A stretch of DNA of 61,466 nucleotides from Methanomassiliicoccales archaeon (lineage in GTDB: Archaea > Thermoplasmatota > Thermoplasmata > Methanomassiliicoccales > JACIVX01), in contig JAWCLO010000002.1 in the NCBI GenBank assembly GCA_038850735.1, forward strand, positions 169,902 to 231,367. The letters are read 5' to 3'. The position numbers were made by a program, and so were the translations under genes. The stretch's first letter is position 1; the number at the start of each line of letters is the position of its first letter. Shown in pieces: positions 1 to 61,466 of the stretch. The notes below the pieces were generated by a model, which saw only the letters and a list, made by a program, of their open reading frames with translations, made no database searches and had not been told where the DNA came from.

Positions 1-72
1 AAATGTATGAAGGCTGCCAGGGACGCCGGTTTGAAAAATGTAAACCTTGGGAATCCATGGCTCCTGATTTGA
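1..72 (+). CDS. Radical SAM-like protein, C-terminal end (partial)
   Basis: An open frame enters from the left edge and ends at TGA (70-72), giving 23 residues that finish in GLKNVNLGNPWLL. Tails of this type, with a G-N-x-x-L-L end after an 'AGLK' segment, occur in archaeal radical SAM proteins related to pyruvate formate-lyase activating enzymes. The assignment rests on the tail alone, with no catalytic motif inside the window. About 110 bases of unassigned sequence separate it from the convergent PrsW gene. Confidence 0.4.
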   Translation, partial: KCMKAARDAGLKNVNLGNPWLLI

Positions 73-183
73 GATTTATGGGGAGGGGCTTTTGCACAAT
101 TCACCCAATACAATAGCATTTTGGCTCGCTGTTTGGAACAATATTCTATTGAGGCATATTCTTTTTCAAAGTAGAATGTTATA

Positions 184-972
184 CTAAGTCTCCCGATGCG
201 GTTTGCAGCCGTAAGCCGCATCTAGCTCTCGGATCTTTAGCCGCATAATTCTAAATGCAACTGTTGCGAGAATGAAGCACAATAGAAGGCCGATGAAGTA
301 TGCTTCCATTCCGCTCGAAAATAGCAGCCCCATTATTGCAAAGAAATTGAACGATCCATGCAATATGATGCCAACAACCAAATACTTCAACCAACCGGAA
401 TGCTGTCCAATCTGTCTGAATAATTTCCATTTACAGATTCCATAACCAGACACGGCGGTAGAGCTCGCATGAAGAATTGTTGATGTTAGAGTTCTCATTA
501 TAGCAGTGACGAGAAATACGTTAAATCCAGTTTGCAGTGCATCGCTGAAGTAGACGATATTCTCCGTAGCTGCAAAACCCAGTCCGATGGCAGCACCATA
601 CACCAGTCCGTCTTCAAATTCAATAATTCGCTTGTATGACAAAAACACGCCACCAGCTTTAACGGACTCTTCAACAACTGGAGCTAACAGAACCGCAATT
701 ATGAACAGCGATATCTCAGGGCTTGGCTGAAACAAGCTCCAAAGAAATTTATTGAGGAGGGTCTCATTTTCAAATATCAGGAAGACCAATGAGCTTTCAA
801 TGATAAAAGCAGCACCAAACGCTCCCGTTGCTCCAAAGAACAATACCAGAAATACCAGAGCAAGCGGTTCTCTCCTGCAGATCTCGGCATTTCTCACCCA
901 CAGCACGTAGAAAATTGATGGAAGCAAAGCTGAGAATATTACGAGAATTATTCCAAATAATCCTAGGTCCAT
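184..972 (-). CDS. PrsW-type intramembrane protease
   Basis: A polytopic membrane protein of 262 residues. The PrsW (M82) signatures are present in order: EESVKAG in the middle, a G-F-A-A-T-E-N helix soon after, then HASSTAVSG, and HGSFNFFA near the C-terminus. These Glu and His residues form the putative active site in the membrane. The family cleaves membrane proteins such as anti-sigma factors in bacteria; the archaeal substrate is unknown. A TATA-like stretch near 1004-1012 (minus strand TCTTATTAGA) sits about 30 bases upstream of the ATG, so the gene probably has its own promoter with a very short leader. It stands alone between a convergent gene and the cation ATPase. Confidence 0.85.
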   Translation of the reverse strand: MDLGLFGIILVIFSALLPSIFYVLWVRNAEICRREPLALVFLVLFFGATGAFGAAFIIESSLVFLIFENETLLNKFLWSLFQPSPEISLFIIAVLLAPVVEESVKAGGVFLSYKRIIEFEDGLVYGAAIGLGFAATENIVYFSDALQTGFNVFLVTAIMRTLTSTILHASSTAVSGYGICKWKLFRQIGQHSGWLKYLVVGIILHGSFNFFAIMGLLFSSGMEAYFIGLLLCFILATVAFRIMRLKIRELDAAYGCKPHRET

Positions 973-987
973 GATTTCGCATTACAA

Positions 988-1188
988 TTATTGGCTCAAT
1001 CCTCTAATAAGAATTGCCCCTTTGAATCCGGACGCATATTTGTTCATAATGAAGGTTTCGAGAAATTTAGACGCTAGTTTTCCCGTAAAAACTACGGGAT
1101 ATTTTAGAACATTGCTTTCCTTGCCATCAAGGGCATCGGTAGAAGAGATTTTTAAAAGATAGTGAGCATTCGTTTTTAAACTCGTCAT
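988..1188 (-). CDS. Doubtful small ORF upstream of prsW
   Basis: A 66-residue open frame lies in the same direction as prsW and ends 15 bases before it. Its composition is protein-like (KYPVVFTGKLASKFLETF) but I recognise no family. A 7-bp hairpin (1081-1099) falls inside it and no convincing promoter or Shine-Dalgarno precedes it. It may simply be non-coding spacer; kept at low confidence because it would otherwise go unrecorded. Confidence 0.2.
   Translation of the reverse strand: MTSLKTNAHYLLKISSTDALDGKESNVLKYPVVFTGKLASKFLETFIMNKYASGFKGAILIRGLSQ
1081..1099. repeat. Small inverted repeat (7-bp stem, 5-base loop)
   Basis: TCCCGTA at 1081-1087 is the exact reverse complement of TACGGGA at 1093-1099, with AAAAC between. 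It lies between the ATPase stop and the prsW start. On the minus strand it could be a terminator-like hairpin after the ATPase or an operator; nothing decides between these. Confidence 0.4.
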
Positions 1189-1240
1189 TAAGCCAATAAA
1201 GAAAAAAAGTAGCTGACTTCACTAACGTGAAATGAATCGA

Positions 1241-4057
1241 TTAACAAGCATAAGAGATCTTCCGGCGATTGGCTCTTTGAATGATTTTGAAAACTTCCAT
1301 CACGAGCAACAAAGTGAGTGCTAACAGTAATAACATAATCCACTCATCTAAGCTTACTGGCTTTATTCTCAATACCTCCTGCATGATTGGTATTTGCATT
1401 GCGATGATATGAATTGCCTGCGCACCAACTACTCCAATAAAGAGTAGCCGATTCCTGCTAATAGGCACCTTAAAAGCCGATTCAAACTCTGATCGGCAAT
1501 TGAATACATGAACATTCTCCAATAGCACCATAAACAAGAAAGTAAGATTCGAAGCTTCAAAATATGACCTTCCTTCAATTTCAAGCAGGTAATAGAATAA
1601 ACTGAATGCCATCACTCCCATTGTGAGTGACGATACTCCAACCTGCCTAATCATTGTCTTGTCGAATATACCCTCAGACGGTTTTCTTGGAGGTTTGCTC
1701 ATTACACCTGGATCACCAGCTTCCATTGCAAGAAAAACGTGCTGAATACCATTCGTAACGACGTTCAACCACAAGATCTGGATCGCCACAAGAGGCAACG
1801 CCAAATGAACTCCATCAGCTTGAAGACCTATGAAAACCGCAAGCAAAAATAGAATTATTTCGGCAGCACCAGTCGAAACTAGAAGGTATGTCACTTTTCT
1901 GATGTTTTCATACGCATACCTACCTTCTTCAACGCCGGCGACAATCGACGCAAAGTTATCATCCGTGATGATAATCGAGGATGCATCCTTCGCCACGTCC
2001 GTCCCTGAACCCATAGCAACTCCAATATTTGCCTTTCTAAGTGCAGGTGCATCATTTACTCCATCACCAGTCACAGCAACAAAATGACCGATTTTGATAA
2101 GAGCTTCTACGATCTGCAGTTTTTGGATAGGGGTCACTCTGGCAAATACTCTCTTCTTACCCACGATTTCCAAAAACTCCTTACTGCTGGGAAGGTCGTA
2201 TTTAGTCAATTGAACGCCTGTAATCACTTCGTCCTGTTGTGCGGCTATTCCGAGCTCCTTGGCGATTGCAAGAGCCGTCGAGGGATGATCTCCAGTAATC
2301 ATAACTACTTCAATACCAGCTCTCTTGCAAACCTCAACCGCTTTTTTCACCTCAGACCTAGGCGGATCGATGAGCCCTGCCACCCCAAGAAAGATCAACG
2401 GCGGAATATTTTCTTCAGACAAAGTTGTATTACTGGAGGATGGCTCCACATCTCCAACCGCAACGGCAAGAACTCTGTATCCGCGTCCCGCAAGATCTTC
2501 GGCAATGCGCTCAATGTGCTTATGATCGATTTCAGAAACACCCTCCTTTGTCTTCATGTACCTGCAAAATTGCAGGACCTTTTCAACGGCTCCTTTTAAG
2601 TAGACGCGTGGCTTTCCATCGACAATATAGAGTTTTGCGGCAAAGCGCTTCTCAGATTCAAAAGGAATCTCACTAATCAACTGATATTTCTTCCTCAATT
2701 CTTCTGGGTTTATGTTAATCTTATAAGCAAAAGCGAGAAACGCAAGGTCTACGGCGTCACCTGAAGATATCCAGTCTTCCCCTGATTTCACTAGTGAAGC
2801 ATCGTTACACAAGGCGCCAGCAATCGCCAACTCTCTTAAATGCTCCACATCATTAGTCATTGGCGTATCTTTATTGGACGGTACAATTTCGCCATCACCT
2901 GAGTATCCTTCTCCTTTCACACCAAATTCTGATCCCGTTGATAAGTAAATGTGTCTTACCGTCTGTCTATTCACGGTCAGCGTTCCAGTCTTATCACTCG
3001 CAATGCATGTGCAACTGCCAAGCGACTCTACTGCAGCGAGCCTCCTCACCAGAACGTTTCTATTTGACATTCTTGCTATGCGTACGACGAGGGCGACTGT
3101 TACCGCAACCGGAAGTCCCTCTGGAATAGCAGATACTGCAAGTGCCACAGCAAAGAAAAAAACTTCATCGAGCGGCATTCCCTTGATAAACGCAATCGAT
3201 GCAAGCAGAAACGACGCCAATAAAATAATATAGGTTATTTGCTTTGAAAATCGCTCAAGACGCTGCATTAATGGCGGTTTTTCAGATTCAGTAAAGCTGA
3301 CAACCTCGGCAATTTTGCCGATCTCTGTGCGTAGTCCTGTTTCGACAACGATGCCGGCAGCGATTCCGCTGCTAACGGTTGTGCCGGCATATGCCATGTT
3401 CTTCCTATCACTGACAACCGTATCTTCAGGAAGAGTTTCAGTGATTTTACTCACTGGAAGAGACTCTCCCGTGAGAAGCGATTCATCTACGGCAAAATTT
3501 GTTGCAGTTAATAGGCGCACGTCCGCGGGAACCTTATTACCCGCCTCTAATAAGATCACATCACCGGGGACCAGATTATCAGCGGAGATGATCAGTTCCT
3601 TGCCGCCCCTTCTTACCCTAGCGCTTGTTTTGAGCAATTGGTGCAATCGTTCGGCGCTTTTTTCGGCTTTCATTTCCTGGATCGTGCCTATGACTGCATT
3701 TATCATCACAACAATAAAAATGAATAAGGCATCGAGAAACTCGTCAAGAACAAGCGAAACTATCGCCGCTGCAATTAGAACATAGATTAAAGGGCTGAGA
3801 AATTGACGAGTGAAGATTTCAATGACTGAAGGAGGTTTTCTCGTTGGCAATTCATTCGGTCCAAATAACTCTAGACGCTTCTGACACTCTTCTGGAGTAA
3901 GCCCATTCAAATCGGTTTTCAATCTTTCAATAACATCTTTGCTCGACAAGGAGTGCCACGCAACTTGTTCTTGTCCCTCATCAGTGAAAACATAACCTTG
4001 TTTCCACTCGTGCCTACGATCTCTTGTTCGACGATTTGCTTTTTCTTTCTGAGTCAT
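1241..4057 (-). CDS. P-type (P2) cation-transporting ATPase
   Basis: ATP-driven cation pump of the SERCA/PMR1-like P2 group. An N-terminal cation-ATPase domain (WHSLSSKDVIERL) comes first, then the actuator loop TGES (near residue 195), the phosphorylated aspartate in SDKTGTLT (near 354), the nucleotide hinge MITGDHP and TGDGVNDAPAL (near 662), and a C-terminal six-helix bundle. The M4 motif is IPEGLP, as in Ca2+ pumps, but M6 reads NVVTNGIQ: the aspartate equivalent to SERCA D800 is asparagine, so the ion may be Ca2+, Na+ or another cation. An ATG at 4102 adds 15 unrelated residues. I place the start at 4057 because a TATA-like CTTATTAA at 4077-4084 fits a leaderless ATG there. Divergent from the CBS gene. 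Confidence 0.9.
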   Translation of the reverse strand: MTQKEKANRRTRDRRHEWKQGYVFTDEGQEQVAWHSLSSKDVIERLKTDLNGLTPEECQKRLELFGPNELPTRKPPSVIEIFTRQFLSPLIYVLIAAAIVSLVLDEFLDALFIFIVVMINAVIGTIQEMKAEKSAERLHQLLKTSARVRRGGKELIISADNLVPGDVILLEAGNKVPADVRLLTATNFAVDESLLTGESLPVSKITETLPEDTVVSDRKNMAYAGTTVSSGIAAGIVVETGLRTEIGKIAEVVSFTESEKPPLMQRLERFSKQITYIILLASFLLASIAFIKGMPLDEVFFFAVALAVSAIPEGLPVAVTVALVVRIARMSNRNVLVRRLAAVESLGSCTCIASDKTGTLTVNRQTVRHIYLSTGSEFGVKGEGYSGDGEIVPSNKDTPMTNDVEHLRELAIAGALCNDASLVKSGEDWISSGDAVDLAFLAFAYKININPEELRKKYQLISEIPFESEKRFAAKLYIVDGKPRVYLKGAVEKVLQFCRYMKTKEGVSEIDHKHIERIAEDLAGRGYRVLAVAVGDVEPSSSNTTLSEENIPPLIFLGVAGLIDPPRSEVKKAVEVCKRAGIEVVMITGDHPSTALAIAKELGIAAQQDEVITGVQLTKYDLPSSKEFLEIVGKKRVFARVTPIQKLQIVEALIKIGHFVAVTGDGVNDAPALRKANIGVAMGSGTDVAKDASSIIITDDNFASIVAGVEEGRYAYENIRKVTYLLVSTGAAEIILFLLAVFIGLQADGVHLALPLVAIQILWLNVVTNGIQHVFLAMEAGDPGVMSKPPRKPSEGIFDKTMIRQVGVSSLTMGVMAFSLFYYLLEIEGRSYFEASNLTFLFMVLLENVHVFNCRSEFESAFKVPISRNRLLFIGVVGAQAIHIIAMQIPIMQEVLRIKPVSLDEWIMLLLLALTLLLVMEVFKIIQRANRRKISYAC

Positions 4058-4238
4058 CTCCCATTCACATGTGGTTAATAAGATTACGAAAGCGTGTGAC
4101 AAATTCCGGAATAGTTGGAATCACTTTCAATTAATGCCAAAACGCGTATTTTACCCTTTGCAAAATGGCATAGGAGGTGATTCATGAAAGACGCGAATTT
4201 TATTATTAGCTTGTGTTCTTAGTCATCAGGAGATAGAA

Positions 4239-4670
4239 ATGAAAGCTGCAAAGACTATCAAAAACATGAAGATTGAAGAGATAATGACGCGTAATGTGAT
4301 CGCAGTTGAAGAAGAGACATCGATTAAAGAATTGAAACAATTGTTTGACAAGTATGATTACAACAGTTTCCCCGTTGTGCACGATGGATATCTTGTTGGC
4401 ATCGTGACTAAGCTTGATCTTTTAAAAACCTTTTCACCTGGCTTTAGTTCATCGAAAACGAATTTTCTCAAATTGTTTGCTGAGAAGGTCGGCGAAATCA
4501 TGAGACGCGGTGTAATCACACTTCATCCGCGTGATGATCTTAGGAAAGCGATAGATTTCATGGTTGAATTCAAGCTTAGAAGTCTACCAGTGGTCGACGA
4601 TGATGGAAAATTAGTGGGAATCGTGTCACGAAAAGATCTCATGAACCATCTTGCCGTTGTGCAAGAATAA
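4239..4670 (+). CDS. CBS-domain pair protein
   Basis: A stand-alone pair of CBS domains (143 residues). Each starts with an I-M-x-x-x-V-I pattern (IEEIMTRNVIAV near residue 12, VGEIMRRGVITL near 86) and ends with LVGIVTKLDLL or LVGIVSRKDLM. Bateman modules of this type bind adenosyl ligands and regulate a partner; the partner cannot be read from the sequence. AGGAGA lies 6 bases before the ATG, and a TTTTATTA element near 4198-4206 is the likely promoter. It is transcribed away from the P-type ATPase from a shared 180-base region, so a link to ion transport is possible but unproven. Confidence 0.85.
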   Translation: MKAAKTIKNMKIEEIMTRNVIAVEEETSIKELKQLFDKYDYNSFPVVHDGYLVGIVTKLDLLKTFSPGFSSSKTNFLKLFAEKVGEIMRRGVITLHPRDDLRKAIDFMVEFKLRSLPVVDDDGKLVGIVSRKDLMNHLAVVQE

Positions 4671-4787
4671 TGAAGCAAGATGTTTCAGGTAAATTCTCAG
4701 CCGTTCTGAAACAAGTCATTGCTATGAGTTCCACTTTATTATTGAGGGACAGTTGACATGGCTTATTTCAGTATCAGGCTAAAGCGA

Positions 4788-6758
4788 TCAGAAGTAGTAC
4801 CATATACTTTTGTATTCCTCGATGTTTTCTCCTCTAGAAGCAAGTCTGTCGAGAAAATCCGCTATAGGAACATCCTTGTAGACATAGGTCGGCGCCAAAG
4901 CTATGTTCTTTTCCCAAGGATGAAATTCATAGACTCTTTCTCCCTCGGGCGTAATCATTATTAGATCGTGATCCTGCCAAGCCCTGAGATGATTTTTTCC
5001 CAAAGCTGGAATATTGAAGACGGGTTCATCAGTTCTACAAAGACCAGGAATGAGGCGTGCTTCTTCTTTTGCCTCCTGAAGAATGCGCGCTATCGGAACC
5101 CTAAACCAACTCGTTTCCTCTTTCCCCTTTGTATTGAAAGTGTAATAAGGATCTACTCCAATCCGTTTCAGCAGTATCCTTAGCGATACCGTCTCGAATC
5201 GCCGGCAGTTTTCAAATGTGAACACTTGTTGATTGTATACCATTATACCCTTCTTCCTCAACGCCTGCACGGCTTTAGTTGCCTCTGGGGTAACTTCGTA
5301 TGGATGTTCAAAATGTGTCACTATACAAAGCTCAAGCTCTGGGGGTTTGTGAATGCTTTCAAGAAGATCGATGTAAGAATCTGCAAAACGCATCGGCAAC
5401 ACTACAGGCAGCCTCGTACCAATTCTTATTCTCTGGATGTGAGGCATGCATGAGAATCGTTCAAGGAATTCACGCTGAGTTTCGTCAGAAAGCAATGCGG
5501 GATCTCCACCAGTTATGAGGACTTCCACAATCATCGGATGTTCTTCAAACCATTTCAAAGCGTCTTCTACCTGCTTTCTCGTTGCCAGTGCAAGAGGATT
5601 CAGGACACCGTCGATTTCCCAATTTCGTTGACAATACACGCACACCTGAGCACAAGCATTATAAGGTTTGAAAATTGCGATCATTGGATACCGCCTTGTT
5701 ATTAGAGAAATCGGCGATGTTTGTCTTTCTCTCATGAAATCAAAAACAACTTTTCGCTTATCTTTGAAAGCAATCATCGATTCTACATAATTAAGTGATG
5801 GGATTACCTGTGCACGAACTGCATGGTCATTTTTGCGACTCGCATCTTTGTCCATCAATGAGAGATAATACGGGGTAATGCCAAATGGAATACCGTTCTC
5901 AACGGCCAACCGAACTGCCAATCTCTCCGATGGAGTTAGATCGATTATCTTAGAGAGCGTTTCCTCATCTCTGACCAGATTCCTCAAATGCCACCGATAG
6001 TCATTCCAATCTCCATCATCTCCTCCTAGCACGTCCAATATCCTTCTTTTATTTGACTCCCTCCTTTGTATAACTTCCTTATTCAGACCATGAGGATAAG
6101 AGTCGATCTTGGCGTAACATCTATTTGCCAACCCATCGAGATAATCTGATCTGATCCTTGCCGCCTCAAGTTCTTCATATTCTAGAAATGGTGGCGCTTC
6201 TTCTTTGTATATACATGATTTTCCTATTGAACCTTTTACGATGTGCAGAACGTCGAGAAACAGGGCGCGAAACGCAGGTGGAACCATTTCGTACTTTTTT
6301 ACCAGATTATATAGAATTTTCAGAGTGCTACAACCAGCTACTTCCTCATTTCTTTTTGACATGAAATTCTTAAGAACCCGCACACAACTTATTGCAGTTA
6401 CGCGTTCTAATGATTCTGCGATGATCTTTCCATCGTGAAAACATCGCTCTCGTTGCTCAAGAAGACACATGATTCTTTCTCGAGCTTCCTCGAGATTTCT
6501 ACTGCTTTTCAATTGAAAGTAAAATTCTGGATCTATATCAAAAAGTTCAGATATTCGCAAATGATGTCTAATGTGGAAATAGGGTCGCCTTTCTGCACTC
6601 ATGACATTAGCGTTTGACATATCTCCATCTGCTTCAGTCACCTGATCTAATGCATGTTCCACCATTTTGATCACCGATACGATGGTGATAGAACGCGCAG
6701 GGAAAAATGATTCATAAGTTGCAGGAAATGCAAGATGTGTTTTCGGTTTCCGGTTCAA
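4788..6758 (-). CDS. KamA-family radical SAM protein (lysine 2,3-aminomutase-like)
   Basis: Radical SAM enzyme of the lysine/glutamate 2,3-aminomutase family. The cluster motif CAQVCVYCQRNW (C-x3-C-x2-C, near residue 366) is followed by ITGGDPALLSD, typical of KamA. At 656 residues it is about 240 longer than bacterial KamA; the extra part is an N-terminal, largely helical region of unknown role. No beta-lysine acetyltransferase (AblB) is adjacent, so osmolyte synthesis is possible but not shown. The frame opens with TTG at 6758, about 22 bases after the TSS predicted from a strong TATA element (AATTATAAATAG, near 6801-6812). The first in-frame ATG is residue 32 (6665), so the start is uncertain. 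Confidence 0.85.
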   Translation of the reverse strand: MNRKPKTHLAFPATYESFFPARSITIVSVIKMVEHALDQVTEADGDMSNANVMSAERRPYFHIRHHLRISELFDIDPEFYFQLKSSRNLEEARERIMCLLEQRERCFHDGKIIAESLERVTAISCVRVLKNFMSKRNEEVAGCSTLKILYNLVKKYEMVPPAFRALFLDVLHIVKGSIGKSCIYKEEAPPFLEYEELEAARIRSDYLDGLANRCYAKIDSYPHGLNKEVIQRRESNKRRILDVLGGDDGDWNDYRWHLRNLVRDEETLSKIIDLTPSERLAVRLAVENGIPFGITPYYLSLMDKDASRKNDHAVRAQVIPSLNYVESMIAFKDKRKVVFDFMRERQTSPISLITRRYPMIAIFKPYNACAQVCVYCQRNWEIDGVLNPLALATRKQVEDALKWFEEHPMIVEVLITGGDPALLSDETQREFLERFSCMPHIQRIRIGTRLPVVLPMRFADSYIDLLESIHKPPELELCIVTHFEHPYEVTPEATKAVQALRKKGIMVYNQQVFTFENCRRFETVSLRILLKRIGVDPYYTFNTKGKEETSWFRVPIARILQEAKEEARLIPGLCRTDEPVFNIPALGKNHLRAWQDHDLIMITPEGERVYEFHPWEKNIALAPTYVYKDVPIADFLDRLASRGENIEEYKSIWYYF

Positions 6759-7074
6759 ATACTCTGCGCTGCCTCTCTAATTAGTATTTCTTGGGTTCAT
6801 ACTATTTATAATTTTCTAACGTGGCTCTTATGCTTCGCACCTTTCACATTCGAAGAAGGTCAAAATTCCAGTTGTACAAAATTGAAATGGTTGCTACAAA
6901 CTTCTCGCGGGGTATTTCTATCTGCCATCCACTTCCTAACCACATCATTGATAATGAATTGTTAGCTGGATCAAGTACATGAGTATGAGAAATTGTAGTT
7001 GAAGCAGAAGATTAGGAACTTCAAATTCAAAAGGATAATAATTTTTACATAGCTTGCTATATGTAATTGATTAT
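6759..7074. other. Intergenic region between divergent genes
   Basis: About 316 bases between the divergent KamA-like and YchF-like genes. The left part holds a clear minus-strand TATA box (6801-6812) for the KamA-like gene. The right part holds an AT-rich run (7031-7047) that probably drives the GTPase. I see no gene, tRNA or strong hairpin in between. Confidence 0.5.
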
Positions 7075-8268
7075 ATGCAAATCGGAATTGTCGGCAAGCC
7101 CAATGTGGGTAAGTCGACTTTCTTCTCTGCCGCAACCCTGGCTACCGTAGAAATAGCGGATTACCCATTCACCACCATAAAGCCAAATAGAGGAGTGGCT
7201 TACATTCGCACTAGATGCCCTCATTCAGAATTTGGGGTAAAATGTAATCCCCGTAATTCTGCATGTGAAAGCGGGACGAGACTTGTACCAGTGGAGCTTC
7301 TCGATGTGGCTGGACTAGTTCCAGATGCATGGCAGGGTAGGGGATTAGGTAATAAGTTCCTTGATGATCTCAGGCAGGCTTCTGTCTTGATTCATGTAGT
7401 TGATGCGAGTGGTGGAACTGATGAGGAGGGGAATAAAATACCAACAGGATCCCGTGATCCCCTCCTGGATATCAAATTCCTTGAGCGAGAAATCGCATAC
7501 TGGATCAAAGGTATAATCGAGAAAGGCTTTTCTAGACTGGCAAGGCAATCATATCTCGAAGGAGCGAAGATCGAGAAAGCGCTACATGAGCGGCTTACTG
7601 GTCTCGGTGTTTCGGAGCAGGACGTGATTTTCGCCGTAAAGGATGCAGGACTTCCTGATAACCCAATGCAGTGGCAAGACGGAGAGCTCTTGAGACTCGC
7701 AGAAGCAATAAGACGACGGAGTAAGCCAATGATCATCGCCTTGAATAAAGCCGATATTGCCGATGAAGGTACACTAAGGCGCCTCATGAGTCTTGAAGAG
7801 TACATGAGCATACCAGTGTGCGCTGAATCCGAGTTAGGACTAAAACGTGCAGCGAAGGCTGGACTGGTGCATTATGTTCCTGGTGATAGAGAATTTGCTA
7901 TCATGGATCCACAAAAACTTACAAGCAATCAGAAAAGAGCACTCGAATACTTCGCAAAAGTGATGAAGAAGTGCGGTGAGGGGACTGGTGTTCAACTGTG
8001 TTTGGAAAAGGCGGTGTTTGAATTACTCAATATGATTGTAGTTTACCCTGTAGAAGATGATAACAAATTGACTGATCATGATGGCAATGTACTCCCAGAC
8101 GCGTACCTTGTAAGGAGAGGGAGTACCGCAAGAGATCTTGCTTACAAGGTACACACGGACCTTGGAGAGAACTTTGTAAAGGCCATCAATGCGAGAAGCC
8201 ATCGAGTTGTCGGTCAGGATTATATATTACAAGATGGTGATGTTATTACTATTGTTGCACGAAAGTGA
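7075..8268 (+). CDS. YchF/OBG-family GTP-binding protein with TGS domain
   Basis: Translation-associated P-loop NTPase of the archaeal OBG/YchF group. It begins directly with the G1 motif GIVGKPNVGKST, then a G3-like LLDVAGLVPDAWQGRG segment, G4 ALNKADIAD, and a C-terminal TGS domain (from about residue 320) ending LQDGDVITIVARK. YchF-like proteins bind ribosomes and nucleotides. The open frame extends 7 codons upstream to a TTG, but the ATG at 7075 gives the standard N-terminus. Its last bases overlap the GTG start of the DNA polymerase by four (GTGA), so the two are probably co-transcribed and translationally coupled. Confidence 0.9.
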   Translation: MQIGIVGKPNVGKSTFFSAATLATVEIADYPFTTIKPNRGVAYIRTRCPHSEFGVKCNPRNSACESGTRLVPVELLDVAGLVPDAWQGRGLGNKFLDDLRQASVLIHVVDASGGTDEEGNKIPTGSRDPLLDIKFLEREIAYWIKGIIEKGFSRLARQSYLEGAKIEKALHERLTGLGVSEQDVIFAVKDAGLPDNPMQWQDGELLRLAEAIRRRSKPMIIALNKADIADEGTLRRLMSLEEYMSIPVCAESELGLKRAAKAGLVHYVPGDREFAIMDPQKLTSNQKRALEYFAKVMKKCGEGTGVQLCLEKAVFELLNMIVVYPVEDDNKLTDHDGNVLPDAYLVRRGSTARDLAYKVHTDLGENFVKAINARSHRVVGQDYILQDGDVITIVARK

Positions 8269-10691
8269 TTTCCGTGGAAAGCTGGGATGTTAGGCTTCTG
8301 ACAGCGTCATATCGAAGAAATGCTGATGATACAATCACAATAGAAATGTATGGAAAGACGAAAGAAGGTGAGTCGATCGCAATCAGGTACAGCGGCTTCC
8401 TTCCATACTTCCATGTATTAAGTTCAAAAGAGTCAGTCGTTGAAATCCTCAAGGATGATCAGAATATTGTGTACATCCAAGAAATTGAGCTCTTCCATAA
8501 GAGCGCTACACACAAAGCTGCGAAAATCGTCCTAAAATTTCCGTGGATAGTTCCAGAATACAGGTCCCGAATGAAACGCCATGGACTTGAGGTGTTTGCC
8601 GCCGACATTCCCTTTCACCACCGGTTTATTTACGATTTTGACATCCCTTCATGCCTTCGTATTTATGGTAAGAGGTGCGCTACGGAAGGATACACTACAG
8701 ACATTGTTGTGGACATGGAGAAAATCAATAATCGACCACATTTTGAGGAAATACCCCCTTTCAATCCTGAACTCAAAATACTCGCTTTCGATGTTGAAAA
8801 CAGTGTAAAAGATAACCACATCTACACCATTTGTTACGCCATAAAAGATTGTGGCAAAATCAGGAATGGTAAGCCTTTGATTGGCGGGGAAAAAGAGATT
8901 ATAGAAGCATTTTCACGGGTCATACAAGAAGAGGATCCTGATGTGATAACGGGATACAACATTGATGGCTATGATATCCCGATACTTATTGAGAGAGGCA
9001 AAGTGCTCGGGATTACAGAACTGCGTTGGGGAAGGGATCTGAGCAATCCGCGACAAATCATGAATCACTTCTGGCGACTTACAGGAAGACTTATAGCAGA
9101 TGCATGGTGGGCCGCAAAAATACAATTGAGACCAAAGCAGGAAACACTGAACCATGTAGCAAAGCTTCTTCTTGGAGAAGAGAAGATCGATGTTGATCCG
9201 ACAAAAATAGACGAAGAATGGGTAATCGATAGGGAAAAAGTCCTGAGGTACTGCCTGAAAGATGCAGAACTTTCGCTACGCGTGCTTGAGAGCGTCGATA
9301 TACTGAGGAAAAATATGGATCTTGCAGCAGTTTCGAGACTTCCTATTGATGATGTTCTCAATTCAGGGGCATCGCAACTCATTGATTCCATTCTGATCAG
9401 AGCTGCGGACAGAGAAATACCACCTATAGCAGTTCCACTTACAGGAAGCTCTGAAGAGGAGGACACCATTGAAGGAGGTTACGTTCATACCATTGAGCCT
9501 GGAATATATCACTGGGTCTGCATACTTGATTTCAAATCAATGTATCCATCTCTGATCATTTCAAAAAATATATGTTTCACAACGCTCAATGAGAAGGGCG
9601 AAATTGTTAGCCCAACGGGCGTTCGTTTTTTGAGCAAGAAACAGAAGGAAGGTTTGCTTCCTCGGATTTTGACAAAGTTGATGAAGGATAGAGACGAGAT
9701 TAAGAAGAAAATGAAAGAAGCTGGAAGTCCCGATGAATACAGATATTATGATGGATTGCAAGGAGCGATTAAGGTTCTCATGAACGCATTTTACGGTGTC
9801 TTCGCCTCGTCATTCTATCGATTCACCGACAGAAAGATTGGCGGATCAATTACGGCTTTCGCCCGCGAAACTATAAAAGGGATTATTGCGGAGCTTGAGA
9901 ACGAAGGATACAAAGTTATCTATTCAGATACGGACTCGATCTTTATTCAATCACCATATGAGAATTTAGAAGATACAAAGAGATTTGGCTATGAGATAGC
10001 CACAAGATTTTCTGGTGAAGGCAGATCACTTGAATTCGAGAAAATCGTTGAACCTTTATTTACTCACGGCAAAAAAAAGAGATACGTAGGTAGAGTAATA
10101 TGGCCATCCCAGGAAATTCTCATCCGAGGGTACGAAGTGAGAAGAACGGATTCTTTTGATCTTCAAAGCGAGGTGCTCATGCAGGTATTTGAAAAAATAC
10201 TAGATGGCAAAACAGAGGATGCCGTTAGAGTTGCAAGGCAAGCAGTAGCCGACACGCTCGCAGGGAGAGTGGCGGTCGAAAAACTCGTCATTTCGAGATC
10301 ATGTAAGGCGTTTAATCAGTACAAAGATCCAGATAGTCAGGCAACTGTTCAAACAGCCCGAAAACTCATGGCAATGGGTTATGAATTTGTGCCAGGAATG
10401 AAAGTCTCATGGATCGTCACTGATTCCCGAAGGACCCCTCAGACAGTTGAGCCCTTTATCAGCGGGAAGAGATTTAATGCGACTCCTGACTGGAGATATT
10501 ACGCCGAGAGACTTGCACAAACAGTTGCACGTGCAACAGAAGTGTTTGGATGGGATGAGCAGAGTTTGATGCTTGGTTCTCAACAGTTCACACTATTTGA
10601 TCATTCTTTTGGCGAAGAAAAAAGCAGAAAGAATGCCATGCAATCTGCAAGAAAAACTCAGAAGAAGCTCAGTCTTGAGGATTTTATGTGA
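8265..10691 (+). CDS. polB: Family B DNA polymerase
   Basis: Replicative or repair DNA polymerase with 3'-5' proofreading (808 residues, the usual archaeal PolB length). Exo I is seen as AFDVEN (near residue 173), Exo II as GYNIDGYDIP, and Exo III as YCLKDAEL. Polymerase motif A is DFKSMYPSLI (near 421), motif B is in LMNAFYGVFASSF, and motif C is YSDTDSIF (near 555). All catalytic acids are present. The C-terminus carries a possible PCNA-binding (PIP-like) segment QQFTLFDHSF, then a basic tail. The start is GTG at 8265, overlapping the preceding GTPase gene by four bases. Confidence 0.96.
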   Translation: MISVESWDVRLLTASYRRNADDTITIEMYGKTKEGESIAIRYSGFLPYFHVLSSKESVVEILKDDQNIVYIQEIELFHKSATHKAAKIVLKFPWIVPEYRSRMKRHGLEVFAADIPFHHRFIYDFDIPSCLRIYGKRCATEGYTTDIVVDMEKINNRPHFEEIPPFNPELKILAFDVENSVKDNHIYTICYAIKDCGKIRNGKPLIGGEKEIIEAFSRVIQEEDPDVITGYNIDGYDIPILIERGKVLGITELRWGRDLSNPRQIMNHFWRLTGRLIADAWWAAKIQLRPKQETLNHVAKLLLGEEKIDVDPTKIDEEWVIDREKVLRYCLKDAELSLRVLESVDILRKNMDLAAVSRLPIDDVLNSGASQLIDSILIRAADREIPPIAVPLTGSSEEEDTIEGGYVHTIEPGIYHWVCILDFKSMYPSLIISKNICFTTLNEKGEIVSPTGVRFLSKKQKEGLLPRILTKLMKDRDEIKKKMKEAGSPDEYRYYDGLQGAIKVLMNAFYGVFASSFYRFTDRKIGGSITAFARETIKGIIAELENEGYKVIYSDTDSIFIQSPYENLEDTKRFGYEIATRFSGEGRSLEFEKIVEPLFTHGKKKRYVGRVIWPSQEILIRGYEVRRTDSFDLQSEVLMQVFEKILDGKTEDAVRVARQAVADTLAGRVAVEKLVISRSCKAFNQYKDPDSQATVQTARKLMAMGYEFVPGMKVSWIVTDSRRTPQTVEPFISGKRFNATPDWRYYAERLAQTVARATEVFGWDEQSLMLGSQQFTLFDHSFGEEKSRKNAMQSARKTQKKLSLEDFM

Positions 10692-10775
10692 AATGGCGCA
10701 ATTTTGACAGAATGTGAACATAAGGCACCAAACAATATTGATCCACGAAATCAGAATACCGCTTGATAAACAAAA

Positions 10776-10783
10776 TTTATATA
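10776..10783 (+). promoter_or_regulatory. TATA box of rpl15e
   Basis: TTTATATA at 10776-10783 is a strong archaeal TATA element. It predicts transcription starting near 10803-10808, which leaves an 80-base leader before the L15e ATG, long for this window where leaderless starts are common. Confidence 0.6.
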
Positions 10784-10797
10784 CTGCAATTTCTTCT

Positions 10798-10875
10798 GCG
10801 ACCACAAGTCGCGCGATCTGGTTCGCGCTGGAGATGTGCCCTTGGGGCGAATCCATAAACGCCGTTGAACTCGGC
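10798..10875 (+). promoter_or_regulatory. Hairpin-rich leader of rpl15e
   Basis: This 78-base stretch holds several exact short stems in otherwise AT-rich surroundings: GCGAC/GTCGC (10798-10812), GCGCGA/TCGCGC (10811-10828), GCCC/GGGC (10838-10848) and GCCG/CGGC (10861-10875). A competing pair GGCG/CGCC (10846-10849 with 10860-10863) overlaps the last two. The first stem may lie partly before the predicted transcription start. Position and GC content suggest an autoregulatory leader for the ribosomal protein, or a small structured RNA. Confidence 0.45.
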
Positions 10876-10885
10876 AGGTGATTGA

Positions 10886-11545
10886 ATGGTCAAGAACCCA
10901 GAAGATTTCAAAAAAGAATCTAGCGAGGAAGAAGCAAGTGAGGAGAAATTCGTTTCTGGAAAGAACATTTACCATTACATCGCTGAAGCGTGGAATGACC
11001 CTGGCAATTCGTTTGTCAAAGAGCTTCAGTATGAAAGATTAATCCAGTGGCGGAGAGAAGAGAATTTCTGCAGGATTGATTATCCCACCCGATTAGATAG
11101 AGCAAGAAAACTTGGATATAAGGCTAAACAAGGGTTTGTTCTGGTTAGAGGCAGAGTAAGAAAAGGAACCCTTCAGAAGAGAAAAATAAGAAAAGGAAGA
11201 AGGGCCAAGCGAAGAGGAATTGTAAAGATTACAGCTGGTAAGAGCTTGCAGAGAATAGCAGAGGAGAGGGCAGCGAAAAAATATCCTAATTTAGAAGTTC
11301 TAAACTCATACTGGGTTGGAAGTGATGGCAAGCATGAATGGTTCGAGATTATCATGGTCGATCCTCATCACCCCGTAATAATGAATGATCCGAAGATCAA
11401 CTGGATATGCGATCCTGTGCACAAGGGCCGGGCAAATCGCGGTTTAACTTCTGCTGGGAAGAAGGGGAGGGGGCTCCGCAACAAAGGTCGAGGGGCCGAG
11501 AAGGTAAGACCGTCGATCGGTGCTCACGACAGAAAGGGCAAGTAA
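10886..11545 (+). CDS. rpl15e: 50S ribosomal protein L15e
   Basis: Structural protein of the archaeal large ribosomal subunit. The conserved start of the family is seen as [12 protein letters not shown], followed by [19 protein letters not shown] and the C-terminal [19 protein letters not shown]. At 219 residues it is about 25 longer than usual because of an acidic N-terminal extension ([12 protein letters not shown]). The start is supported by GGTGA five bases upstream of the ATG (10886). It follows polB by about 195 bases but has its own promoter and structured leader. Its neighbour on the right is convergent. Confidence 0.95.
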
Positions 11546-11547
11546 CC

Positions 11548-12402
11548 TCAGGTAACTATATCTGAGAGCTTTCGACTCACTTCCTCATCATCAAGTCCAA
11601 CTAACGGAAAGAAGGCAGGAACGGAAATCTTCACAGATTTTATCTTCTCCATGTCCTGGGATCTGTAGCCAAATACGACAGCTAGCGCCTTAAACTCCTG
11701 GATCAAACATTCAATGTCTTTCGGAGGCACTGCCTTCAAATTGGGATCCCAAGACCTGAGCTTGTCGATGAGTTCGTTAGAATTACTGACGACGATTGCA
11801 CGGCAGCCTCTTTTCATCATAAGCCATGTTGCTAGGATATCATGTTCATTTTCGACTATTGACAGCACCCTTCCCTGAGAGCCCAATGGAAGACCACCGG
11901 GACCTTGTATTTTATCGACAAAAAAATACGCCCTTGGTCCCCTAATCTCTATGAATATTTCGATGTCGGGATGCGATAAATCCACTCGGATGCCCTTTTC
12001 TGCATTTGCTGCCAGTATGGTTGCACCGAGCTCCTTCGCAACTTCCATGCTCGTAAAATTATGCGATCCTGTTCTTCTCACGCGAAGGGCAAATTTTGCG
12101 CCTAAAAAAAGCCTACGAGCAAAATATTCAGTGACAAAAACTTTCATCGCATTGATGTCGCTATTGCACACACTTACCGTGCTTATGGATGCCACTCCAA
12201 ATGTGTGTTTCAAGCACTCGATTGCGCGTGATGCATCGTCTGTTTCTAGAAAGATCCTCCCTCTTTCTCCGCTGATAAGACATTCAATTCCTTGTTTCGA
12301 AAAGTAATCAAGAATATTATTGATGAGAATTCTCTCAAAAAGTCTTCGGACAGAGTCACTCTTGAGTCCGATCTCGGCATAACGAAGAAGAAGTAGCGCC
12401 AT
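11548..12402 (-). CDS. ThiI-like THUMP protein with degenerate PP-loop
   Basis: Related to tRNA 4-thiouridine synthase ThiI. It has the N-terminal ThiI-type segment (LLRYAEIGLKSDSVRR), a THUMP RNA-binding domain (about residues 60-165) and the C-terminal VPAFFPLVGLDDEEVSRKL that matches the ThiI end. The ATP-binding PP-loop, normally SGGxDS before a 'WLMMKRG' helix, reads LSIVENEHDILATWLMMKRG here (near 177), and about 100 residues of the catalytic domain are missing (284 against about 390). It probably binds tRNA without thiolating it, or serves a different reaction. It ends two bases from the convergent L15e stop. Confidence 0.75.
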   Translation of the reverse strand: MALLLLRYAEIGLKSDSVRRLFERILINNILDYFSKQGIECLISGERGRIFLETDDASRAIECLKHTFGVASISTVSVCNSDINAMKVFVTEYFARRLFLGAKFALRVRRTGSHNFTSMEVAKELGATILAANAEKGIRVDLSHPDIEIFIEIRGPRAYFFVDKIQGPGGLPLGSQGRVLSIVENEHDILATWLMMKRGCRAIVVSNSNELIDKLRSWDPNLKAVPPKDIECLIQEFKALAVVFGYRSQDMEKIKSVKISVPAFFPLVGLDDEEVSRKLSDIVT

Positions 12403-12569
12403 TCAAAATAGCGAATTATGATCGATTATAAAATACATGTACCCCCACGCACGTTCCTCAAGAAAAACATCCTTTTTTCGAGATGCAAAAAAAGAAGGCA
12501 TAGCGAGAGAATAATTCTTAAGGCCGCAATGCAGTTTCCTTTAAAATTTATATCTACCGGCGATATCAA

Positions 12570-13412
12570 ATGGACATATCAGTACTCATTGGCTTGTTGA
12601 TTTTTTCGCTTATTGCTGGCCTAATTGGATCATTGTTAGGGCTCGGGGGTGGAATCATTATCATTCCCGCCCTCACACTAATATTTGGCTATGAAATGCA
12701 AGTTGCGATTGGAGCAAGCTTAGTCGGTGTGATTGCAACATCGACGGGAGCTGCTACACACTACGTGCACGAAAAGATGGTCAATATAAGACTTGGAATG
12801 GTGCTTGAAACAGCAACGACCACAGGCTCCATTATCGGTGCGCTTATCGCAGTATATACTGATCAAAGTTTGTTAGCTATCGGATTCGGAATTTTTCTGA
12901 TTTACGGCGCTGTTTACATGGTACGCAGACCGGAACGCCTATCTGCCAAAGTGATGAAGTCTCAAAAAAAATTGCTCAGGATAAAAGGCAATTATCTAGA
13001 TAAGAAATTGAATCAAGAGATTAGCTACGAAGTCGAAAATCTCGACCGCGGTCTCGCTGCGAGTACGGGTGCTGGAATAATGTCAGGACTTCTCGGAGTT
13101 GGTGGTGGCTTGGTGAAAGTTCCGGTTATGAACTCGTGGATGAATGTCCCTATGAAGGTCGCCACAGCCACGAGTAATTTCATGATCGGCGTTACGGCAC
13201 TTTCTGGTGCGATTATATACTTTGGATATGGTTATTTATCACCAGTTTTGACCGGAATTGTCGCCGTTGGGGTGTTTTTTGGTGCAACGATAGGTTCTCG
13301 AATCACACATCTTTTGACCGGGGCTGGTATAAGGAAATTCTTTGCGATCGTTATGATGTTTATCGCGATTCTTATGTTCCTTAGGGGGACCGGCGTATTG
13401 GTGATAGGGTGA
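12570..13412 (+). CDS. TauE/SafE-family sulfite/anion exporter
   Basis: Membrane permease of the TauE/SafE (DUF81) family. Two homologous halves are visible, each with the glycine-rich motif: IGSLLGLGGGIIIIPAL (residues about 19-35) and MSGLLGVGGGLVKVPVM (about 170-186), followed by AIGASLVGV or ATATSNFMIG helices. About eight transmembrane helices. Family members export sulfite or organosulfonates, or move other anions; the substrate here is not evident. TTTAAAATTTATA (12539-12552) is a strong TATA box that makes the ATG at 12570 leaderless. The next gene starts four bases after the stop, so the pair is an operon. Confidence 0.85.
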   Translation: MDISVLIGLLIFSLIAGLIGSLLGLGGGIIIIPALTLIFGYEMQVAIGASLVGVIATSTGAATHYVHEKMVNIRLGMVLETATTTGSIIGALIAVYTDQSLLAIGFGIFLIYGAVYMVRRPERLSAKVMKSQKKLLRIKGNYLDKKLNQEISYEVENLDRGLAASTGAGIMSGLLGVGGGLVKVPVMNSWMNVPMKVATATSNFMIGVTALSGAIIYFGYGYLSPVLTGIVAVGVFFGATIGSRITHLLTGAGIRKFFAIVMMFIAILMFLRGTGVLVIG

Positions 13413-13416
13413 GACT

Positions 13417-13758
13417 TTGGACGAAAGAGATCGATTGAATACGGCCGTTAGGTACATTCTCATGGGCGGAATTATAACGAGCACATCTCTACTCATCGTG
13501 GGCCTTCTTGCTCTTTCTATATCGCCAGCTTCATGGTCCAATGTCATTATTCCAATTGATCAGATTCCATCAGAGATTGCTCAAGGTAACCCAGTCGCCG
13601 TAATTACACTTGGCATTTTAATCTTGATAGCGACTCCATTGATGAGAATCCTAACCGCATTGTTTGTTTTTGTCCTAGAAAGAGATCTAAAATATGCTGG
13701 TATTTCCTCCTTCATTTTGATCATCGTCGCGATCGCTGTGATTATAGGTGTCACTTGA
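13417..13758 (+). CDS. DUF1634 membrane protein, exporter partner
   Basis: A small membrane protein of 113 residues with three predicted helices (about residues 11-33, 57-80, 93-112), matching the DUF1634 pattern (IPSEIAQGNPVAVITLGILI). DUF1634 proteins are typically encoded beside TauE/SafE permeases, as here, and are presumed accessory subunits; the role is not established. Translation starts at TTG (13417), preceded by GGTGAGA, four bases after the exporter stop. Confidence 0.75.
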   Translation: MDERDRLNTAVRYILMGGIITSTSLLIVGLLALSISPASWSNVIIPIDQIPSEIAQGNPVAVITLGILILIATPLMRILTALFVFVLERDLKYAGISSFILIIVAIAVIIGVT

Positions 13759-14076
13759 ATATACACCAAGAAACGTGCTAGAATATTTTCCTTCTTGGCA
13801 GAGGAGATGCCCTCAGGAAGCATATAATTGGCATGCGCTCATAATTAATGATGAAAGGTTGAATTGAGAGACAAGAAAACACTTGTGTCAAGAGGCCGTG
13901 CAAGAAAGGAAAAGGATGATTCCTCTGGTCGAGGCAGGGCTCCTTAATATTGATGCAAAATCTGGAGAGCCTTGGATCGATCATCCCGGATCGTTGAATT
14001 GCGCAGATTTGCACCGAGCCACTATTCATAGAACAATGTTAAATAGAGACTAAAATTATCCCCGTCAATTGATAAC
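13759..14076. other. Intergenic region before the glycan cluster
   Basis: About 318 bases with no supported gene. A TATA-like GTTAAATAG at 14037-14045 probably serves the flippase gene (TTG at 14077). An ATGATGA near 13847 resembles a C box, but no convincing D box follows, so I do not call a C/D RNA. Confidence 0.45.
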
Positions 14077-15582
14077 TTGATCGGTCGCAAGTCTCTTTTG
14101 ATAGTAATATCTCGCTTCGCTTCAGCCGGGCTGGCATTTATCGGCCTGTACTTTATGACAAGGTATTACACTGCCGATGTCTATGGTAGTATTGCTTGGA
14201 CACTTTCATTCATTAATACTTTTAATTCTATAACGGATCTTGGTTTCAACGCTGCACATATCAAACGCATCTCGGAAGGCAAGAACATAAATGAGTGCCT
14301 CAGCACCTTCCTTGTCGTAAAAAGCGTGTTGATCAGTATAATGATACTCGTCATTCTCCTGGCAATGATTATTTGGTCCTTTATTTCAGAGACAAGATTT
14401 TCTAATACACAATTTGAGCTCATTCTCCTATTTCTGCTATATGTGGTTTTCTACGATCTGGCATCGATAGCAACGGCTACTTTCGACGCACGCGTCGAGA
14501 CTGCAAAGACCCAATTATCTGTGATTGCAGACCCCCTTGTTAGAATACCGCTCATAGCGATCATATCGATAAACAAACTCGATGTTAATTACCTCGCGTA
14601 TGCATACGTGCTTGGTGGACTAGCCGTTGCGGTGATCAGTCTTTTTATACTTTCACGTGGGAAATACACGTTTCAGCAACCAGGACTCTTTTGGTCATAT
14701 CTAAAATTCGCATTCCCAATAGCAATGATATCCATATTTAGTGCAATATCTGTCAACGCCGATAAGCTATTGATTGGTATGTTTTGGACAAATTCAGAGG
14801 TGGGATTTTATTCGGCTAGCCAGTCCACTCTGAACTTATTCAGCGTTATAGGCACAGCCGTTTCTACAATAACGTTCCCGACATTTTCGAGCCTGCATCG
14901 AAAGGGAAATCTGTGGGAAGTAAGGGAAAAGACGAGGATGGCAGAGAGGTATATTTCAATGATAGCAACCCCCATAGTTGTCGTCGTATGCATGTTTCCA
15001 ACGGAAATCGCCCTTATCCTTTTTGCCGAGAAGTTTGTAAGCGCCAGCGGTCCGCTGAGATTCCTTTCCATCTCAATGTATCTAGGACTCTTAAATGGGG
15101 TTTACGCAAGTCAGATAAATGCTGTTGATCGGCCAGATATTACCGCAAAACTCGTACTTGCGTCCTTAATAACGAATATCACGCTTCTTCTCATTCTTGT
15201 CCCCTCGCAGATTGGCGACATAAGAATGTTAGGTCTTGGTGCGACGGGTGCCGCAGTAGCGAACGCATGTGCAACTGGTGGGGTGCTTGTCGGTACTAGA
15301 TTTGTCGTAAAGAAATTGACTGGTACGCGCTCGAACCTTCGGATTTTACTGCACATTACTGGAGGTGCAATACTAGGCGCTGTACTTTATGGTATAAGCT
15401 TCTTGTGGAAATTACAGCGATGGTACGATCTTGTAGGATACGGTCTCGTCGCCTTTTGCATTTTCTCCTTCATCCTCTTTGGACTGGGTGAATTAAGGCG
15501 AGAGGATATCAAATATTTCCGAGATCTCATCAACCCAAAAGAGATGAAAGACTACATCAAATCAGAATTTCGTAAGCGATGA
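14077..15582 (+). CDS. Polysaccharide flippase (Wzx/MATE-like)
   Basis: Membrane protein of 501 residues with 12 to 14 hydrophobic segments, starting IGRKSLLIVISRFASAGLA as is typical of the oligosaccharide flippase (polysaccharide biosynthesis protein) family. It should move lipid-linked oligosaccharide across the membrane. The segment ISVNADKLLIGMFWTNSEVG is a characteristic mid-protein signature. The start is TTG at 14077, consistent with the TATA element about 35 bases before it. It opens a cluster of sugar genes (14-21 kb), supporting a role in surface glycan or N-glycan assembly. Confidence 0.85.
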   Translation: MIGRKSLLIVISRFASAGLAFIGLYFMTRYYTADVYGSIAWTLSFINTFNSITDLGFNAAHIKRISEGKNINECLSTFLVVKSVLISIMILVILLAMIIWSFISETRFSNTQFELILLFLLYVVFYDLASIATATFDARVETAKTQLSVIADPLVRIPLIAIISINKLDVNYLAYAYVLGGLAVAVISLFILSRGKYTFQQPGLFWSYLKFAFPIAMISIFSAISVNADKLLIGMFWTNSEVGFYSASQSTLNLFSVIGTAVSTITFPTFSSLHRKGNLWEVREKTRMAERYISMIATPIVVVVCMFPTEIALILFAEKFVSASGPLRFLSISMYLGLLNGVYASQINAVDRPDITAKLVLASLITNITLLLILVPSQIGDIRMLGLGATGAAVANACATGGVLVGTRFVVKKLTGTRSNLRILLHITGGAILGAVLYGISFLWKLQRWYDLVGYGLVAFCIFSFILFGLGELRREDIKYFRDLINPKEMKDYIKSEFRKR

Positions 15583-15604
15583 TTTGTCCTGATAGCAGTA
15601 GAAT

Positions 15605-16762
15605 TCACAACAAAGAATTGTACAAATCGATTAATCGCTTCTTCATGATGTTCCAGCTATACTCTCTTTCAACAGCCAAACGACCGTTTTTACCCAGCTC
15701 TTGCCGCAGTTGAATATCCCTTAGCGCTTCTATCGCTTCCAAGAAATTTTCTTCCGACCACTCAATCACTAGACCACAACGATTCTCTTCGACAATTTCA
15801 CCCGCAAATGTACCTTTTGATGCAATTACTGGGATGCCAAATGCCATTGCCTCGAATAATCTATTAGGAGTACCGATTTTGTTGTTTGCGTTTGAGGGAT
15901 CTGCGAGGCATAGAGCAATGCTAGACTTTTTCAAATGCTGCAACAGCTCGTCGCGTTTTAGAAATCCCAGAAATTGGATTTTTTTTGATGCTTCAGAAAA
16001 TTTTCTTAATTGATCAGCTAATCGACCAGATCCTGCAATTTTGAAAATAAAACCCTCTAATTTCATTACCACTTCGGCTACTTCCAAAAGGTATCTCGAA
16101 GGCTCTAGACTTCCACCATAGAAAATTACAATGTCATCAGGATATTTCACGCCGTCATTTGATCGAAGGCCTAAGGATCCATCTCCTTGATCAATCTCAA
16201 CGCAGTTCATGATAACCGTTGGTTTCGAGCGCAAATTTGAATCGATCAATTCGCCAATTCTGTCATTGGCAACTATCAGTGCATCAATCCTCCTGACAAG
16301 AATTTTCTCAAGTGAATTAAGTGCGCGAGATATGATAACTGGAACATCCTCTGACACCATACTTGCGTAGTGTTCATGGGCGTCATAGACAAGCAAGGTT
16401 CTCTTGATTTTTGATATAAAAATTCCTTGAATCAAGGTGTCCAAATCATGAGCGTGAACTACATCATGCTCCGTGGCTAGCGCTCTAAGAATCATCTTGA
16501 TCATGAAAAAGGGTACATTGACCAAGAAAGAAACTTTGTCTCTGATATCCAATGTTGTAATCCTAACGATTTCAATTTTCTCACGAAATTCTTTCGACAA
16601 TCTTGTATGTGCTCTATCCCAACAAAGAATCTCTACATGAAATCCTTCATCAGCGAGGGCATATGCTTCCTTTTCCACTCTTGGATCTGGCCTGTATTCA
16701 TTTGATAGCAGCATCAGAACCCTTCGTCGCTTGGCTGCTCTAACGTTGGATATCCGTATCAA
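15605..16762 (-). CDS. Glycosyltransferase family 4
   Basis: GT-B fold glycosyltransferase of 385 residues. The N-terminal domain begins VLMLLSNEYRPDPRVEKEA, common in GT4 enzymes, and the C-terminal donor-binding domain shows IAGSGRLADQL and the E-x7-E region as GTPNRLFEAMAFGIPVIASK. It should add a sugar from a nucleotide donor to a lipid-linked acceptor. The frame starts with TTG at 16762, overlapping the oxidoreductase gene by 23 bases; an ATG at 16714 with GAAGGGT upstream would cut into the first strand. It is the last gene of the operon acetyltransferase-aminotransferase-oxidoreductase-GT4. Confidence 0.88.
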   Translation of the reverse strand: MIRISNVRAAKRRRVLMLLSNEYRPDPRVEKEAYALADEGFHVEILCWDRAHTRLSKEFREKIEIVRITTLDIRDKVSFLVNVPFFMIKMILRALATEHDVVHAHDLDTLIQGIFISKIKRTLLVYDAHEHYASMVSEDVPVIISRALNSLEKILVRRIDALIVANDRIGELIDSNLRSKPTVIMNCVEIDQGDGSLGLRSNDGVKYPDDIVIFYGGSLEPSRYLLEVAEVVMKLEGFIFKIAGSGRLADQLRKFSEASKKIQFLGFLKRDELLQHLKKSSIALCLADPSNANNKIGTPNRLFEAMAFGIPVIASKGTFAGEIVEENRCGLVIEWSEENFLEAIEALRDIQLRQELGKNGRLAVEREYSWNIMKKRLIDLYNSLL

Positions 16763-17699
16763 CAGTTCTCCCTTCAGTCATCGAAAGCTTTGCTTTTTCA
16801 ATCATTTCAACAGTTCGCACGCCAATGAGACCGCTGTTCATCGTTTCGGTTAAGGGATCGCCTATCGACTTGATAAAATGAAGAAGTTCCGTTTGAATAG
16901 TATTGTTTCTTTCAATTCCAAGTTTATACAAATACCCGCTTTCATAAACAGTCACTTCTTGAGCGACTGCATCAATAACGCAGCATCTTCTTTCCCCAAC
17001 AATCTCTATCTGTCTTGTCTTCCTAGGTGCGAGCCAACTAAGAATTGCTGTTGCTAATTCGCCTGTCGGCAATTCAGAAATGATGTATGCTGTTTCTTCC
17101 AGTTGCTTGCGCCTAAATGGTCGTGCCGTACAACTTATTCTAGCTGGCCATATATCGGTTAAAAAATTGATGATATCGAAATAATGAGGCGCTAGGTCCA
17201 CAATCACATCCCTATCAGGATAAGGTGGCTCTAAATTGACCCAATATAGATTCATCAAGAAAAGTCGCCCAAAGAATCTCTCTCGAATTAATCTTCTCAC
17301 TTCAGCAAGGGCATTATTGAAGCGATAGATATGACCAACAGAGAGGGTAAGATTCTTTTTCCGGGCAATTTCCACCAATTCCTTTCCCTCATCTGATCTT
17401 AGGGTCATCGGTTTTTCAACAAGCACGTGCTTTCCAGCATTCAGCGCATCCCTGCATACTTGGTAGTGAAGGCTGTTGGGCACGCATACATTCACCGCTA
17501 TGATCGATTCGTCCTCAAGCAATTCGTGATAATCTGGGGTTAAAATTTCAATCCCATACCTTTCTTTGCAATACTCGAGATTCTTCTCATCAATATCCGC
17601 AACCCCTCGCACCTTAACTCCTGGTATTCCTCCATATTCATCGACAATCTTTCGCCCCCAATACCCAACGCCAATCACTCCGATATCAAATCTTCTCAT
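16740..17699 (-). CDS. Gfo/Idh/MocA oxidoreductase, WbpB/WlbA-like
   Basis: NAD(P)-dependent sugar dehydrogenase of 319 residues. The Rossmann motif is GVIGVGYWGRKIVDEYGG at the N-terminus and the family motif is EKPMTL (near residue 95), holding the catalytic lysine. Set between a DegT aminotransferase and an acetyltransferase, it most likely oxidises C3 of a UDP-N-acetylhexosaminuronate, like WbpB/WlbA, so that the aminotransferase can place an amino group there. The function is inferred from this gene order. Its start overlaps the aminotransferase stop by four bases (ATGA), indicating translational coupling. Confidence 0.88.
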   Translation of the reverse strand: MRRFDIGVIGVGYWGRKIVDEYGGIPGVKVRGVADIDEKNLEYCKERYGIEILTPDYHELLEDESIIAVNVCVPNSLHYQVCRDALNAGKHVLVEKPMTLRSDEGKELVEIARKKNLTLSVGHIYRFNNALAEVRRLIRERFFGRLFLMNLYWVNLEPPYPDRDVIVDLAPHYFDIINFLTDIWPARISCTARPFRRKQLEETAYIISELPTGELATAILSWLAPRKTRQIEIVGERRCCVIDAVAQEVTVYESGYLYKLGIERNNTIQTELLHFIKSIGDPLTETMNSGLIGVRTVEMIEKAKLSMTEGRTVDTDIQR

Positions 17700-18802
17700 C
17701 TCACGGTTCCCCCATAAAAGTCAGCGATTTTCTCACATATGTAATCGACTTCGTGTGAAGTTAGAGCAGGATACATCGGCAGAGAAAGGACTTCCCTTGA
17801 AATTCTCTCGCTCATTGAAAAACTCCCCTCTTGGTAATTATAAGTGCTACGATAGATGGGCTGGAGATGTATCGGTATTGGATAATGAATGCCACACTCA
17901 ATGCCATTGGCTTCCAGATATTGTGCTAATTCGTTTCTTTTTTGACAACGAATGACAAACAAATGAAAGACTGGACGAATATCAGCTGAGCCCATGGGAG
18001 GAAGCTTTATTTCTTCAATGTTCCCCAGCTTGGAAACATAGCGTTTCGCTATCGATCTCCTTCGTTCGTTCCATTCTTCAATATGTTTCAATTGGACGAG
18101 GCCTATTGCGGCATTAACTGTGTTAAGTCTTGCAGTGAAGCCAAAGACATCATGAAGATATCGCGATGCTCGCCCACAATCCCTCAGTTTCCTCAATTTC
18201 GATGCGAGCACGCTGTCATTCGTTGTGACCATTCCTCCATCTCCCGCAACAGTTAGATTCTTCGTAGGATAGAAAGAAAAGCATCCTGCCTCGCCGAATG
18301 AGCCAATTCTCCTTCCTTTGTAAATAGCGCCATGAGCTTGCGCAGCATCTTCGACAATGACAAGACCTTTTCTTCTCGCGATATCTTTGATGTCATCCAT
18401 AGGACATGGATATCCGTAAAGGTGTACTGGAAGAATTCCGCAGGTCTTCTCAGAGATTCTTCCAATTACCTGAGCCGGATCAATGCAGTACGTCCCTTCG
18501 TCCACATCTGCAAACACCGGAATCCCTTCAGAATAGACTATCGAATTTGCCGTAGCAATAAATGAAAGAGGAGTTGTAATTATCTCCTTTCCTCGGACAT
18601 TGAGCCCCATCAGTGCAAGGACGAGAGCAGCGGTGCCCGAAGAAACAGCAACGGCACAATCTGTTCCAATATACTTAGCGAATTGCTCTTCGAACTTGTA
18701 CACGCTTTCACCGAGTACGAGCCTCTCATTCCTCAGTGCGTTAGAGGCAGCATCTATCATTTCATCTGTGATGAGCGGTTTGCTGAGTGGAATTCTATTC
18801 AT
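17696..18802 (-). CDS. DegT/DnrJ/EryC1/StrS aminotransferase, WbpE-like
   Basis: PLP-dependent sugar aminotransferase. The cofactor lysine is in SFYPTKNLTVAGDGGM (near residue 180), and the PLP-phosphate segment SSGTAALVLALMGL is near residue 60. It should transaminate the 3-keto sugar made by the adjacent oxidoreductase. The open frame runs to 18913, but I place the start at ATG 18802: GGTGA lies seven bases before it, it follows the acetyltransferase stop closely, and MNRIPLSKPLI is the standard N-terminus. The longer version adds 37 residues that overlap the upstream gene. Confidence 0.92.
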   Translation of the reverse strand: MNRIPLSKPLITDEMIDAASNALRNERLVLGESVYKFEEQFAKYIGTDCAVAVSSGTAALVLALMGLNVRGKEIITTPLSFIATANSIVYSEGIPVFADVDEGTYCIDPAQVIGRISEKTCGILPVHLYGYPCPMDDIKDIARRKGLVIVEDAAQAHGAIYKGRRIGSFGEAGCFSFYPTKNLTVAGDGGMVTTNDSVLASKLRKLRDCGRASRYLHDVFGFTARLNTVNAAIGLVQLKHIEEWNERRRSIAKRYVSKLGNIEEIKLPPMGSADIRPVFHLFVIRCQKRNELAQYLEANGIECGIHYPIPIHLQPIYRSTYNYQEGSFSMSERISREVLSLPMYPALTSHEVDYICEKIADFYGGTVR

Positions 18803-18809
18803 GCTATTT

Positions 18810-19289
18810 TCACCTTTTAAGCGAGTTTTCAAATTTCCTAACGACCTTGGCGGGATTGCCCACGACGAGCGTATTTGGCGGCACATCTCGCGTGACCACT
18901 GACCCAGCGCCAATCATTGCATTCTCGCCGATGGTCACACCGCAGATCACAACCGCCCCTGCACCTATGGAAGCGCCACGCTTCACTAGAGTGGGGACCA
19001 CCGTCCAATCTCCGACAGCTCTTGGATAAATGTCATTAGTGAAGACAACATGGGGACCAACAAAGACCTCATCCTCTATCGTCACACCGGATGGAATAAA
19101 AGAATAGGCTTCAATCTTACATCTGTTGCCAATCTTCACGCCTCGCTGAATTTCTACAAACGCTGCGATCTTGCAATCACGTCCGATACTGCAACCATAG
19201 AGGTTGACGAAGTTTCTGATGATCGTTCCTTCGCCAATCGTGCAATCCTCAATTGAATAGTATCTGGCTAAAAGTTTCATTTTCAACAA
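18810..19289 (-). CDS. Hexapeptide-repeat acetyltransferase, WbpD/WlbB-like
   Basis: Left-handed beta-helix acyltransferase of 159 residues with clear hexapeptide repeats (CTIGEGTIIRNFVNLYGCSIG, from about residue 16) and the C-terminal MIGAGSVVTRDVPPNTLVVGNPAKVV. It is the usual size of the WbpD/WlbB enzymes that acetylate the 3-amino group of UDP-linked aminouronates. It is the first gene of the operon with the aminotransferase, oxidoreductase and GT4, which supports the assignment. Divergent from the GT2 gene at 19427. Confidence 0.88.
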   Translation of the reverse strand: MLKMKLLARYYSIEDCTIGEGTIIRNFVNLYGCSIGRDCKIAAFVEIQRGVKIGNRCKIEAYSFIPSGVTIEDEVFVGPHVVFTNDIYPRAVGDWTVVPTLVKRGASIGAGAVVICGVTIGENAMIGAGSVVTRDVPPNTLVVGNPAKVVRKFENSLKR

Positions 19290-19426
19290 GCAACGCTTTC
19301 AGGGCATTAATACCTTATGCATGCGTAATTTTCTCATATTTGATTTCCAGCGGAGAGGATCCATAATAGAAGTTACAAGGACCTATCGAAATAGTGATAA
19401 GCTTCGGAATACTTATCCAGTGCAAG

Positions 19427-20230
19427 ATGCTTATTAGTGTTGTTCTCAACATAATGAACGAGGAGAGAAATATTTCCGATCTTCTTGATAGCCTCGTAGT
19501 TCAGGAGATGCCTATTGAAATCATCGTCGTCGACGCAGGTAGCAAAGATAGAACAAGAGAGATCGTGAAGGCTTACGCTCAGAGATACCAATTTGTCAAA
19601 ATGTATGTAAAACCCGGCACTCGAGGCGAAAGCACAAACTACGGAATTTCGAAAGCAACAGGGAATATTATAGCGTTCACTGGCGGTGACTGCATCGTTA
19701 ACCCATTCTGGGCGAAGGAACTCCGAAAGACTATTGCAGAAGGAGCGGATATCGTTGCCGGTAGAACAATCAATTTAGGGCCTGAAGCATGGGAGGATTT
19801 GGAACGCGTTGAGTTGTATCACAAGGGATTCGATGTTTCGTATCCTAGTTGCAACATGGCATTCCGCAGGGAAGTTCTTGAAAAGGTCGGAGGATTTGAT
19901 CCTTGGTTCATAACAGCAGAGGACATAGATCTAAATTACAGAGCGGTCGAAGCAGGCTTTTCAATAAAATATAATCCAAATGCCATAGTTTATCATAGAA
20001 CGAAAGGAACGATTTACAAATTCTTTAAACAAGCGTTTTGGAATGGCGTCGGCAGAAAACAGCTGACGCTAAAGCATGGTAAGCTCTGGAGCTCTTATGA
20101 TCCCATCAAGATGTTTAAACAAAAGGTGAACACCTGGTCTTTGTTAAGACTTACTTGTGCCCTCTTGGGATATGTGGGCTTTAAGTTATTTGGCGACAGG
20201 GGACCCTATGTGAAGCGACAAAATAACTAG
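19427..20230 (+). CDS. Glycosyltransferase family 2
   Basis: GT-A fold glycosyltransferase. It begins MLISVVLNIMNEERN and shows IEIIVVDAGSKDRTREIV (nucleotide binding), a variant DxD region in AFTGGDCIVNP, and a later ED motif in WFITAEDIDLNYRAVEAG. No membrane anchor is obvious apart from a weak hydrophobic stretch near the end. The frame is open from 19394, but the 11 extra residues precede the first strand, so ATG 19427 is preferred. It follows a divergent promoter region shared with the acetyltransferase operon and belongs to the glycan cluster. Confidence 0.86.
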   Translation: MLISVVLNIMNEERNISDLLDSLVVQEMPIEIIVVDAGSKDRTREIVKAYAQRYQFVKMYVKPGTRGESTNYGISKATGNIIAFTGGDCIVNPFWAKELRKTIAEGADIVAGRTINLGPEAWEDLERVELYHKGFDVSYPSCNMAFRREVLEKVGGFDPWFITAEDIDLNYRAVEAGFSIKYNPNAIVYHRTKGTIYKFFKQAFWNGVGRKQLTLKHGKLWSSYDPIKMFKQKVNTWSLLRLTCALLGYVGFKLFGDRGPYVKRQNN

Positions 20231-20314
20231 CAAAAACTCAAATTGGTTTTCTTGAGAAAATTGTGAGAGGGGGAACGTATTTTTTAACAACTATGACAAT
20301 CAACATTGGGGATC

Positions 20315-20995
20315 ATGCTGAGAATCTCAATTATCATTCCAACAATGAATGAGGAGCAATCAATTGGAAAAGTGATCGACAGTATTCATGCTACAATGAT
20401 TAAAACCCATATGGAATATGAGATACTGGTAGTAGATACTAATTCGAAGGATAGAACACGTGAGATTGCAAAAGAAAAGGGCGCCGTTATCATCGACGAG
20501 CCACGGCGAGGCTATGGTCGAGCTTATAAAACTGGATTTGAGATGTCTAAGGGTGATATTATTGTCACCTTAGACGCTGATTGCACATACCCAGCTGAGG
20601 CAATTCCCGAACTAGTAAGGATTTTAGAAAGTACAAGCATTGATTTTCTCACGACAAACCGTTTTGCCAATATGGAAAAGGGAGCAATGAGCATCAAACA
20701 TCGGTTCGGAAACTGGATACTCACAAATACTCTAAACATCCTATTCGGTATGAAAATCAAAGACTCGCAAAGTGGAATGTGGGTTTTTAGAAAGGAGTGC
20801 CTAAAAAATTTTGTTTTGAGAAGTGACGGGATGCCCTTTTCTGAAGAGATCAAAATCGAAGCTTTCAATAAGGTAAAGACAATCGAATATCCTATACATT
20901 ATAAGAGGCGGGTAGGAAAAGTCAAACTTTCATCATGGCGGGATGGATGGGAAAATCTCTTGTTCCTCTTTAAGAAGAAATTTTCACGGGTGTGA
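20315..20995 (+). CDS. Glycosyltransferase family 2, dolichol-phosphate mannosyltransferase-like
   Basis: GT2 enzyme of 226 residues resembling soluble Dpm1 and archaeal polyprenyl-phosphate sugar transferases. Motifs: IIIPTMNEEQSIGKVI, YEILVVDTNSKDRT, the DxD motif VTLDADCTYPAE (near residue 88), and a DSQSGMWVFRKE acceptor-loop signature. It should charge a polyprenyl phosphate with a sugar for N-glycosylation. A TATA-like TATTTTTTAAC (20278-20288) fits a nearly leaderless ATG at 20315 better than the upstream in-frame TTG at 20306. Confidence 0.88.
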   Translation: MLRISIIIPTMNEEQSIGKVIDSIHATMIKTHMEYEILVVDTNSKDRTREIAKEKGAVIIDEPRRGYGRAYKTGFEMSKGDIIVTLDADCTYPAEAIPELVRILESTSIDFLTTNRFANMEKGAMSIKHRFGNWILTNTLNILFGMKIKDSQSGMWVFRKECLKNFVLRSDGMPFSEEIKIEAFNKVKTIEYPIHYKRRVGKVKLSSWRDGWENLLFLFKKKFSRV

Positions 20996-21002
20996 GTTCA
21001 TT

Positions 21003-21554
21003 TTAGTGCTGTGTGTTCACTTTGCCCTCTAGATAATCACACACAAATCGAAGACTTCTATAAAGCACATCCCGTGCTTCCTTATTAAATAGGCAAGCTG
21101 CAGGATGATATGTTGGAAGAATCAGAATCTTCCTTCCCAAAACATCCGTCTCATACAATCTATTCGCTTCCTCAATTAGCCTGACTTCTCTTCCGAGCAG
21201 ATCGAGGCAGGCCGTCCTCCCCAGCGCCACTACGAGTTCTTTGCCTTCGAGCTCTTCGGCTAGGTAGACAAAACAAGCTTCCATTTCGTCACTTTTCGGT
21301 CGGCGATTTGCTGGTGGTCTGCATTTCACGACATTTGTAATGAATACTTTTTGCCTCGATAAGCCTGCCTTAGCCATCAATGTATCAAGCATCCTACCGG
21401 CTCTCCCAACAAACGGCCTTCCCAACATGTCTTCAGTCTTGCCAGGTGCCTCTCCCAGCAGGCAAACCCTAGATTCAGGATTACCATCAGGTGGGACGAT
21501 TTGACGGCGATTACGAGCAAGATGGCATCGCGTGCATCCCATATCGAGTTTCAT
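21003..21554 (-). CDS. udg: Type 4 uracil-DNA glycosylase (Fe-S)
   Basis: Removes uracil from DNA as the first step of base excision repair. The four cluster cysteines of the family are seen: C7 and C10 (GCTRCHLARNR), C78 (VVKCRPPANRRP) and C94, with the typical 16-residue spacing between the last two. The active-site motif is GEAPGKTEDMLGRPFVG (34-50) and the C-terminal motif is LPTYHPAACLF. The length (183) is normal. It is the last gene of a four-gene operon (xpd, carS, pyrE, udg) and starts four bases after pyrE. Confidence 0.93.
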   Translation of the reverse strand: MKLDMGCTRCHLARNRRQIVPPDGNPESRVCLLGEAPGKTEDMLGRPFVGRAGRMLDTLMAKAGLSRQKVFITNVVKCRPPANRRPKSDEMEACFVYLAEELEGKELVVALGRTACLDLLGREVRLIEEANRLYETDVLGRKILILPTYHPAACLFNKEARDVLYRSLRFVCDYLEGKVNTQH

Positions 21555-21558
21555 ATCA

Positions 21559-22083
21559 TCAGCCTAACAGATCCATTGATTTTAGAAGAGGGATCAGTTC
21601 AATGTTTATTGATTTCAAGAAATCTTTCGCTCCTTCTTCTCTGTCTACGATAGCGATCACGTAATCGACGATCGCACCAGCATTCCTCAGTATCGTAGCC
21701 GCTTCTGATGCAGAGACTCCAGAAGTCACAACGTCTTCAATGATTATTATCCGCTCACCCTTTTCAACAATCCCTTCAATCATCTTTCCCGTTCCGTGAT
21801 CCTTTCTTTCTTTCCTTACCATTACGTATGGAATGCCAGTTTTCAAGGATACTGCAACAGCGAGCGGAATTGATCCGACTACCACACCTGCAATCTTGTC
21901 AAATCTTATCCCGTTTTTGCTGATAAGATTCACAATTTTATCAGCAATGATGGAGAGAATTGAAGGATCCGTTATCGCCCTTTTGATGTCAATGTAATAG
22001 GTGCTCTTCTTGCCTGATGCTAGTGTAAATTCCCCTAACAAAAGTGCTCCACATTTCATTAATGCGCGCTTAATTTCTTCCAT
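21559..22083 (-). CDS. pyrE: Orotate phosphoribosyltransferase
   Basis: Converts orotate and PRPP to OMP in pyrimidine synthesis. The PRPP-binding motif is IIIIEDVVTSGVSASEA in the C-terminal half, and the flexible loop is VRKERKDHGTGKMIEG. The frame is open from 22113, but the ATG at 22083 (MEEIKRALMKCGALL) falls four bases after the carS stop and gives the standard N-terminus. GGTGAT lies just upstream. Operon with carS, xpd and udg. Confidence 0.94.
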   Translation of the reverse strand: MEEIKRALMKCGALLLGEFTLASGKKSTYYIDIKRAITDPSILSIIADKIVNLISKNGIRFDKIAGVVVGSIPLAVAVSLKTGIPYVMVRKERKDHGTGKMIEGIVEKGERIIIIEDVVTSGVSASEAATILRNAGAIVDYVIAIVDREEGAKDFLKSINIELIPLLKSMDLLG

Positions 22084-22087
22084 TATA

Positions 22088-22651
22088 TCACCACGGGACA
22101 TTTTTCTTACCAATTTTGTAGCCTATAATATTCACTATCTTGTGGAGTATTGGCACAATTATGATCAGGGTAATGAGCGTCAAAACATGCTCATCGGCAA
22201 CGAAGTTGCTGATAAACCAATCGGGATAAAAAATCAAAATGACTACGATTGATCCCACCAGAAAATCGTATTGATCAAGACCTGGTGCTTTTGCACCTCT
22301 TGGAATGCCTAATCTGCGCTTTATGAATGAGCCACCCATATCGCCAAGTAATGAACCGACGGAAAGTGATGATACCACACCTATTCCGGTTTGCACAGAC
22401 TTGAAGCCCCAGAGATTATGAGGGTCGAATTGAAAGGCTATCAACAGCATAATAATCCCAAAAGAAATGCCGGCACAAACCCCCCCAATGAAGCCCAACC
22501 AGGTTTTTCCATCTCCTAAGATCCTCCTTCCTCCGATACACTTCCCGAAATCAATCGGGGGACCGCCACCGAAAAGCACAGCTGCAGGGTTTGGAATGAG
22601 GGCAGGTAGCATCAGCCAGATCCCACTGAAGGCTATTTTGAGGAGATCCAT
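22088..22651 (-). CDS. carS: CDP-archaeol synthase
   Basis: Transfers CMP from CTP to digeranylgeranylglyceryl phosphate in archaeal membrane lipid synthesis. An integral membrane protein of 187 residues with about five helices. Family markers are LIPNPAAVLFGGGPPIDFG and the cytosolic loop RRILGDGKTWLGFIGG, then GSFIKRRLGIPRGAKAPGLDQYDF. This family is specific to archaea and supports the assignment of the window. It starts 10 bases after the helicase stop. Confidence 0.94.
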   Translation of the reverse strand: MDLLKIAFSGIWLMLPALIPNPAAVLFGGGPPIDFGKCIGGRRILGDGKTWLGFIGGVCAGISFGIIMLLIAFQFDPHNLWGFKSVQTGIGVVSSLSVGSLLGDMGGSFIKRRLGIPRGAKAPGLDQYDFLVGSIVVILIFYPDWFISNFVADEHVLTLITLIIIVPILHKIVNIIGYKIGKKNVPW

Positions 22652-22661
22652 AGGCGGTTAT

Positions 22662-24641
22662 TCAGCCGTCCATGTATGAATTTTTCGCATTCTCTTGCTC
22701 CACTTTCAATGTATTTGCCCCCTTTTTTCGCTCTTCATAGAACTGAAGAATATCCTCTACAACATCTTTAGTAGGGAAAACTTCGACCCTGTCAGAGAAT
22801 TGCTTTGCTCTGCGGTCTAGAATGACAGCTGCACCTACGTCTCTTTCTGTTCTTATTAACCGACCTATTGCCTGGAGCATTCTCCTATAAGCAGGAGCCC
22901 TTACCGTGTACTCCCAACCTCGACCAAACTTCATTTCGTAGTAATGAAGTAACGATCTTTGCCTTGCAGTAGGTTTTGGATACGGTATGCCGATGATGAG
23001 AGCAAGCTCTAACTCGCGATCTGGAAAATCAAGACCCTCACTAATTCTTCCACCAGCGACAGCGAAAAGGATCGAGCCGTGAGCTGCGTCCTCCTTAAAT
23101 CGGGTCACAGTTTCCATCAGTTCTGTCTGGCTCATATCGCGCGATTCGATGTGAACCTTTCTTTTTATCCTTTGAAGAATTCCATTTGAAAGAAAGCGCT
23201 GCATTAGGCTGAATGATGGGAAAAAAACTACCGTATTGCGTTTTACCGCATTACAGATGTTAACTAAATAATCCCCCATCTTATCTATAATCTCCGGATC
23301 TCTTGTAACATCATCATATTTTGTTGTAACATCATCGATGAAGAATATCTTCCTATTTTTCTTTGGAAAGGGTGAGGGGATTGATTTCAAGGTTGTATCC
23401 ACAGGAAGACCTATCGAATCTCTATATTCGACAAGTGGGGAAAGGGTTCCTGACATATGAACAGAAGCCGCGCAATCAAGAAGGGGAGCAGTGGCTAATG
23501 AAGGATCTAGGCAATATCCCTCAAATGAGGGGGCCTCACCTCCCACGATGAGCTTAATGTAATACTGTTCATCAATATTCATCCAGAAATTCAAAAATGC
23601 TCCGAAGTTATATATATAAGATCTTGGCAGCCGACCAACTTCTTTTTTTCTCTCCCTGATGAGCTCGCCATAAATCATCATCTGGCGACTTGCCAATTCT
23701 AACATTCTTGAATTCAAAGTAAAGGCATGCATGAGATGCTCTTCCAAGAATCTCATGGGCACAAGTCCGTCTTCATCAAGCAGGTATTCATCGACTGCCA
23801 TTTGTAATGCGTGATCCACTTCCGACACAACATCAAGCACACTCAGCCCGTCCAAGATATCGATATTGCCAAACTCATCCGCTTCTCTTTGTACGAGCTG
23901 GAGTCCCCTTTCCGTCAAGTGGATGCTTTTAACATCTCTCCCATAGTCCGGCAGATTGTGTGCCTCATCCACGATTACAACTAATTCGGAAATCGGTTGA
24001 GATATCCAATCGAGGAGAGTTTCGCGTATGTACCCAACGAAAAAATAGGCGTATGGAGCTGTCACTACTGTTGCCTTGACGATCAACTCTTTTATTAGTT
24101 CATATGGACAAATTCCTCTTCTATCGCAATAGTCTACAAATTCCTCAACGCTTGGTATTTCGGACATAGCGTAATTTTCGATCTCATCAAACGGTGTTTC
24201 TATCGTGGCTTCGTAAAACTTACAACCTCCCTCGAGTTCTTCCACAGTCCTTCTTTTCTTTTCGGAGCAAAGCTTGGAAAGTTCCTCAGGCGTGCCTGAT
24301 CTGAGATCTGGATCACGCCTCACCAAAGGACACGTACTCTGTCTTCCTTGAATACCTATACCAAATACGCGATGTCGTTTGTTAATTTCTCTTAACTCCT
24401 TGAGTACCTGCTGCTGCTGTGCATTTGTCCTAGTAAGATAAAGCACCTTGTTGCTCTTTTCAAGAGATGCTTCGAGACATCCAACGAGCGCACAAATAGT
24501 CTTACCCGTTCCCGTTCCAGATTCTATGACAATATGACCTCTATTCCTTACAGCATTTCTAATGCCTTCGACCATCTCCAGCTGACCTTTTCGAGGTACG
24601 TACGGGAACAGATCCATCTGCTTGAATAAGTTTGCATTCAA
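22662..24641 (-). CDS. xpd: XPD/Rad3-type Fe-S DNA helicase
   Basis: Superfamily 2 5'-3' DNA helicase. Walker A is SGTGTGKTICAL (near residue 40), the DEAH box is VIVDEAHNLPDYG (near 222), and motif VI is QAIGRLIRTERDVG. Four cysteines between motifs Ia and II (about residues 103, 123, 138, 176) match the XPD 4Fe-4S domain, and the Arch domain follows. Archaeal XPD unwinds damaged DNA or R-loops; without TFIIH its pathway is uncertain. The ATG at residue 9 is an alternative start. First gene of the operon with carS, pyrE and udg. Confidence 0.93.
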   Translation of the reverse strand: MNANLFKQMDLFPYVPRKGQLEMVEGIRNAVRNRGHIVIESGTGTGKTICALVGCLEASLEKSNKVLYLTRTNAQQQQVLKELREINKRHRVFGIGIQGRQSTCPLVRRDPDLRSGTPEELSKLCSEKKRRTVEELEGGCKFYEATIETPFDEIENYAMSEIPSVEEFVDYCDRRGICPYELIKELIVKATVVTAPYAYFFVGYIRETLLDWISQPISELVVIVDEAHNLPDYGRDVKSIHLTERGLQLVQREADEFGNIDILDGLSVLDVVSEVDHALQMAVDEYLLDEDGLVPMRFLEEHLMHAFTLNSRMLELASRQMMIYGELIRERKKEVGRLPRSYIYNFGAFLNFWMNIDEQYYIKLIVGGEAPSFEGYCLDPSLATAPLLDCAASVHMSGTLSPLVEYRDSIGLPVDTTLKSIPSPFPKKNRKIFFIDDVTTKYDDVTRDPEIIDKMGDYLVNICNAVKRNTVVFFPSFSLMQRFLSNGILQRIKRKVHIESRDMSQTELMETVTRFKEDAAHGSILFAVAGGRISEGLDFPDRELELALIIGIPYPKPTARQRSLLHYYEMKFGRGWEYTVRAPAYRRMLQAIGRLIRTERDVGAAVILDRRAKQFSDRVEVFPTKDVVEDILQFYEERKKGANTLKVEQENAKNSYMDG

Positions 24642-24722
24642 TCAATATTCTTTCGGTGAGCTAATTGAAATTGAAAAACATCACAGTCAATCAGTAGGGT
24701 TTGTCAAATAAAAATATTCAAT

Positions 24723-25130
24723 TCAGTTTCTATGCCAGACATCGTCAGGAATTTCGTCGTAGACAGAGTCGGCACCGGCATCGGAATGCTTACTCGAGCC
24801 GTTCATCTCAAGTAATTCTAAAATTCTCTCCTTTCTGAAAAGCCAGTAATGAATTCGCCACTCCCTACCATCATATAGCGTTGTTTCCTCGCGCTCTGTG
24901 GTTAATATCCCTGTATCTTCCAACATGTAGAAGGCGTCACGATCCTCAGGCTCAAGGATGTTGTCAATGATCCTCTCACTGTATCCAAAGAAGTTCATTA
25001 TATGACTGGCCATTGCCCTTGCCTGCTCATCTGGCATTCCATTTCTATCAATACTGTTTCTAATGGCCTTCGCCAAATCATCAACGGTAAATGTTGATGA
25101 CCTACCGTTATTGCCATTATTCTTGGACAT
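24723..25130 (-). CDS. Small DUF6015-like conserved archaeal protein
   Basis: A hydrophilic protein of 135 residues, acidic at the C-terminus. An N-terminal helical part (FTVDDLAKAIRNSIDRNGM) and an internal FFGYSERIIDNILEPEDRDAFY precede LEDTGILTTEREETTLYDGREWRIHYW, which looks like the wing of a winged-helix fold. I match it tentatively to DUF6015, a short protein of Thermoplasmata and methanogens of unknown function. It lies upstream of and in the same direction as xpd, 80 bases away. Confidence 0.65.
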   Translation of the reverse strand: MSKNNGNNGRSSTFTVDDLAKAIRNSIDRNGMPDEQARAMASHIMNFFGYSERIIDNILEPEDRDAFYMLEDTGILTTEREETTLYDGREWRIHYWLFRKERILELLEMNGSSKHSDAGADSVYDEIPDDVWHRN

Positions 25131-25332
25131 GACAGCTCACTCCGCGCATCTGAAGATCATCAGAATTTCTTATTGTTAAGAAGTTACGAGTTGAAATTTG
25201 GAGGGACGGTATTTAAAGGTTTTGGGATTCTTCTTAATTGAAAACCAACTATCTTATCTAATTTAAGGTAATATTAGCTAATTTCATCAAATACCAATAA
25301 TCTTTTGTATATTGCGTTTTGTACAAATAATC

Positions 25333-25623
25333 ATGATCGCGGAGTTTAGTATTGTGCCTATTGGCAAAGGTGAGAGCTTAAGCAGATATGTAGCTGAGTG
25401 CATTAAAATCGTAAAAGAAAGCGGCATAAGGTATCAATTAACACCAATGTGTACAATTCTTGAGGGAGATTACGATGAAGTGATGGATGTCATCAAGAAG
25501 TGTCACATCAGGATCATGGGCATGTGTAATAGGGTTCTCACGACAATCAAGATCGATGACAGAAGAGGAAAAGAAGACGCAATGACTCAAAAAGTTAGAA
25601 GCGTTGAAGAAAAGATTGCATGA
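25333..25623 (+). CDS. MTH1187/YkoF-family thiamine-binding protein
   Basis: A ferredoxin-like small protein (96 residues) of the UPF0045/MTH1187 family, with the signature start AEFSIVPIGKGESLSRYVAE and the central YQLTPMCTILEGDYDEVM. Family members bind thiamine or a related ligand and form tetramers; a physiological role is not clear. The frame is open from 25312, but the ATG at 25333 gives the standard start. It sits alone between two divergent or convergent minus-strand genes. Confidence 0.85.
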   Translation: MIAEFSIVPIGKGESLSRYVAECIKIVKESGIRYQLTPMCTILEGDYDEVMDVIKKCHIRIMGMCNRVLTTIKIDDRRGKEDAMTQKVRSVEEKIA

Positions 25624-25714
25624 CCTTGCAATTATTCACAATCTAACATTAAAGAATGCAATTTTCCGCTTTGGATTTTATTTGAAGATATGTTGGCTCG
25701 TGATTGATTCATGG

Positions 25715-26779
25715 CTATACCTTTATGTTTATCGCACGAGCAATGCGCTCGGCGACGTGTGTGTCTCCATATCGTGTCATTTTCGATGTTCCTGGCCTCG
25801 CATTACGAATCGCCGAGATTATGTTGTCCTTGTTAGCATCTACTAGAACGTTCCACTTTTCCTTAACGGTTTCAATCCACTCAGTCTCATTCCTAATTGT
25901 GATACATGGTACACCAAAATAATGAGCTTCTTTCTGGACACCCCCAGAATCTGTTACTATTACCTTAGCATGTTTCTCGAGTGAGGCGAAGGTAATGAAA
26001 TCAAGCGGTTGAAGAATTCTGAATGTTGCTGATGTCTGTAATAGATGATCAAGTCCGAATAATTTAGCATACTTCGCCGTTCTCGGATGAAGAGGGAGAA
26101 CCACTGTGTCTCCGCATTCTCTCAGAGCAAGAAGTATAGCTTCAAGTCTCGTCTTTACATCTGCGTTTTCTTGACGATGTATCGTCGCAAGCACATATTC
26201 CCTATCGCATATGCCGAATTTCTCAAGATATTCTTTTGATAATTTATCTTCAACTTCCATGAGACACTGAATCATGATATCCCCGACTAGATGGACATTC
26301 CTTTCAATGCCCTCGCGAGCGAGATTTTCAATCGCAATGCTGCTCGGACACAAGAAAATGCTGGAAATGTGATCGGTAAGTACTCTGTTGATTTCCTCTG
26401 GGACCTTCATATTGTAACACCTCAATCCAGCTTCGACATGGGCGATGGGTAAGTTTAGTTTCGCCGCAGCAAGCGCACCCGCCAAAGTTGAATTCGTATC
26501 ACCATAAACGATCACTAGATCTGGCTTTTCTTTCATCAATACCTGCTCTATCGAAATGAGCATGCGGCCTGTCTGCTCGCCATGACTTCCGGAGCCTATA
26601 CCCAAATTATAATCCGGCTCCGGAATCTGGAGCTTTTCAAAAAATACCTTGCTCATCTCATAATCATAATGCTGGCCTGTATGGATTAAAACGTGCTCGT
26701 GCCATTTGCTGAGCTCCCTGTGAAGGGGAGCAACTTTGATAAACTGTGGGCGTGCGCCGATGATGGATGTAAGCTTCAT
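25715..26779 (-). CDS. wecB: UDP-N-acetylglucosamine 2-epimerase, WecB/WbpI-like
   Basis: Non-hydrolysing epimerase that interconverts UDP-GlcNAc and UDP-ManNAc, or the 2,3-diacetamido-glucuronate and mannuronate forms (WbpI). The N-terminus TSIIGARPQFIKVAPLHREL, the segment IHTGQHYDYEMSKVFFE and AHVEAGLRCYNMKVPEE are diagnostic, as is VTDSGGVQKEAHYFGVP near residue 280. Length 354 is normal. Sequence alone does not distinguish WecB from WbpI activity. Together with the acetamido-uronate genes at 16.7-19.3 kb, the WbpI reading becomes plausible. Confidence 0.9.
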   Translation of the reverse strand: MKLTSIIGARPQFIKVAPLHRELSKWHEHVLIHTGQHYDYEMSKVFFEKLQIPEPDYNLGIGSGSHGEQTGRMLISIEQVLMKEKPDLVIVYGDTNSTLAGALAAAKLNLPIAHVEAGLRCYNMKVPEEINRVLTDHISSIFLCPSSIAIENLAREGIERNVHLVGDIMIQCLMEVEDKLSKEYLEKFGICDREYVLATIHRQENADVKTRLEAILLALRECGDTVVLPLHPRTAKYAKLFGLDHLLQTSATFRILQPLDFITFASLEKHAKVIVTDSGGVQKEAHYFGVPCITIRNETEWIETVKEKWNVLVDANKDNIISAIRNARPGTSKMTRYGDTHVAERIARAINIKV

Positions 26780-26841
26780 CGAATAGAGGAAAGAGTGATG
26801 AGGTAATACAGTTTTTTATCCCTGACCTCCTATGCGCGCCG

Positions 26842-28449
26842 CTAAATGATCATGTACTCTTTGGGTTTCATTTTGCTTAGCGCGACGAACCGCACTTCAA
26901 GAAATTCACCAAGCTTCCTTATCTCATTGAGAGCATCGCTTGGAACTGGCTCGTCGACCATGATCAACATTATAGCTCGGCCCCCCTTGCTCTCTCGTCC
27001 CACACCCATTCTGGCAATATTTATCCCTCGGTTTCCGAGAATCGTGCCTACCTTACCAATGACACCGGGCACGTCACTATGAGTGGTCATAATTAAATCG
27101 CCCTCGAGGGGCATATCTAGATCGAAAACGTCAATACCTAGAAGTCTTGATTCCCCGTTAGGGGAAGCCGTTCCGCGGACTTCTCTCTTTACTCCATCGG
27201 AGTGGATCTTAACATTAATCATATTCGTGTGACTCGTTGATTCTTCTACCTTCGATTCAATGATTTGTATGCCCTTTTCCCTAGCTATTACCTGGGCATT
27301 AATGATGTTTGTATTTTCACCGGTGATATTAGATAGAACCCCGATGAGTACAGAAATCGTAAGCATTTTTGTGTCAGCCGCTGAAAGCTCACCTGCGTAT
27401 GAGACTTCGATTCGCCTTATGGGGCCATCCACTAACTGGAATGCAAATGCACCGAGTTTCTCAGCAGTTGAAATAAACGGAATGATTTTCTGATCGATGC
27501 GACCAATTGGTGCGTTAACAGCATTTGTGATCTTATGCTCGGTGAGAAATAATTTCACGTGTTCTGCCATCTCCAGAGAGACTCTTTCTAATGCTTCCCT
27601 CGTTGACGCGCCTAGATGGGGTGTCGTAACGATATTCGAAAGCTCCAGCAACTTAGATCCAGTAGGCGGTTCTCTTTCGAATACATCGAGAGCTGCGCCC
27701 GCTATTCTTTTGTTTTTCAATGCTTCGTAAAGTGCTTCCTCATCGACAATTCCGCCTCTTGCACAATTTACGAGAAAAGCCGTAGGTTTCATCAAATTAA
27801 GCTGATCCCTGCCAATAAGGTGATATGTCGAAGAAGTGAGCGGCGCGTGAATCGTTACTATATCCGCTTCCTCTAACGCTCTTTCAAGCGGCATTAATCT
27901 CACGCCCACTTTCACGGCAGCTTCGGGAGATATAAAAGGATCGTAACCTACCAGCCTCATTTGGAATGCTTTCGCGCGCTTCGCCACTTCTGCCCCAACT
28001 CTGCCAATTCCGATAATTGCCAGTGTCTTCCCACTCAATTCAATACCGGTAAACTTGCTTCGTTCCCACTTTCCACTCTTCAGCGATGCATCAGCCCATA
28101 CGATATTTCTTACAAGTGCTAGAATCATGGCCATTGTATGCTCAGCAGCCGAAATGATGTTTGCAGCTGGAGTATTCATGACGAGTATGCCTTTCTTGGT
28201 GGCATATTCCACATCGACGTTGTCCACTCCAACACCAGCACGACCGATGACCTTCAATTTCTTGCCGGCATCTATTATATCTCTCGTGATTTTTGTGCCA
28301 CTTCTGATGATGACTCCATCATACTCACAGATGATTTTTAGCAGCTCTTCTTGACTGATATTCGGCCTTATATCAACCTCTACACCAGAGTCCCTGCGTA
28401 GCGTTTCAAGCCCCTCTTTTGATAGTTCATCGGTTACGAGTATTTTCAT
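26842..28449 (-). CDS. serA: D-3-phosphoglycerate dehydrogenase
   Basis: First enzyme of serine synthesis, oxidising 3-phosphoglycerate with NAD. The Rossmann motif is AIIGIGRVGAEVAKRAKAF (near residue 145), the catalytic region VNCARGGIVDEEAL (near 227) and the catalytic His in TTPHLGASTREA (near 277). A long intervening domain follows, and a C-terminal ACT domain from about residue 455 (DVPGVIGKVGTILGNRGI) likely senses serine. Its start overlaps the stop of the upstream aminotransferase by four bases, so both are one operon. Confidence 0.95.
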   Translation of the reverse strand: MKILVTDELSKEGLETLRRDSGVEVDIRPNISQEELLKIICEYDGVIIRSGTKITRDIIDAGKKLKVIGRAGVGVDNVDVEYATKKGILVMNTPAANIISAAEHTMAMILALVRNIVWADASLKSGKWERSKFTGIELSGKTLAIIGIGRVGAEVAKRAKAFQMRLVGYDPFISPEAAVKVGVRLMPLERALEEADIVTIHAPLTSSTYHLIGRDQLNLMKPTAFLVNCARGGIVDEEALYEALKNKRIAGAALDVFEREPPTGSKLLELSNIVTTPHLGASTREALERVSLEMAEHVKLFLTEHKITNAVNAPIGRIDQKIIPFISTAEKLGAFAFQLVDGPIRRIEVSYAGELSAADTKMLTISVLIGVLSNITGENTNIINAQVIAREKGIQIIESKVEESTSHTNMINVKIHSDGVKREVRGTASPNGESRLLGIDVFDLDMPLEGDLIMTTHSDVPGVIGKVGTILGNRGINIARMGVGRESKGGRAIMLIMVDEPVPSDALNEIRKLGEFLEVRFVALSKMKPKEYMII

Positions 28450-29510
28450 GCGGATTCCTCCAAAATCTCGTCAATTGTCCTCAATAAATCAGATATCTCC
28501 TCTTGAGTAAGATCGCCCATATGCCCAATTCTAAAAGTGTAGTCTCTTATGCGACCATAACCGGGGGATATTTCATAACCTCTGTCACGGAGAGTCTTGT
28601 GAAACATCCCAAAATCCATATCACCTTTACAGACTACAGTTATTGTATTGGATCTATAGCCTTCTTCCGCAAAAAGAGAAAATCTTTTGGATGCCCACTC
28701 TCGCACGAGTTCAGCCATCTTACCATGCCTTTCATACCTATTTGCCGTTCCTTCTTTTAGGATCCTATCTAACTGGAAGTCAAGCGCATACATAAGGGAA
28801 ATTGGCGGTGTGGTTACGGGCAAATTCTTATCAGCAAACTTCTTCATCTCGAGCAAATCAAAGTAATATCCCCTCCCTTCTACACTTCTTGCTTTTTCAA
28901 ATAATCTTTCACTGGCGCAGATCACCGCTAGTCCAGGGGGGAGAGCTAGTGCCTTTTGCGTACCAAAGACGACAGCATCGACATCAATCGATGCAAGTTT
29001 CAAATCAATTCCAAATGCCGCAGTTACCGCATCCAAAAAAATGAGTGGGTCATGTTTTTTCCTAATCGCTTCAATGATATCTTTAATAGGATTAAGAACG
29101 CCTGTTGAACTTTCATTAACAACAATGGTTACCGCCTCAACATCTTCGTCAAGCATGTCCTCCACATGGTTTCCTTTAATCGCCTGACCCCAAGGCACAT
29201 CGATCTTCTGGACGATTTTGCCATTCAATGCACCAATCGACTGCCATCGCTCACCGAATGCACCATTAGAGAGACCTGCCATTTTCCTACTAACGCCACA
29301 TCTCACACACGCCTCAAGAAGTCCAGTAGATGAGCATGGAGCCAAAAGCACGTTCATTTCAGTTGAAAGTGCCTTTTTGATTTTTTCTACTATGGATGCT
29401 TGAAGTTGCTCGTACTCCTTGCCTCTGTGTACTATCATTGGCTTTGTCATCGCTTCGAGGACTTCCTTCCGAACCTCGACAGGACCTACTGTAAACAATT
29501 TCCTATACAC
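28446..29510 (-). CDS. Class V aminotransferase (serine-pathway type)
   Basis: PLP enzyme of the alanine-glyoxylate/serine-pyruvate family (354 residues). It starts KLFTVGPVEVRKEVLEAM and has the cofactor lysine in FGTQKALALPPGLAV (near residue 185). Translation coupled to serA by a four-base overlap suggests that it transaminates 3-phosphohydroxypyruvate, as proposed for the methanogen broad-specificity enzyme, replacing SerC; this is inference. The start codon is GTG (29510) after a G-rich GGGGGG. Upstream is an unusual region with nested hairpins (29550-29718). Confidence 0.88.
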   Translation of the reverse strand: MYRKLFTVGPVEVRKEVLEAMTKPMIVHRGKEYEQLQASIVEKIKKALSTEMNVLLAPCSSTGLLEACVRCGVSRKMAGLSNGAFGERWQSIGALNGKIVQKIDVPWGQAIKGNHVEDMLDEDVEAVTIVVNESSTGVLNPIKDIIEAIRKKHDPLIFLDAVTAAFGIDLKLASIDVDAVVFGTQKALALPPGLAVICASERLFEKARSVEGRGYYFDLLEMKKFADKNLPVTTPPISLMYALDFQLDRILKEGTANRYERHGKMAELVREWASKRFSLFAEEGYRSNTITVVCKGDMDFGMFHKTLRDRGYEISPGYGRIRDYTFRIGHMGDLTQEEISDLLRTIDEILEESA

Positions 29511-29549
29511 GGATACCCCCCAGAAAATCCCACAAGATATTTGGATATC

Positions 29550-29596
29550 ATGCGGATCTTATGGAGGGCATCCGCGATGCTCCTCCACTTCCGCAT
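29550..29596 (-). ncRNA. Nested hairpin, candidate leader or small RNA
   Basis: A 47-base element folds into one long hairpin. ATGCGGA (29550-29556) pairs with TCCGCAT (29590-29596), TGGAGG (29562-29567) with CCTCCA (29582-29587), and GCATC (29568-29572) with GATGC (29576-29580), around a 3-base loop: 18 exact base pairs, with a small internal loop and one bulged base. If transcription starts from the TATA element at 29756-29765, it lies in an approximately 225-base leader of the aminotransferase-serA operon. If a nearer element (CCAAATATC, 29538-29546) is the promoter, it is outside that mRNA. Confidence 0.5.
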
Positions 29597-29650
29597 CCCG
29601 ATCCAGAACCTACGGACCAATCACACAAATTCTTTCGAAAATTCGAACCA

Positions 29651-29718
29651 GTCATGCTTGGAGCCACTTCTCTATTCCTTCTGATCTGAGAGTCTATCTC
29701 AATTGAGCCAAGCATGAC
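29651..29718. repeat. 11-bp inverted repeat flanking 46 bases
   Basis: GTCATGCTTGG at 29651-29661 is the exact reverse complement of CCAAGCATGAC at 29708-29718. It lies just upstream of the nested hairpin on the minus strand and could form the closing stem of a larger RNA fold, or be an operator pair. Confidence 0.5.
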
Positions 29719-29976
29719 ATTGAATGACATTCTATCGCCTGTATCAAATATAGCATGATATAAAACTTACTATTTCACCCAACAACATGAGCGACTATTG
29801 GATATGGCAGTAGTATTCATATTCTTAGAAAAAAAGAATGCTCCCGCATGCAATGATATGGCTAGGTAAACCTGGGGATATCACAGAGTTTCAAGAGAAT
29901 TGAGAACGCAGTGGGAATGGAGTAATTCCTTTGTGCATCATCAATTATTGATCTAATGCCAAGGTTTCTTGCGAGA

Positions 29977-29986
29977 ATATTATAAT
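29977..29986 (+). promoter_or_regulatory. TATA box of the UDP-sugar dehydrogenase gene
   Basis: ATATTATAAT precedes the ATG at 30010 by about 25-30 bases, predicting a nearly leaderless transcript. Confidence 0.5.
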
Positions 29987-30009
29987 CTTGCTACAAATTC
30001 GGCATCTAG

Positions 30010-31308
30010 ATGAAAGTCAACAAAGTGTGCGTTGTCGGTCTCGGCTATGTAGGACTTCCACTTGCATGCTTACTTGCAAAAAAAGGGTTTGAGACCTTCG
30101 GTCTTGAAAAAGACGAACGTAAGGTGAACCTCATCAACCAAGGAGAATTACCCTTTAAAGGTAGAGAACCTGGACTAAGGGAATTGCTTTTGGAAGTGGT
30201 CACAAACGGACGATTGGTCGCAGGCAACAATCCGGAAGTCTTGACGCATGCAGATGCGGTATTTATCTGTGTAGACACTCCAATCAACGATAATCGGATG
30301 CCTGATACTTCATCTCTTGAAAGCGCTATCGCTGATGTAGCAAGACGTCTCAGAAGAGATGTCCTGGTGTGCGTCGAATCGACGCTTCCTCCAAAAACCA
30401 TGAACAAGAAGATAATCCCTATTCTCGAAGCACTGAGTGATTTTCGCCTCGGAAAGGATTTTTATGTTGTGTATTCGCCGGAAAGAATTATGCCAGGGAA
30501 TGCAATTGAGAGTCTCTTGAAAAATCCCCGGATAATTGGAAGTAACGACACCGATTCTTCATCCATTGCAGTAGAATTGTATTCATCAATTGTTGAGGCG
30601 CCAATATATACTACAGATTTTCTTACGGCGGAAATAGTTAAAACTGTTGAAAATGCGTATCGTGATGTTCAGATCGCTTTTGCAAATGAAATCGCTCTCG
30701 CATGTGAGGAGCTCGGTGCTGACGTATATGAGGTCAGAAGACTTGTGAACACGTCGCCGCACAGGAGCATGCACCTCCCTGGATCTGGTGTTGGAGGTCA
30801 TTGCTTGACAAAAGATCCGTGGTTATTAATCAGTTCCCTGGAAGAAAATTCCCCAAGATTGATCCCGACTGCGAGATCCATTAATAATTCGATGCCTAAG
30901 CATTTAGCAGCATTGGCGATTGAGGCATTGTCGGAAGCTGGAGTTGAATTTGACAAGGCAAAAATAACGATTTTCGGACTTGCTTTTCGAGGCGATATTG
31001 GCGATGCTAGGAATTCGCCGGCTTTTGACGTTATCGATGCTCTCGCAAATGCAGGGGAATTAATAGTTCACGACCCTTATGCTGATCCTATAGACAGAAT
31101 TACGTTTACTAGGAACGTCGACGATGCGTTGATTGGATCGGACTGCGCCATATTTGTCGCGGACCATACAGAGTATGCCAGATTCGATTTGGAAAGGATG
31201 TCAGCGCTTATGAAAACTCGAATCATTGTCGATGGTCGGAATCTTTTCGATGCGAGGGAATGCAGGCGGAAGGGATTCATCTATAAAGGCATAGGAAAGG
31301 GGAAGTGA
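30010..31308 (+). CDS. wecC: UDP-N-acetylhexosamine 6-dehydrogenase, WecC/WbpA-like
   Basis: NAD-dependent four-electron oxidation of a UDP-N-acetylhexosamine at C6, giving the uronic acid. The N-terminal Rossmann motif is VVGLGYVGLPLACLLAKKG. The catalytic cysteine is C265 in GSGVGGHCLTKDPW, and the C-terminal UDP-binding domain has KITIFGLAFRGDIGDARNSP. Length 432 is normal. Sequence does not separate UDP-GlcNAc (WbpA) from UDP-ManNAc (WecC) use. The window also holds WbpB, E, D and I equivalents, so the diacetamido-uronate pathway could start here. It ends tail-to-tail with the threonine aldolase, with no spacer. Confidence 0.92.
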   Translation: MKVNKVCVVGLGYVGLPLACLLAKKGFETFGLEKDERKVNLINQGELPFKGREPGLRELLLEVVTNGRLVAGNNPEVLTHADAVFICVDTPINDNRMPDTSSLESAIADVARRLRRDVLVCVESTLPPKTMNKKIIPILEALSDFRLGKDFYVVYSPERIMPGNAIESLLKNPRIIGSNDTDSSSIAVELYSSIVEAPIYTTDFLTAEIVKTVENAYRDVQIAFANEIALACEELGADVYEVRRLVNTSPHRSMHLPGSGVGGHCLTKDPWLLISSLEENSPRLIPTARSINNSMPKHLAALAIEALSEAGVEFDKAKITIFGLAFRGDIGDARNSPAFDVIDALANAGELIVHDPYADPIDRITFTRNVDDALIGSDCAIFVADHTEYARFDLERMSALMKTRIIVDGRNLFDARECRRKGFIYKGIGKGK

Positions 31309-32337
31309 TCAACACAGGGTTTCAACTATCGTGATCGCTTCATCGATGTCCTCTCTAGTTATACCGAAATGAGTAACAAATCGAACAATGGAGCCGCCGA
31401 AATCTGTGATTAGCAACCCTTTGGCTCTCGCTTTTGCAACAAATTCCTTTGAACTCATTCCCGTAGGAGAAACATCAAGCAGGACAATGTTCGTTTGGAC
31501 CCTTTTTAGATCAATATGGAATCTACCAATTGATTCTAGACCTTTCGCTAGCCTCCGCGCATTGTCGTGGTCTTCCTTGAGTCTGTCGACCATTTTGGTT
31601 AATGCAATTATCCCAGGCGCCGCAATGATACCTGCCTGCCGCATGCCTCCGCCAAGCATCTTTCTTACTTTTCGTGCCTTGGCAATAAATTCGCTATTGC
31701 CAAGAAGCAAAGAACCTATTGGCGCAGACAGACCCTTCGAAAGGCAAAAACTGATGCTATCAACATGTCGTGCATATTCCTTTACATCCACACTGAGCGC
31801 AACAGCTGCATTAAAGATTCGCGCACCATCGATGTGCACTTTCAATGCATGCTCATGTGCAACCTTTGCAACCGATTCGACTTCGGATGGATGCCATACG
31901 GTACCTCCTGCTCTGTTATGGGAATTTTCTATTTCGACGAGTTTTGTTGGTGGAAAATGTAAATTATCTCCCCTGAGTGCCTGAAGAACATCCTCTGCCG
32001 TAAAAACACCGTATCGCCCCGTGATCAAGCGCGGTATAACACCGGCGATTGCAGAAATTCCTCCGACTTCGTAATAATATATATGCGATTCAGATTCGGC
32101 TATCATCTCGTCTCCGCGCTGGCAGTGAGACATTACGGCAATGAGGTTGCTTTGTGTCCCACTAGGCGTGAGAAGAGCAGATTCCATACCGAATCTGTCC
32201 GCTGCGAGCTCCTCTAATTTGTTCACAGTAGGATCCTCGCCTGCCACATCATCGCCCAACTCCGCTTCAAGGATACTCATTAGCATTTCTTTAGTTGGCA
32301 GTGTTACTGTATCGCTTCGGAGATCGATCACTTTCAT
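31309..32337 (-). CDS. ltaE: Low-specificity L-threonine aldolase
   Basis: PLP enzyme that cleaves threonine or allo-threonine to glycine and acetaldehyde. Diagnostic segments: IDLRSDTVTLPTKEM at the start, GDDVAGEDPTVNKLEE, and the cofactor lysine in SFCLSKGLSAPIGSLL (near residue 200). The frame is open to 32445, but the 36 extra residues are unlike the family. ATG 32337 is preferred, with GGAG nine bases upstream. It overlaps nothing after this correction and follows the second Gfo/Idh gene on the same strand. Confidence 0.92.
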   Translation of the reverse strand: MKVIDLRSDTVTLPTKEMLMSILEAELGDDVAGEDPTVNKLEELAADRFGMESALLTPSGTQSNLIAVMSHCQRGDEMIAESESHIYYYEVGGISAIAGVIPRLITGRYGVFTAEDVLQALRGDNLHFPPTKLVEIENSHNRAGGTVWHPSEVESVAKVAHEHALKVHIDGARIFNAAVALSVDVKEYARHVDSISFCLSKGLSAPIGSLLLGNSEFIAKARKVRKMLGGGMRQAGIIAAPGIIALTKMVDRLKEDHDNARRLAKGLESIGRFHIDLKRVQTNIVLLDVSPTGMSSKEFVAKARAKGLLITDFGGSIVRFVTHFGITREDIDEAITIVETLC

Positions 32338-32413
32338 AGCAAAGAACTCCAAGTAAAATTTTAGATAATAAACCTGCTGACCACATATGTAGACTGGTCG
32401 ACAGATCGATACA

Positions 32414-33394
32414 TTACAGATTAATTTCGACTTTTCGATTCTCAATGATAGATCGAATTGCAGCCTCGCAAACCTTCAAATCCATAACAGCATCCATCGC
32501 CGAGACCGTAGCTTGACCTGATAATTCAACCGCACCGATGAAATCCTCAATTTCCCTTCTTAACGGTTCTTCTTTTTTCAACGCAATCCGACGGATATCG
32601 AACTCAAGTGGCACCTGGAACATATTGCCTGGATCTATTTCACCAATCTGAGCAGAAGATACTTCAAGCGTTTGATCGATATAATCAAGCTGAACGTATC
32701 CACCGCTACATGTCATTGAGACCTTTCTCACCTTCATTGGTGTGAGCCAGTTGGTTTCAACATGGCCCGTCACACCTGATTCAAGCTCAAGAAGCAATGA
32801 AGCATGATCCTCAAACTTGTCGTTTGCAAATTTCCCGCCCATTCCGAATACGCTGCGAATTTCTGATGATGTGATATATCTGATCACGTCGATATCATGT
32901 ATGCCCAGGTCCATAACAACTCCAACATCTTTTATCCTCTTTGGGAACGATGAAACTCTTCTCGACGATATTGATATCAACTTGCCGAATTTTCCCTCTT
33001 TAAGCGCTTCCTTGGCTGCTTTTACGACAGGATTGAACCTTTCTACAAATCCGCCAGCAAGTACTACACCTTCCTTTTCAGCCTCTCTACCCAATTGGGC
33101 GGCTTTTTTTGAATCACCAGTGAATGGCTTTTCCAGCAACACAGATGTGCCGTTTCTTATTGCAATAGATGCCAATGAAAAATGATCTGCCGTTGGCGCG
33201 CATATACTGACCGCATCAACATCTCGTAAGAGAGATTCAACATCGGAATACGCCCTCGTCCGAAAACGCTGGGCGACTGTTTGTGCGTGTTGGAGATCAA
33301 CATCATATATGCCGACAAGCGTTGAAAGCTCGGAATAAATTCTGGCGTGATTTTGGCCCATATATCCAACGCCGACTACACCTGTCCGTATCAT
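32414..33394 (-). CDS. Gfo/Idh/MocA oxidoreductase, possible UDP-GlcNAc 3-dehydrogenase
   Basis: NAD(P)-dependent oxidoreductase of 326 residues. Rossmann motif GVVGVGYMGQNHARIYSEL at the start, catalytic lysine in LLEKPFTGDSKKAAQ (near residue 92), then GIHDIDVIRYI. It resembles the archaeal enzymes annotated as UDP-N-acetylglucosamine 3-dehydrogenase. It may duplicate or complement the operon-encoded paralogue at 16740-17699. It is near the 6-dehydrogenase and 2-epimerase, so a role in nucleotide-sugar synthesis is likely, though the substrate is inferred. Confidence 0.85.
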   Translation of the reverse strand: MIRTGVVGVGYMGQNHARIYSELSTLVGIYDVDLQHAQTVAQRFRTRAYSDVESLLRDVDAVSICAPTADHFSLASIAIRNGTSVLLEKPFTGDSKKAAQLGREAEKEGVVLAGGFVERFNPVVKAAKEALKEGKFGKLISISSRRVSSFPKRIKDVGVVMDLGIHDIDVIRYITSSEIRSVFGMGGKFANDKFEDHASLLLELESGVTGHVETNWLTPMKVRKVSMTCSGGYVQLDYIDQTLEVSSAQIGEIDPGNMFQVPLEFDIRRIALKKEEPLRREIEDFIGAVELSGQATVSAMDAVMDLKVCEAAIRSIIENRKVEINL

Positions 33395-33523
33395 GCAAAG
33401 CTCATGGCTACATCAGATATTAATTATCGCGGACATGCGATTCCGCAACTCATTACATATATCTAAGTTCAAAAAAAGCATATATTACGCGTTAGAGTTT
33501 ACTGCATAGAACCAGGTGATCAG

Positions 33524-33709
33524 ATGAGGAGAAGAGTTCTTGATGTTCTTGCATGTCCGATCTGCAAACACTCTCCATTGGAACTCACAGTACATAAGGA
33601 GGATGAAAAGGAGATTCTCGAAGGATATCTTCGATGTCCCAGATGCCAGATTAATTACCCAATTGAAGACGGGATTCCAAACATGATTCCGCCTCAGAAT
33701 CAGGTGTGA
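33524..33709 (+). CDS. Trm112-like zinc-ribbon protein
   Basis: A 61-residue protein with two C-x2-C pairs (LACPICKH and LRCPRCQ) and the end YPIEDGIPNMIPP, the Trm112/UPF0434 pattern. Trm112 proteins activate and stabilise methyltransferases acting on tRNA, rRNA or release factor. No obvious methyltransferase partner is adjacent. The ATG at 33524 is preceded by GGTGATCAG. It is convergent with the aminotransferase gene, 12 bases apart. Confidence 0.85.
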   Translation: MRRRVLDVLACPICKHSPLELTVHKEDEKEILEGYLRCPRCQINYPIEDGIPNMIPPQNQV

Positions 33710-33721
33710 ATTAGAGCGGAA

Positions 33722-34876
33722 TCACAGCTTTTCGAGCGCTTCCTTAACTCTCTTCATTCCTTCAATTATCGCATTTCTACTTGTCGCATACGAGATTCTG
33801 ATATGCCCTTCACCAGAAGGTCCAAATGCCGAGCCAGGTGTCACAGCCACATGAGCTTCTTCGAGAAGAAATGCAGCGAGATCTTCCGAAGACATTTGAT
33901 GTTCGTAAGACGGAAATACGTAGAAAGCTCCTCTTGGCTTCACGAAAGCTAGCGAGGGGATCTCGCTCATCAATTTACATATCAAATCCCTTCTTGCCCT
34001 GAATTCCTCGACCATTTTCCTCACGGAGTCTTGCGGACCTTTAAGAGCCTCAAGAGCAGCCTTCTGAACAAATGAAGTCACACATGTCAGCGAGTGCGTC
34101 TGGATTTTGTTTATTTCCTTGACAATCGGATCGGGGGCAATTAGCCAACCAATGCGCCATCCTGTCATTGCGTAAGTTTTTGAGAATCCGTTTATCGTTA
34201 TGGTTCGCTCGAACATACCATCAAGTGAAGCAATTGAATGGTGTCTCCCTTCAAAAATGATTTTTTCGTATATCTCATCCGCCATCACAATAAGATCGTG
34301 ATCTAACGCCAAATCAGCAATCCCTTTCAGATCCTCAAGAGACTGCACGACTCCACAAGGGTTTGAAGGAGAGTTTACAAGAATCATTCTTGTCTTTTTT
34401 GTAATAAGCTCTGCCAACGCATCTGGCGACATGCGAAATCCTTCTTCTGGGATTAACCTCAAGAACCTGGGAATTCCACCTGCAAGTCGCACGCAGGCTT
34501 CAAAGGTCCCCCATGATGGATCTGGCAAAATGACCTCATCGCCATCATCGAGTACCGCCATCATGCTCATGAAAATTGCCTGTTTTGATGGCGTAATGAG
34601 AATGTGTTTGTCTTCGCACGGAATTCCATTTTCGTTTCTGCTCTTTTCTGCAACGGCTTTTCTCAATTCTGGGATGCCCGCTGATGGTGTATAATGAGTG
34701 AAGTGTTCTTTGAGAGCCTTGATACATGCTTCTGTGATATTGTCCGGCGTGGAAAAATCAGGTTCTCCCATTGAAAATGATATTATGTCAACACCTTCTT
34801 GCTTGAGTTTGCTCACAATATTAGATATTTTCACAGTACCAGATTCACTTACTCTTCGTACTCGTTGTGAAATCAT
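33722..34876 (-). CDS. Class I/II PLP aminotransferase (aspartate type)
   Basis: Fold type I aminotransferase. The substrate-binding region is ISFSMGEPDFSTP, the PLP Asn region is VNSPSNPCGVV, then ADEIYEKIIF, and the cofactor lysine is in INGFSKTYAMTGWRIGW (near residue 233). Specificity (aspartate, aromatic or alanine) cannot be fixed from sequence. The frame is open to 34930, but AAAAAATAAAAGG (34899-34910) is a TATA element placed 27 bases before ATG 34876, so that leaderless start is preferred. Confidence 0.9.
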   Translation of the reverse strand: MISQRVRRVSESGTVKISNIVSKLKQEGVDIISFSMGEPDFSTPDNITEACIKALKEHFTHYTPSAGIPELRKAVAEKSRNENGIPCEDKHILITPSKQAIFMSMMAVLDDGDEVILPDPSWGTFEACVRLAGGIPRFLRLIPEEGFRMSPDALAELITKKTRMILVNSPSNPCGVVQSLEDLKGIADLALDHDLIVMADEIYEKIIFEGRHHSIASLDGMFERTITINGFSKTYAMTGWRIGWLIAPDPIVKEINKIQTHSLTCVTSFVQKAALEALKGPQDSVRKMVEEFRARRDLICKLMSEIPSLAFVKPRGAFYVFPSYEHQMSSEDLAAFLLEEAHVAVTPGSAFGPSGEGHIRISYATSRNAIIEGMKRVKEALEKL

Positions 34877-34898
34877 TAGAAGTGGCAATAGAATTGGC

Positions 34899-34910
34899 CT
34901 TTTATTTTTT
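34899..34910 (-). promoter_or_regulatory. TATA box of the class I aminotransferase
   Basis: Minus-strand AAAAAATAAAAG, centred about 27 bases before ATG 34876. It lies inside the longer open frame, which argues against the upstream start at 34930. Confidence 0.5.
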
Positions 34911-35035
34911 TCCCTCCGATTTGAAATCATGGACGTGCCTGACTACGATTTATAACCCACGGACTGCGTTATCCGTCAATGAAAGATAGGAAACGATAAA
35001 TAAGAGCGCGCAACTAAAGTGAATTGGTGAGTAGA

Positions 35036-35944
35036 ATGCCAATTGAATTGGATCTGGCCAGACTCAGATGCGGTACAGAGCTGTTGAAAAGAGGGTTTGC
35101 TAAGATGCAAAAAGGTGGCGTCGTGATGGACGTGACAAATGCCGAGCAGGCGTGTATTGCGGAGGATGCTGGTGCAGTTGCTGTTATGGCTCTTGAAAGG
35201 GTTCCCGCTGACATCAGGGCTGAAGGGGGAGTCGCGCGGATGGCCGATCCTCAAAAGATTTTAGAGATCATGGACGCAGTCACGATTCCGGTTATGGCAA
35301 AGTGTAGAATTGGACATTTTGTGGAGGCGCAGATCCTCGAAGCACTTGGAGTGGATATGATCGACGAATCTGAGGTACTCACGCCTGCCGATCCATTTTA
35401 TCATGTAGACAAAAAAAAGTTCAGCGTTCCATTTGTATGTGGTGCGAGAGACCTCGGTGAGGCTTTGCGGCGAGTTGATGAGGGTGCCGCGATGATACGC
35501 ACAAAAGGAGAGGCTGGGACTGGAAATGTGATTGAAGCGGTCAGGCACCAGCGCATGATCATGGGAAAGATTAGGGAGCTGAAAGGAAAAGAAGACGAAG
35601 AACTCATGACAGTTGCAAGAGAAATACAAGCACCTTTCTACCTTGTAAAGGAAGTGGCGGAGCTGCAACGATTGCCGGTAGTGAATTTTGCTGCTGGTGG
35701 TATAGCAACGCCTGCGGATGCTGCACTCATGATGCAGTTGGGATCCGACGGCGTTTTTGTCGGTTCTGGGATTTTCAAGTCGGAGAACCCAGAAGAGAGG
35801 GCAAGGGCGATTGTAGAGGCGGTTGCACACTTCGATGATCCTTCTACGTTAGCTGAGATTTCCAAAGGACTAGGTGAGGCGATGAAGGGCATCGAGATAT
35901 CTATGATAAGGCCGGAACAAAGACTACAAGAAAGGGGATGGTAG
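35036..35944 (+). CDS. pdxS: Pyridoxal 5'-phosphate synthase, lyase subunit
   Basis: PLP synthase subunit that condenses ribose 5-phosphate, glyceraldehyde 3-phosphate and ammonia. Highly conserved: [41 protein letters not shown], and the Schiff-base lysine region [17 protein letters not shown]. The phosphate-binding end is [17 protein letters not shown]. The frame is open from TTG 35024, but GGTGA lies six bases before ATG 35036. Its glutaminase partner PdxT is not in this window. Convergent with purP. Confidence 0.96.
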
Positions 35945-35963
35945 GCTCCAGATTAGCATTTTT

Positions 35964-37034
35964 TCAGGTGACTATTGCGTGCAGTAGATTTTTCTGCTTG
36001 GCAATCTTGATCTCCCGAGCAATACGTCTCCCCGTACTCATTTCAGGTTCGATAAGATCAGAGTAGGGTGAGCCGGAGATGAACGGGTTTGTTCCCGCAA
36101 CAATCCTCGATGAAACCTCGAAAACCTTGAATTCAAGCCGATCCGTGACGATGGTTTCCAAGCAAAACGGCCCTATCATGCCGCCGAACAACTCTACTGA
36201 GCGTCTGATGACACGTTCGCCCATATCAAAAACTTTTGGCAGAAGACTTTCTCTTATCACAACGGGCACATTTCCTGTGACGACAAAAGTCGGTATGAGA
36301 CCGAGCTTTTTCAATTCTTCCTGAGCGCCTAGTTTGTACATCTCATCGATATTGCTCTCATCGCGCCTATCCATCGACAACAACTCAAGACTACCATCGG
36401 CTACGCGATAACCATCCTTTTTTATCGGCGAATAGAAATAATGAATATAATAACGAGTTCCCAAAACATACTCCTGGATCGTATAAGGCTGGCTTTCGTC
36501 TATTCCAGACTTGAAATCTGGGTAATCTTTTGCAATGAAAAATCCCCTTCCACCCTTTGCGCCATGGTACTTGACAAGAACAGGCCTGTCGATTTCCTTT
36601 GCATCGTTGATCTTTCTTGGCATCTCGATGCCTGCTGATATCAGCCATTCCCTCTGCTTTTCCCTATCAGATTCCCAACTCAGTACGGCTCTATTACCAA
36701 ATGTTGGGACTGGAAGTTTCTCGAACTTCTCAGTTCCCATATATTCTACAAATGAGCCATGTGGAACAAGGATAACATTTCTATTGATGAGCTCATTAAC
36801 CTTTTCCAAAATTTCATCGTAACTTCCAAACCTTAGAAACTCGTCGGGTTTGGCAAGAGGAAAGGCATCATAGAATCTCGTGTTTTGATTTACAGCGAGT
36901 CCAAGAGTTCTAAAACCTTCACGCTTCGCGCCGTAAAAGATCTGCAATGAAGAATGAGAGCATAGAGTTGCTATCGTAATCTTTTCTGTATCGTAATCAT
37001 CGACAATCTCGTGAATCTTGTTTATCGACGCCAT
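35964..37034 (-). CDS. purP: Formate-phosphoribosylaminoimidazolecarboxamide ligase
   Basis: Archaeal ATP-grasp enzyme that formylates AICAR using free formate and ATP in purine synthesis. The family start TIATLCSHSSLQIFYGAKREG, the segment YHGAKGGRGFFIAKDYPDF (ATP-grasp) and PFISGSPYSDL near the end are diagnostic. Length 356 is typical. A TATA-like GATTTAAGC at about 37056-37063 precedes the ATG by roughly 27 bases, so it is likely leaderless. PurP is largely restricted to archaea. Confidence 0.95.
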   Translation of the reverse strand: MASINKIHEIVDDYDTEKITIATLCSHSSLQIFYGAKREGFRTLGLAVNQNTRFYDAFPLAKPDEFLRFGSYDEILEKVNELINRNVILVPHGSFVEYMGTEKFEKLPVPTFGNRAVLSWESDREKQREWLISAGIEMPRKINDAKEIDRPVLVKYHGAKGGRGFFIAKDYPDFKSGIDESQPYTIQEYVLGTRYYIHYFYSPIKKDGYRVADGSLELLSMDRRDESNIDEMYKLGAQEELKKLGLIPTFVVTGNVPVVIRESLLPKVFDMGERVIRRSVELFGGMIGPFCLETIVTDRLEFKVFEVSSRIVAGTNPFISGSPYSDLIEPEMSTGRRIAREIKIAKQKNLLHAIVT

Positions 37035-37150
37035 TACTGTTTAATTCCACTTCGATGCTTAAATCTTTCCATGCTTGCATTTGAAGCGTCTTTTATCAGA
37101 AATTCATTAGAAATGTAAGATCGATGTCGATGGCGTTTTTCCTCAATAAT

Positions 37151-37672
37151 TCAAAATTGACCAAAGAGATTGATGCCGAACCCGTAAAATAACGCGTACA
37201 AAACGAGAGCCCTGGTGATGCCTCCGGCAAAATTCGCGACTACAAAGTATCTCAGCTGAAGAACTTCACCTTGCCTATTAAAAACCGAAAACACGTAAAC
37301 GGGAACCGTATCTACCATCCCGGGTATACTCAATAGCAAATAAAGGCCAATGTAGCCCAATTTCTCGACCAAAATCTCCGATTTATCTACAAACCACCTA
37401 AACCAACCCCACTTGCTCGACCAGTTTCTTATGCGCCACTCGATATTAGTTCCTATCAAGAAAACGAGGACACTCCCAACAGCCTTTCCAGCTCCCAAGA
37501 CCAACGCCTTTATTATGAAATCAGTGTTCGGATTGATTATCAGCCCGATCTCAACAGGAATGGGCAATGCTATCGTCGCTAGGACGGCATACAGGAAAAA
37601 AACAAGACAATAAGTGAGCGGATCAGCTGAGTGCTGATTAAGGAAATTCATCAACTCTGCCCAGAAATCCAT
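37151..37672 (-). CDS. VTT/DedA-like membrane protein
   Basis: An integral membrane protein of 173 residues with four to five helices. The segment IALPIPVEIGLIINPNTDF followed by GAGKAVGSVLVFLIGTNIE resembles the VTT (SNARE-associated, DedA) domain, whose members act as lipid scramblases or help maintain membrane potential. LYLLLSIPGMVDTVPVY is a second reentrant-like part. Function here is inferred from family only. It lies upstream of purP on the same strand, 116 bases away. Confidence 0.65.
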   Translation of the reverse strand: MDFWAELMNFLNQHSADPLTYCLVFFLYAVLATIALPIPVEIGLIINPNTDFIIKALVLGAGKAVGSVLVFLIGTNIEWRIRNWSSKWGWFRWFVDKSEILVEKLGYIGLYLLLSIPGMVDTVPVYVFSVFNRQGEVLQLRYFVVANFAGGITRALVLYALFYGFGINLFGQF

Positions 37673-37824
37673 CGGAGGCTGATTCTATTCTCACGCTAAA
37701 AACCTTCTTGATTTCAAAATATACCCCCGTTGAAATAGAAAATTAGAGGCGATTGAGCCATCATTTAGGCATATTTAGCAACATTTTTAACCACGCATGC
37801 CAATTACACAACACAGGGACGACG

Positions 37825-38439
37825 ATGGCACGAAAGGATACTACAATGGAGGAGGACTGGTTTGCACAGCTGGATGCTGAGCTCGATAGGAAAACTGAAG
37901 CAATCACAAAAGACATCATGGAGCTCAATAATCAGAAAAGGATAATCAACAGGACTCTCATTGAGGACTTTTGGAAGATTTGGATGAGGTTTGGCAAGAT
38001 CAATGTTCATTTTACAATGGAGCCGTCTTACAGCGCTTTTGCTCAGTTTGATGAGTTTCCTGAGCAGTGGCGGTTTAGAGAAGATTTCAATTTCGCAGGC
38101 GTCAATACAATTCAACTTGTTGACAGAACACAAGACCAAGGTAGGATGGGGGATTCATTAAAGATCTGGTATTACAACCAGGATTCTACACCATTCATCA
38201 GGATGGTTTTCGAGTACTGCGAGGGCGAGCACTATTACAAATATTCTGGATGGAAGAGGATTTTTGGACAATTTGTGATTTATGATTCGCCACTTGCAAA
38301 GTTTGATTTTGATAAGTTCCATGAGAAACTCGCTGATGTTGTGAAGGTATGGTACGAATCACATTTGCGGAGAAATAGAGACATCCTCATCAAGCACTTG
38401 AAGGACAATTACGAGCGTGGAGAGACTTTCACAGAGTAA
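37825..38439 (+). CDS. Conserved hypothetical protein
   Basis: A soluble, aromatic-rich protein of 204 residues. It begins with a charged helix (EEDWFAQLDAELDRKTEAIT), and a beta-rich middle (INVHFTMEPSYSAFAQFDEF, then KIWYYNQDSTPFIRMVFEY) ends in a basic helix (WYESHLRRNRDILIKHL). I do not recognise a named family. The frame is open from 37753, but ATG 37825 is preferred because the earlier 24 residues overlap the likely promoter (catttttaacc, 37780-37791). It stands alone upstream of the RPA operon. Confidence 0.6.
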   Translation: MARKDTTMEEDWFAQLDAELDRKTEAITKDIMELNNQKRIINRTLIEDFWKIWMRFGKINVHFTMEPSYSAFAQFDEFPEQWRFREDFNFAGVNTIQLVDRTQDQGRMGDSLKIWYYNQDSTPFIRMVFEYCEGEHYYKYSGWKRIFGQFVIYDSPLAKFDFDKFHEKLADVVKVWYESHLRRNRDILIKHLKDNYERGETFTE

Positions 38440-38654
38440 CCATACTGTCGCCTTCGTTATTCATGTGGAATCATGTTCTTGCCCAGAAATTCCAATAATC
38501 ATTGTGTCCTTTTATTTTATTATTACTGAATCTTTATTGGATTACCAATAACACCTTACTACAAAATCTACTTTCGGAACACCATACAATAGTACAATTA
38601 AGGACAATTCAAATAAAGTAATGATTTGATAAAATAGAGAATTGGAGGCTCACA
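38440..38654. other. AT-rich promoter region of the RPA operon
   Basis: No gene seen. Several TATA-like runs occur (for example ttttattttattatt, 38510-38524, and gataaaatag, 38629-38638). GGAGG at 38643-38647 is the Shine-Dalgarno of the RPA gene. Confidence 0.4.
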
Positions 38655-39983
38655 ATGCCGATGGAAGATCTCAAACCACATATTAAGGAAATATCACAAT
38701 TAATAGGCGGAAAGGTAAGTGAAGATGAAATTTCAAAAGAGCTTGATACATATCTCAAAGTTTATAGGGTGCCCCTTGAAACAGCAAAGAAAAGCATAGT
38801 TAGAAAGTACGGCGGCAATCCTAGCCTTGTTTCTAGGGGACAGAAAAAGGAAATAAGCGAACTCACAACTAATGAGCAAAGTGTTGACCTTCTTGTTAAG
38901 GTCGTGTCCGTTAATAAGAGAGAAGTGGAAGTTGATGGCACGATAAAACCTGTCTTATATGGAGTGTTCGCGGACGAAAGCGGCGCGGTCCCTTTTACCG
39001 CCTGGGAAGCTGATCGATTTGATTTCAAGAAGGGCGATGTGATTTTTATTCGCAACGCTTATACCAGAGAGTGGAATGGACAGCCACAGGTCAATCTAGG
39101 GAATAGGGCGGTAGTTGAGAAGAAAGACTCCGCGACGGTTGAAATCTCGGAAGTGGAGGTGCCGTCGTTCGCGGAGAGCGTTCAAGCAAAGGTCTCACAG
39201 CTAAAGGACGGAATGAACAACGTAGCTATAACCGGCAGAATATTAGAGCTTGAGATGAAGGTTGTTTCGACGCCGGATGGGGCAAAACCAGTTACTTCAG
39301 GCATAATTGCCGATGAAACTGGGAAGGTTCAGTTCTCCGCGTGGCATGATTTTGGTTTAAGAGAAGATATGGTTATCACAATCAAGGGTGCATATGTAAA
39401 AGGCTGGAGGGGAATCCCACAAATCAATTTCGGACAAAGAGCTGATGTGACAGAATACAAAGGGAGTTTTCCTGCAGCAGACGTGCTAGCGAGACCCGCC
39501 AAAAGGACGATTGAAGATCTTGAAAAGATTGGGGGCGGTATCGACGTACTAGTGAGCGGGGTTGTCGTGGATATAAGGGAAGGATCGGGTTTGATTTTGC
39601 GGTGTCCAAAATGCAAGAGAGTGGTACAAAAGAATCTCTGCAGACTCCACGGTTCGGTAAATCCAGAGCCAGATTTGAGAATAAAGGCGGTTGTTGATGA
39701 TGGGGAGGGGGTGCTCACTGTGATTATGAACAGGACGATTACAGAATCAATTACGGGGATATCGCTCAATAATGCAATGAGAAGAGCAAAGGAGATGATG
39801 AATCCGCTTGTCATAAAAGAAGATATTGAGAATTTATTAATAGCGCATCCTGTCGAGGTCTCGGGCAATGTGACAAGAGACGAATTTGGTCTCTTGATGA
39901 TAGCGTCAGATGCAAGACTCGCAGAGTTCGATATACGAAGTGAAGCAACCGAAATGCTCACAAAATTGGAGGGGATGTATTGA
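38655..39983 (+). CDS. rpa1: Replication protein A (single-stranded DNA-binding)
   Basis: Archaeal RPA of 442 residues with at least two OB folds seen as repeats: KPVLYGVFADESGAVPFTAW (near residue 95) and GIIADETGKVQFSAWHDF (near 216), each followed by a WNGQPQVNLG or WRGIPQINFG segment. A zinc finger, LRCPKCKRVVQKNLCRLHG (near 315), and a third OB fold complete it. It coats single-stranded DNA in replication and repair. GGAGG lies seven bases before the ATG. Its stop overlaps the start of the partner gene by four bases. Confidence 0.93.
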   Translation: MPMEDLKPHIKEISQLIGGKVSEDEISKELDTYLKVYRVPLETAKKSIVRKYGGNPSLVSRGQKKEISELTTNEQSVDLLVKVVSVNKREVEVDGTIKPVLYGVFADESGAVPFTAWEADRFDFKKGDVIFIRNAYTREWNGQPQVNLGNRAVVEKKDSATVEISEVEVPSFAESVQAKVSQLKDGMNNVAITGRILELEMKVVSTPDGAKPVTSGIIADETGKVQFSAWHDFGLREDMVITIKGAYVKGWRGIPQINFGQRADVTEYKGSFPAADVLARPAKRTIEDLEKIGGGIDVLVSGVVVDIREGSGLILRCPKCKRVVQKNLCRLHGSVNPEPDLRIKAVVDDGEGVLTVIMNRTITESITGISLNNAMRRAKEMMNPLVIKEDIENLLIAHPVEVSGNVTRDEFGLLMIASDARLAEFDIRSEATEMLTKLEGMY

Positions 39984-40858
39984 TATCACGTGAAATTGCT
40001 TGGCGCGTTTTCTCTGGAGAATACAACACGTCGAATTGTGAACTGAAAGGAGAGGGAGAACGATCTCCGTCATACGTCATCACACCACTCGGTGCCATGA
40101 TCAACAGGCTATTCGTTGTCGGTGTTCTTACTGACATAGAAAATCTCGGCACTGAAGGAGAACCTTTTTGGAGAGCTAGAGTAACCGACCCAACTGGAAC
40201 ATTTTTCATTTCGGCAGGACAATATCAACCGGATGCGAGCCTTGCACTGGCAAAAATTAAACCGCCCAGTTTCGTAGCCGTGGTGGGGAAGAGTAGAACA
40301 TATTCCCCAGAAGAAGGCACAGTCTACGTTTCCGTACGACCGGAGAAAATAGTGGAGGTTGACGAGAAAATACGTGATTACTGGATACTGGAAACTTGTA
40401 AATCGACTCTTCGTCGACTCACAGCTGCGGAGGAAGCTAGACGTATGGAGACTCCCACTGTAGAAGCACTCATCAAGCTAGGCTATTCCAAGGCTTTAGC
40501 GCAAGGCGTCTTGAAAAGCATCGAGCATTACGATTCGGTAGAATTTGAGAGGTATAGGGATATGATTGCAGATGCATTAAGATACTTGCTACCAGAGTAC
40601 GAGCCAGAAGTTCAGGAGACGCCATCCGAAATGGAAATAGGGGTTGAAGAACCTGACGAGAATATAGATAAAGAAGAAAGGGTGCTTGCTATCATTGATC
40701 GCTTGGATAAGAAGGGCAAGGGAGCTCCGTGGGACGAGATCATTGAAGAAGCTGGAAAAGAGGGAATCAGGAAGGATGAACTAGAAGAAATCACAAATTC
40801 ACTTCTTGATAAGGGATTAATCTACGAACCCATCCTTGGCAAAATGAAAAGAATCTGA
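39980..40858 (+). CDS. RPA-associated protein (RPA32-like)
   Basis: Partner of archaeal RPA (COG3390 type), 292 residues. An OB fold covers about residues 35-125 (LFVVGVLTDIENLG, TGTFFISAGQYQP), followed by an acidic linker and a C-terminal winged helix (EERVLAIIDRLDKKGKGAPW to GLIYEP), as in RPA32. It should form the RPA complex and recruit partners through the winged helix. The start is TTG (39980), preceded by GGAGGGG, and overlaps the rpa1 stop by four bases. Confidence 0.88.
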   Translation: MISREIAWRVFSGEYNTSNCELKGEGERSPSYVITPLGAMINRLFVVGVLTDIENLGTEGEPFWRARVTDPTGTFFISAGQYQPDASLALAKIKPPSFVAVVGKSRTYSPEEGTVYVSVRPEKIVEVDEKIRDYWILETCKSTLRRLTAAEEARRMETPTVEALIKLGYSKALAQGVLKSIEHYDSVEFERYRDMIADALRYLLPEYEPEVQETPSEMEIGVEEPDENIDKEERVLAIIDRLDKKGKGAPWDEIIEEAGKEGIRKDELEEITNSLLDKGLIYEPILGKMKRI

Positions 40859-40887
40859 AAAAAAGAAAAAAGTGGGATACGGTGGCT

Positions 40888-41415
40888 TTAGCTGAACTCG
40901 TTTCTCGAGATCGCCACAAGTATAAGGCCAATTAATCCCAAAATCGATCCCAAAAGCCAAGGACCGATCGTCAGAAGGGCAAGCACGCCGCCGACAACTG
41001 CAAATCCCCATTTCTTCCTCCTAATTGCAAATATCCCACCTATCACCGCGATGAGACCTATGATGAACCAGATAACTCCGCATGCAGTGAGGATGCCCTC
41101 CAACCCAGCTACAATGTCGGGACCATACATGTCTTCGATCATTTCCATGATCTCGCCAGAAAGAACTGCTAAAGACAATCCTACTATGACCCCCATTAAG
41201 CCTGAGATGATGATCAAAACTCCTCCAACAACCGGCTTTGCTGTAATTGGCTTGACACCAGAAGGCGGCTTCTCTTTAGCCGTCGGCACTGTCTTTGCTG
41301 CCTCAGGCTTTATCCTGTAGCCACAGTAGGGACAAACGTTGGCATCCATCGGAACTCCATGCCGACAACTGGGACAGGTTGCATCAATGATCTCATTATA
41401 TGGACGTTCCTCCAT
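40888..41415 (-). CDS. Zinc-ribbon membrane protein
   Basis: A 175-residue protein with an N-terminal zinc ribbon (ATCPSCRHGV and VCPYCGYRI, two C-x2-C pairs), a proline/lysine linker, and about four hydrophobic helices in the last 110 residues. Proteins of this layout are common in archaea but have no known function. Downstream on the minus strand lies a T-rich run (CTTTTTTCTTTTTTT near 40858-40873), a probable terminator. An imperfect palindrome (41544-41571) lies upstream of its start. Confidence 0.7.
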   Translation of the reverse strand: MEERPYNEIIDATCPSCRHGVPMDANVCPYCGYRIKPEAAKTVPTAKEKPPSGVKPITAKPVVGGVLIIISGLMGVIVGLSLAVLSGEIMEMIEDMYGPDIVAGLEGILTACGVIWFIIGLIAVIGGIFAIRRKKWGFAVVGGVLALLTIGPWLLGSILGLIGLILVAISRNEFS

Positions 41416-41543
41416 ATAGGTACCTCCGTCACCCTTGTATGGGCAAGAAGATATTCTCTTTTCTCTATTTATAATGGCATGCTGAGATGGAACAAAATTG
41501 CGAAATCTCTGCGGAATTATACCTCAATACACCTCAAAAAATG

Positions 41544-41571
41544 TCATATGGTTGTCAGAGCTGACATATGA
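41544..41571. repeat. Imperfect palindrome upstream of the zinc-ribbon gene
   Basis: TCATA...TGTCAG (41544-41558) faces CTGACATATGA (41561-41571): TGTCAG pairs with CTGACA and TCATA with TATGA, with four unpaired bases on the left arm. It sits 20 bases after the MEMO stop and 129 bases before the zinc-ribbon start. It could be a terminator hairpin or an operator. Confidence 0.35.
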
Positions 41572-41590
41572 TTCAATTCAGCAACTTCTT

Positions 41591-42406
41591 TCACTTTGTT
41601 ACAGTAACCGCAGCATATCCAACCACTTCCATCATCGGGTGCACATCGCCTGATGTTCCATATTTCAACAACTCCGCATTACTGCCCCCGACTGCTTCGA
41701 TCATCACCATAACCGGTCCATACCCACACATCGATACGTCTCTCTTGATTACTTCTTCATAGACCCCCTTTGCATTAAGAGCAAGTATCTGATTGATCAC
41801 AGCCATATCCTTTGTCTTGGCGATATGCACCGGAACATAATGAGAAAAGTCTGTCGAAGCAATTATGACGACATCTTTTTCCTTTGTCGCTTCGCGCAAA
41901 TATCTGGCTATCTCGACGGCTGTCTCATAGTCTTGCAGAGCCATGCAGATAGGAAGTATCTTTATATCATCGGCAAAAAACTGCATGAACGGTAGTTGAA
42001 CTTCTATAGAATGCTCATATTGATGGGCGACTGGATCAACCACGATGTTTCGTTCAAGTCTTCTCAGAAGGTCACGATCTAATCGACAAACTCCTAGTGG
42101 AGTTTCGAAATCCTCGCTCGAGAGCGCTATTGGGCTCCCTACCGCGTGGTGATTCGGGCCGATTATGATAAACGTTTCTGGAAATCCATCCCTTGCAATT
42201 GAAGCATATGCATGCGCAGCAATCGGTCCTGAGAACATATAACCTGCATGAGGGACAACAGCTCCGACAATCCTTCTTTGTCCGGGTCTCGCAACTTGTG
42301 GAATCTCGCCTGGACCAAGTGGAGATAAATAGCACTTTCTAATTTCTTCTCTTAGCTCTCTTTCCTTACCGGGATAAAATCTACCGGCGACCGCGGGATA
42401 TCTCAC
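41591..42406 (-). CDS. MEMO1-family protein (AmmeMemoRadiSam system protein B)
   Basis: A 271-residue protein of the MEMO family, related to class III extradiol dioxygenases. Conserved parts: PAVAGRFYPGKERELREEI at the start, VVPHAGYMFSGPIAAHAYAS (metal His region), IIGPNHHAVGSPIALS, and IIASTDFSHYVP. The biochemical role in archaea is unknown; it co-occurs with AMMECR1 and a radical SAM protein in many genomes. The order rpoK-rpsB-memo seen here is a conserved archaeal arrangement. Confidence 0.92.
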   Translation of the reverse strand: MRYPAVAGRFYPGKERELREEIRKCYLSPLGPGEIPQVARPGQRRIVGAVVPHAGYMFSGPIAAHAYASIARDGFPETFIIIGPNHHAVGSPIALSSEDFETPLGVCRLDRDLLRRLERNIVVDPVAHQYEHSIEVQLPFMQFFADDIKILPICMALQDYETAVEIARYLREATKEKDVVIIASTDFSHYVPVHIAKTKDMAVINQILALNAKGVYEEVIKRDVSMCGYGPVMVMIEAVGGSNAELLKYGTSGDVHPMMEVVGYAAVTVTK

Positions 42407-42489
42407 ATTAAAAAAATATGTGAGATGTTATTTCAAAGTTTTGAGGTGATGGCTTTTCACCCACTAATGCGATGCATAGAAACAGCGAT

Positions 42490-43101
42490 TCAAAGAGATG
42501 CTTCGAAATCGTCAATGGTCATCTTATAATCTGAATCCCGTTCGATGATCTTTTTTTCTTTGAGCGTTTCTCTTGTGAGCAGCCAGTATACACAAGCTAA
42601 TGCCCTTCGTCCCTTGTTGTTTGTAGGAATGACGAGATCAACGTTCTTAGTCTCGTTGTTAGCATCGCAAAGTGCAACGATAGGTATCCCGATGCCAAGT
42701 GCCTCAGCTAGTGCCTGTTGGTCTGCTGCTGGATCAGTTACAAATAGAACCTGTGGTTCCACATACTGGGGGAGTGCAGGGTTCGTGAAACTGCCAGGTA
42801 CGAACCGGCCTGGAATTGCCCTAGCGCCGATAGCCTTTGCGAAAAGACTCGAAGGCTTTTGTCCGTACTGGCGAGCTGAGACCACAACTACCGAATCCGC
42901 GGGAAAACGGGAAATGAATTTTGCTGCGACCCTTATACGCTTGTCTGTCTGCTTAACATCAAGGACGTAAAGACCATCAGACCTTACCTTGAAGATAAAC
43001 TGCTTCATATCGGCACTCTTTTGCTGCGTTCCGATGTGAACTCCGGATGTAAGATAGATATCCTCTGGCACAAGAAGCTCATCACTTTTCTCCTCTGGCA
43101 T
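42490..43101 (-). CDS. rpsB: 30S ribosomal protein S2
   Basis: Small-subunit ribosomal protein of 203 residues, typical for archaea. Conserved segments: [40 protein letters not shown], and [20 protein letters not shown], then [15 protein letters not shown]. It is encoded 9 bases after rpoK and 83 bases before the MEMO gene on the same strand. In many archaea enolase lies between rpoK and rpsB; it is missing here. Confidence 0.95.
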
Positions 43102-43110
43102 TGCAAACCC

Positions 43111-43284
43111 TCATGTATCTCTCTTAACAGTGATAGGAATAACTCCTTTCTCGAATTCCAGCATAGCGATCTGAATGGGATCGATAACATCCTCGGGAAC
43201 ATTGATAAGAACGGGCGCACCCAGCGAAATCTGCAGAGCTCTTGCTCCTATGATGCGCGCCTTCTCAAATCGTGTGTATTTCAT
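43111..43284 (-). CDS. rpoK: DNA-directed RNA polymerase subunit K
   Basis: Archaeal Rpb6/omega homologue of RNA polymerase, 57 residues. The diagnostic core [19 protein letters not shown] is at the very start, followed by [10 protein letters not shown]. The frame is open to 43410, giving 42 extra residues, but I place the start at ATG 43284. GGTGA (43289-43293) lies four bases upstream, and a clear TATA box (43325-43332) predicts transcription from about 43301, inside the longer frame. The short form matches the usual archaeal length. It heads the rpoK-rpsB-memo group. Confidence 0.92.
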
Positions 43285-43324
43285 GAGGTCACCATGCCGG
43301 GATTTTCCCGATATTGATGGGGGG

Positions 43325-43332
43325 CTTATAAA
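43325..43332 (-). promoter_or_regulatory. TATA box of rpoK
   Basis: Minus-strand TTTATAAG within GCTTTATAAGCC, about 44 bases before ATG 43284. It predicts a 17-base leader that contains the GGTGA ribosome-binding site. Confidence 0.6.
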
Positions 43333-43414
43333 GCTTTTGTAATCGATGCCAAAATTATACACTCTTCTGGCTTCATCGATTGAAGGGTTAAAATCGGCGG
43401 CGGCTGACATAATG

Positions 43415-43918
43415 TCAATTCCTCCCTAGCTTTATCTTCATAAATGGGACTAAACCGCCCTTCTCCAAAATATCGATCACGAATCCCGGTAAAGGTTTAA
43501 AACAAATAATCATACCATCAGATAAGCGATGAATACGTGCCTCCCTAATATCGATTTCTATTCTATCTCCTTTTTCAAGGCAAGATTGAGCCTCAGGACA
43601 AACGATCACAGGAAGACCGATGTTAATCGCGTTTCTAAAGAAGATTCGAGCAAAGCTGGCAGCGACCACGGCACCCACCCCCTTCTCCTTGAGAACAGCT
43701 GGAGCTTGCTCTCTGCTCGAGCCACAGCCAAAATTCCGACCTGCGACAATGATATCACCGCGTTCTACCCAAACAGAGAATGCGGGATCTATATCTTCGA
43801 AAACATGTAAAGAAAGAGATTTGAGATCGTACTCGTCGAGGTATCTCCCCGGAATGATCAAATCGGTATCGACGTTATCCCCAAACTTCCAGATTCTTCC
43901 AGTTAATAACACGTTCAC
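43415..43918 (-). CDS. leuD: 3-isopropylmalate/homoaconitate dehydratase small subunit
   Basis: Small subunit of the aconitase-like isomerase (167 residues). Signatures: [15 protein letters not shown] at the start, and [21 protein letters not shown], the substrate-specificity and swivel region, then [17 protein letters not shown]. It pairs with the large subunit encoded immediately upstream; the genes overlap by four bases. In archaea such pairs act in leucine synthesis or in 2-oxoacid chain elongation; the substrate cannot be fixed here. Confidence 0.93.
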
Positions 43919-45165
43919 ACCCCACGCGGATCCGTAATTTCTCCTTTCAGAGCACTTGCTGCAACCGTCTCAGGACTGGCTAAATAGATCTCCGCATCCG
44001 GGCTACCCATTCGACCCTTGAAATTGCGATTTGTCGTGGAAATGCATCGTTCGCCAGATGCGAGCAATCCTTGATGGGCTCCGAGGCATGGACCACAACC
44101 AGGATTAAGAATAATAGCGCCACTCCTCGCAAGCGAAGTGAGTATTCCACGTTCTGCGGCTTCAATATATGTTTCGCGAGATGCGGGAATCACGATAAAT
44201 CGAACACTCTTGCATATTCTCCTTCCGTTCAAAATCTTAACCGCCGCCTCCAGATCTTCAAGACGTCCATTTGTGCAGGAACCAAGAACAGCTTGATCGA
44301 TAGGTGTCCCGGCAATTTCCTCCACGGGTACAACATTATCAACAGAATGGGGCGTCGCCACCTGAGGTGAAAGGTTTGAGATATCAAATTCCTCAACTCT
44401 TGCGGGAGCGTCGGGATCGGAGCGAATGATCTCATAAGGGCTTTTGATTCTCTCCTTCAACCACTCCTCCGTCGTTTTGTCAGGAAATATAACACCTATC
44501 TTAGCTCCCATTTCCATACTCATGTTCGATAAGACCATTCTCGAGGCGATTGACATTCTATCTACACATTCGCCAGCGAATTCAACGGCCATGTAATTCG
44601 CACCCTCGGCACCAAGAGTCCCTATAATGTGTAATATGACGTCCTTAGCAGATACGCAATTCTTCAATTGGCCACGGATGATGATGCGAAGAGTTTCCGG
44701 CACCCTGAACCAAAGTTCTCCAGTTGCCCACGCAGCAGCCATTTCAGTTGCTCCGATGCCTGTTGCGAATGCACCAAACGCGCCATATGTCGTTGTGTGC
44801 GAATCTGTGCCCACAATGACTATTCCAGGCAACACATGGCCCTTTTCGGGAAGTACTTGATGACAGATACCTTCACCAGCATCGTAAAAGTACCTGATAC
44901 CGGTTTTCTTTACGAAATTACGTATAAATTTGTGATTTTCAGCCGTCTTGATGCTATTGGCCGGCACCCGATGATCAAAGAGGATGACAATTCGGTTTGG
45001 ATCCCAAACACGAGATGCGCCGATTTCCTCAAACGCTTTTATGACAAGAGCTGCGTTTTCATGAGACATTGCAAGGTCAATTTTTGCATCGACTATCTCG
45101 CCTGGTTCAACCGAACGACCGCATGCCCTTGAAAGAATTTTTTGAGCGAAAGTCAATGCAACCAT
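43915..45165 (-). CDS. leuC: 3-isopropylmalate/homoaconitate dehydratase large subunit
   Basis: Large, 4Fe-4S-containing subunit of the isomerase. Cluster cysteines are in LGSCTNGRLEDLEAA (near residue 295) and NPGCGPCLGAHQGLL (near 360). IVGTDSHTTTYGAFGAFATG is another family signature. An ATG at 45189 adds eight residues, but a TATA element (45187-45194) overlaps that codon and predicts leaderless translation from ATG 45165, which gives MVALTFAQKIL, the standard start. Its stop overlaps leuD by four bases. Confidence 0.93.
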   Translation of the reverse strand: MVALTFAQKILSRACGRSVEPGEIVDAKIDLAMSHENAALVIKAFEEIGASRVWDPNRIVILFDHRVPANSIKTAENHKFIRNFVKKTGIRYFYDAGEGICHQVLPEKGHVLPGIVIVGTDSHTTTYGAFGAFATGIGATEMAAAWATGELWFRVPETLRIIIRGQLKNCVSAKDVILHIIGTLGAEGANYMAVEFAGECVDRMSIASRMVLSNMSMEMGAKIGVIFPDKTTEEWLKERIKSPYEIIRSDPDAPARVEEFDISNLSPQVATPHSVDNVVPVEEIAGTPIDQAVLGSCTNGRLEDLEAAVKILNGRRICKSVRFIVIPASRETYIEAAERGILTSLARSGAIILNPGCGPCLGAHQGLLASGERCISTTNRNFKGRMGSPDAEIYLASPETVAASALKGEITDPRGV

Positions 45166-45186
45166 GTGAGATGAGATCAACGCCCG

Positions 45187-45194
45187 CATATATT
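45187..45194 (-). promoter_or_regulatory. TATA box of leuC
   Basis: Minus-strand AATATATG centred 26 bases before ATG 45165. It indicates a leaderless leuCD mRNA. Confidence 0.55.
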
Positions 45195-45473
45195 GGCATT
45201 ACTCGTAAAGATTACAAAACGATGAAATAACAGTATCAAGTCAATTGCTCTCCTCCATATCAGAATTATGATGGGATGTCTTAGTTACGAAACCATTCTC
45301 ATTGTCGTGCCCGCTTTCATATATAGTGCCTATTACATTTTGAATTTAAGATCGCTAAGGGTACGCTAGCGTAAGAAGATTCTTATGAATGTCATTAGGA
45401 CCAACGCCTTAATTCAATATGTAATGGACTATCTATCTCAAAGATAAGATATCAAAATATACCATGAAAATTA

Positions 45474-45501
45474 AATGCTGTAAGCTTGGTATTACAGCAT
45501 T
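45474..45501. repeat. Perfect 10-bp inverted repeat
   Basis: AATGCTGTAA (45474-45483) and TTACAGCATT (45492-45501) are exact reverse complements around the 8-base GCTTGGTA. It could be a terminator hairpin, an operator, or the trace of an excised element. Confidence 0.5.
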
Positions 45502-45636
45502 GACTAGAAAAATGGAACAATTGACATTTATTGAACATTTCCCATAGGATATGTGAAAAACATGATGTGAAAAATCACCTTGATGATATGAGTCGTAGAT
45601 CATGACTAAGAATTGGAAGGACTCGCCCTCCATGCG

Positions 45637-45991
45637 TTATTCAATGAGAGATTTGGAAAGATTGTTCATCAGGTCCTCAAACCTTTGACCATCTGATCGT
45701 TTCCATGAGTATTCCAGCATGACCTCTATTGAATCCAAGGTCAAAAACATGTTTCATCATGACAATTCCTGATTTTCCAGCAACTCAGCACTTACTCTTT
45801 ATCTTCATCTCAAATATATCCGCATGAAGACCCCCTTTAGATAAGAGATCGAGGAGAAAAGACTTTTCTTCGTCGCTCGAGAATACGATCTCCCCAATCT
45901 TTTCGCTGCATGACAGAGTCATCCTCTTGCGTATCTCAATAATACCTGATTCCTGACCCTCTTGTTGGATTACTCTCAAAGTAAGGTGCAT
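45637..45991 (-). pseudogene. Decayed small gene of unknown function
   Basis: A 68-residue frame (45785-45991, starting MHLTLRVIQQEGQESG) ends at TGA. The same frame continues VAGKSGIVMMKHVFDLGFNRG after the stop. A shift of frame then gives YSWKRSDGQRFEDLMNNLSK with a TAA at 45637-45639. Read across one stop and one frameshift, this makes a plausible protein of about 118 residues, but no family is recognised. A 9-bp inverted repeat (45991-46019) lies right at its start codon. Alternatively the first 68 residues alone are a small gene. Confidence 0.35.
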
Positions 45992-46019
45992 AATATCACA
46001 TTCCTTTGCAGTGATATTA
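45991..46019. promoter_or_regulatory. Inverted repeat at the start of the 68-residue frame
   Basis: TAATATCAC (45991-45999) and GTGATATTA (46011-46019) are exact reverse complements, 11 bases apart. The left arm abuts the ATG of the minus-strand frame ending at 45991. The layout resembles an operator, though its owner may be decayed. Confidence 0.4.
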
Positions 46020-47827
46020 AGAGAATGAGAAACTACTCGATAATCCTAGCGCAATCGCAGGGTTATCCCTATTCAAAAATTCAAGAATTCCTACAAGGAA
46101 ATTTCGTATTTAACTGTGAAATACTGGTCGCGAGCTTTGATGGCCGCAGAGTTCCTGGACATACTACCGATCTTTGCATTGGATTTCTGTTCCAGACAAA
46201 AATCAATACAACAGTAATAACATCCCAAAAAGTGGGTAGCTATAATTGACATAGTTTCCTGCACAATAAGCTTTCACCAAATGATCAAGAAGGAGAAATA
46301 CTGATACTCGACGAATTCCGGTAAAGCTTCTCATGAAAAACAACATATATCTACGCATTGTAGCAAATTTGGTCAATAGAGCTCTTTTTAGTTGATACGA
46401 ACGGAATCAAGCACAATCATATCAGTGTGCCATTTCATACTGAGGTGCAACGTATTCGAAAGATCAAGGATGATCTTCGCGTAACTAGCCAGTCAAAGTA
46501 ATTGAAGCATAAAAGTAATCTCCAGGATCCTAGAAATGAAATTTGTGCAAGGGGTGCATCAAAATTTTCTTAGTCATTACGATAATTTCTATAATCGCAG
46601 ATAGTATAGTCAATGACGCCGGTGAAGGATTTGTAGCGCGCGTCGATAATTTCAATGTGCTATCTTCCTAAAACCATTTTACGATGTATTTTGTTCCGAC
46701 GCATAGAAACAGCACCTCTGTCGCACAATCCGGACCGGTCATTTTTTAAATTCTTGACGATTTCAATAGGGTCTTACACTAGACTTTATTTGAGCTCACG
46801 GCACTGCATTCATCTTATTGAAAACTGCCAAATATTTCCACTATACACAATTATGTCTGTGAAATACTATTTTATCTCGTTCAAGAAAACGACAGTCACG
46901 ATTGATTCATTTCAGTAAAAATCCGAGTCATGACCTCCAACCACATTGTAGAGAGGGGAGCTCACAACATTCCACTACCAGTTCTATTGAGTACGGCCAA
47001 TAAGCCTCTGCTCATCCATTTCGCAGCTCCGCGATTTTCATAGTGCGACATCCCAACATAGTTCGACGCTTTATTAACACGATATTCCAATCTTGATGAT
47101 TTATCGTTTAAACGGGATTTTGGTGATGGGAGTCGCGGATTAGGTCGACCGTTTCGCACATCTTCATTTCCACAGGCAGATACACCGCAAGGCTTACTTT
47201 CATTGGCTTGAAAGGTAAAAAGAGCAATATGATGCCAACAAATTGATGTCATTCTGAAATTATTATGATTAAGCAAAAGCGCATCAAAGATACGAACGAT
47301 TTATGAGAGTTCATTGTAGATGTTAAAATTTGCGACCAAGAGACATTTGTGTTGCCAATCAATATGGATGGATTCTATTGGTTGATGAATAATGGATCTC
47401 ACGTTAAATGTCATGTGAACAAAGATTCAAGCATCCATTCTATGCATTTTTTGGCTGGGATTAGTGCAACATTAGCTCTTAGAGGGGTTTTCTTATGATA
47501 ATCCAGTGCTTCTTGTATCAAAAATCGATCAGCCATCTTGATAGCTGATGAAGTCCGAGAATCTTACCGTTTCATTCATCGATGTTGACCGTATAGGCGA
47601 TGGAACGAGATGCTAGAAGTCTTTGACTTGGAAGCGTATTCCATTCGAGATTCACAAAAACACAACCAACTTGCCAAAAAAAATCATGACAATATTGAAG
47701 ATCGCGTTGTGCCCGTTTGTATAGATTATGAGGTTGACCTAGGCTGCTACATTCCTATTAACCGTTTTACTTATTTCTTAATTATTCATACTGATCCTTA
47801 AGATAGAGATACCAATGGCGTTAGGAT

Positions 47828-48247
47828 TTAAACCAAAATATCATACCACGACGTCAATATTCTTCTTTCACAGGACATTTGATTTGATGTCGAAAACAAA
47901 TTGATGATACAATACTCATCGGAACTCAACATCAGAGTATTGGAAATTTTAGTCGTGGTAACAAGTACTAAACATTTGATGAATTTCAAACATGACGACT
48001 CTAATGGTGCTTTCACGATGGTGTGAGCCGATAATTCGTACGAGCATCCGGCGAGGATACTGACACTAGATTCTCTAGACACGGGGAGGAAATCGATCAA
48101 ACCGATATCTTTGAAACCATCGTACTCGTATATTTTCACCATGAACAAATCAAAAATAAACGAGGGGGACATTAGCGGCTTCATTTCTATCCATTTTCCA
48201 ATTGTTTCGACTTTGCGCATGAAAATTCTTTTACTCCGAACGAACAT
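47828..48247 (-). CDS. Doubtful hypothetical protein
   Basis: A 139-residue frame divergent from the methyltransferase-like gene. Parts look protein-like (IYEYDGFKDIGLIDFLPVS, SILAGCSYELSAHTIVKAP), but I recognise no family and no ribosome-binding site. An internal ATG at 48220 is an alternative start. It ends in the gene-poor region and could be a remnant or a chance frame. Confidence 0.3.
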   Translation of the reverse strand: MFVRSKRIFMRKVETIGKWIEMKPLMSPSFIFDLFMVKIYEYDGFKDIGLIDFLPVSRESSVSILAGCSYELSAHTIVKAPLESSCLKFIKCLVLVTTTKISNTLMLSSDEYCIINLFSTSNQMSCERRILTSWYDILV

Positions 48248-48309
48248 TGTGTTTCTGTAAGGTTACAACCACTCGTATGAGAATTTCATATAGCGCAGGT
48301 GGCAAGTTT

Positions 48310-49143
48310 ATGAAAGCTGCGATTCTCTTTGACCTGGACGAGCTACAGTTTATCGAGCCAGACTTTGAAACCCTTACTGATGATCGATACACTTTAAAGT
48401 TGTTGGAAATTGAAGCGCGTACGGCAAGACTTTTGATAAACGAGAATGAGTGGCCAATTGCAGTCGCCTTTGAAACTGCCCAAGGATGGATTGCGGGGAA
48501 CTTCATCTATAGGAGAATTAATGCAGAATTACTGGACAAACTCGAGAATATGGATATTGAGATATATCAAGAGAGACAAGCAGAATGGGAAACAGCGGTC
48601 AGAGAATATTACTCCTTGAAATTAATGAGGAACGTTGTTCCTGCCCTCGATGATTTCTCTCAAGAACGCGCAGATAATCTTCTACGAGTGATTGATGATT
48701 TGTGGCATAACGTTGTTGATAGAAATTGTTTCGATGCGGCATGCGGTACCGGAATAGGATCTTATGTTGTAAGAATGTATGGAATGTCAGTAATATCCTT
48801 CGACAAGGATCCATCTCTATTAGTTTGCGGTATGCGCACAGGACGGTTATTACCAGAGTGCACGATGTGTATCGATGCGAGTGAGGCTTCAAAATTTGTA
48901 AAAAAAGCTCCATTCGGCTTGCTATTGATGGCAGGAGAAATCACCCAATTCAACGCATTACAATGGAGGAGAATTGTAAGTGAGGTGCTTGAACTCGCAA
49001 ACGATACAATCATAACAACCGGTACGAAAACTGAGGCGACGATGATTCGTCAATGGTCCTTAGAGAAAGGCAGAAGTGTTGAGATGATCGAAGACGAATC
49101 AAGCAATTTTTACGATCGATGGATCTGCCACGTGAAAGAATAA
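48310..49143 (+). CDS. Class I SAM-dependent methyltransferase-like protein
   Basis: A 277-residue protein. The C-terminal two thirds look like a Rossmann methyltransferase: FDAACGTGIGSYVVRMYGM (motif I, SAM binding) and VISFDKDPSLLVCGM (motif II acid), then PFGLLLMAGEITQFNA. The N-terminal 90 residues are a separate domain of unknown fold (EPDFETLTDDRYTLKLLEIE). The substrate is unknown. The frame is open from 48247; ATG 48310 is chosen because GGTGG lies 8 bases upstream and the earlier residues are unconvincing. The nitrilase gene follows 66 bases later. Confidence 0.7.
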   Translation: MKAAILFDLDELQFIEPDFETLTDDRYTLKLLEIEARTARLLINENEWPIAVAFETAQGWIAGNFIYRRINAELLDKLENMDIEIYQERQAEWETAVREYYSLKLMRNVVPALDDFSQERADNLLRVIDDLWHNVVDRNCFDAACGTGIGSYVVRMYGMSVISFDKDPSLLVCGMRTGRLLPECTMCIDASEASKFVKKAPFGLLLMAGEITQFNALQWRRIVSEVLELANDTIITTGTKTEATMIRQWSLEKGRSVEMIEDESSNFYDRWICHVKE

Positions 49144-49209
49144 TCACATGATCTCTTCTCATGTGAAAACATATATTCATACAAACTAAAATCCCCATAA
49201 GGGAAAAAC

Positions 49210-50151
49210 ATGGAAGCAATTGTGAGAGTTGCGGCTGCCCAGATATCCCCAGTTTTCATGGAAAAGGAGGCGACAGTCGACAGAGTCTGCCGTGCGATAG
49301 AAGAGGCGTCTAAGAAAGGTGCAAAGCTCATCGTTTTCTCCGAAACCTTCATTCCGGGATATCCTTATTGGCGAGGAATACTGCCAATATCAAAATGGTC
49401 AGAATGGATGGTCAGATACCAAAAGAATTCTGTAAGGATTCCAGGACCTGAGGTTGATCTTTTGTGTGAAGTATCACGTGATGAGGGGATCGTAACTGTC
49501 GTTGGTTGTAGTGAGAAAAGCGACATAGCAGGAAGCGAGACGCTATACAACACACTGCTATTCATCAACAACGATGGTTCCATTCTTGGCAGACACCGAA
49601 AGCTTATGCCTACACATGCTGAAAGAATGATATGGGGAATGGGAGATGCGAATGATGTCAGAGTCTTCAACACATCCATCGGAAAAATCGGAGGCATGAT
49701 CTGCTACGAACACCACATGACCCTTCAGAAGAGCGCTATGGCACTGCTTGGAGAAGAAATCCATTGCGCAGTATGGCCCGGGTGGTGGGTGATGGATAGA
49801 CATCCCGGCGAAAAGAGACGATGGAGAAATGGAGATTCGATTTTTTCATGCGACATCATGCATGCAATTAGAGAATACGCATTCGAAAATCAGGTGTTTG
49901 TAATAAGCGTCGGTCAATACATTCCAGATAAGGAAATGCCCGAGGAGTGCAGAGATTTTAATGTTGCCGCTGGTGGAAGCTTCGTTGCGAATCCCGCAGG
50001 TGTAGTATTGGCAGGTCCTGTCATGAATAAAGAAGAGATCATCTACGTAGATTTGAACGCAGAAGATCGCTTGCTGACTAAGGCATATTTTGATGCAGTT
50101 GGTCACTATTCACGCCCTGACATCTTTAGACTCGAAATAAAAACAAAGTGA
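49210..50151 (+). CDS. Nitrilase (carbon-nitrogen hydrolase family)
   Basis: Hydrolyses nitriles to acids and ammonia, or related C-N bonds. The catalytic triad is visible: E45 in FSETFIPGYPYW, K131 in GRHRKLMPTHAERMIWGMGD, and C165 in GGMICYEHHMTLQKSAM. The Y-E-H after the cysteine and the WGMGD segment fit true nitrilases better than amidases. Length 313 is normal. A TATA-like ACATATATTC (49167-49176) precedes it. The gene lies at the edge of the gene-poor region, so acquisition by transfer is possible. Confidence 0.85.
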   Translation: MEAIVRVAAAQISPVFMEKEATVDRVCRAIEEASKKGAKLIVFSETFIPGYPYWRGILPISKWSEWMVRYQKNSVRIPGPEVDLLCEVSRDEGIVTVVGCSEKSDIAGSETLYNTLLFINNDGSILGRHRKLMPTHAERMIWGMGDANDVRVFNTSIGKIGGMICYEHHMTLQKSAMALLGEEIHCAVWPGWWVMDRHPGEKRRWRNGDSIFSCDIMHAIREYAFENQVFVISVGQYIPDKEMPEECRDFNVAAGGSFVANPAGVVLAGPVMNKEEIIYVDLNAEDRLLTKAYFDAVGHYSRPDIFRLEIKTK

Positions 50152-50294
50152 TACTAGATCGTCAAATGTTGGAACATTCTGACCTTATTTGAATACGAAA
50201 AATTCCGCATGAGATCTGCTGAAATCGATGGTCTTGCATGAGAATACCGCTTTATCCATACTTCACATAATCTGCACATAAACAAATCGGATTA

Positions 50295-50846
50295 TTATAG
50301 TCCAAGCTCAGTGGATATACGTTTCATACCATCAAGCGCGATCTGTAAAAATTCATCAATACTCATTCCGAATTGCGTGCACAGTGATATCCTATCTCTG
50401 CTCACGTTCTTGGCAAAGTCCCTCGATTTAAATTTCTTGATGAGCGTTTCCAATCTTACCTCTTCCAGTTTCTTCGAGGGCATCACAAGTGCGGATGCGA
50501 CTATGAGACCAGACGCGGCGTCAGAGGCAATTAGTGCCTTTTTTTCAATTGTGTCTACAGAAACATTCGTATGTTCGTAATTATGAGCCATGATCACTTC
50601 GATGGCGCTCTCCGGCACGATTTCTCGAAGCAATTCCTTCGCCTTAATTGTGTGATTAGAAGGATTCCCGCAAATTTCAAAGTCAATATCATGCAGGAGC
50701 CCGATTATCTCCCATTCCGCTTCATTTTGATGAAGTTTTGAAGCAGTCTCCTTCATGATCGCCCCTACACTAATCATGTGCTTTAGGTTATTCTCCCTAG
50801 AAATATATCGTTTTAGTATTTCAATTGCCTCCGCTCTTGATATCAT
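50295..50846 (-). CDS. HD-domain phosphohydrolase
   Basis: Metal-dependent HD protein of about 183 residues. The HD pair is in GLLHDIDFEICGNPSNHTI, with further histidines in IMAHNYEHTN. Such proteins hydrolyse nucleotides or phosphoesters; the substrate is unknown. The frame is open to 50888, but TTTTAATATC (50869-50878, minus strand) is a TATA box centred 27 bases before ATG 50846 (MISRAEAIEILKRY), which supports that leaderless start. Stands alone. Confidence 0.8.
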   Translation of the reverse strand: MISRAEAIEILKRYISRENNLKHMISVGAIMKETASKLHQNEAEWEIIGLLHDIDFEICGNPSNHTIKAKELLREIVPESAIEVIMAHNYEHTNVSVDTIEKKALIASDAASGLIVASALVMPSKKLEEVRLETLIKKFKSRDFAKNVSRDRISLCTQFGMSIDEFLQIALDGMKRISTELGL

Positions 50847-51063
50847 ACGATGAAAGAATCGGCGAGCCGATATTAAAATGATGTTCAACAGAACTTATCG
50901 ACATCAGATCCTGCAGTTGTACGTTACCCTTCTGCAGAACATTGGAATAATTGGCGCAAAATTCATTCGATTAATAGAACTCTTTAACAGCTTGCCTACA
51001 GTATAAATTATCTAATTGTACGATACACGACGCAATCAATAAACCACAACAACCAAGATCAAT

Positions 51064-52023
51064 TTACTCAATCAAGTAATTGGCTATGATAAATCCAATG
51101 TAAAGACCAAATAACAAAATGCCATACTGCCGGCTGATACTATTACGCCTCATCAATATTATAACTAGCAGGGTCGTGAAAAGGATCAAAGGCGTAATTC
51201 CGGCAATAATTAAAGTTGCGGTAATTTCGAGCCCCTGTAGCATCCCGCCCATGCCTGCAACGACTAAAGTATTGAAAACCACCGATCCCAGGCTGTTTCC
51301 CAACGCTATGTCCGTTCCTTTTCTAAACGCTGCCAAAATGCTCACAGCAATTTCAGGTAATGTCGTTCCTAAAGTCATTACTGTAAGACCAATAAAGAAC
51401 TCACTTAACCCTAGTTCTATCGCAATACGTAATCCCGAATCAAGAGCGACTTGTGCACCGATAAGGAGAATCAATAATCCAATCACGAGCGATAAAAAAC
51501 TCGTGGATATTCGAGGGCAGGGAGCGCAAATCTCCTCATACTCCATCGCGACCGCATCGTTTGGTTTCTTTGTTTTCATTAGGATTATCATAGACACCGC
51601 TATGATTCCAAAAACCAAGACCATCATCGATCCATCGACGAGAGAAATTTCGCCATCAAGGGAGAGCATGAATAAGAAAACTACTGCAATTATAGCAAAA
51701 ACTGATTCTCGCTTAATCATATCAAATCGCATAGTAATCGGTGTTATTAATGCGCATAGAGCTAGTATGACGGTGACATTGGCCACATTAGCGCCTACGA
51801 CGTTTCCGAGCGAAACTGTCGAGCTGCCCTGAATTCCAGCAAGAAGTGCAAGGAAGAATTCGGGAGCAGATGTGCCAAATGCGACGATTGTCGATCCTAT
51901 AATGAATGGACGCACCTTCAGCGCTGCAGCAAGTTTTGACGCATTGTCAATAAAATACCTACCGCCAAAATAGACTGCTGTAAATCCTGTTATGAGCAGT
52001 AAAACATCCGTGAGAACGCTCAT
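51064..52023 (-). CDS. CaCA-family Na+/Ca2+ exchanger
   Basis: Membrane antiporter of 319 residues with two homologous halves of five helices. The alpha-repeats are seen as FGTSAPEFFLALLAG with GNVVGANVANVTVILALC (near residue 50-95), and LGTTLPEIAVSILAAF with GNSLGSVVFNTLVVAG (near 215-260). These carry the ion-binding Glu and Asn residues of the YrbG/NCX_Mj type. It exchanges Na+ or H+ for Ca2+. Together with the P2-type ATPase at 1.2-4.1 kb, it may contribute to calcium balance. Confidence 0.9.
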   Translation of the reverse strand: MSVLTDVLLLITGFTAVYFGGRYFIDNASKLAAALKVRPFIIGSTIVAFGTSAPEFFLALLAGIQGSSTVSLGNVVGANVANVTVILALCALITPITMRFDMIKRESVFAIIAVVFLFMLSLDGEISLVDGSMMVLVFGIIAVSMIILMKTKKPNDAVAMEYEEICAPCPRISTSFLSLVIGLLILLIGAQVALDSGLRIAIELGLSEFFIGLTVMTLGTTLPEIAVSILAAFRKGTDIALGNSLGSVVFNTLVVAGMGGMLQGLEITATLIIAGITPLILFTTLLVIILMRRNSISRQYGILLFGLYIGFIIANYLIE

Positions 52024-52211
52024 TCACCCGACAGTTAATCGTTTTCGAACATATATTTCTTATTTATTGAAAACCAACACACGTGAAAGAGGCTCAAAAA
52101 TGTTAAGAAAAGAGTACTCAGTGTAACTTAATAGTCTTCTTTCAAACTTCAAAAGGGTTCGTTTTGCAGGTGAACATAAACCTTTCGAATAAGCTGTATG
52201 GATGTTTCCAG

Positions 52212-53087
52212 TCAAACATCAACGAGCTTTATACCTTCATTTTCAAATCTCATTCGGAGATTTTTCAAGAATGTTGATATGATTTCGTCCCTTCTGTTTA
52301 TTTCCCTCACCCATATCTTTACCGCAAGCTTTATTCGTGATCCTTGGATTTCCGCCAAGTTTACCTGTGGATTGAAAAGATTCATGTCGATTTTACCTTC
52401 AAATAATATTTTGAAACGCGGGCGCTCCAAGATTTTTGCGATCCTCGTTCTTTCCTCTTCGGTAACGCGTGGTAGAATGAACTGATCTTTGTCGGCTTCT
52501 TCCAAAATGATCTTGGCAATCTTTTCAATATCCTCGTCCCTTGAAACCCAAATGGGGATTGTCAATGCGACAAATCCACCTTTCGTGTAGTTGATGAGTT
52601 TATTTCCTATCAAAAAGGAGTTGGGAATATACAGAATTCGACCATCAAGATCCCTCATCACGGTGTTAATTAAGTTGATATCCTTTACACGACAGAGACC
52701 GGTCGCCGGCATTCCTCCTACCTCCACCCAGTCCTCAACTTCAAGCGGCTTTGTAAATGATATCAATATTCCAGCAAACGCATTTTGAATGACTTGCTGA
52801 GATGCAAGCGCAATAGCGATACCGATTACACCCAAAGAAACTAGCAGAGCCGAGATATCGAGTTTGAGTACTTCCCAGAATCCGAGATACAACCCAACTG
52901 CAATCAGGGAATATTGAACAATCTTCGCTATCATCTTCGAGCGTTTTTTTGTTATTCTCACATCTAGAAATCTTCTCAGCAGTGCATAAGTAGATTTGGC
53001 AACGACTACCATTAGTAAAAGAACTATTATAAACATCACCAGGTCAAGAATGGTAATGCTTCCGATGATTGGATCTTCGAGAATCAT
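52212..53087 (-). CDS. mscS: MscS-type small-conductance mechanosensitive channel
   Basis: Pressure-relief channel. Two to three N-terminal helices (ILDLVMFIIVLLLMVVVAKS; IVQYSLIAVGLYLGFWEVL) lead to the pore helix LVSLGVIGIAIALASQQVIQ, then the beta domain FTKPLEVEDWVEVGGMPATG and INTVMRDLDGRILYIPNSF. The frame is open to 53144, but ATG 53087 (MILEDPIIGS) is preferred: GAGGT lies upstream and the preceding 19 residues are unlike the family. A TATA element near 53185-53195 would give a leader of about 75 bases. Confidence 0.92.
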   Translation of the reverse strand: MILEDPIIGSITILDLVMFIIVLLLMVVVAKSTYALLRRFLDVRITKKRSKMIAKIVQYSLIAVGLYLGFWEVLKLDISALLVSLGVIGIAIALASQQVIQNAFAGILISFTKPLEVEDWVEVGGMPATGLCRVKDINLINTVMRDLDGRILYIPNSFLIGNKLINYTKGGFVALTIPIWVSRDEDIEKIAKIILEEADKDQFILPRVTEEERTRIAKILERPRFKILFEGKIDMNLFNPQVNLAEIQGSRIKLAVKIWVREINRRDEIISTFLKNLRMRFENEGIKLVDV

Positions 53088-53144
53088 ATCAACATACCTC
53101 TTACAAGCGCCTCTTCGACAAGCATACTCCGCACTGTACAGCAA

Positions 53145-54205
53145 TCCTTGAAATAGCCTGCAATCACATTATGCAAGCACTGCATTTTAAATTTAGTCTC
53201 TGTATTTATTCAAGCTCAGCTCAGCTAAATCCTGCGCAATATGCTGAAACTGTCATTATATTCAATGGAACTCTACAAGCACACCCTAAAAAATATCAGA
53301 GCGAAGCCGCAGATGAAAATGTTAATTCCAGTCTTAGATATCGACTTATAAAGAATATTATTGTTTATGCTATATTGATAAATATTACTCGATAAGTCAC
53401 TAATTCCTGGCGAAAAACCTACTGGGTTAAGGATTGCCTAAAACATAAAACTCATTGGAAACCTCTTGTCTCCATGCAAACACTATCGCTATTAATCGTT
53501 ATTAGTAACATCTATCGCTGATCCGGACCTTCCCGCTCTGGTTATTCACTGTTGAGTTCAATGCAAACCTTAATTATCTCATTGCGCGAACCATTTACAT
53601 TCTTGAATCACTTGGGACACATATCCTCGTTGTCGAAATATTGTGCATCGAATCGATACCTTTGTTTTCCTAATTCTCTCATATTATTAACAACACATTT
53701 CTTTCGTCCCCGGGATACTAATACATCTTATCTATAGGCAAATCGCATCGCTTACACTTAAGAAGGTTGAGGATTAGGACAATAATGTACATCTGGATAA
53801 GCAAAGCCTAGCTTCTCTCTCTTCTCCTGTGCCTCAATCCATTTTTCTAAACCAACTTCTTGGAGGTACTTTTCGTTTTGAATTAGAATTGGGTAAAGTT
53901 CGGTAATGCTTCAACGAGCTTGCATAGGTACTTTATCAGTGAATGTAACGATTAATAAAGCTCAAGCAGGCTTACAATGGTTATTCGAAAAGTTAGGAAA
54001 CAGGAACGTAGAAATTTGCCAAAATCCTGGTCGCGATCTTCGCAAGAATTCATTCTATGCCATTCTTCCATATCCAATTATATATAATGCGATTCACAAG
54101 GCGGTTATCGAATGACAGTAAGACTACTAATACGAAATAACCACAATTGCATGAAGACTATTTTAAGAAGTTCAATCGCCTCTCATAGTGAAATATAAGT
54201 GAAGA
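53145..54205. other. Gene-poor region with remnants
   Basis: About 1 kb without an intact gene. The first 50 bases carry the mscS promoter. A frameshifted C-terminal remnant occurs at 53758-53951 (minus). A 69-residue plus-strand frame at 53906-54115 (LQWLFEKLGNRNVEICQNPG) overlaps it and is not recognised. No tRNA, CRISPR or transposase seen. Confidence 0.45.
53758..53951 (-). pseudogene. Frameshifted C-terminal gene remnant
   Basis: Read across a single-base shift at about 53910, the minus strand gives LIKYLCKLVEALP then ELYPILIQNEKYLQEVGLEK, continuing to GFAYPDVHYCPNPQPS and a TAA. The sequence is protein-like on both sides of the shift, and adding one base (CCG GAA) joins the halves. 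In-frame stops upstream cut off the N-terminus. The family is not recognised. Confidence 0.4.
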
Positions 54206-55097
54206 TCATATCGCCAGATTACTTTGGCTTAATATACTCAAATACAGTTTTGGCCACTTTGCTCTTTCAGTATCCTGCAGCCATGTCTCAAGCGTTTTAT
54301 GGATCTCGGGGTGTCGCCGAAATAGATAAAGTGGCGCTAATCCTACTGCTCGCCATACATATCTTCCCGTGTCTGCTGTGAGTATGGTCAATATTTCCAG
54401 GGCTTCTTGCCAATTCTTGCTACCTGAGGAAGATGCAAAAGCCATTGCCACATTCCAGCGCGTTCCTTCGTCTGTTCTATGAGCCCATTCGTGTAAATAC
54501 TTCAGAGTAATGTCTGGATAGCAACGAAGTAAACCGTCACCGATTGCAAAGAGTCCCGAATTTTTCTAGTATAAGTGCTTTTATCGGAAAGAAGAGGTTC
54601 TAGAAGTTGAATTAATAGTCCTGCGCATTCTTTCTCTCTCAAATTTCCACCATTCCGTACTGCGATTATGACACGTCTTCTGAGCTTTGGTAAGGGTGCG
54701 AGTTCAGATTTCGCATCAGCGATGAGACTTGTTCGAAGTGTCTTTTCAAGAGTTCACCCCACATTTCATGTGCATACTCGCGAACAAGCCAATGCCCATA
54801 ATCGGCAAGACTTGTTAGAACTTCCTCTGCTCTACCTTTATCATTATCCCATAACCTAAGCAGGATTGCCGTAGCATATCTTCGAGCGTATGGGTTTTCA
54901 TCACATGAAAGCCCGGTCACCCAAAGCCATAATCTATCTTCTGCATCGCCCAATACCTCCAAGAGCAATTGCGAGGTAGCCGATGACAGTCCTCTAGACT
55001 CAAGCTCGGGCATCAACATACTAAATCTGGCAATATTGTCTTGAGAGGTAACTTCTCGTAATTCATTTACGAGCTCAGGCGAATCGCAAGGTTTCAC
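54206..55097 (-). pseudogene. HEAT-repeat (DNA-alkylation-repeat-like) protein, two frameshifts
   Basis: The minus strand begins (GTG 55097) with helical repeats such as TSQLLLEVLGDAEDRLWLWV and ENPYARRYATAILLRLWDN. Near 54735 the coding signal moves to another frame (SLIADAKSELAPLPKLRRRV to LLEPLLSDKSTYTRK). It moves again in a five-A run near 54570 (NSGLFAIGDGLLRCYPD to NVAMAFASSSGSKNW), ending at 54206. Joined, this is about 295 residues of alpha-helical repeats, similar in pattern to AlkD/HEAT proteins. Two compensable single-base changes indicate a recent pseudogene or sequencing errors; the second lies in a homopolymer. Confidence 0.6.
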
Positions 55098-55250
55098 AAA
55101 ATATCACTAATCTAGAGCATTTAGTAAATTTTCCACCCAATTTTATGGGATCATTCCAAGAAAAATTGGGACAAGAAAGAAGAAAGTTTGTATGAAGGAA
55201 AAGCAAAATGAGTGTTGTTCGATTTGGCAATAATTACGCTTTCCAAAAAG

Positions 55251-55326
55251 CGGGCCCGTGGGGATTTGAACCCCAGTCTTTGGCTCCGAAGGCCAAAAGG
55301 ATAATCCAGACTACCCTACGGGCCCA
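55251..55326 (-). tRNA. tRNA-Arg (anticodon TCG)
   Basis: A complete cloverleaf on the minus strand: acceptor GGGCCCG (55326 inward) pairs with CGGGCCC; T arm CTGGGGTTCAAATCCCCA; anticodon stem TTGGC/GCCAA around the loop CTTCGGA, giving anticodon TCG (reads CGA). The discriminator base is G and CCA is not encoded. A run of five T follows, a probable terminator. No intron. Confidence 0.93.
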
Positions 55327-55476
55327 AAAGGATATGATCTATTTTCTTGATAAGCGTTTGTTTTCGCTAAGTCAAAGATTTATGGGTATGAGTAAGAACT
55401 ATGTGTTTTTGCGGGCCTCCGAAAATCATTACCACTCATGATAGTTCCGTGATCAAACCGAATGGAACAAAAAAGT

Positions 55477-56649
55477 TCATGATTTTGCGTTGAGAACCAT
55501 TCTAAAAATTCTCTCAAGATCGCTTCTATCCACCCTTCTAGGATTAGCAGCGAGGCATCCATTTCTCGACGCGTCATCTATGAGCGCCCTGATTTCTTCA
55601 TCGCTTATCTCCAAATTATCGAGACGATGCGGTATTCCGATTTCTGAAGAGAGGCTTCGCACAGAGTGCACAACGCCCATTGCAATCTGAACTGGGGGAG
55701 GATCACCGTGATTGTTTGAATAGAGATCTATCATCTTGGCGAGTGCTACCAGCTTTTCTGCAACTGCCTCGCAATTAAACTCGAGACAATAAGGCAATAA
55801 AACTGAATTTGCCACGCCATGAGGTATGTTGAATCTGCCGCCAAGCGGTTCGGCCATAGCGTGAACCATACCAAGTCCGGATATGGAAAAGGCCATTCCA
55901 GCAAGAGTGCTCGCAGCAATCATACAACTCCTTGCCTCAATATTTTTCCCGTCATAAACTGCGTTCTTCAAGTTCTTCATGATAAGTTTTATTGCCTCGA
56001 CAGCAAGGGCATCAGACATTACGTGCGCATTCTTTGAGATATAAGCCTCAAGAGCATGCGTTAGCGCGTCCATTCCCGTATAAGCCGTGATCGATTTGGG
56101 CAATGAAATTGTAAGCTCTGGGTCAACAAGAGCAACTTTTGGATAAAGAGCATCACCGCGAATAGTTTCTTTTACCTTCGCTCGCGCATCAGTAATTACA
56201 GCAGACCGAGTGACTTCGCTTCCAGTGCCGGCAGTTGTGGGTATAGCTATCAATGGGAGCGGTGCCGTGCCAGCGACTTCCCTGTGATACAACTCATGAA
56301 TGTCGCAGTTTTCCTTAAGAATCGCAAGTGTAGCCTTTGCAGTATCAATGACGCTGCCACCACCAACAGCAACAATGGCTTCATGCTTATGTTTATTAAG
56401 CATCTCCAGCGCTTCAAATACGTTCTCTTCTCTAGGATTCTGCATCACACCGTCGTAGATATCGTACACGATTCCTGTGTCATCAAGTACCGAGATAATC
56501 CTTGCCACGCAACTCGCCTTTCTCACCCCATTGTCCGTGATCACAAGCGCGGTATTCACGCGGTTCTTCGATAGGATTTCCCCAATGCTTCGAGCACATC
56601 CTCTTCCAAAGATCACTTTTGTTGGAACATAGAAATTGAATGAGTTCAT
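55477..56649 (-). CDS. Iron-containing alcohol dehydrogenase
   Basis: Group III (Fe-dependent) alcohol dehydrogenase of 390 residues. NAD-binding VAVGGGSVIDTAKATLAI (near residue 95) is followed by IPTTAGTGSEVTRSAVI (near 140). The metal-binding region includes D in AYTGMDALTHALEAYIS and histidines in GLGMVHAMAEPLGGRFNIPHG. It oxidises or reduces alcohols, aldehydes or a related substrate; the physiological role is not evident from its neighbours. Divergent from hypE. Confidence 0.92.
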   Translation of the reverse strand: MNSFNFYVPTKVIFGRGCARSIGEILSKNRVNTALVITDNGVRKASCVARIISVLDDTGIVYDIYDGVMQNPREENVFEALEMLNKHKHEAIVAVGGGSVIDTAKATLAILKENCDIHELYHREVAGTAPLPLIAIPTTAGTGSEVTRSAVITDARAKVKETIRGDALYPKVALVDPELTISLPKSITAYTGMDALTHALEAYISKNAHVMSDALAVEAIKLIMKNLKNAVYDGKNIEARSCMIAASTLAGMAFSISGLGMVHAMAEPLGGRFNIPHGVANSVLLPYCLEFNCEAVAEKLVALAKMIDLYSNNHGDPPPVQIAMGVVHSVRSLSSEIGIPHRLDNLEISDEEIRALIDDASRNGCLAANPRRVDRSDLERIFRMVLNAKS

Positions 56650-56852
56650 GTTAATCGTCCGGGTGCGGGTAATGAAGATACAGAAATCGATGATAAATGT
56701 TTGCTTCAGAAATGAACTAAATTAATTCGTTTTGTCTAATAAACGACCATTTTTTCGAGAAGAATTCAATCATTTGACGAAGGAAAAATGAAAACGATGT
56801 TCCTATGTTGCTTATTATACCACAATGCCACTGAGTACGCTTCATTAAAAAC

Positions 56853-56860
56853 CTTTAAAC
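56853..56860 (+). promoter_or_regulatory. TATA box of hypE
   Basis: CTTTAAAC centred about 27 bases before ATG 56883, predicting a leaderless transcript. Confidence 0.55.
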
Positions 56861-56882
56861 TAGCCACGGGAATTAACTTACG

Positions 56883-57929
56883 ATGAACAAGGTCATAATG
56901 GGACATGGAGCGGGTGGCGAATTGATGCAGGAACTCATTAACAACCATATCGTGCCGCATTTTCCAGATTTTTCTGCGGAAATACCGCTCAGATCTTTTG
57001 ATGATTCTGCTATTATTAATGACATCGTATTCACGACAGACGCTCACACCGTCAAGCCAATATTCTTTCCAGGCGGGGATATTGGCGCGCTCGCATTTTG
57101 CGGCACGATTAATGATATTTCAGTCATGGGAGCGAGACCGTTGGCGGTTTCGTGCGCAGCAGTGCTAGAAGAAGGACTAGACATAGATGTCTTAGAGAAA
57201 ATAATGGAAAGTATGGGAAAATATTCTGAGATGACGAAAATTCCGATCGTTACAGGGGACACAAAAGTTGTTGAAAAGGGTGCGGTAGACGAAATTATTC
57301 TTACCACCTCAGCAATTGGTCTGGAAAGCAGATACCTTACGCATAATTATGAAGTTGCGTCTAGTTCCAGAAAGGTCAAGAGAAAATGGCTATCAGACGA
57401 CAATATTGCTGAGGGAGATATTATAATCGTATCAGGAACTATGGGGGACCATGGTATTGCGATCCTTTCATCCCGGGAGGGTTATGGCTTTGAAACTGAT
57501 ATCAAAAGCGACGTCGCGCCATTAATTGATCTCGTCGATAGCATTCTCAATGTCGGAGGGGCCGTAGCAATGAAAGATCCCACACGAGGAGGGTTGGCTA
57601 ATACATTGAATGAATGGGCCGATAAATCGAATATAGGCATCGAAATTGATGAGCATAAAATACCCATATCAGAGCCAGTTCGAAATGCCTGTGAACTTCT
57701 CGGCCTTGATCCGCTGACTATTGGAAATGAAGGGAAACTCGTCGTGGCAGCTGTTCCAGAGATGGCCAACGATATTCTTGATATTATCAGGGAATCACCG
57801 TTTGGAAAAGATGCAGAGATCATTGGTCGTGCAACCTCGAAATACAAGAAAGTAGTCATGAAAACGTTAGTTGGAGGGAAAAGAATTCTTGAAAGACCTG
57901 TTGGTGATCCCGTTCCGAGGATATGCTAA
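56883..57929 (+). CDS. hypE: Hydrogenase maturation protein HypE (carbamoyl dehydratase)
   Basis: Dehydrates the carbamoyl group on its C-terminal cysteine to thiocyanate, the source of the CN ligands of [NiFe] hydrogenases. It starts VIMGHGAGGELMQELI and has the ATP-binding AIR-synthase-like segments GDIGALAFCGTINDISVMGA and MKDPTRGGLANTLNEWA. It ends in the essential PRIC, with C348 last. Complete at 348 residues. No other hyp or hydrogenase genes are in the window, so its targets lie elsewhere. A run of eight T (57971-57978) follows. Confidence 0.95.
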   Translation: MNKVIMGHGAGGELMQELINNHIVPHFPDFSAEIPLRSFDDSAIINDIVFTTDAHTVKPIFFPGGDIGALAFCGTINDISVMGARPLAVSCAAVLEEGLDIDVLEKIMESMGKYSEMTKIPIVTGDTKVVEKGAVDEIILTTSAIGLESRYLTHNYEVASSSRKVKRKWLSDDNIAEGDIIIVSGTMGDHGIAILSSREGYGFETDIKSDVAPLIDLVDSILNVGGAVAMKDPTRGGLANTLNEWADKSNIGIEIDEHKIPISEPVRNACELLGLDPLTIGNEGKLVVAAVPEMANDILDIIRESPFGKDAEIIGRATSKYKKVVMKTLVGGKRILERPVGDPVPRIC

Positions 57930-57970
57930 CTGTTCAAGGTATCAATGACACCACTCTATAGCATAGTGAC

Positions 57971-57978
57971 TTTTTTTT
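57971..57978 (+). terminator. Poly-T terminator after hypE
   Basis: Eight consecutive T 42 bases after the hypE stop, the usual archaeal intrinsic termination signal. Confidence 0.5.
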
Positions 57979-58443
57979 AAAATTACCGCTACCTAGTCGT
58001 TTATGACTCAAAGTAATAAAATGGTACGATGCATATTTCTGCGAGTGTCAATATCGTGAATCTACCGATTTTGACTTTTTTGGGATCTGGTGAGGACTTC
58101 GTTTAATTTCCAGCAGGTCGAAGAGCTACAAAAATGAAAAAGTCATGATACAAATTACAGATATGATTCAAGATCCTATTATCGCTAATAGATGGCGTCA
58201 TTTTAGAGTGTTGGAAAAATCGCTCATAAATTTAAAGAGGAATATCGCATGATTTTGATCTCTGGCTTTTAGCTGTATGGAACGCCTGTGCACTTGTGTT
58301 GCTCTTGAGTTGAAAATAGTTGAAAGAAATATGATTATGATATCCGGGGCATGCAGCCTGATCGAAATTCCCTAGATAGTCCATCCATAAGTCGATGATT
58401 GATCCTAGTCACGTATGTTTTGGCGGATAGCACCAGATACCAA

Positions 58444-58455
58444 ATTTATATATAT
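58444..58455 (+). promoter_or_regulatory. TATA box of the secreted protease gene
   Basis: ATTTATATATAT is a very strong TATA element predicting transcription from about 58476. This leaves a leader of about 67 bases before the GTG start. Confidence 0.6.
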
Positions 58456-58487
58456 CGAAGTATTCGATACAATCATAGAACCGGCAA

Positions 58488-58515
58488 CTGCAGGATCGAT
58501 ATGTAGTGCCTGCAG
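58488..58515 (+). promoter_or_regulatory. Leader hairpin of the protease gene
   Basis: CTGCAGG (58488-58494) is the exact reverse complement of CCTGCAG (58509-58515), with a 14-base loop. It lies in the predicted 5' leader, some 15 bases before the Shine-Dalgarno AGGAGGGG, and could stabilise the mRNA or gate translation. Confidence 0.45.
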
Positions 58516-58542
58516 CAAGCCAAACTTAGGAGGGGTTATAAA

Positions 58543-60657
58543 GTGAAAAAGATGACCAAAATTCTTTGTGTGGCAGTGGCACTCATAATGGTGCTGGGGG
58601 TCTTTGCCGTCTTTATTCCGACGACAATAGCTGCCCCTTCCGATGAAGCAGTAATTGCTGATGTGGAAAAGATCGACATTGGTCCGCAGATACGAGCTGA
58701 ACTGCCTGATGTTGAGGCTGTAGCTGTCGCCGCTTCCCTTGCAGGTGCGTCGCCCATGATGCATGTGTTTGAGACCTATCATAACATTAGTGAGGTTGAG
58801 TGGTACTTCGCAGGATCATACAGTGGCGGATTTAAGCAATTTCAGCTGAGGGGTATCGGAAACCATTGCGAGGTTTGGGTGGCACTTGATTTGACATTCC
58901 CATCGGGTGATCCAAGGAATGCATACACATCGAGAATTACGATAACCGATGACCATGTGAACTGGATCATTAGCCAATTTGATAATAATATATACCCGAT
59001 TGAAACCGAGTATTTTTCCGAGCCTCCACCACTAGATGGATCTAACGCGTTACTTAGAGAGTGGGGCTATCCCTGCTTTAATGAAACAGAAGACGCTGGC
59101 AGAGTTATGATCATGATTTTCAACATAAGAGATTCAAACTACTACAATCCCTCGTATCCCTACTATATAGCGGGATTTTACAGCCCAACCCTGTGTGCAT
59201 ATTATGACAGAAATATAATCAACATTGATTGCTGGGATTGGGATAACAGAACTGGACCGAATTCTTCAAGACCTTGGGTTTACGAAAGCACGGTAGCGCA
59301 TGAATACCAGCATTTGCTGCACGATTATCTTGATCCAGATGAGGACACATGGCTGAACGAAGGTTGTTCGATGTACTCAGAAACACTTTGTGGATACGGC
59401 ATTCCTTACGACTACTTTGCAAGATACCTCTACACGCCTGATAACTCTTTAACGGAGTGGGGAGATCAAGGGGATATCAACATCCTTGCAGATTACGGAG
59501 CAGCGGCATTATTTATGATTTATTTGAATGACCACTTTGGAGGATCCGACCTTATCTCGGAGCTTGTAAGAAGCGAGCTGAACGGAGCTGCTTCCGTCAA
59601 TGAAGCACTGCTCGCAAGGAATTATACAGATTGGGATTTCGATAAGGTTTACAGAGCGTTCTCCTTGGCAAACCTTATACGTTCAGATGCAATTGGTGAC
59701 GGTCTCTATACTTATGAAACCATCGATGTAAGCATGTTACCGACGTTGACAACTCTTGTCTATGTTCCATATCATGGTATCGTCCAACAGTCAAGCTATT
59801 TCGGTACTACTTGGACATACGATGGTTATGACACTGGAGTAACTGACTTAGGCTCCTACGGGACAGACTACATAGTTGTGCCGACTTGGTTAAGAGATGA
59901 GACTACGCTGATGAGCTTGTTCTTTGACGGCGATGATGTAGCGTTAATTGGCTGGGAAATGACTTACGGATGGGATGGTTGCTGCTGGTATTCCGGTGCT
60001 TCCGATTTGAGAGATGTCAGCCTTGTGGGTACTGCAGATCTCATTGGAATGGAGGAGGCAACCCTTACATTTGATACATATTATGAGATCGAAGAAGGAT
60101 GGGACTTCGGCTTCGTGCAGGTCTCAACTGATGGCGGTAAGACTTGGGTTTCGCTGGAAAACGAATACACAACAGATGAAGCTGATCCAGATGCACATCC
60201 GGCGATCGTTGAAAATCTTCCAGGTCTGACTGGATATTCCGAAATCATCGTTACAATGTCTTTCGATCTTTCCGAATATGTAGGTCAGGAAATCATGTAT
60301 CGGTTCAGATACATGACAGACTGGTCTTATACAGAATGGGGATGGCTGATCGACAATGTCTACATTAATGATGAACTTGTCGATGACGGTGGCGATACAA
60401 TTTCTACGCTGAAACCTGTATATCCAGACAGTAACTTCATGATTACAATATATGCGCCCCAACAATACTCCAATGGCAACTGGATTGGTCTACCGTTGCT
60501 GATGGATATCAATATTGATCATGCCGACGAAACGGTCATCAGAAGCGTTGCGAGTCTACTGTCGGTCTATGACTACTTCTACATCATCGTTACTGCAACA
60601 CAGGGTCCGGTTGACTACAACTTTGGCATAGCTTTGAATGCACAGATGGTTGCTTGA
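58543..60657 (+). CDS. Secreted zinc metalloprotease (M30/M6-like)
   Basis: A secreted protein of 704 residues. A signal peptide occupies about residues 1-30 (KKMTKILCVAVALIMVLGVF, cleaved near TTIAA). The zinc site is H253-E254-x-x-H257 in VAHEYQHLLHDY, with the likely third ligand E273 in WLNEGCSMYSE, as in the hyicolysin (M30) and related families. The C-terminal part (about 470-640) resembles the immune-inhibitor-A/MAM-type beta-sandwich (FGFVQVSTDGGKTW, GWLIDNVYIND). It should degrade extracellular protein. The start is GTG, chosen because AGGAGGGG lies seven bases upstream. Poly-T terminator follows. Confidence 0.8.
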   Translation: MKKMTKILCVAVALIMVLGVFAVFIPTTIAAPSDEAVIADVEKIDIGPQIRAELPDVEAVAVAASLAGASPMMHVFETYHNISEVEWYFAGSYSGGFKQFQLRGIGNHCEVWVALDLTFPSGDPRNAYTSRITITDDHVNWIISQFDNNIYPIETEYFSEPPPLDGSNALLREWGYPCFNETEDAGRVMIMIFNIRDSNYYNPSYPYYIAGFYSPTLCAYYDRNIINIDCWDWDNRTGPNSSRPWVYESTVAHEYQHLLHDYLDPDEDTWLNEGCSMYSETLCGYGIPYDYFARYLYTPDNSLTEWGDQGDINILADYGAAALFMIYLNDHFGGSDLISELVRSELNGAASVNEALLARNYTDWDFDKVYRAFSLANLIRSDAIGDGLYTYETIDVSMLPTLTTLVYVPYHGIVQQSSYFGTTWTYDGYDTGVTDLGSYGTDYIVVPTWLRDETTLMSLFFDGDDVALIGWEMTYGWDGCCWYSGASDLRDVSLVGTADLIGMEEATLTFDTYYEIEEGWDFGFVQVSTDGGKTWVSLENEYTTDEADPDAHPAIVENLPGLTGYSEIIVTMSFDLSEYVGQEIMYRFRYMTDWSYTEWGWLIDNVYINDELVDDGGDTISTLKPVYPDSNFMITIYAPQQYSNGNWIGLPLLMDINIDHADETVIRSVASLLSVYDYFYIIVTATQGPVDYNFGIALNAQMVA

Positions 60658-60676
60658 ATAATGCAACCAAAACTCC

Positions 60677-60692
60677 TTTTTTTTCATTTTTT
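60677..60692 (+). terminator. Poly-T terminator after the protease gene
   Basis: Runs of eight and six T separated by CA, beginning 20 bases after the stop codon. Confidence 0.6.
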
Positions 60693-60837
60693 GCTTTATT
60701 TGTTTAAACTTAAGTAAACTTTTGAATACCTGAGTTGGTCAGGTCCCATCGACAAAAATTATATGCAACCGTATGCTTCGGTGCTTACTTCAACTCAACA
60801 ACGATGCAAACCAAAAATCACGAGGGTCATCATCACT

Positions 60838-60847
60838 AATATTTATC
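60838..60847 (+). promoter_or_regulatory. TATA box of tRNA-Val
   Basis: AATATTTATC centred 28 bases before the first base of the tRNA (60871). Confidence 0.55.
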
Positions 60848-60870
60848 TATCGTTCTTTCATTATGCTGTT

Positions 60871-60973
60871 GGGCTCATGGTCTAGTGGTCATGAGTTGGC
60901 CTGACATTTGGGCCGACTGGCATACAACGCCCTTACACGGCGTAGATCCCCGGTTCGAATCCGGGTGAGCCCA
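60871..60973 (+). tRNA. tRNA-Val (anticodon TAC) with a 30-base D-arm intron
   Basis: Acceptor GGGCTCA pairs with TGAGCCC (60966-60972), the T arm is CCCGGTTCGAATCCGGG, and the anticodon stem ACGCC/GGCGT closes the loop CTTACAC, anticodon TAC (reads GTA). The discriminator is A and CCA is not encoded. The gene is 103 bases; removing 60894-60923 leaves a normal 73-base tRNA, with D-stem sequence CATGACAACG restored. The insertion folds into a bulge-helix-bulge: GTCA (60888-60891) with TGGC (60918-60921), bulges TGA and ATA, and a 7-bp stem GTTGGCC/GGCCGAC. Confidence 0.92.
60894..60923 (+). other. Non-canonical tRNA intron (between positions 23 and 24)
   Basis: Cutting each 3-base bulge after its second base, as the archaeal splicing endonuclease does, releases 30 bases (60894-60923) and joins ...CATG to ACAACG.... 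Most archaeal tRNA introns are at 37/38; this one interrupts the D stem. The stem has seven pairs (one a T-G wobble) with a 9-base loop. Confidence 0.85.
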
Positions 60974-61344
60974 CTTCATTCCTATCTTATTAAAAAACTT
61001 GCGCCAATGCTGGATGATCGTATTATATTTGTGACCTCTCTTAAGAATCTTCCATAATGCAATATTTGTCAGAACTTCAAAGATCTGACAAATTTCCTTA
61101 ACAATCACGGCGAGTCAAAACGGTCACCAGAAACTACCACCTTCAATGAGTTTGGTCAATTTCAGATGAATTTTTCGCATTTTATACGTCTGTTGCGATT
61201 TGCAGCAATTATTAACTTTCCAAAATTTTCCGTCCAATACATACCGAACCGCGATCGTCGAGACATCTACAACATTCCACTTCACAGTAATTTTTCGTCA
61301 TTTCCCTCAAATGATCCTTAAAAGGTCATGTTGAAAAAAAAGTC
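60974..61344. other. Intergenic region after tRNA-Val
   Basis: About 370 AT-rich bases without a supported gene. The end holds the TATA element (TTAAAAGG, 61318-61325) of the next gene. Confidence 0.45.
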
Positions 61345-61466
61345 ATGGTACTAGTTACTTGGCTGGAAAACCAAGCGCATTGTGCTGATGAAAGGATAGA
61401 AAGTATATTGAATTCCATAATCATTCCCCAAATTCCCGGTGTGTCCATGGTTACCTTTCGGCCATT
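61345..61466 (+). CDS. Start of an unknown gene (partial, runs off the edge)
   Basis: From ATG 61345 the frame stays open to the end of the window (40 codons), beginning MVLVTWLENQAHCADERIES. TTAAAAGG (61318-61325) is placed about 24 bases upstream, so a leaderless start fits. An out-of-frame ATG at 61328 ends quickly at TAG. The N-terminal 40 residues do not identify a family. Confidence 0.45.
   Translation, partial: MVLVTWLENQAHCADERIESILNSIIIPQIPGVSMVTFRP

What the first reader, a model, noticed from the sequence alone, without database searches (positions are those of the whole stretch)
60871..60973. tRNA-Val(TAC) interrupted in the D stem by a BHB intron
The gene is 30 bases too long for a tRNA-Val. 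The excess folds with flanking exon bases into a textbook bulge-helix-bulge: 4-bp central helix GTCA/TGGC, 3-base bulges TGA and ATA, and a 7-bp intron stem. Cutting in the bulges restores a normal 73-base tRNA. Introns between positions 23 and 24 are unusual; non-canonical positions usually go with a broad-specificity splicing endonuclease.
Basis: partly seen in the sequence, partly recalled or inferred. Interest (0 to 1): 0.72.

Follow-up and report, generated by a model that had tools for sequence, protein, structure and literature searches.

The report
Valine tRNA split by D-stem intron
In this methanogen-lineage archaeon the only gene found for one valine tRNA is interrupted inside its D-stem by a 30-base intron, one of at least eight introns at unusual tRNA positions in a genome whose single splicing enzyme belongs to a type that reviews say handles only the usual kind.

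Summary
The window lies in a Methanomassiliicoccales genome, and 60871-60973 is its only detectable tRNA-Val(UAC) gene. A 30-nt intron (60894-60923) sits between positions 23 and 24 and has a strict 3-4-3 bulge-helix-bulge core. Relatives settle it: six other genomes carry an intron at the same place with different sequence and covarying helices, and other genomes of the order have the exact empty site.

The genome has one EndA, a 352-aa two-repeat protein of the alpha'2 class, with no insert at the CSL/ASL site that marks broad-specificity enzymes; 11 relatives that could be checked lack it too. Yet this genome has eight non-canonical introns in seven tRNA genes: Val-UAC, Leu-CAA, Thr-GGU, Thr-CGU, Ala-CGC, Lys-CUU, and two in Lys-UUU. 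A T-loop (59/60) intron pattern occurs in 226 of 400 genomes sampled from the class.

Reviews say alpha'2 euryarchaea have only canonical introns, so this is a clear exception. The Val intron has at most a 2-bp exon-side helix, which makes it a good test substrate. The kind of element is known; its pairing with a loopless alpha'2 enzyme appears unreported in the papers I could search.

The parts
60840..60846 (+). TATA-like box TATTTAT, centred about 28 bases before the tRNA start (candidate promoter)
   Evidence: read from the sequence; not tested
60871..60893 (+). 5' exon of tRNA-Val(UAC), positions 1-23
   Evidence: paralogues L013, L015 and orthologues with the empty site
60888..60891 (+). 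central helix, exon strand GTCA
   Evidence: covariation
60892..60894 (+). 5' bulge TGA; predicted cut after 60893
   Evidence: TGA in all seven genomes
60894..60923 (+). 30-nt intron between positions 23 and 24
60895..60901 (+). inner intron stem, 5' arm GTTGGCC
60911..60917 (+). inner intron stem, 3' arm GGCCGAC
60918..60921 (+). central helix, intron strand TGGC
60922..60924 (+). 3' bulge ATA; predicted cut after 60923
60924..60973 (+). 3' exon of tRNA-Val(UAC), positions 24-73, anticodon TAC

Best explanation
This is a functional, intron-interrupted tRNA-Val(UAC) gene. The transcript folds a bulge-helix-bulge across the D-arm/intron junctions. The cell's only detectable splicing endonuclease, a two-repeat (alpha'2) EndA that should act as a homodimer, cuts in the two bulges after 60893 and after 60923, and RtcB probably joins the exons into a 73-nt tRNA that reads GUA codons. 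The enzyme most likely recognises the strict bulge-4bp-bulge core wherever it lies in the tRNA, so no broad-specificity loop is needed. Shown here: motif, covariation, empty sites, single gene, EndA type, presence of RtcB. Inferred: actual cleavage, exact cut sites, which enzyme acts, and that the gene is needed.
For: Exact motif and normal 73-nt product; chance rate about 5e-5; intron at the identical site in seven genomes of four families with covarying helices, 91.4% of cells paired against 14-33% for slid partners, covariation 0.438 against at most 0.095; exact empty sites in other genomes of the order and in the Val(GAC)/Val(CAC) paralogues; no other Val(UAC) gene; one EndA, alpha'2 layout, no CSL/ASL insert; RtcB present; seven further non-canonical introns in the same genome with strict cores. 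A homodimeric EndA of the same class, from Ferroplasma, cuts a minimal BHB at 30 C in vitro (PMC8707768).
Against: No RNA data. The outer exon-side helix is only 2 bp (1 bp in two relatives), G009 has one mismatch in the central helix, and the MFE fold prefers a one-base 3' bulge; published opinion is that alpha'2 enzymes cut such relaxed motifs poorly or not at all (PMC6379350). The genome is a 98%-complete draft, so a second EndA or a second Val(UAC) gene could be missing.
Confidence: 0.85

Rival explanations
1. The intron is real and spliced, but by a broadened enzyme: either this alpha'2 EndA has gained tolerance for HBh' motifs by a route other than the CSL/ASL loop, or a second subunit not found in the draft genome helps.
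For: The Val, Leu(CAA) and Thr(GGU) introns have only 0-2 outer pairs. The order has a conserved lysine after the YG motif at the loop site, YGK, where A. fulgidus has YGS.
Against: No second EndA-like protein in G000 or in any relative searched. The YGK lysine is absent in family f14 genomes (YGS) although that family has T-loop intron patterns, and it also occurs in relatives without the Val intron.
Confidence: 0.25
2. The gene is a decaying pseudogene with a hairpin insertion, and Val(UAC) function is supplied elsewhere.
For: Standard programs misannotate the 5' half.
Against: Insertion at an identical site in seven genomes of four families with compensatory changes; all mature stems intact; no other Val(UAC) gene found.
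Confidence: 0.02
3. The insert is a long natural D-arm extension that stays in the mature tRNA.
For: The insert is a stable hairpin in place.
Against: It interrupts the D-stem strand itself, keeps BHB geometry rather than sequence across genomes, and is absent from close relatives.
Confidence: 0.02

Closest known systems
Non-canonical BHB tRNA introns of Thermoproteales, Thaumarchaeota and other archaea (Marck and Grosjean 2003; Sugahara 2008; PMC3218864, PMC4090602)
   Same: Small BHB introns outside 37/38, including 20/21, 22/23, 25/26 and 59/60, with 3-nt bulges and a 4-bp helix.
   Different: Those hosts mostly have (alpha-beta)2 enzymes with a specificity loop. Position 23/24 is not among those named in PMC4090602 (its list ends with 'etc.').
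alpha'2 EndA of Archaeoglobus fulgidus and Thermoplasma acidophilum, listed as 'narrow' (PMC6379350)
   Same: Single-chain two-repeat enzyme with no CSL/ASL.
   Different: Such hosts are reported to carry canonical introns only; this genome has eight non-canonical ones.
Korarchaeum cryptofilum alpha2 EndA with non-canonical introns (PMC4033280)
   Same: alpha2 enzyme plus non-canonical tRNA introns, described there as the only such archaeon.
   Different: The Korarchaeum enzyme is reported to bear the specific loop; this one does not.
Methanopyrus kandleri and Methanothermobacter, euryarchaeal methanogens with multi-intron tRNA genes (PMC4033280)
   Same: Methanogens with unusual tRNA introns; Methanopyrus EndA also lacks the loop (PMC12397907).
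   Different: Thermophiles; the Methanopyrus enzyme is an (alpha-beta)2 heterotetramer.

Membership tests
Archaeal BHB tRNA intron | Two 3-nt bulges on opposite strands separated by a 4-bp helix at the exon-intron junctions | tested here: met
Archaeal BHB tRNA intron | Removal restores a normal tRNA, with empty site in relatives | tested here: met
Archaeal BHB tRNA intron | Exon-side helix h next to the 3' bulge (complete hBHBh') | tested here: inconclusive
   only 2 bp, 1 bp in two relatives
Archaeal BHB tRNA intron | Precise excision in vivo | not testable with these tools
   no RNA data
alpha'2-type EndA | Two EndA repeats in one chain, only EndA gene in the genome | tested here: met
alpha'2-type EndA | Catalytic Tyr-His-Lys in the second repeat | tested here: inconclusive
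   YSDLRSRG, YGSHFRVY and VKKEILL align with the catalytic-repeat segments of solved enzymes; residues not individually assigned
Broad-specificity EndA with CSL or ASL | Insert of about 10 residues with a conserved Lys at the site marked by the A. fulgidus/CSL chimera 3p1y | tested here: not met
   FYGKKIGDALQLS against FYGSEKGDLVTLS, no insert in G000 or in the 11 relatives covering the site
(alpha-beta)2-type EndA | Separate alpha and beta subunit genes | tested here: not met
   one ORF holds both PF01974 matches
epsilon2-type EndA (ARMAN) | Three fused units in one chain | tested here: not met
   352 aa with two PF01974 matches; ARMAN-2 enzyme has 395 aa and aligns over one unit only

The most novel reading that the evidence does not exclude
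A loopless alpha'2 EndA processes relaxed D-arm introns at positions far from the anticodon in Methanomassiliicoccales and much of the class, so the accepted link between non-canonical introns and heterotetrameric or loop-bearing enzymes is not general.
Probability: 0.35. Interest if true: 0.65.

Novelty: new variant of a known kind. Interest (0 to 1): 0.52.

Why it matters
Reviews state that alpha4 and alpha2 enzymes of Euryarchaeota go with canonical introns only, and that Korarchaeum, with its extra loop, is the sole alpha2 exception (PMC4090602, PMC4033280). Here members of a whole order with a loopless alpha'2 enzyme carry conserved introns in D stem, D loop and T loop, and a T-loop pattern reaches 226 of 400 class genomes. 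That makes the co-evolution rule directly testable with one enzyme and one pre-tRNA. Practically, ARAGORN and the Rfam tRNA model miss or mangle several of these genes, so genomes of this group can look as if they lack essential tRNAs.

Tried and rejected
The first Val pattern had a gap one base too long and missed the window's own gene; corrected. The 23/24 search over 400 class genomes gave two further hits, G054 and G288, whose matched sequence lacks the tRNA context; taken as chance. ARAGORN intron mode mis-assigns anticodons for several of these genes. An automatic strict-versus-relaxed comparison by position gave Fisher p = 0.039, but three Val genes were mis-split, the genomes are related and detection favoured strict motifs, so it is only a suggestion. 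Literature searches for tRNA introns in Methanomassiliicoccales or Thermoplasmata found no report of this; the library lacks many subscription papers, and GtRNAdb could not be consulted. Val(UAC) genes of family f2 were not resolved by my patterns, so its state is unknown. The class-wide T-loop figure is a pattern count: of ten loci checked with a simple cloverleaf scorer, four resolved cleanly as tRNA-Lys(TTT), several others showed a Lys(TTT) anticodon arm with a further D-loop interruption, and the rest were not resolved.

Full report
WHAT IS THERE. The window is contig 2, bases 169902-231367, of a 1.66-Mb draft genome, 98% complete. Its EndA protein finds only Methanomassiliicoccales-type relatives among named genomes. 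At 60871-60973 the sequence holds a tRNA-Val(TAC) gene with a 30-nt insert between positions 23 and 24. The insert and flanking exon bases form a bulge-helix-bulge: bulges TGA and ATA, central helix GTCA/TGGC, and an intron stem GTTGGCC/GGCCGAC that can extend to 10 bp. Cutting TG^A and AT^A leaves a 73-nt tRNA. The two other valine tRNAs of the genome, GAC and CAC, have the same D-arm uninterrupted and carry ordinary 37/38 introns. No other Val(TAC) gene was found.

IS IT MORE THAN CHANCE. Shuffling the intron letters gives such a motif at the required sites at a rate of 5.1e-5. The stronger evidence is comparative. A pattern scan of relatives gave the intron in G002 (same genus), G008, G009 and G027, and a wider scan added G136 and G141: with the window's genome, seven genomes in four families (f1, f3, f4, f5). 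The introns are 29-32 nt and differ in sequence, but the 5' bulge is TGA in all. The central helix changes as GTCA/TGGC, GTCA/TGAC, GTTA/TAAC and GCCA/GGGT, the last with one A-G mismatch. On an alignment of the core and its neighbours, 91.4% of cells pair against 14-33% when partners are slid, and the covariation score is 0.438 against at most 0.095. Genomes of family f6 and several of f3 have the precise empty site, for example L060 GGTTATGACAACGCCC. The intron was therefore gained or lost within the order.

HOW UNUSUAL THE MOTIF IS. The core is strict, but the exon-side helix has only two pairs, G18-C25 and U16-A26, and one in G027 and G141. The MFE fold of the whole pre-tRNA keeps the central helix and 5' bulge but uses a one-base 3' bulge. 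Introns in the D loop of Thr(CGU) and Ala(CGC) and in the T loop of the lysine tRNAs use the D stem or T stem as outer helix, so they are complete hBHBh' motifs. The Val intron interrupts the D stem itself and cannot do so.

THE REST OF THE GENOME. A strict BHB enumeration plus a cloverleaf score over all tRNA hits gave these non-canonical introns in the window's genome: Val(UAC) 23/24; Thr(CGU) and Ala(CGC) 20/21; Thr(GGU) D loop; Lys(CUU) 59/60; Leu(CAA) at the end of the D loop; and Lys(UUU) with two, D loop and 59/60. That is eight introns in seven genes. Many recur at the same positions in G002, G008 and G027 with different intron sequences, and Arg(UCU) in G002 has both a 37/38 and a 59/60 intron. 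A pattern for T-loop 59/60 introns matched 226 of 400 genomes sampled from the class, with few reversed-pattern control matches, and almost none in families f18, f22, f30 and f33. Ten hit loci were checked: four resolved cleanly as Lys(TTT), and others showed Lys(TTT) anticodon arms with a further D-loop interruption.

THE ENZYME. The genome has one EndA: 352 aa with two PF01974 repeats, scoring far above the cut-off for TIGR00324 and best for a full-length PRK09300 model, though below that model's own cut-off. It aligns over most of its length with 5x89 and with the A. fulgidus alpha'2 enzyme. At the place where the A. fulgidus chimera 3p1y has a crenarchaeal-type insert, this protein has none, nor do the 11 relatives and 9 named-genome loci whose sequence covers the site. 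Twelve of thirteen relatives searched have a detectable EndA, the thirteenth being an incomplete draft, and no genome showed more than the two repeats. In the wider class, four genomes from families nearly free of T-loop introns have a decayed first repeat, that is one PF01974 match or a marginal second (G168, G231, G324, G158), whereas all eleven genomes checked from other families have two. This is a correlation confounded by descent. RtcB, the likely ligase, is present.

AGAINST WHAT IS PUBLISHED. Reviews say Euryarchaeota with alpha4 or alpha2 enzymes have one canonical intron at most per gene (PMC4090602), that these enzymes cut only canonical BHB motifs, and that Korarchaeum is the only alpha2 archaeon with non-canonical introns, its enzyme bearing the specific loop (PMC4033280). 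The T. acidophilum enzyme is listed as narrow, and only (alpha-beta)2 and epsilon2 types as broad (PMC6379350). Opinions differ: PMC8707768 holds that homodimers also cut BHL-like motifs and shows that the Ferroplasma homodimer cuts a minimal BHB at 30 C. Three thermophilic methanogens were already known to have some non-canonical introns (PMC3218864), so euryarchaeal occurrence as such is not new. No paper found in the searches describes Methanomassiliicoccales.

MECHANISM. The simplest account is that the homodimer recognises a strict bulge-4bp-bulge anywhere, so introns can spread to D and T loops without a change in the enzyme. All eight non-canonical introns here keep that core, while about half of the canonical ones do not, which would fit an enzyme that is tolerant only at 37/38; detection bias towards strict motifs limits this point. 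The Val, Leu(CAA) and Thr(GGU) introns, with 0-2 outer pairs, are the ones that would need more tolerance. Whether the enzyme has gained it is open. Cleavage itself has not been shown.

VERDICT. The kind of element is known. The surprise is the setting: a conserved set of non-canonical introns served, as far as can be seen, by a loopless alpha'2 enzyme.

Noticed in passing
L206 (G000:C5:45391-45661): tRNA-Lys(UUU) gene with two non-canonical introns of 30 nt each, one in the D loop and one at 59/60; missed by ARAGORN and by the Rfam model at its cut-off.
   Followed up: partly
L205 (G000:C1:62792-63060): tRNA-Leu(CAA) with a 25-nt intron at the end of the D loop; also in G002 (L140) and G008 (L168), absent in G027 (L172).
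   Followed up: partly
G000 tRNA set: Genes for tRNA-Trp(CCA), Arg(UCU), Arg(CCG) and Leu(UAG) were not found; they may lie in assembly gaps or be hidden by further unusual introns.
   Followed up: no
400 class genomes: Families almost free of T-loop introns (f18, f22, f30, f33) are those whose sampled EndA has lost or decayed its first repeat.
   Followed up: partly
EndA alignment: A lysine directly after the YG motif at the CSL/ASL site (YGK) is invariant in the order, where A. fulgidus has serine.
   Followed up: partly
window 58543-60657: Large secreted-looking protein with an InhA-like MAM domain and a HEYQH metalloprotease-like motif, directly upstream of the tRNA gene.
   Followed up: no
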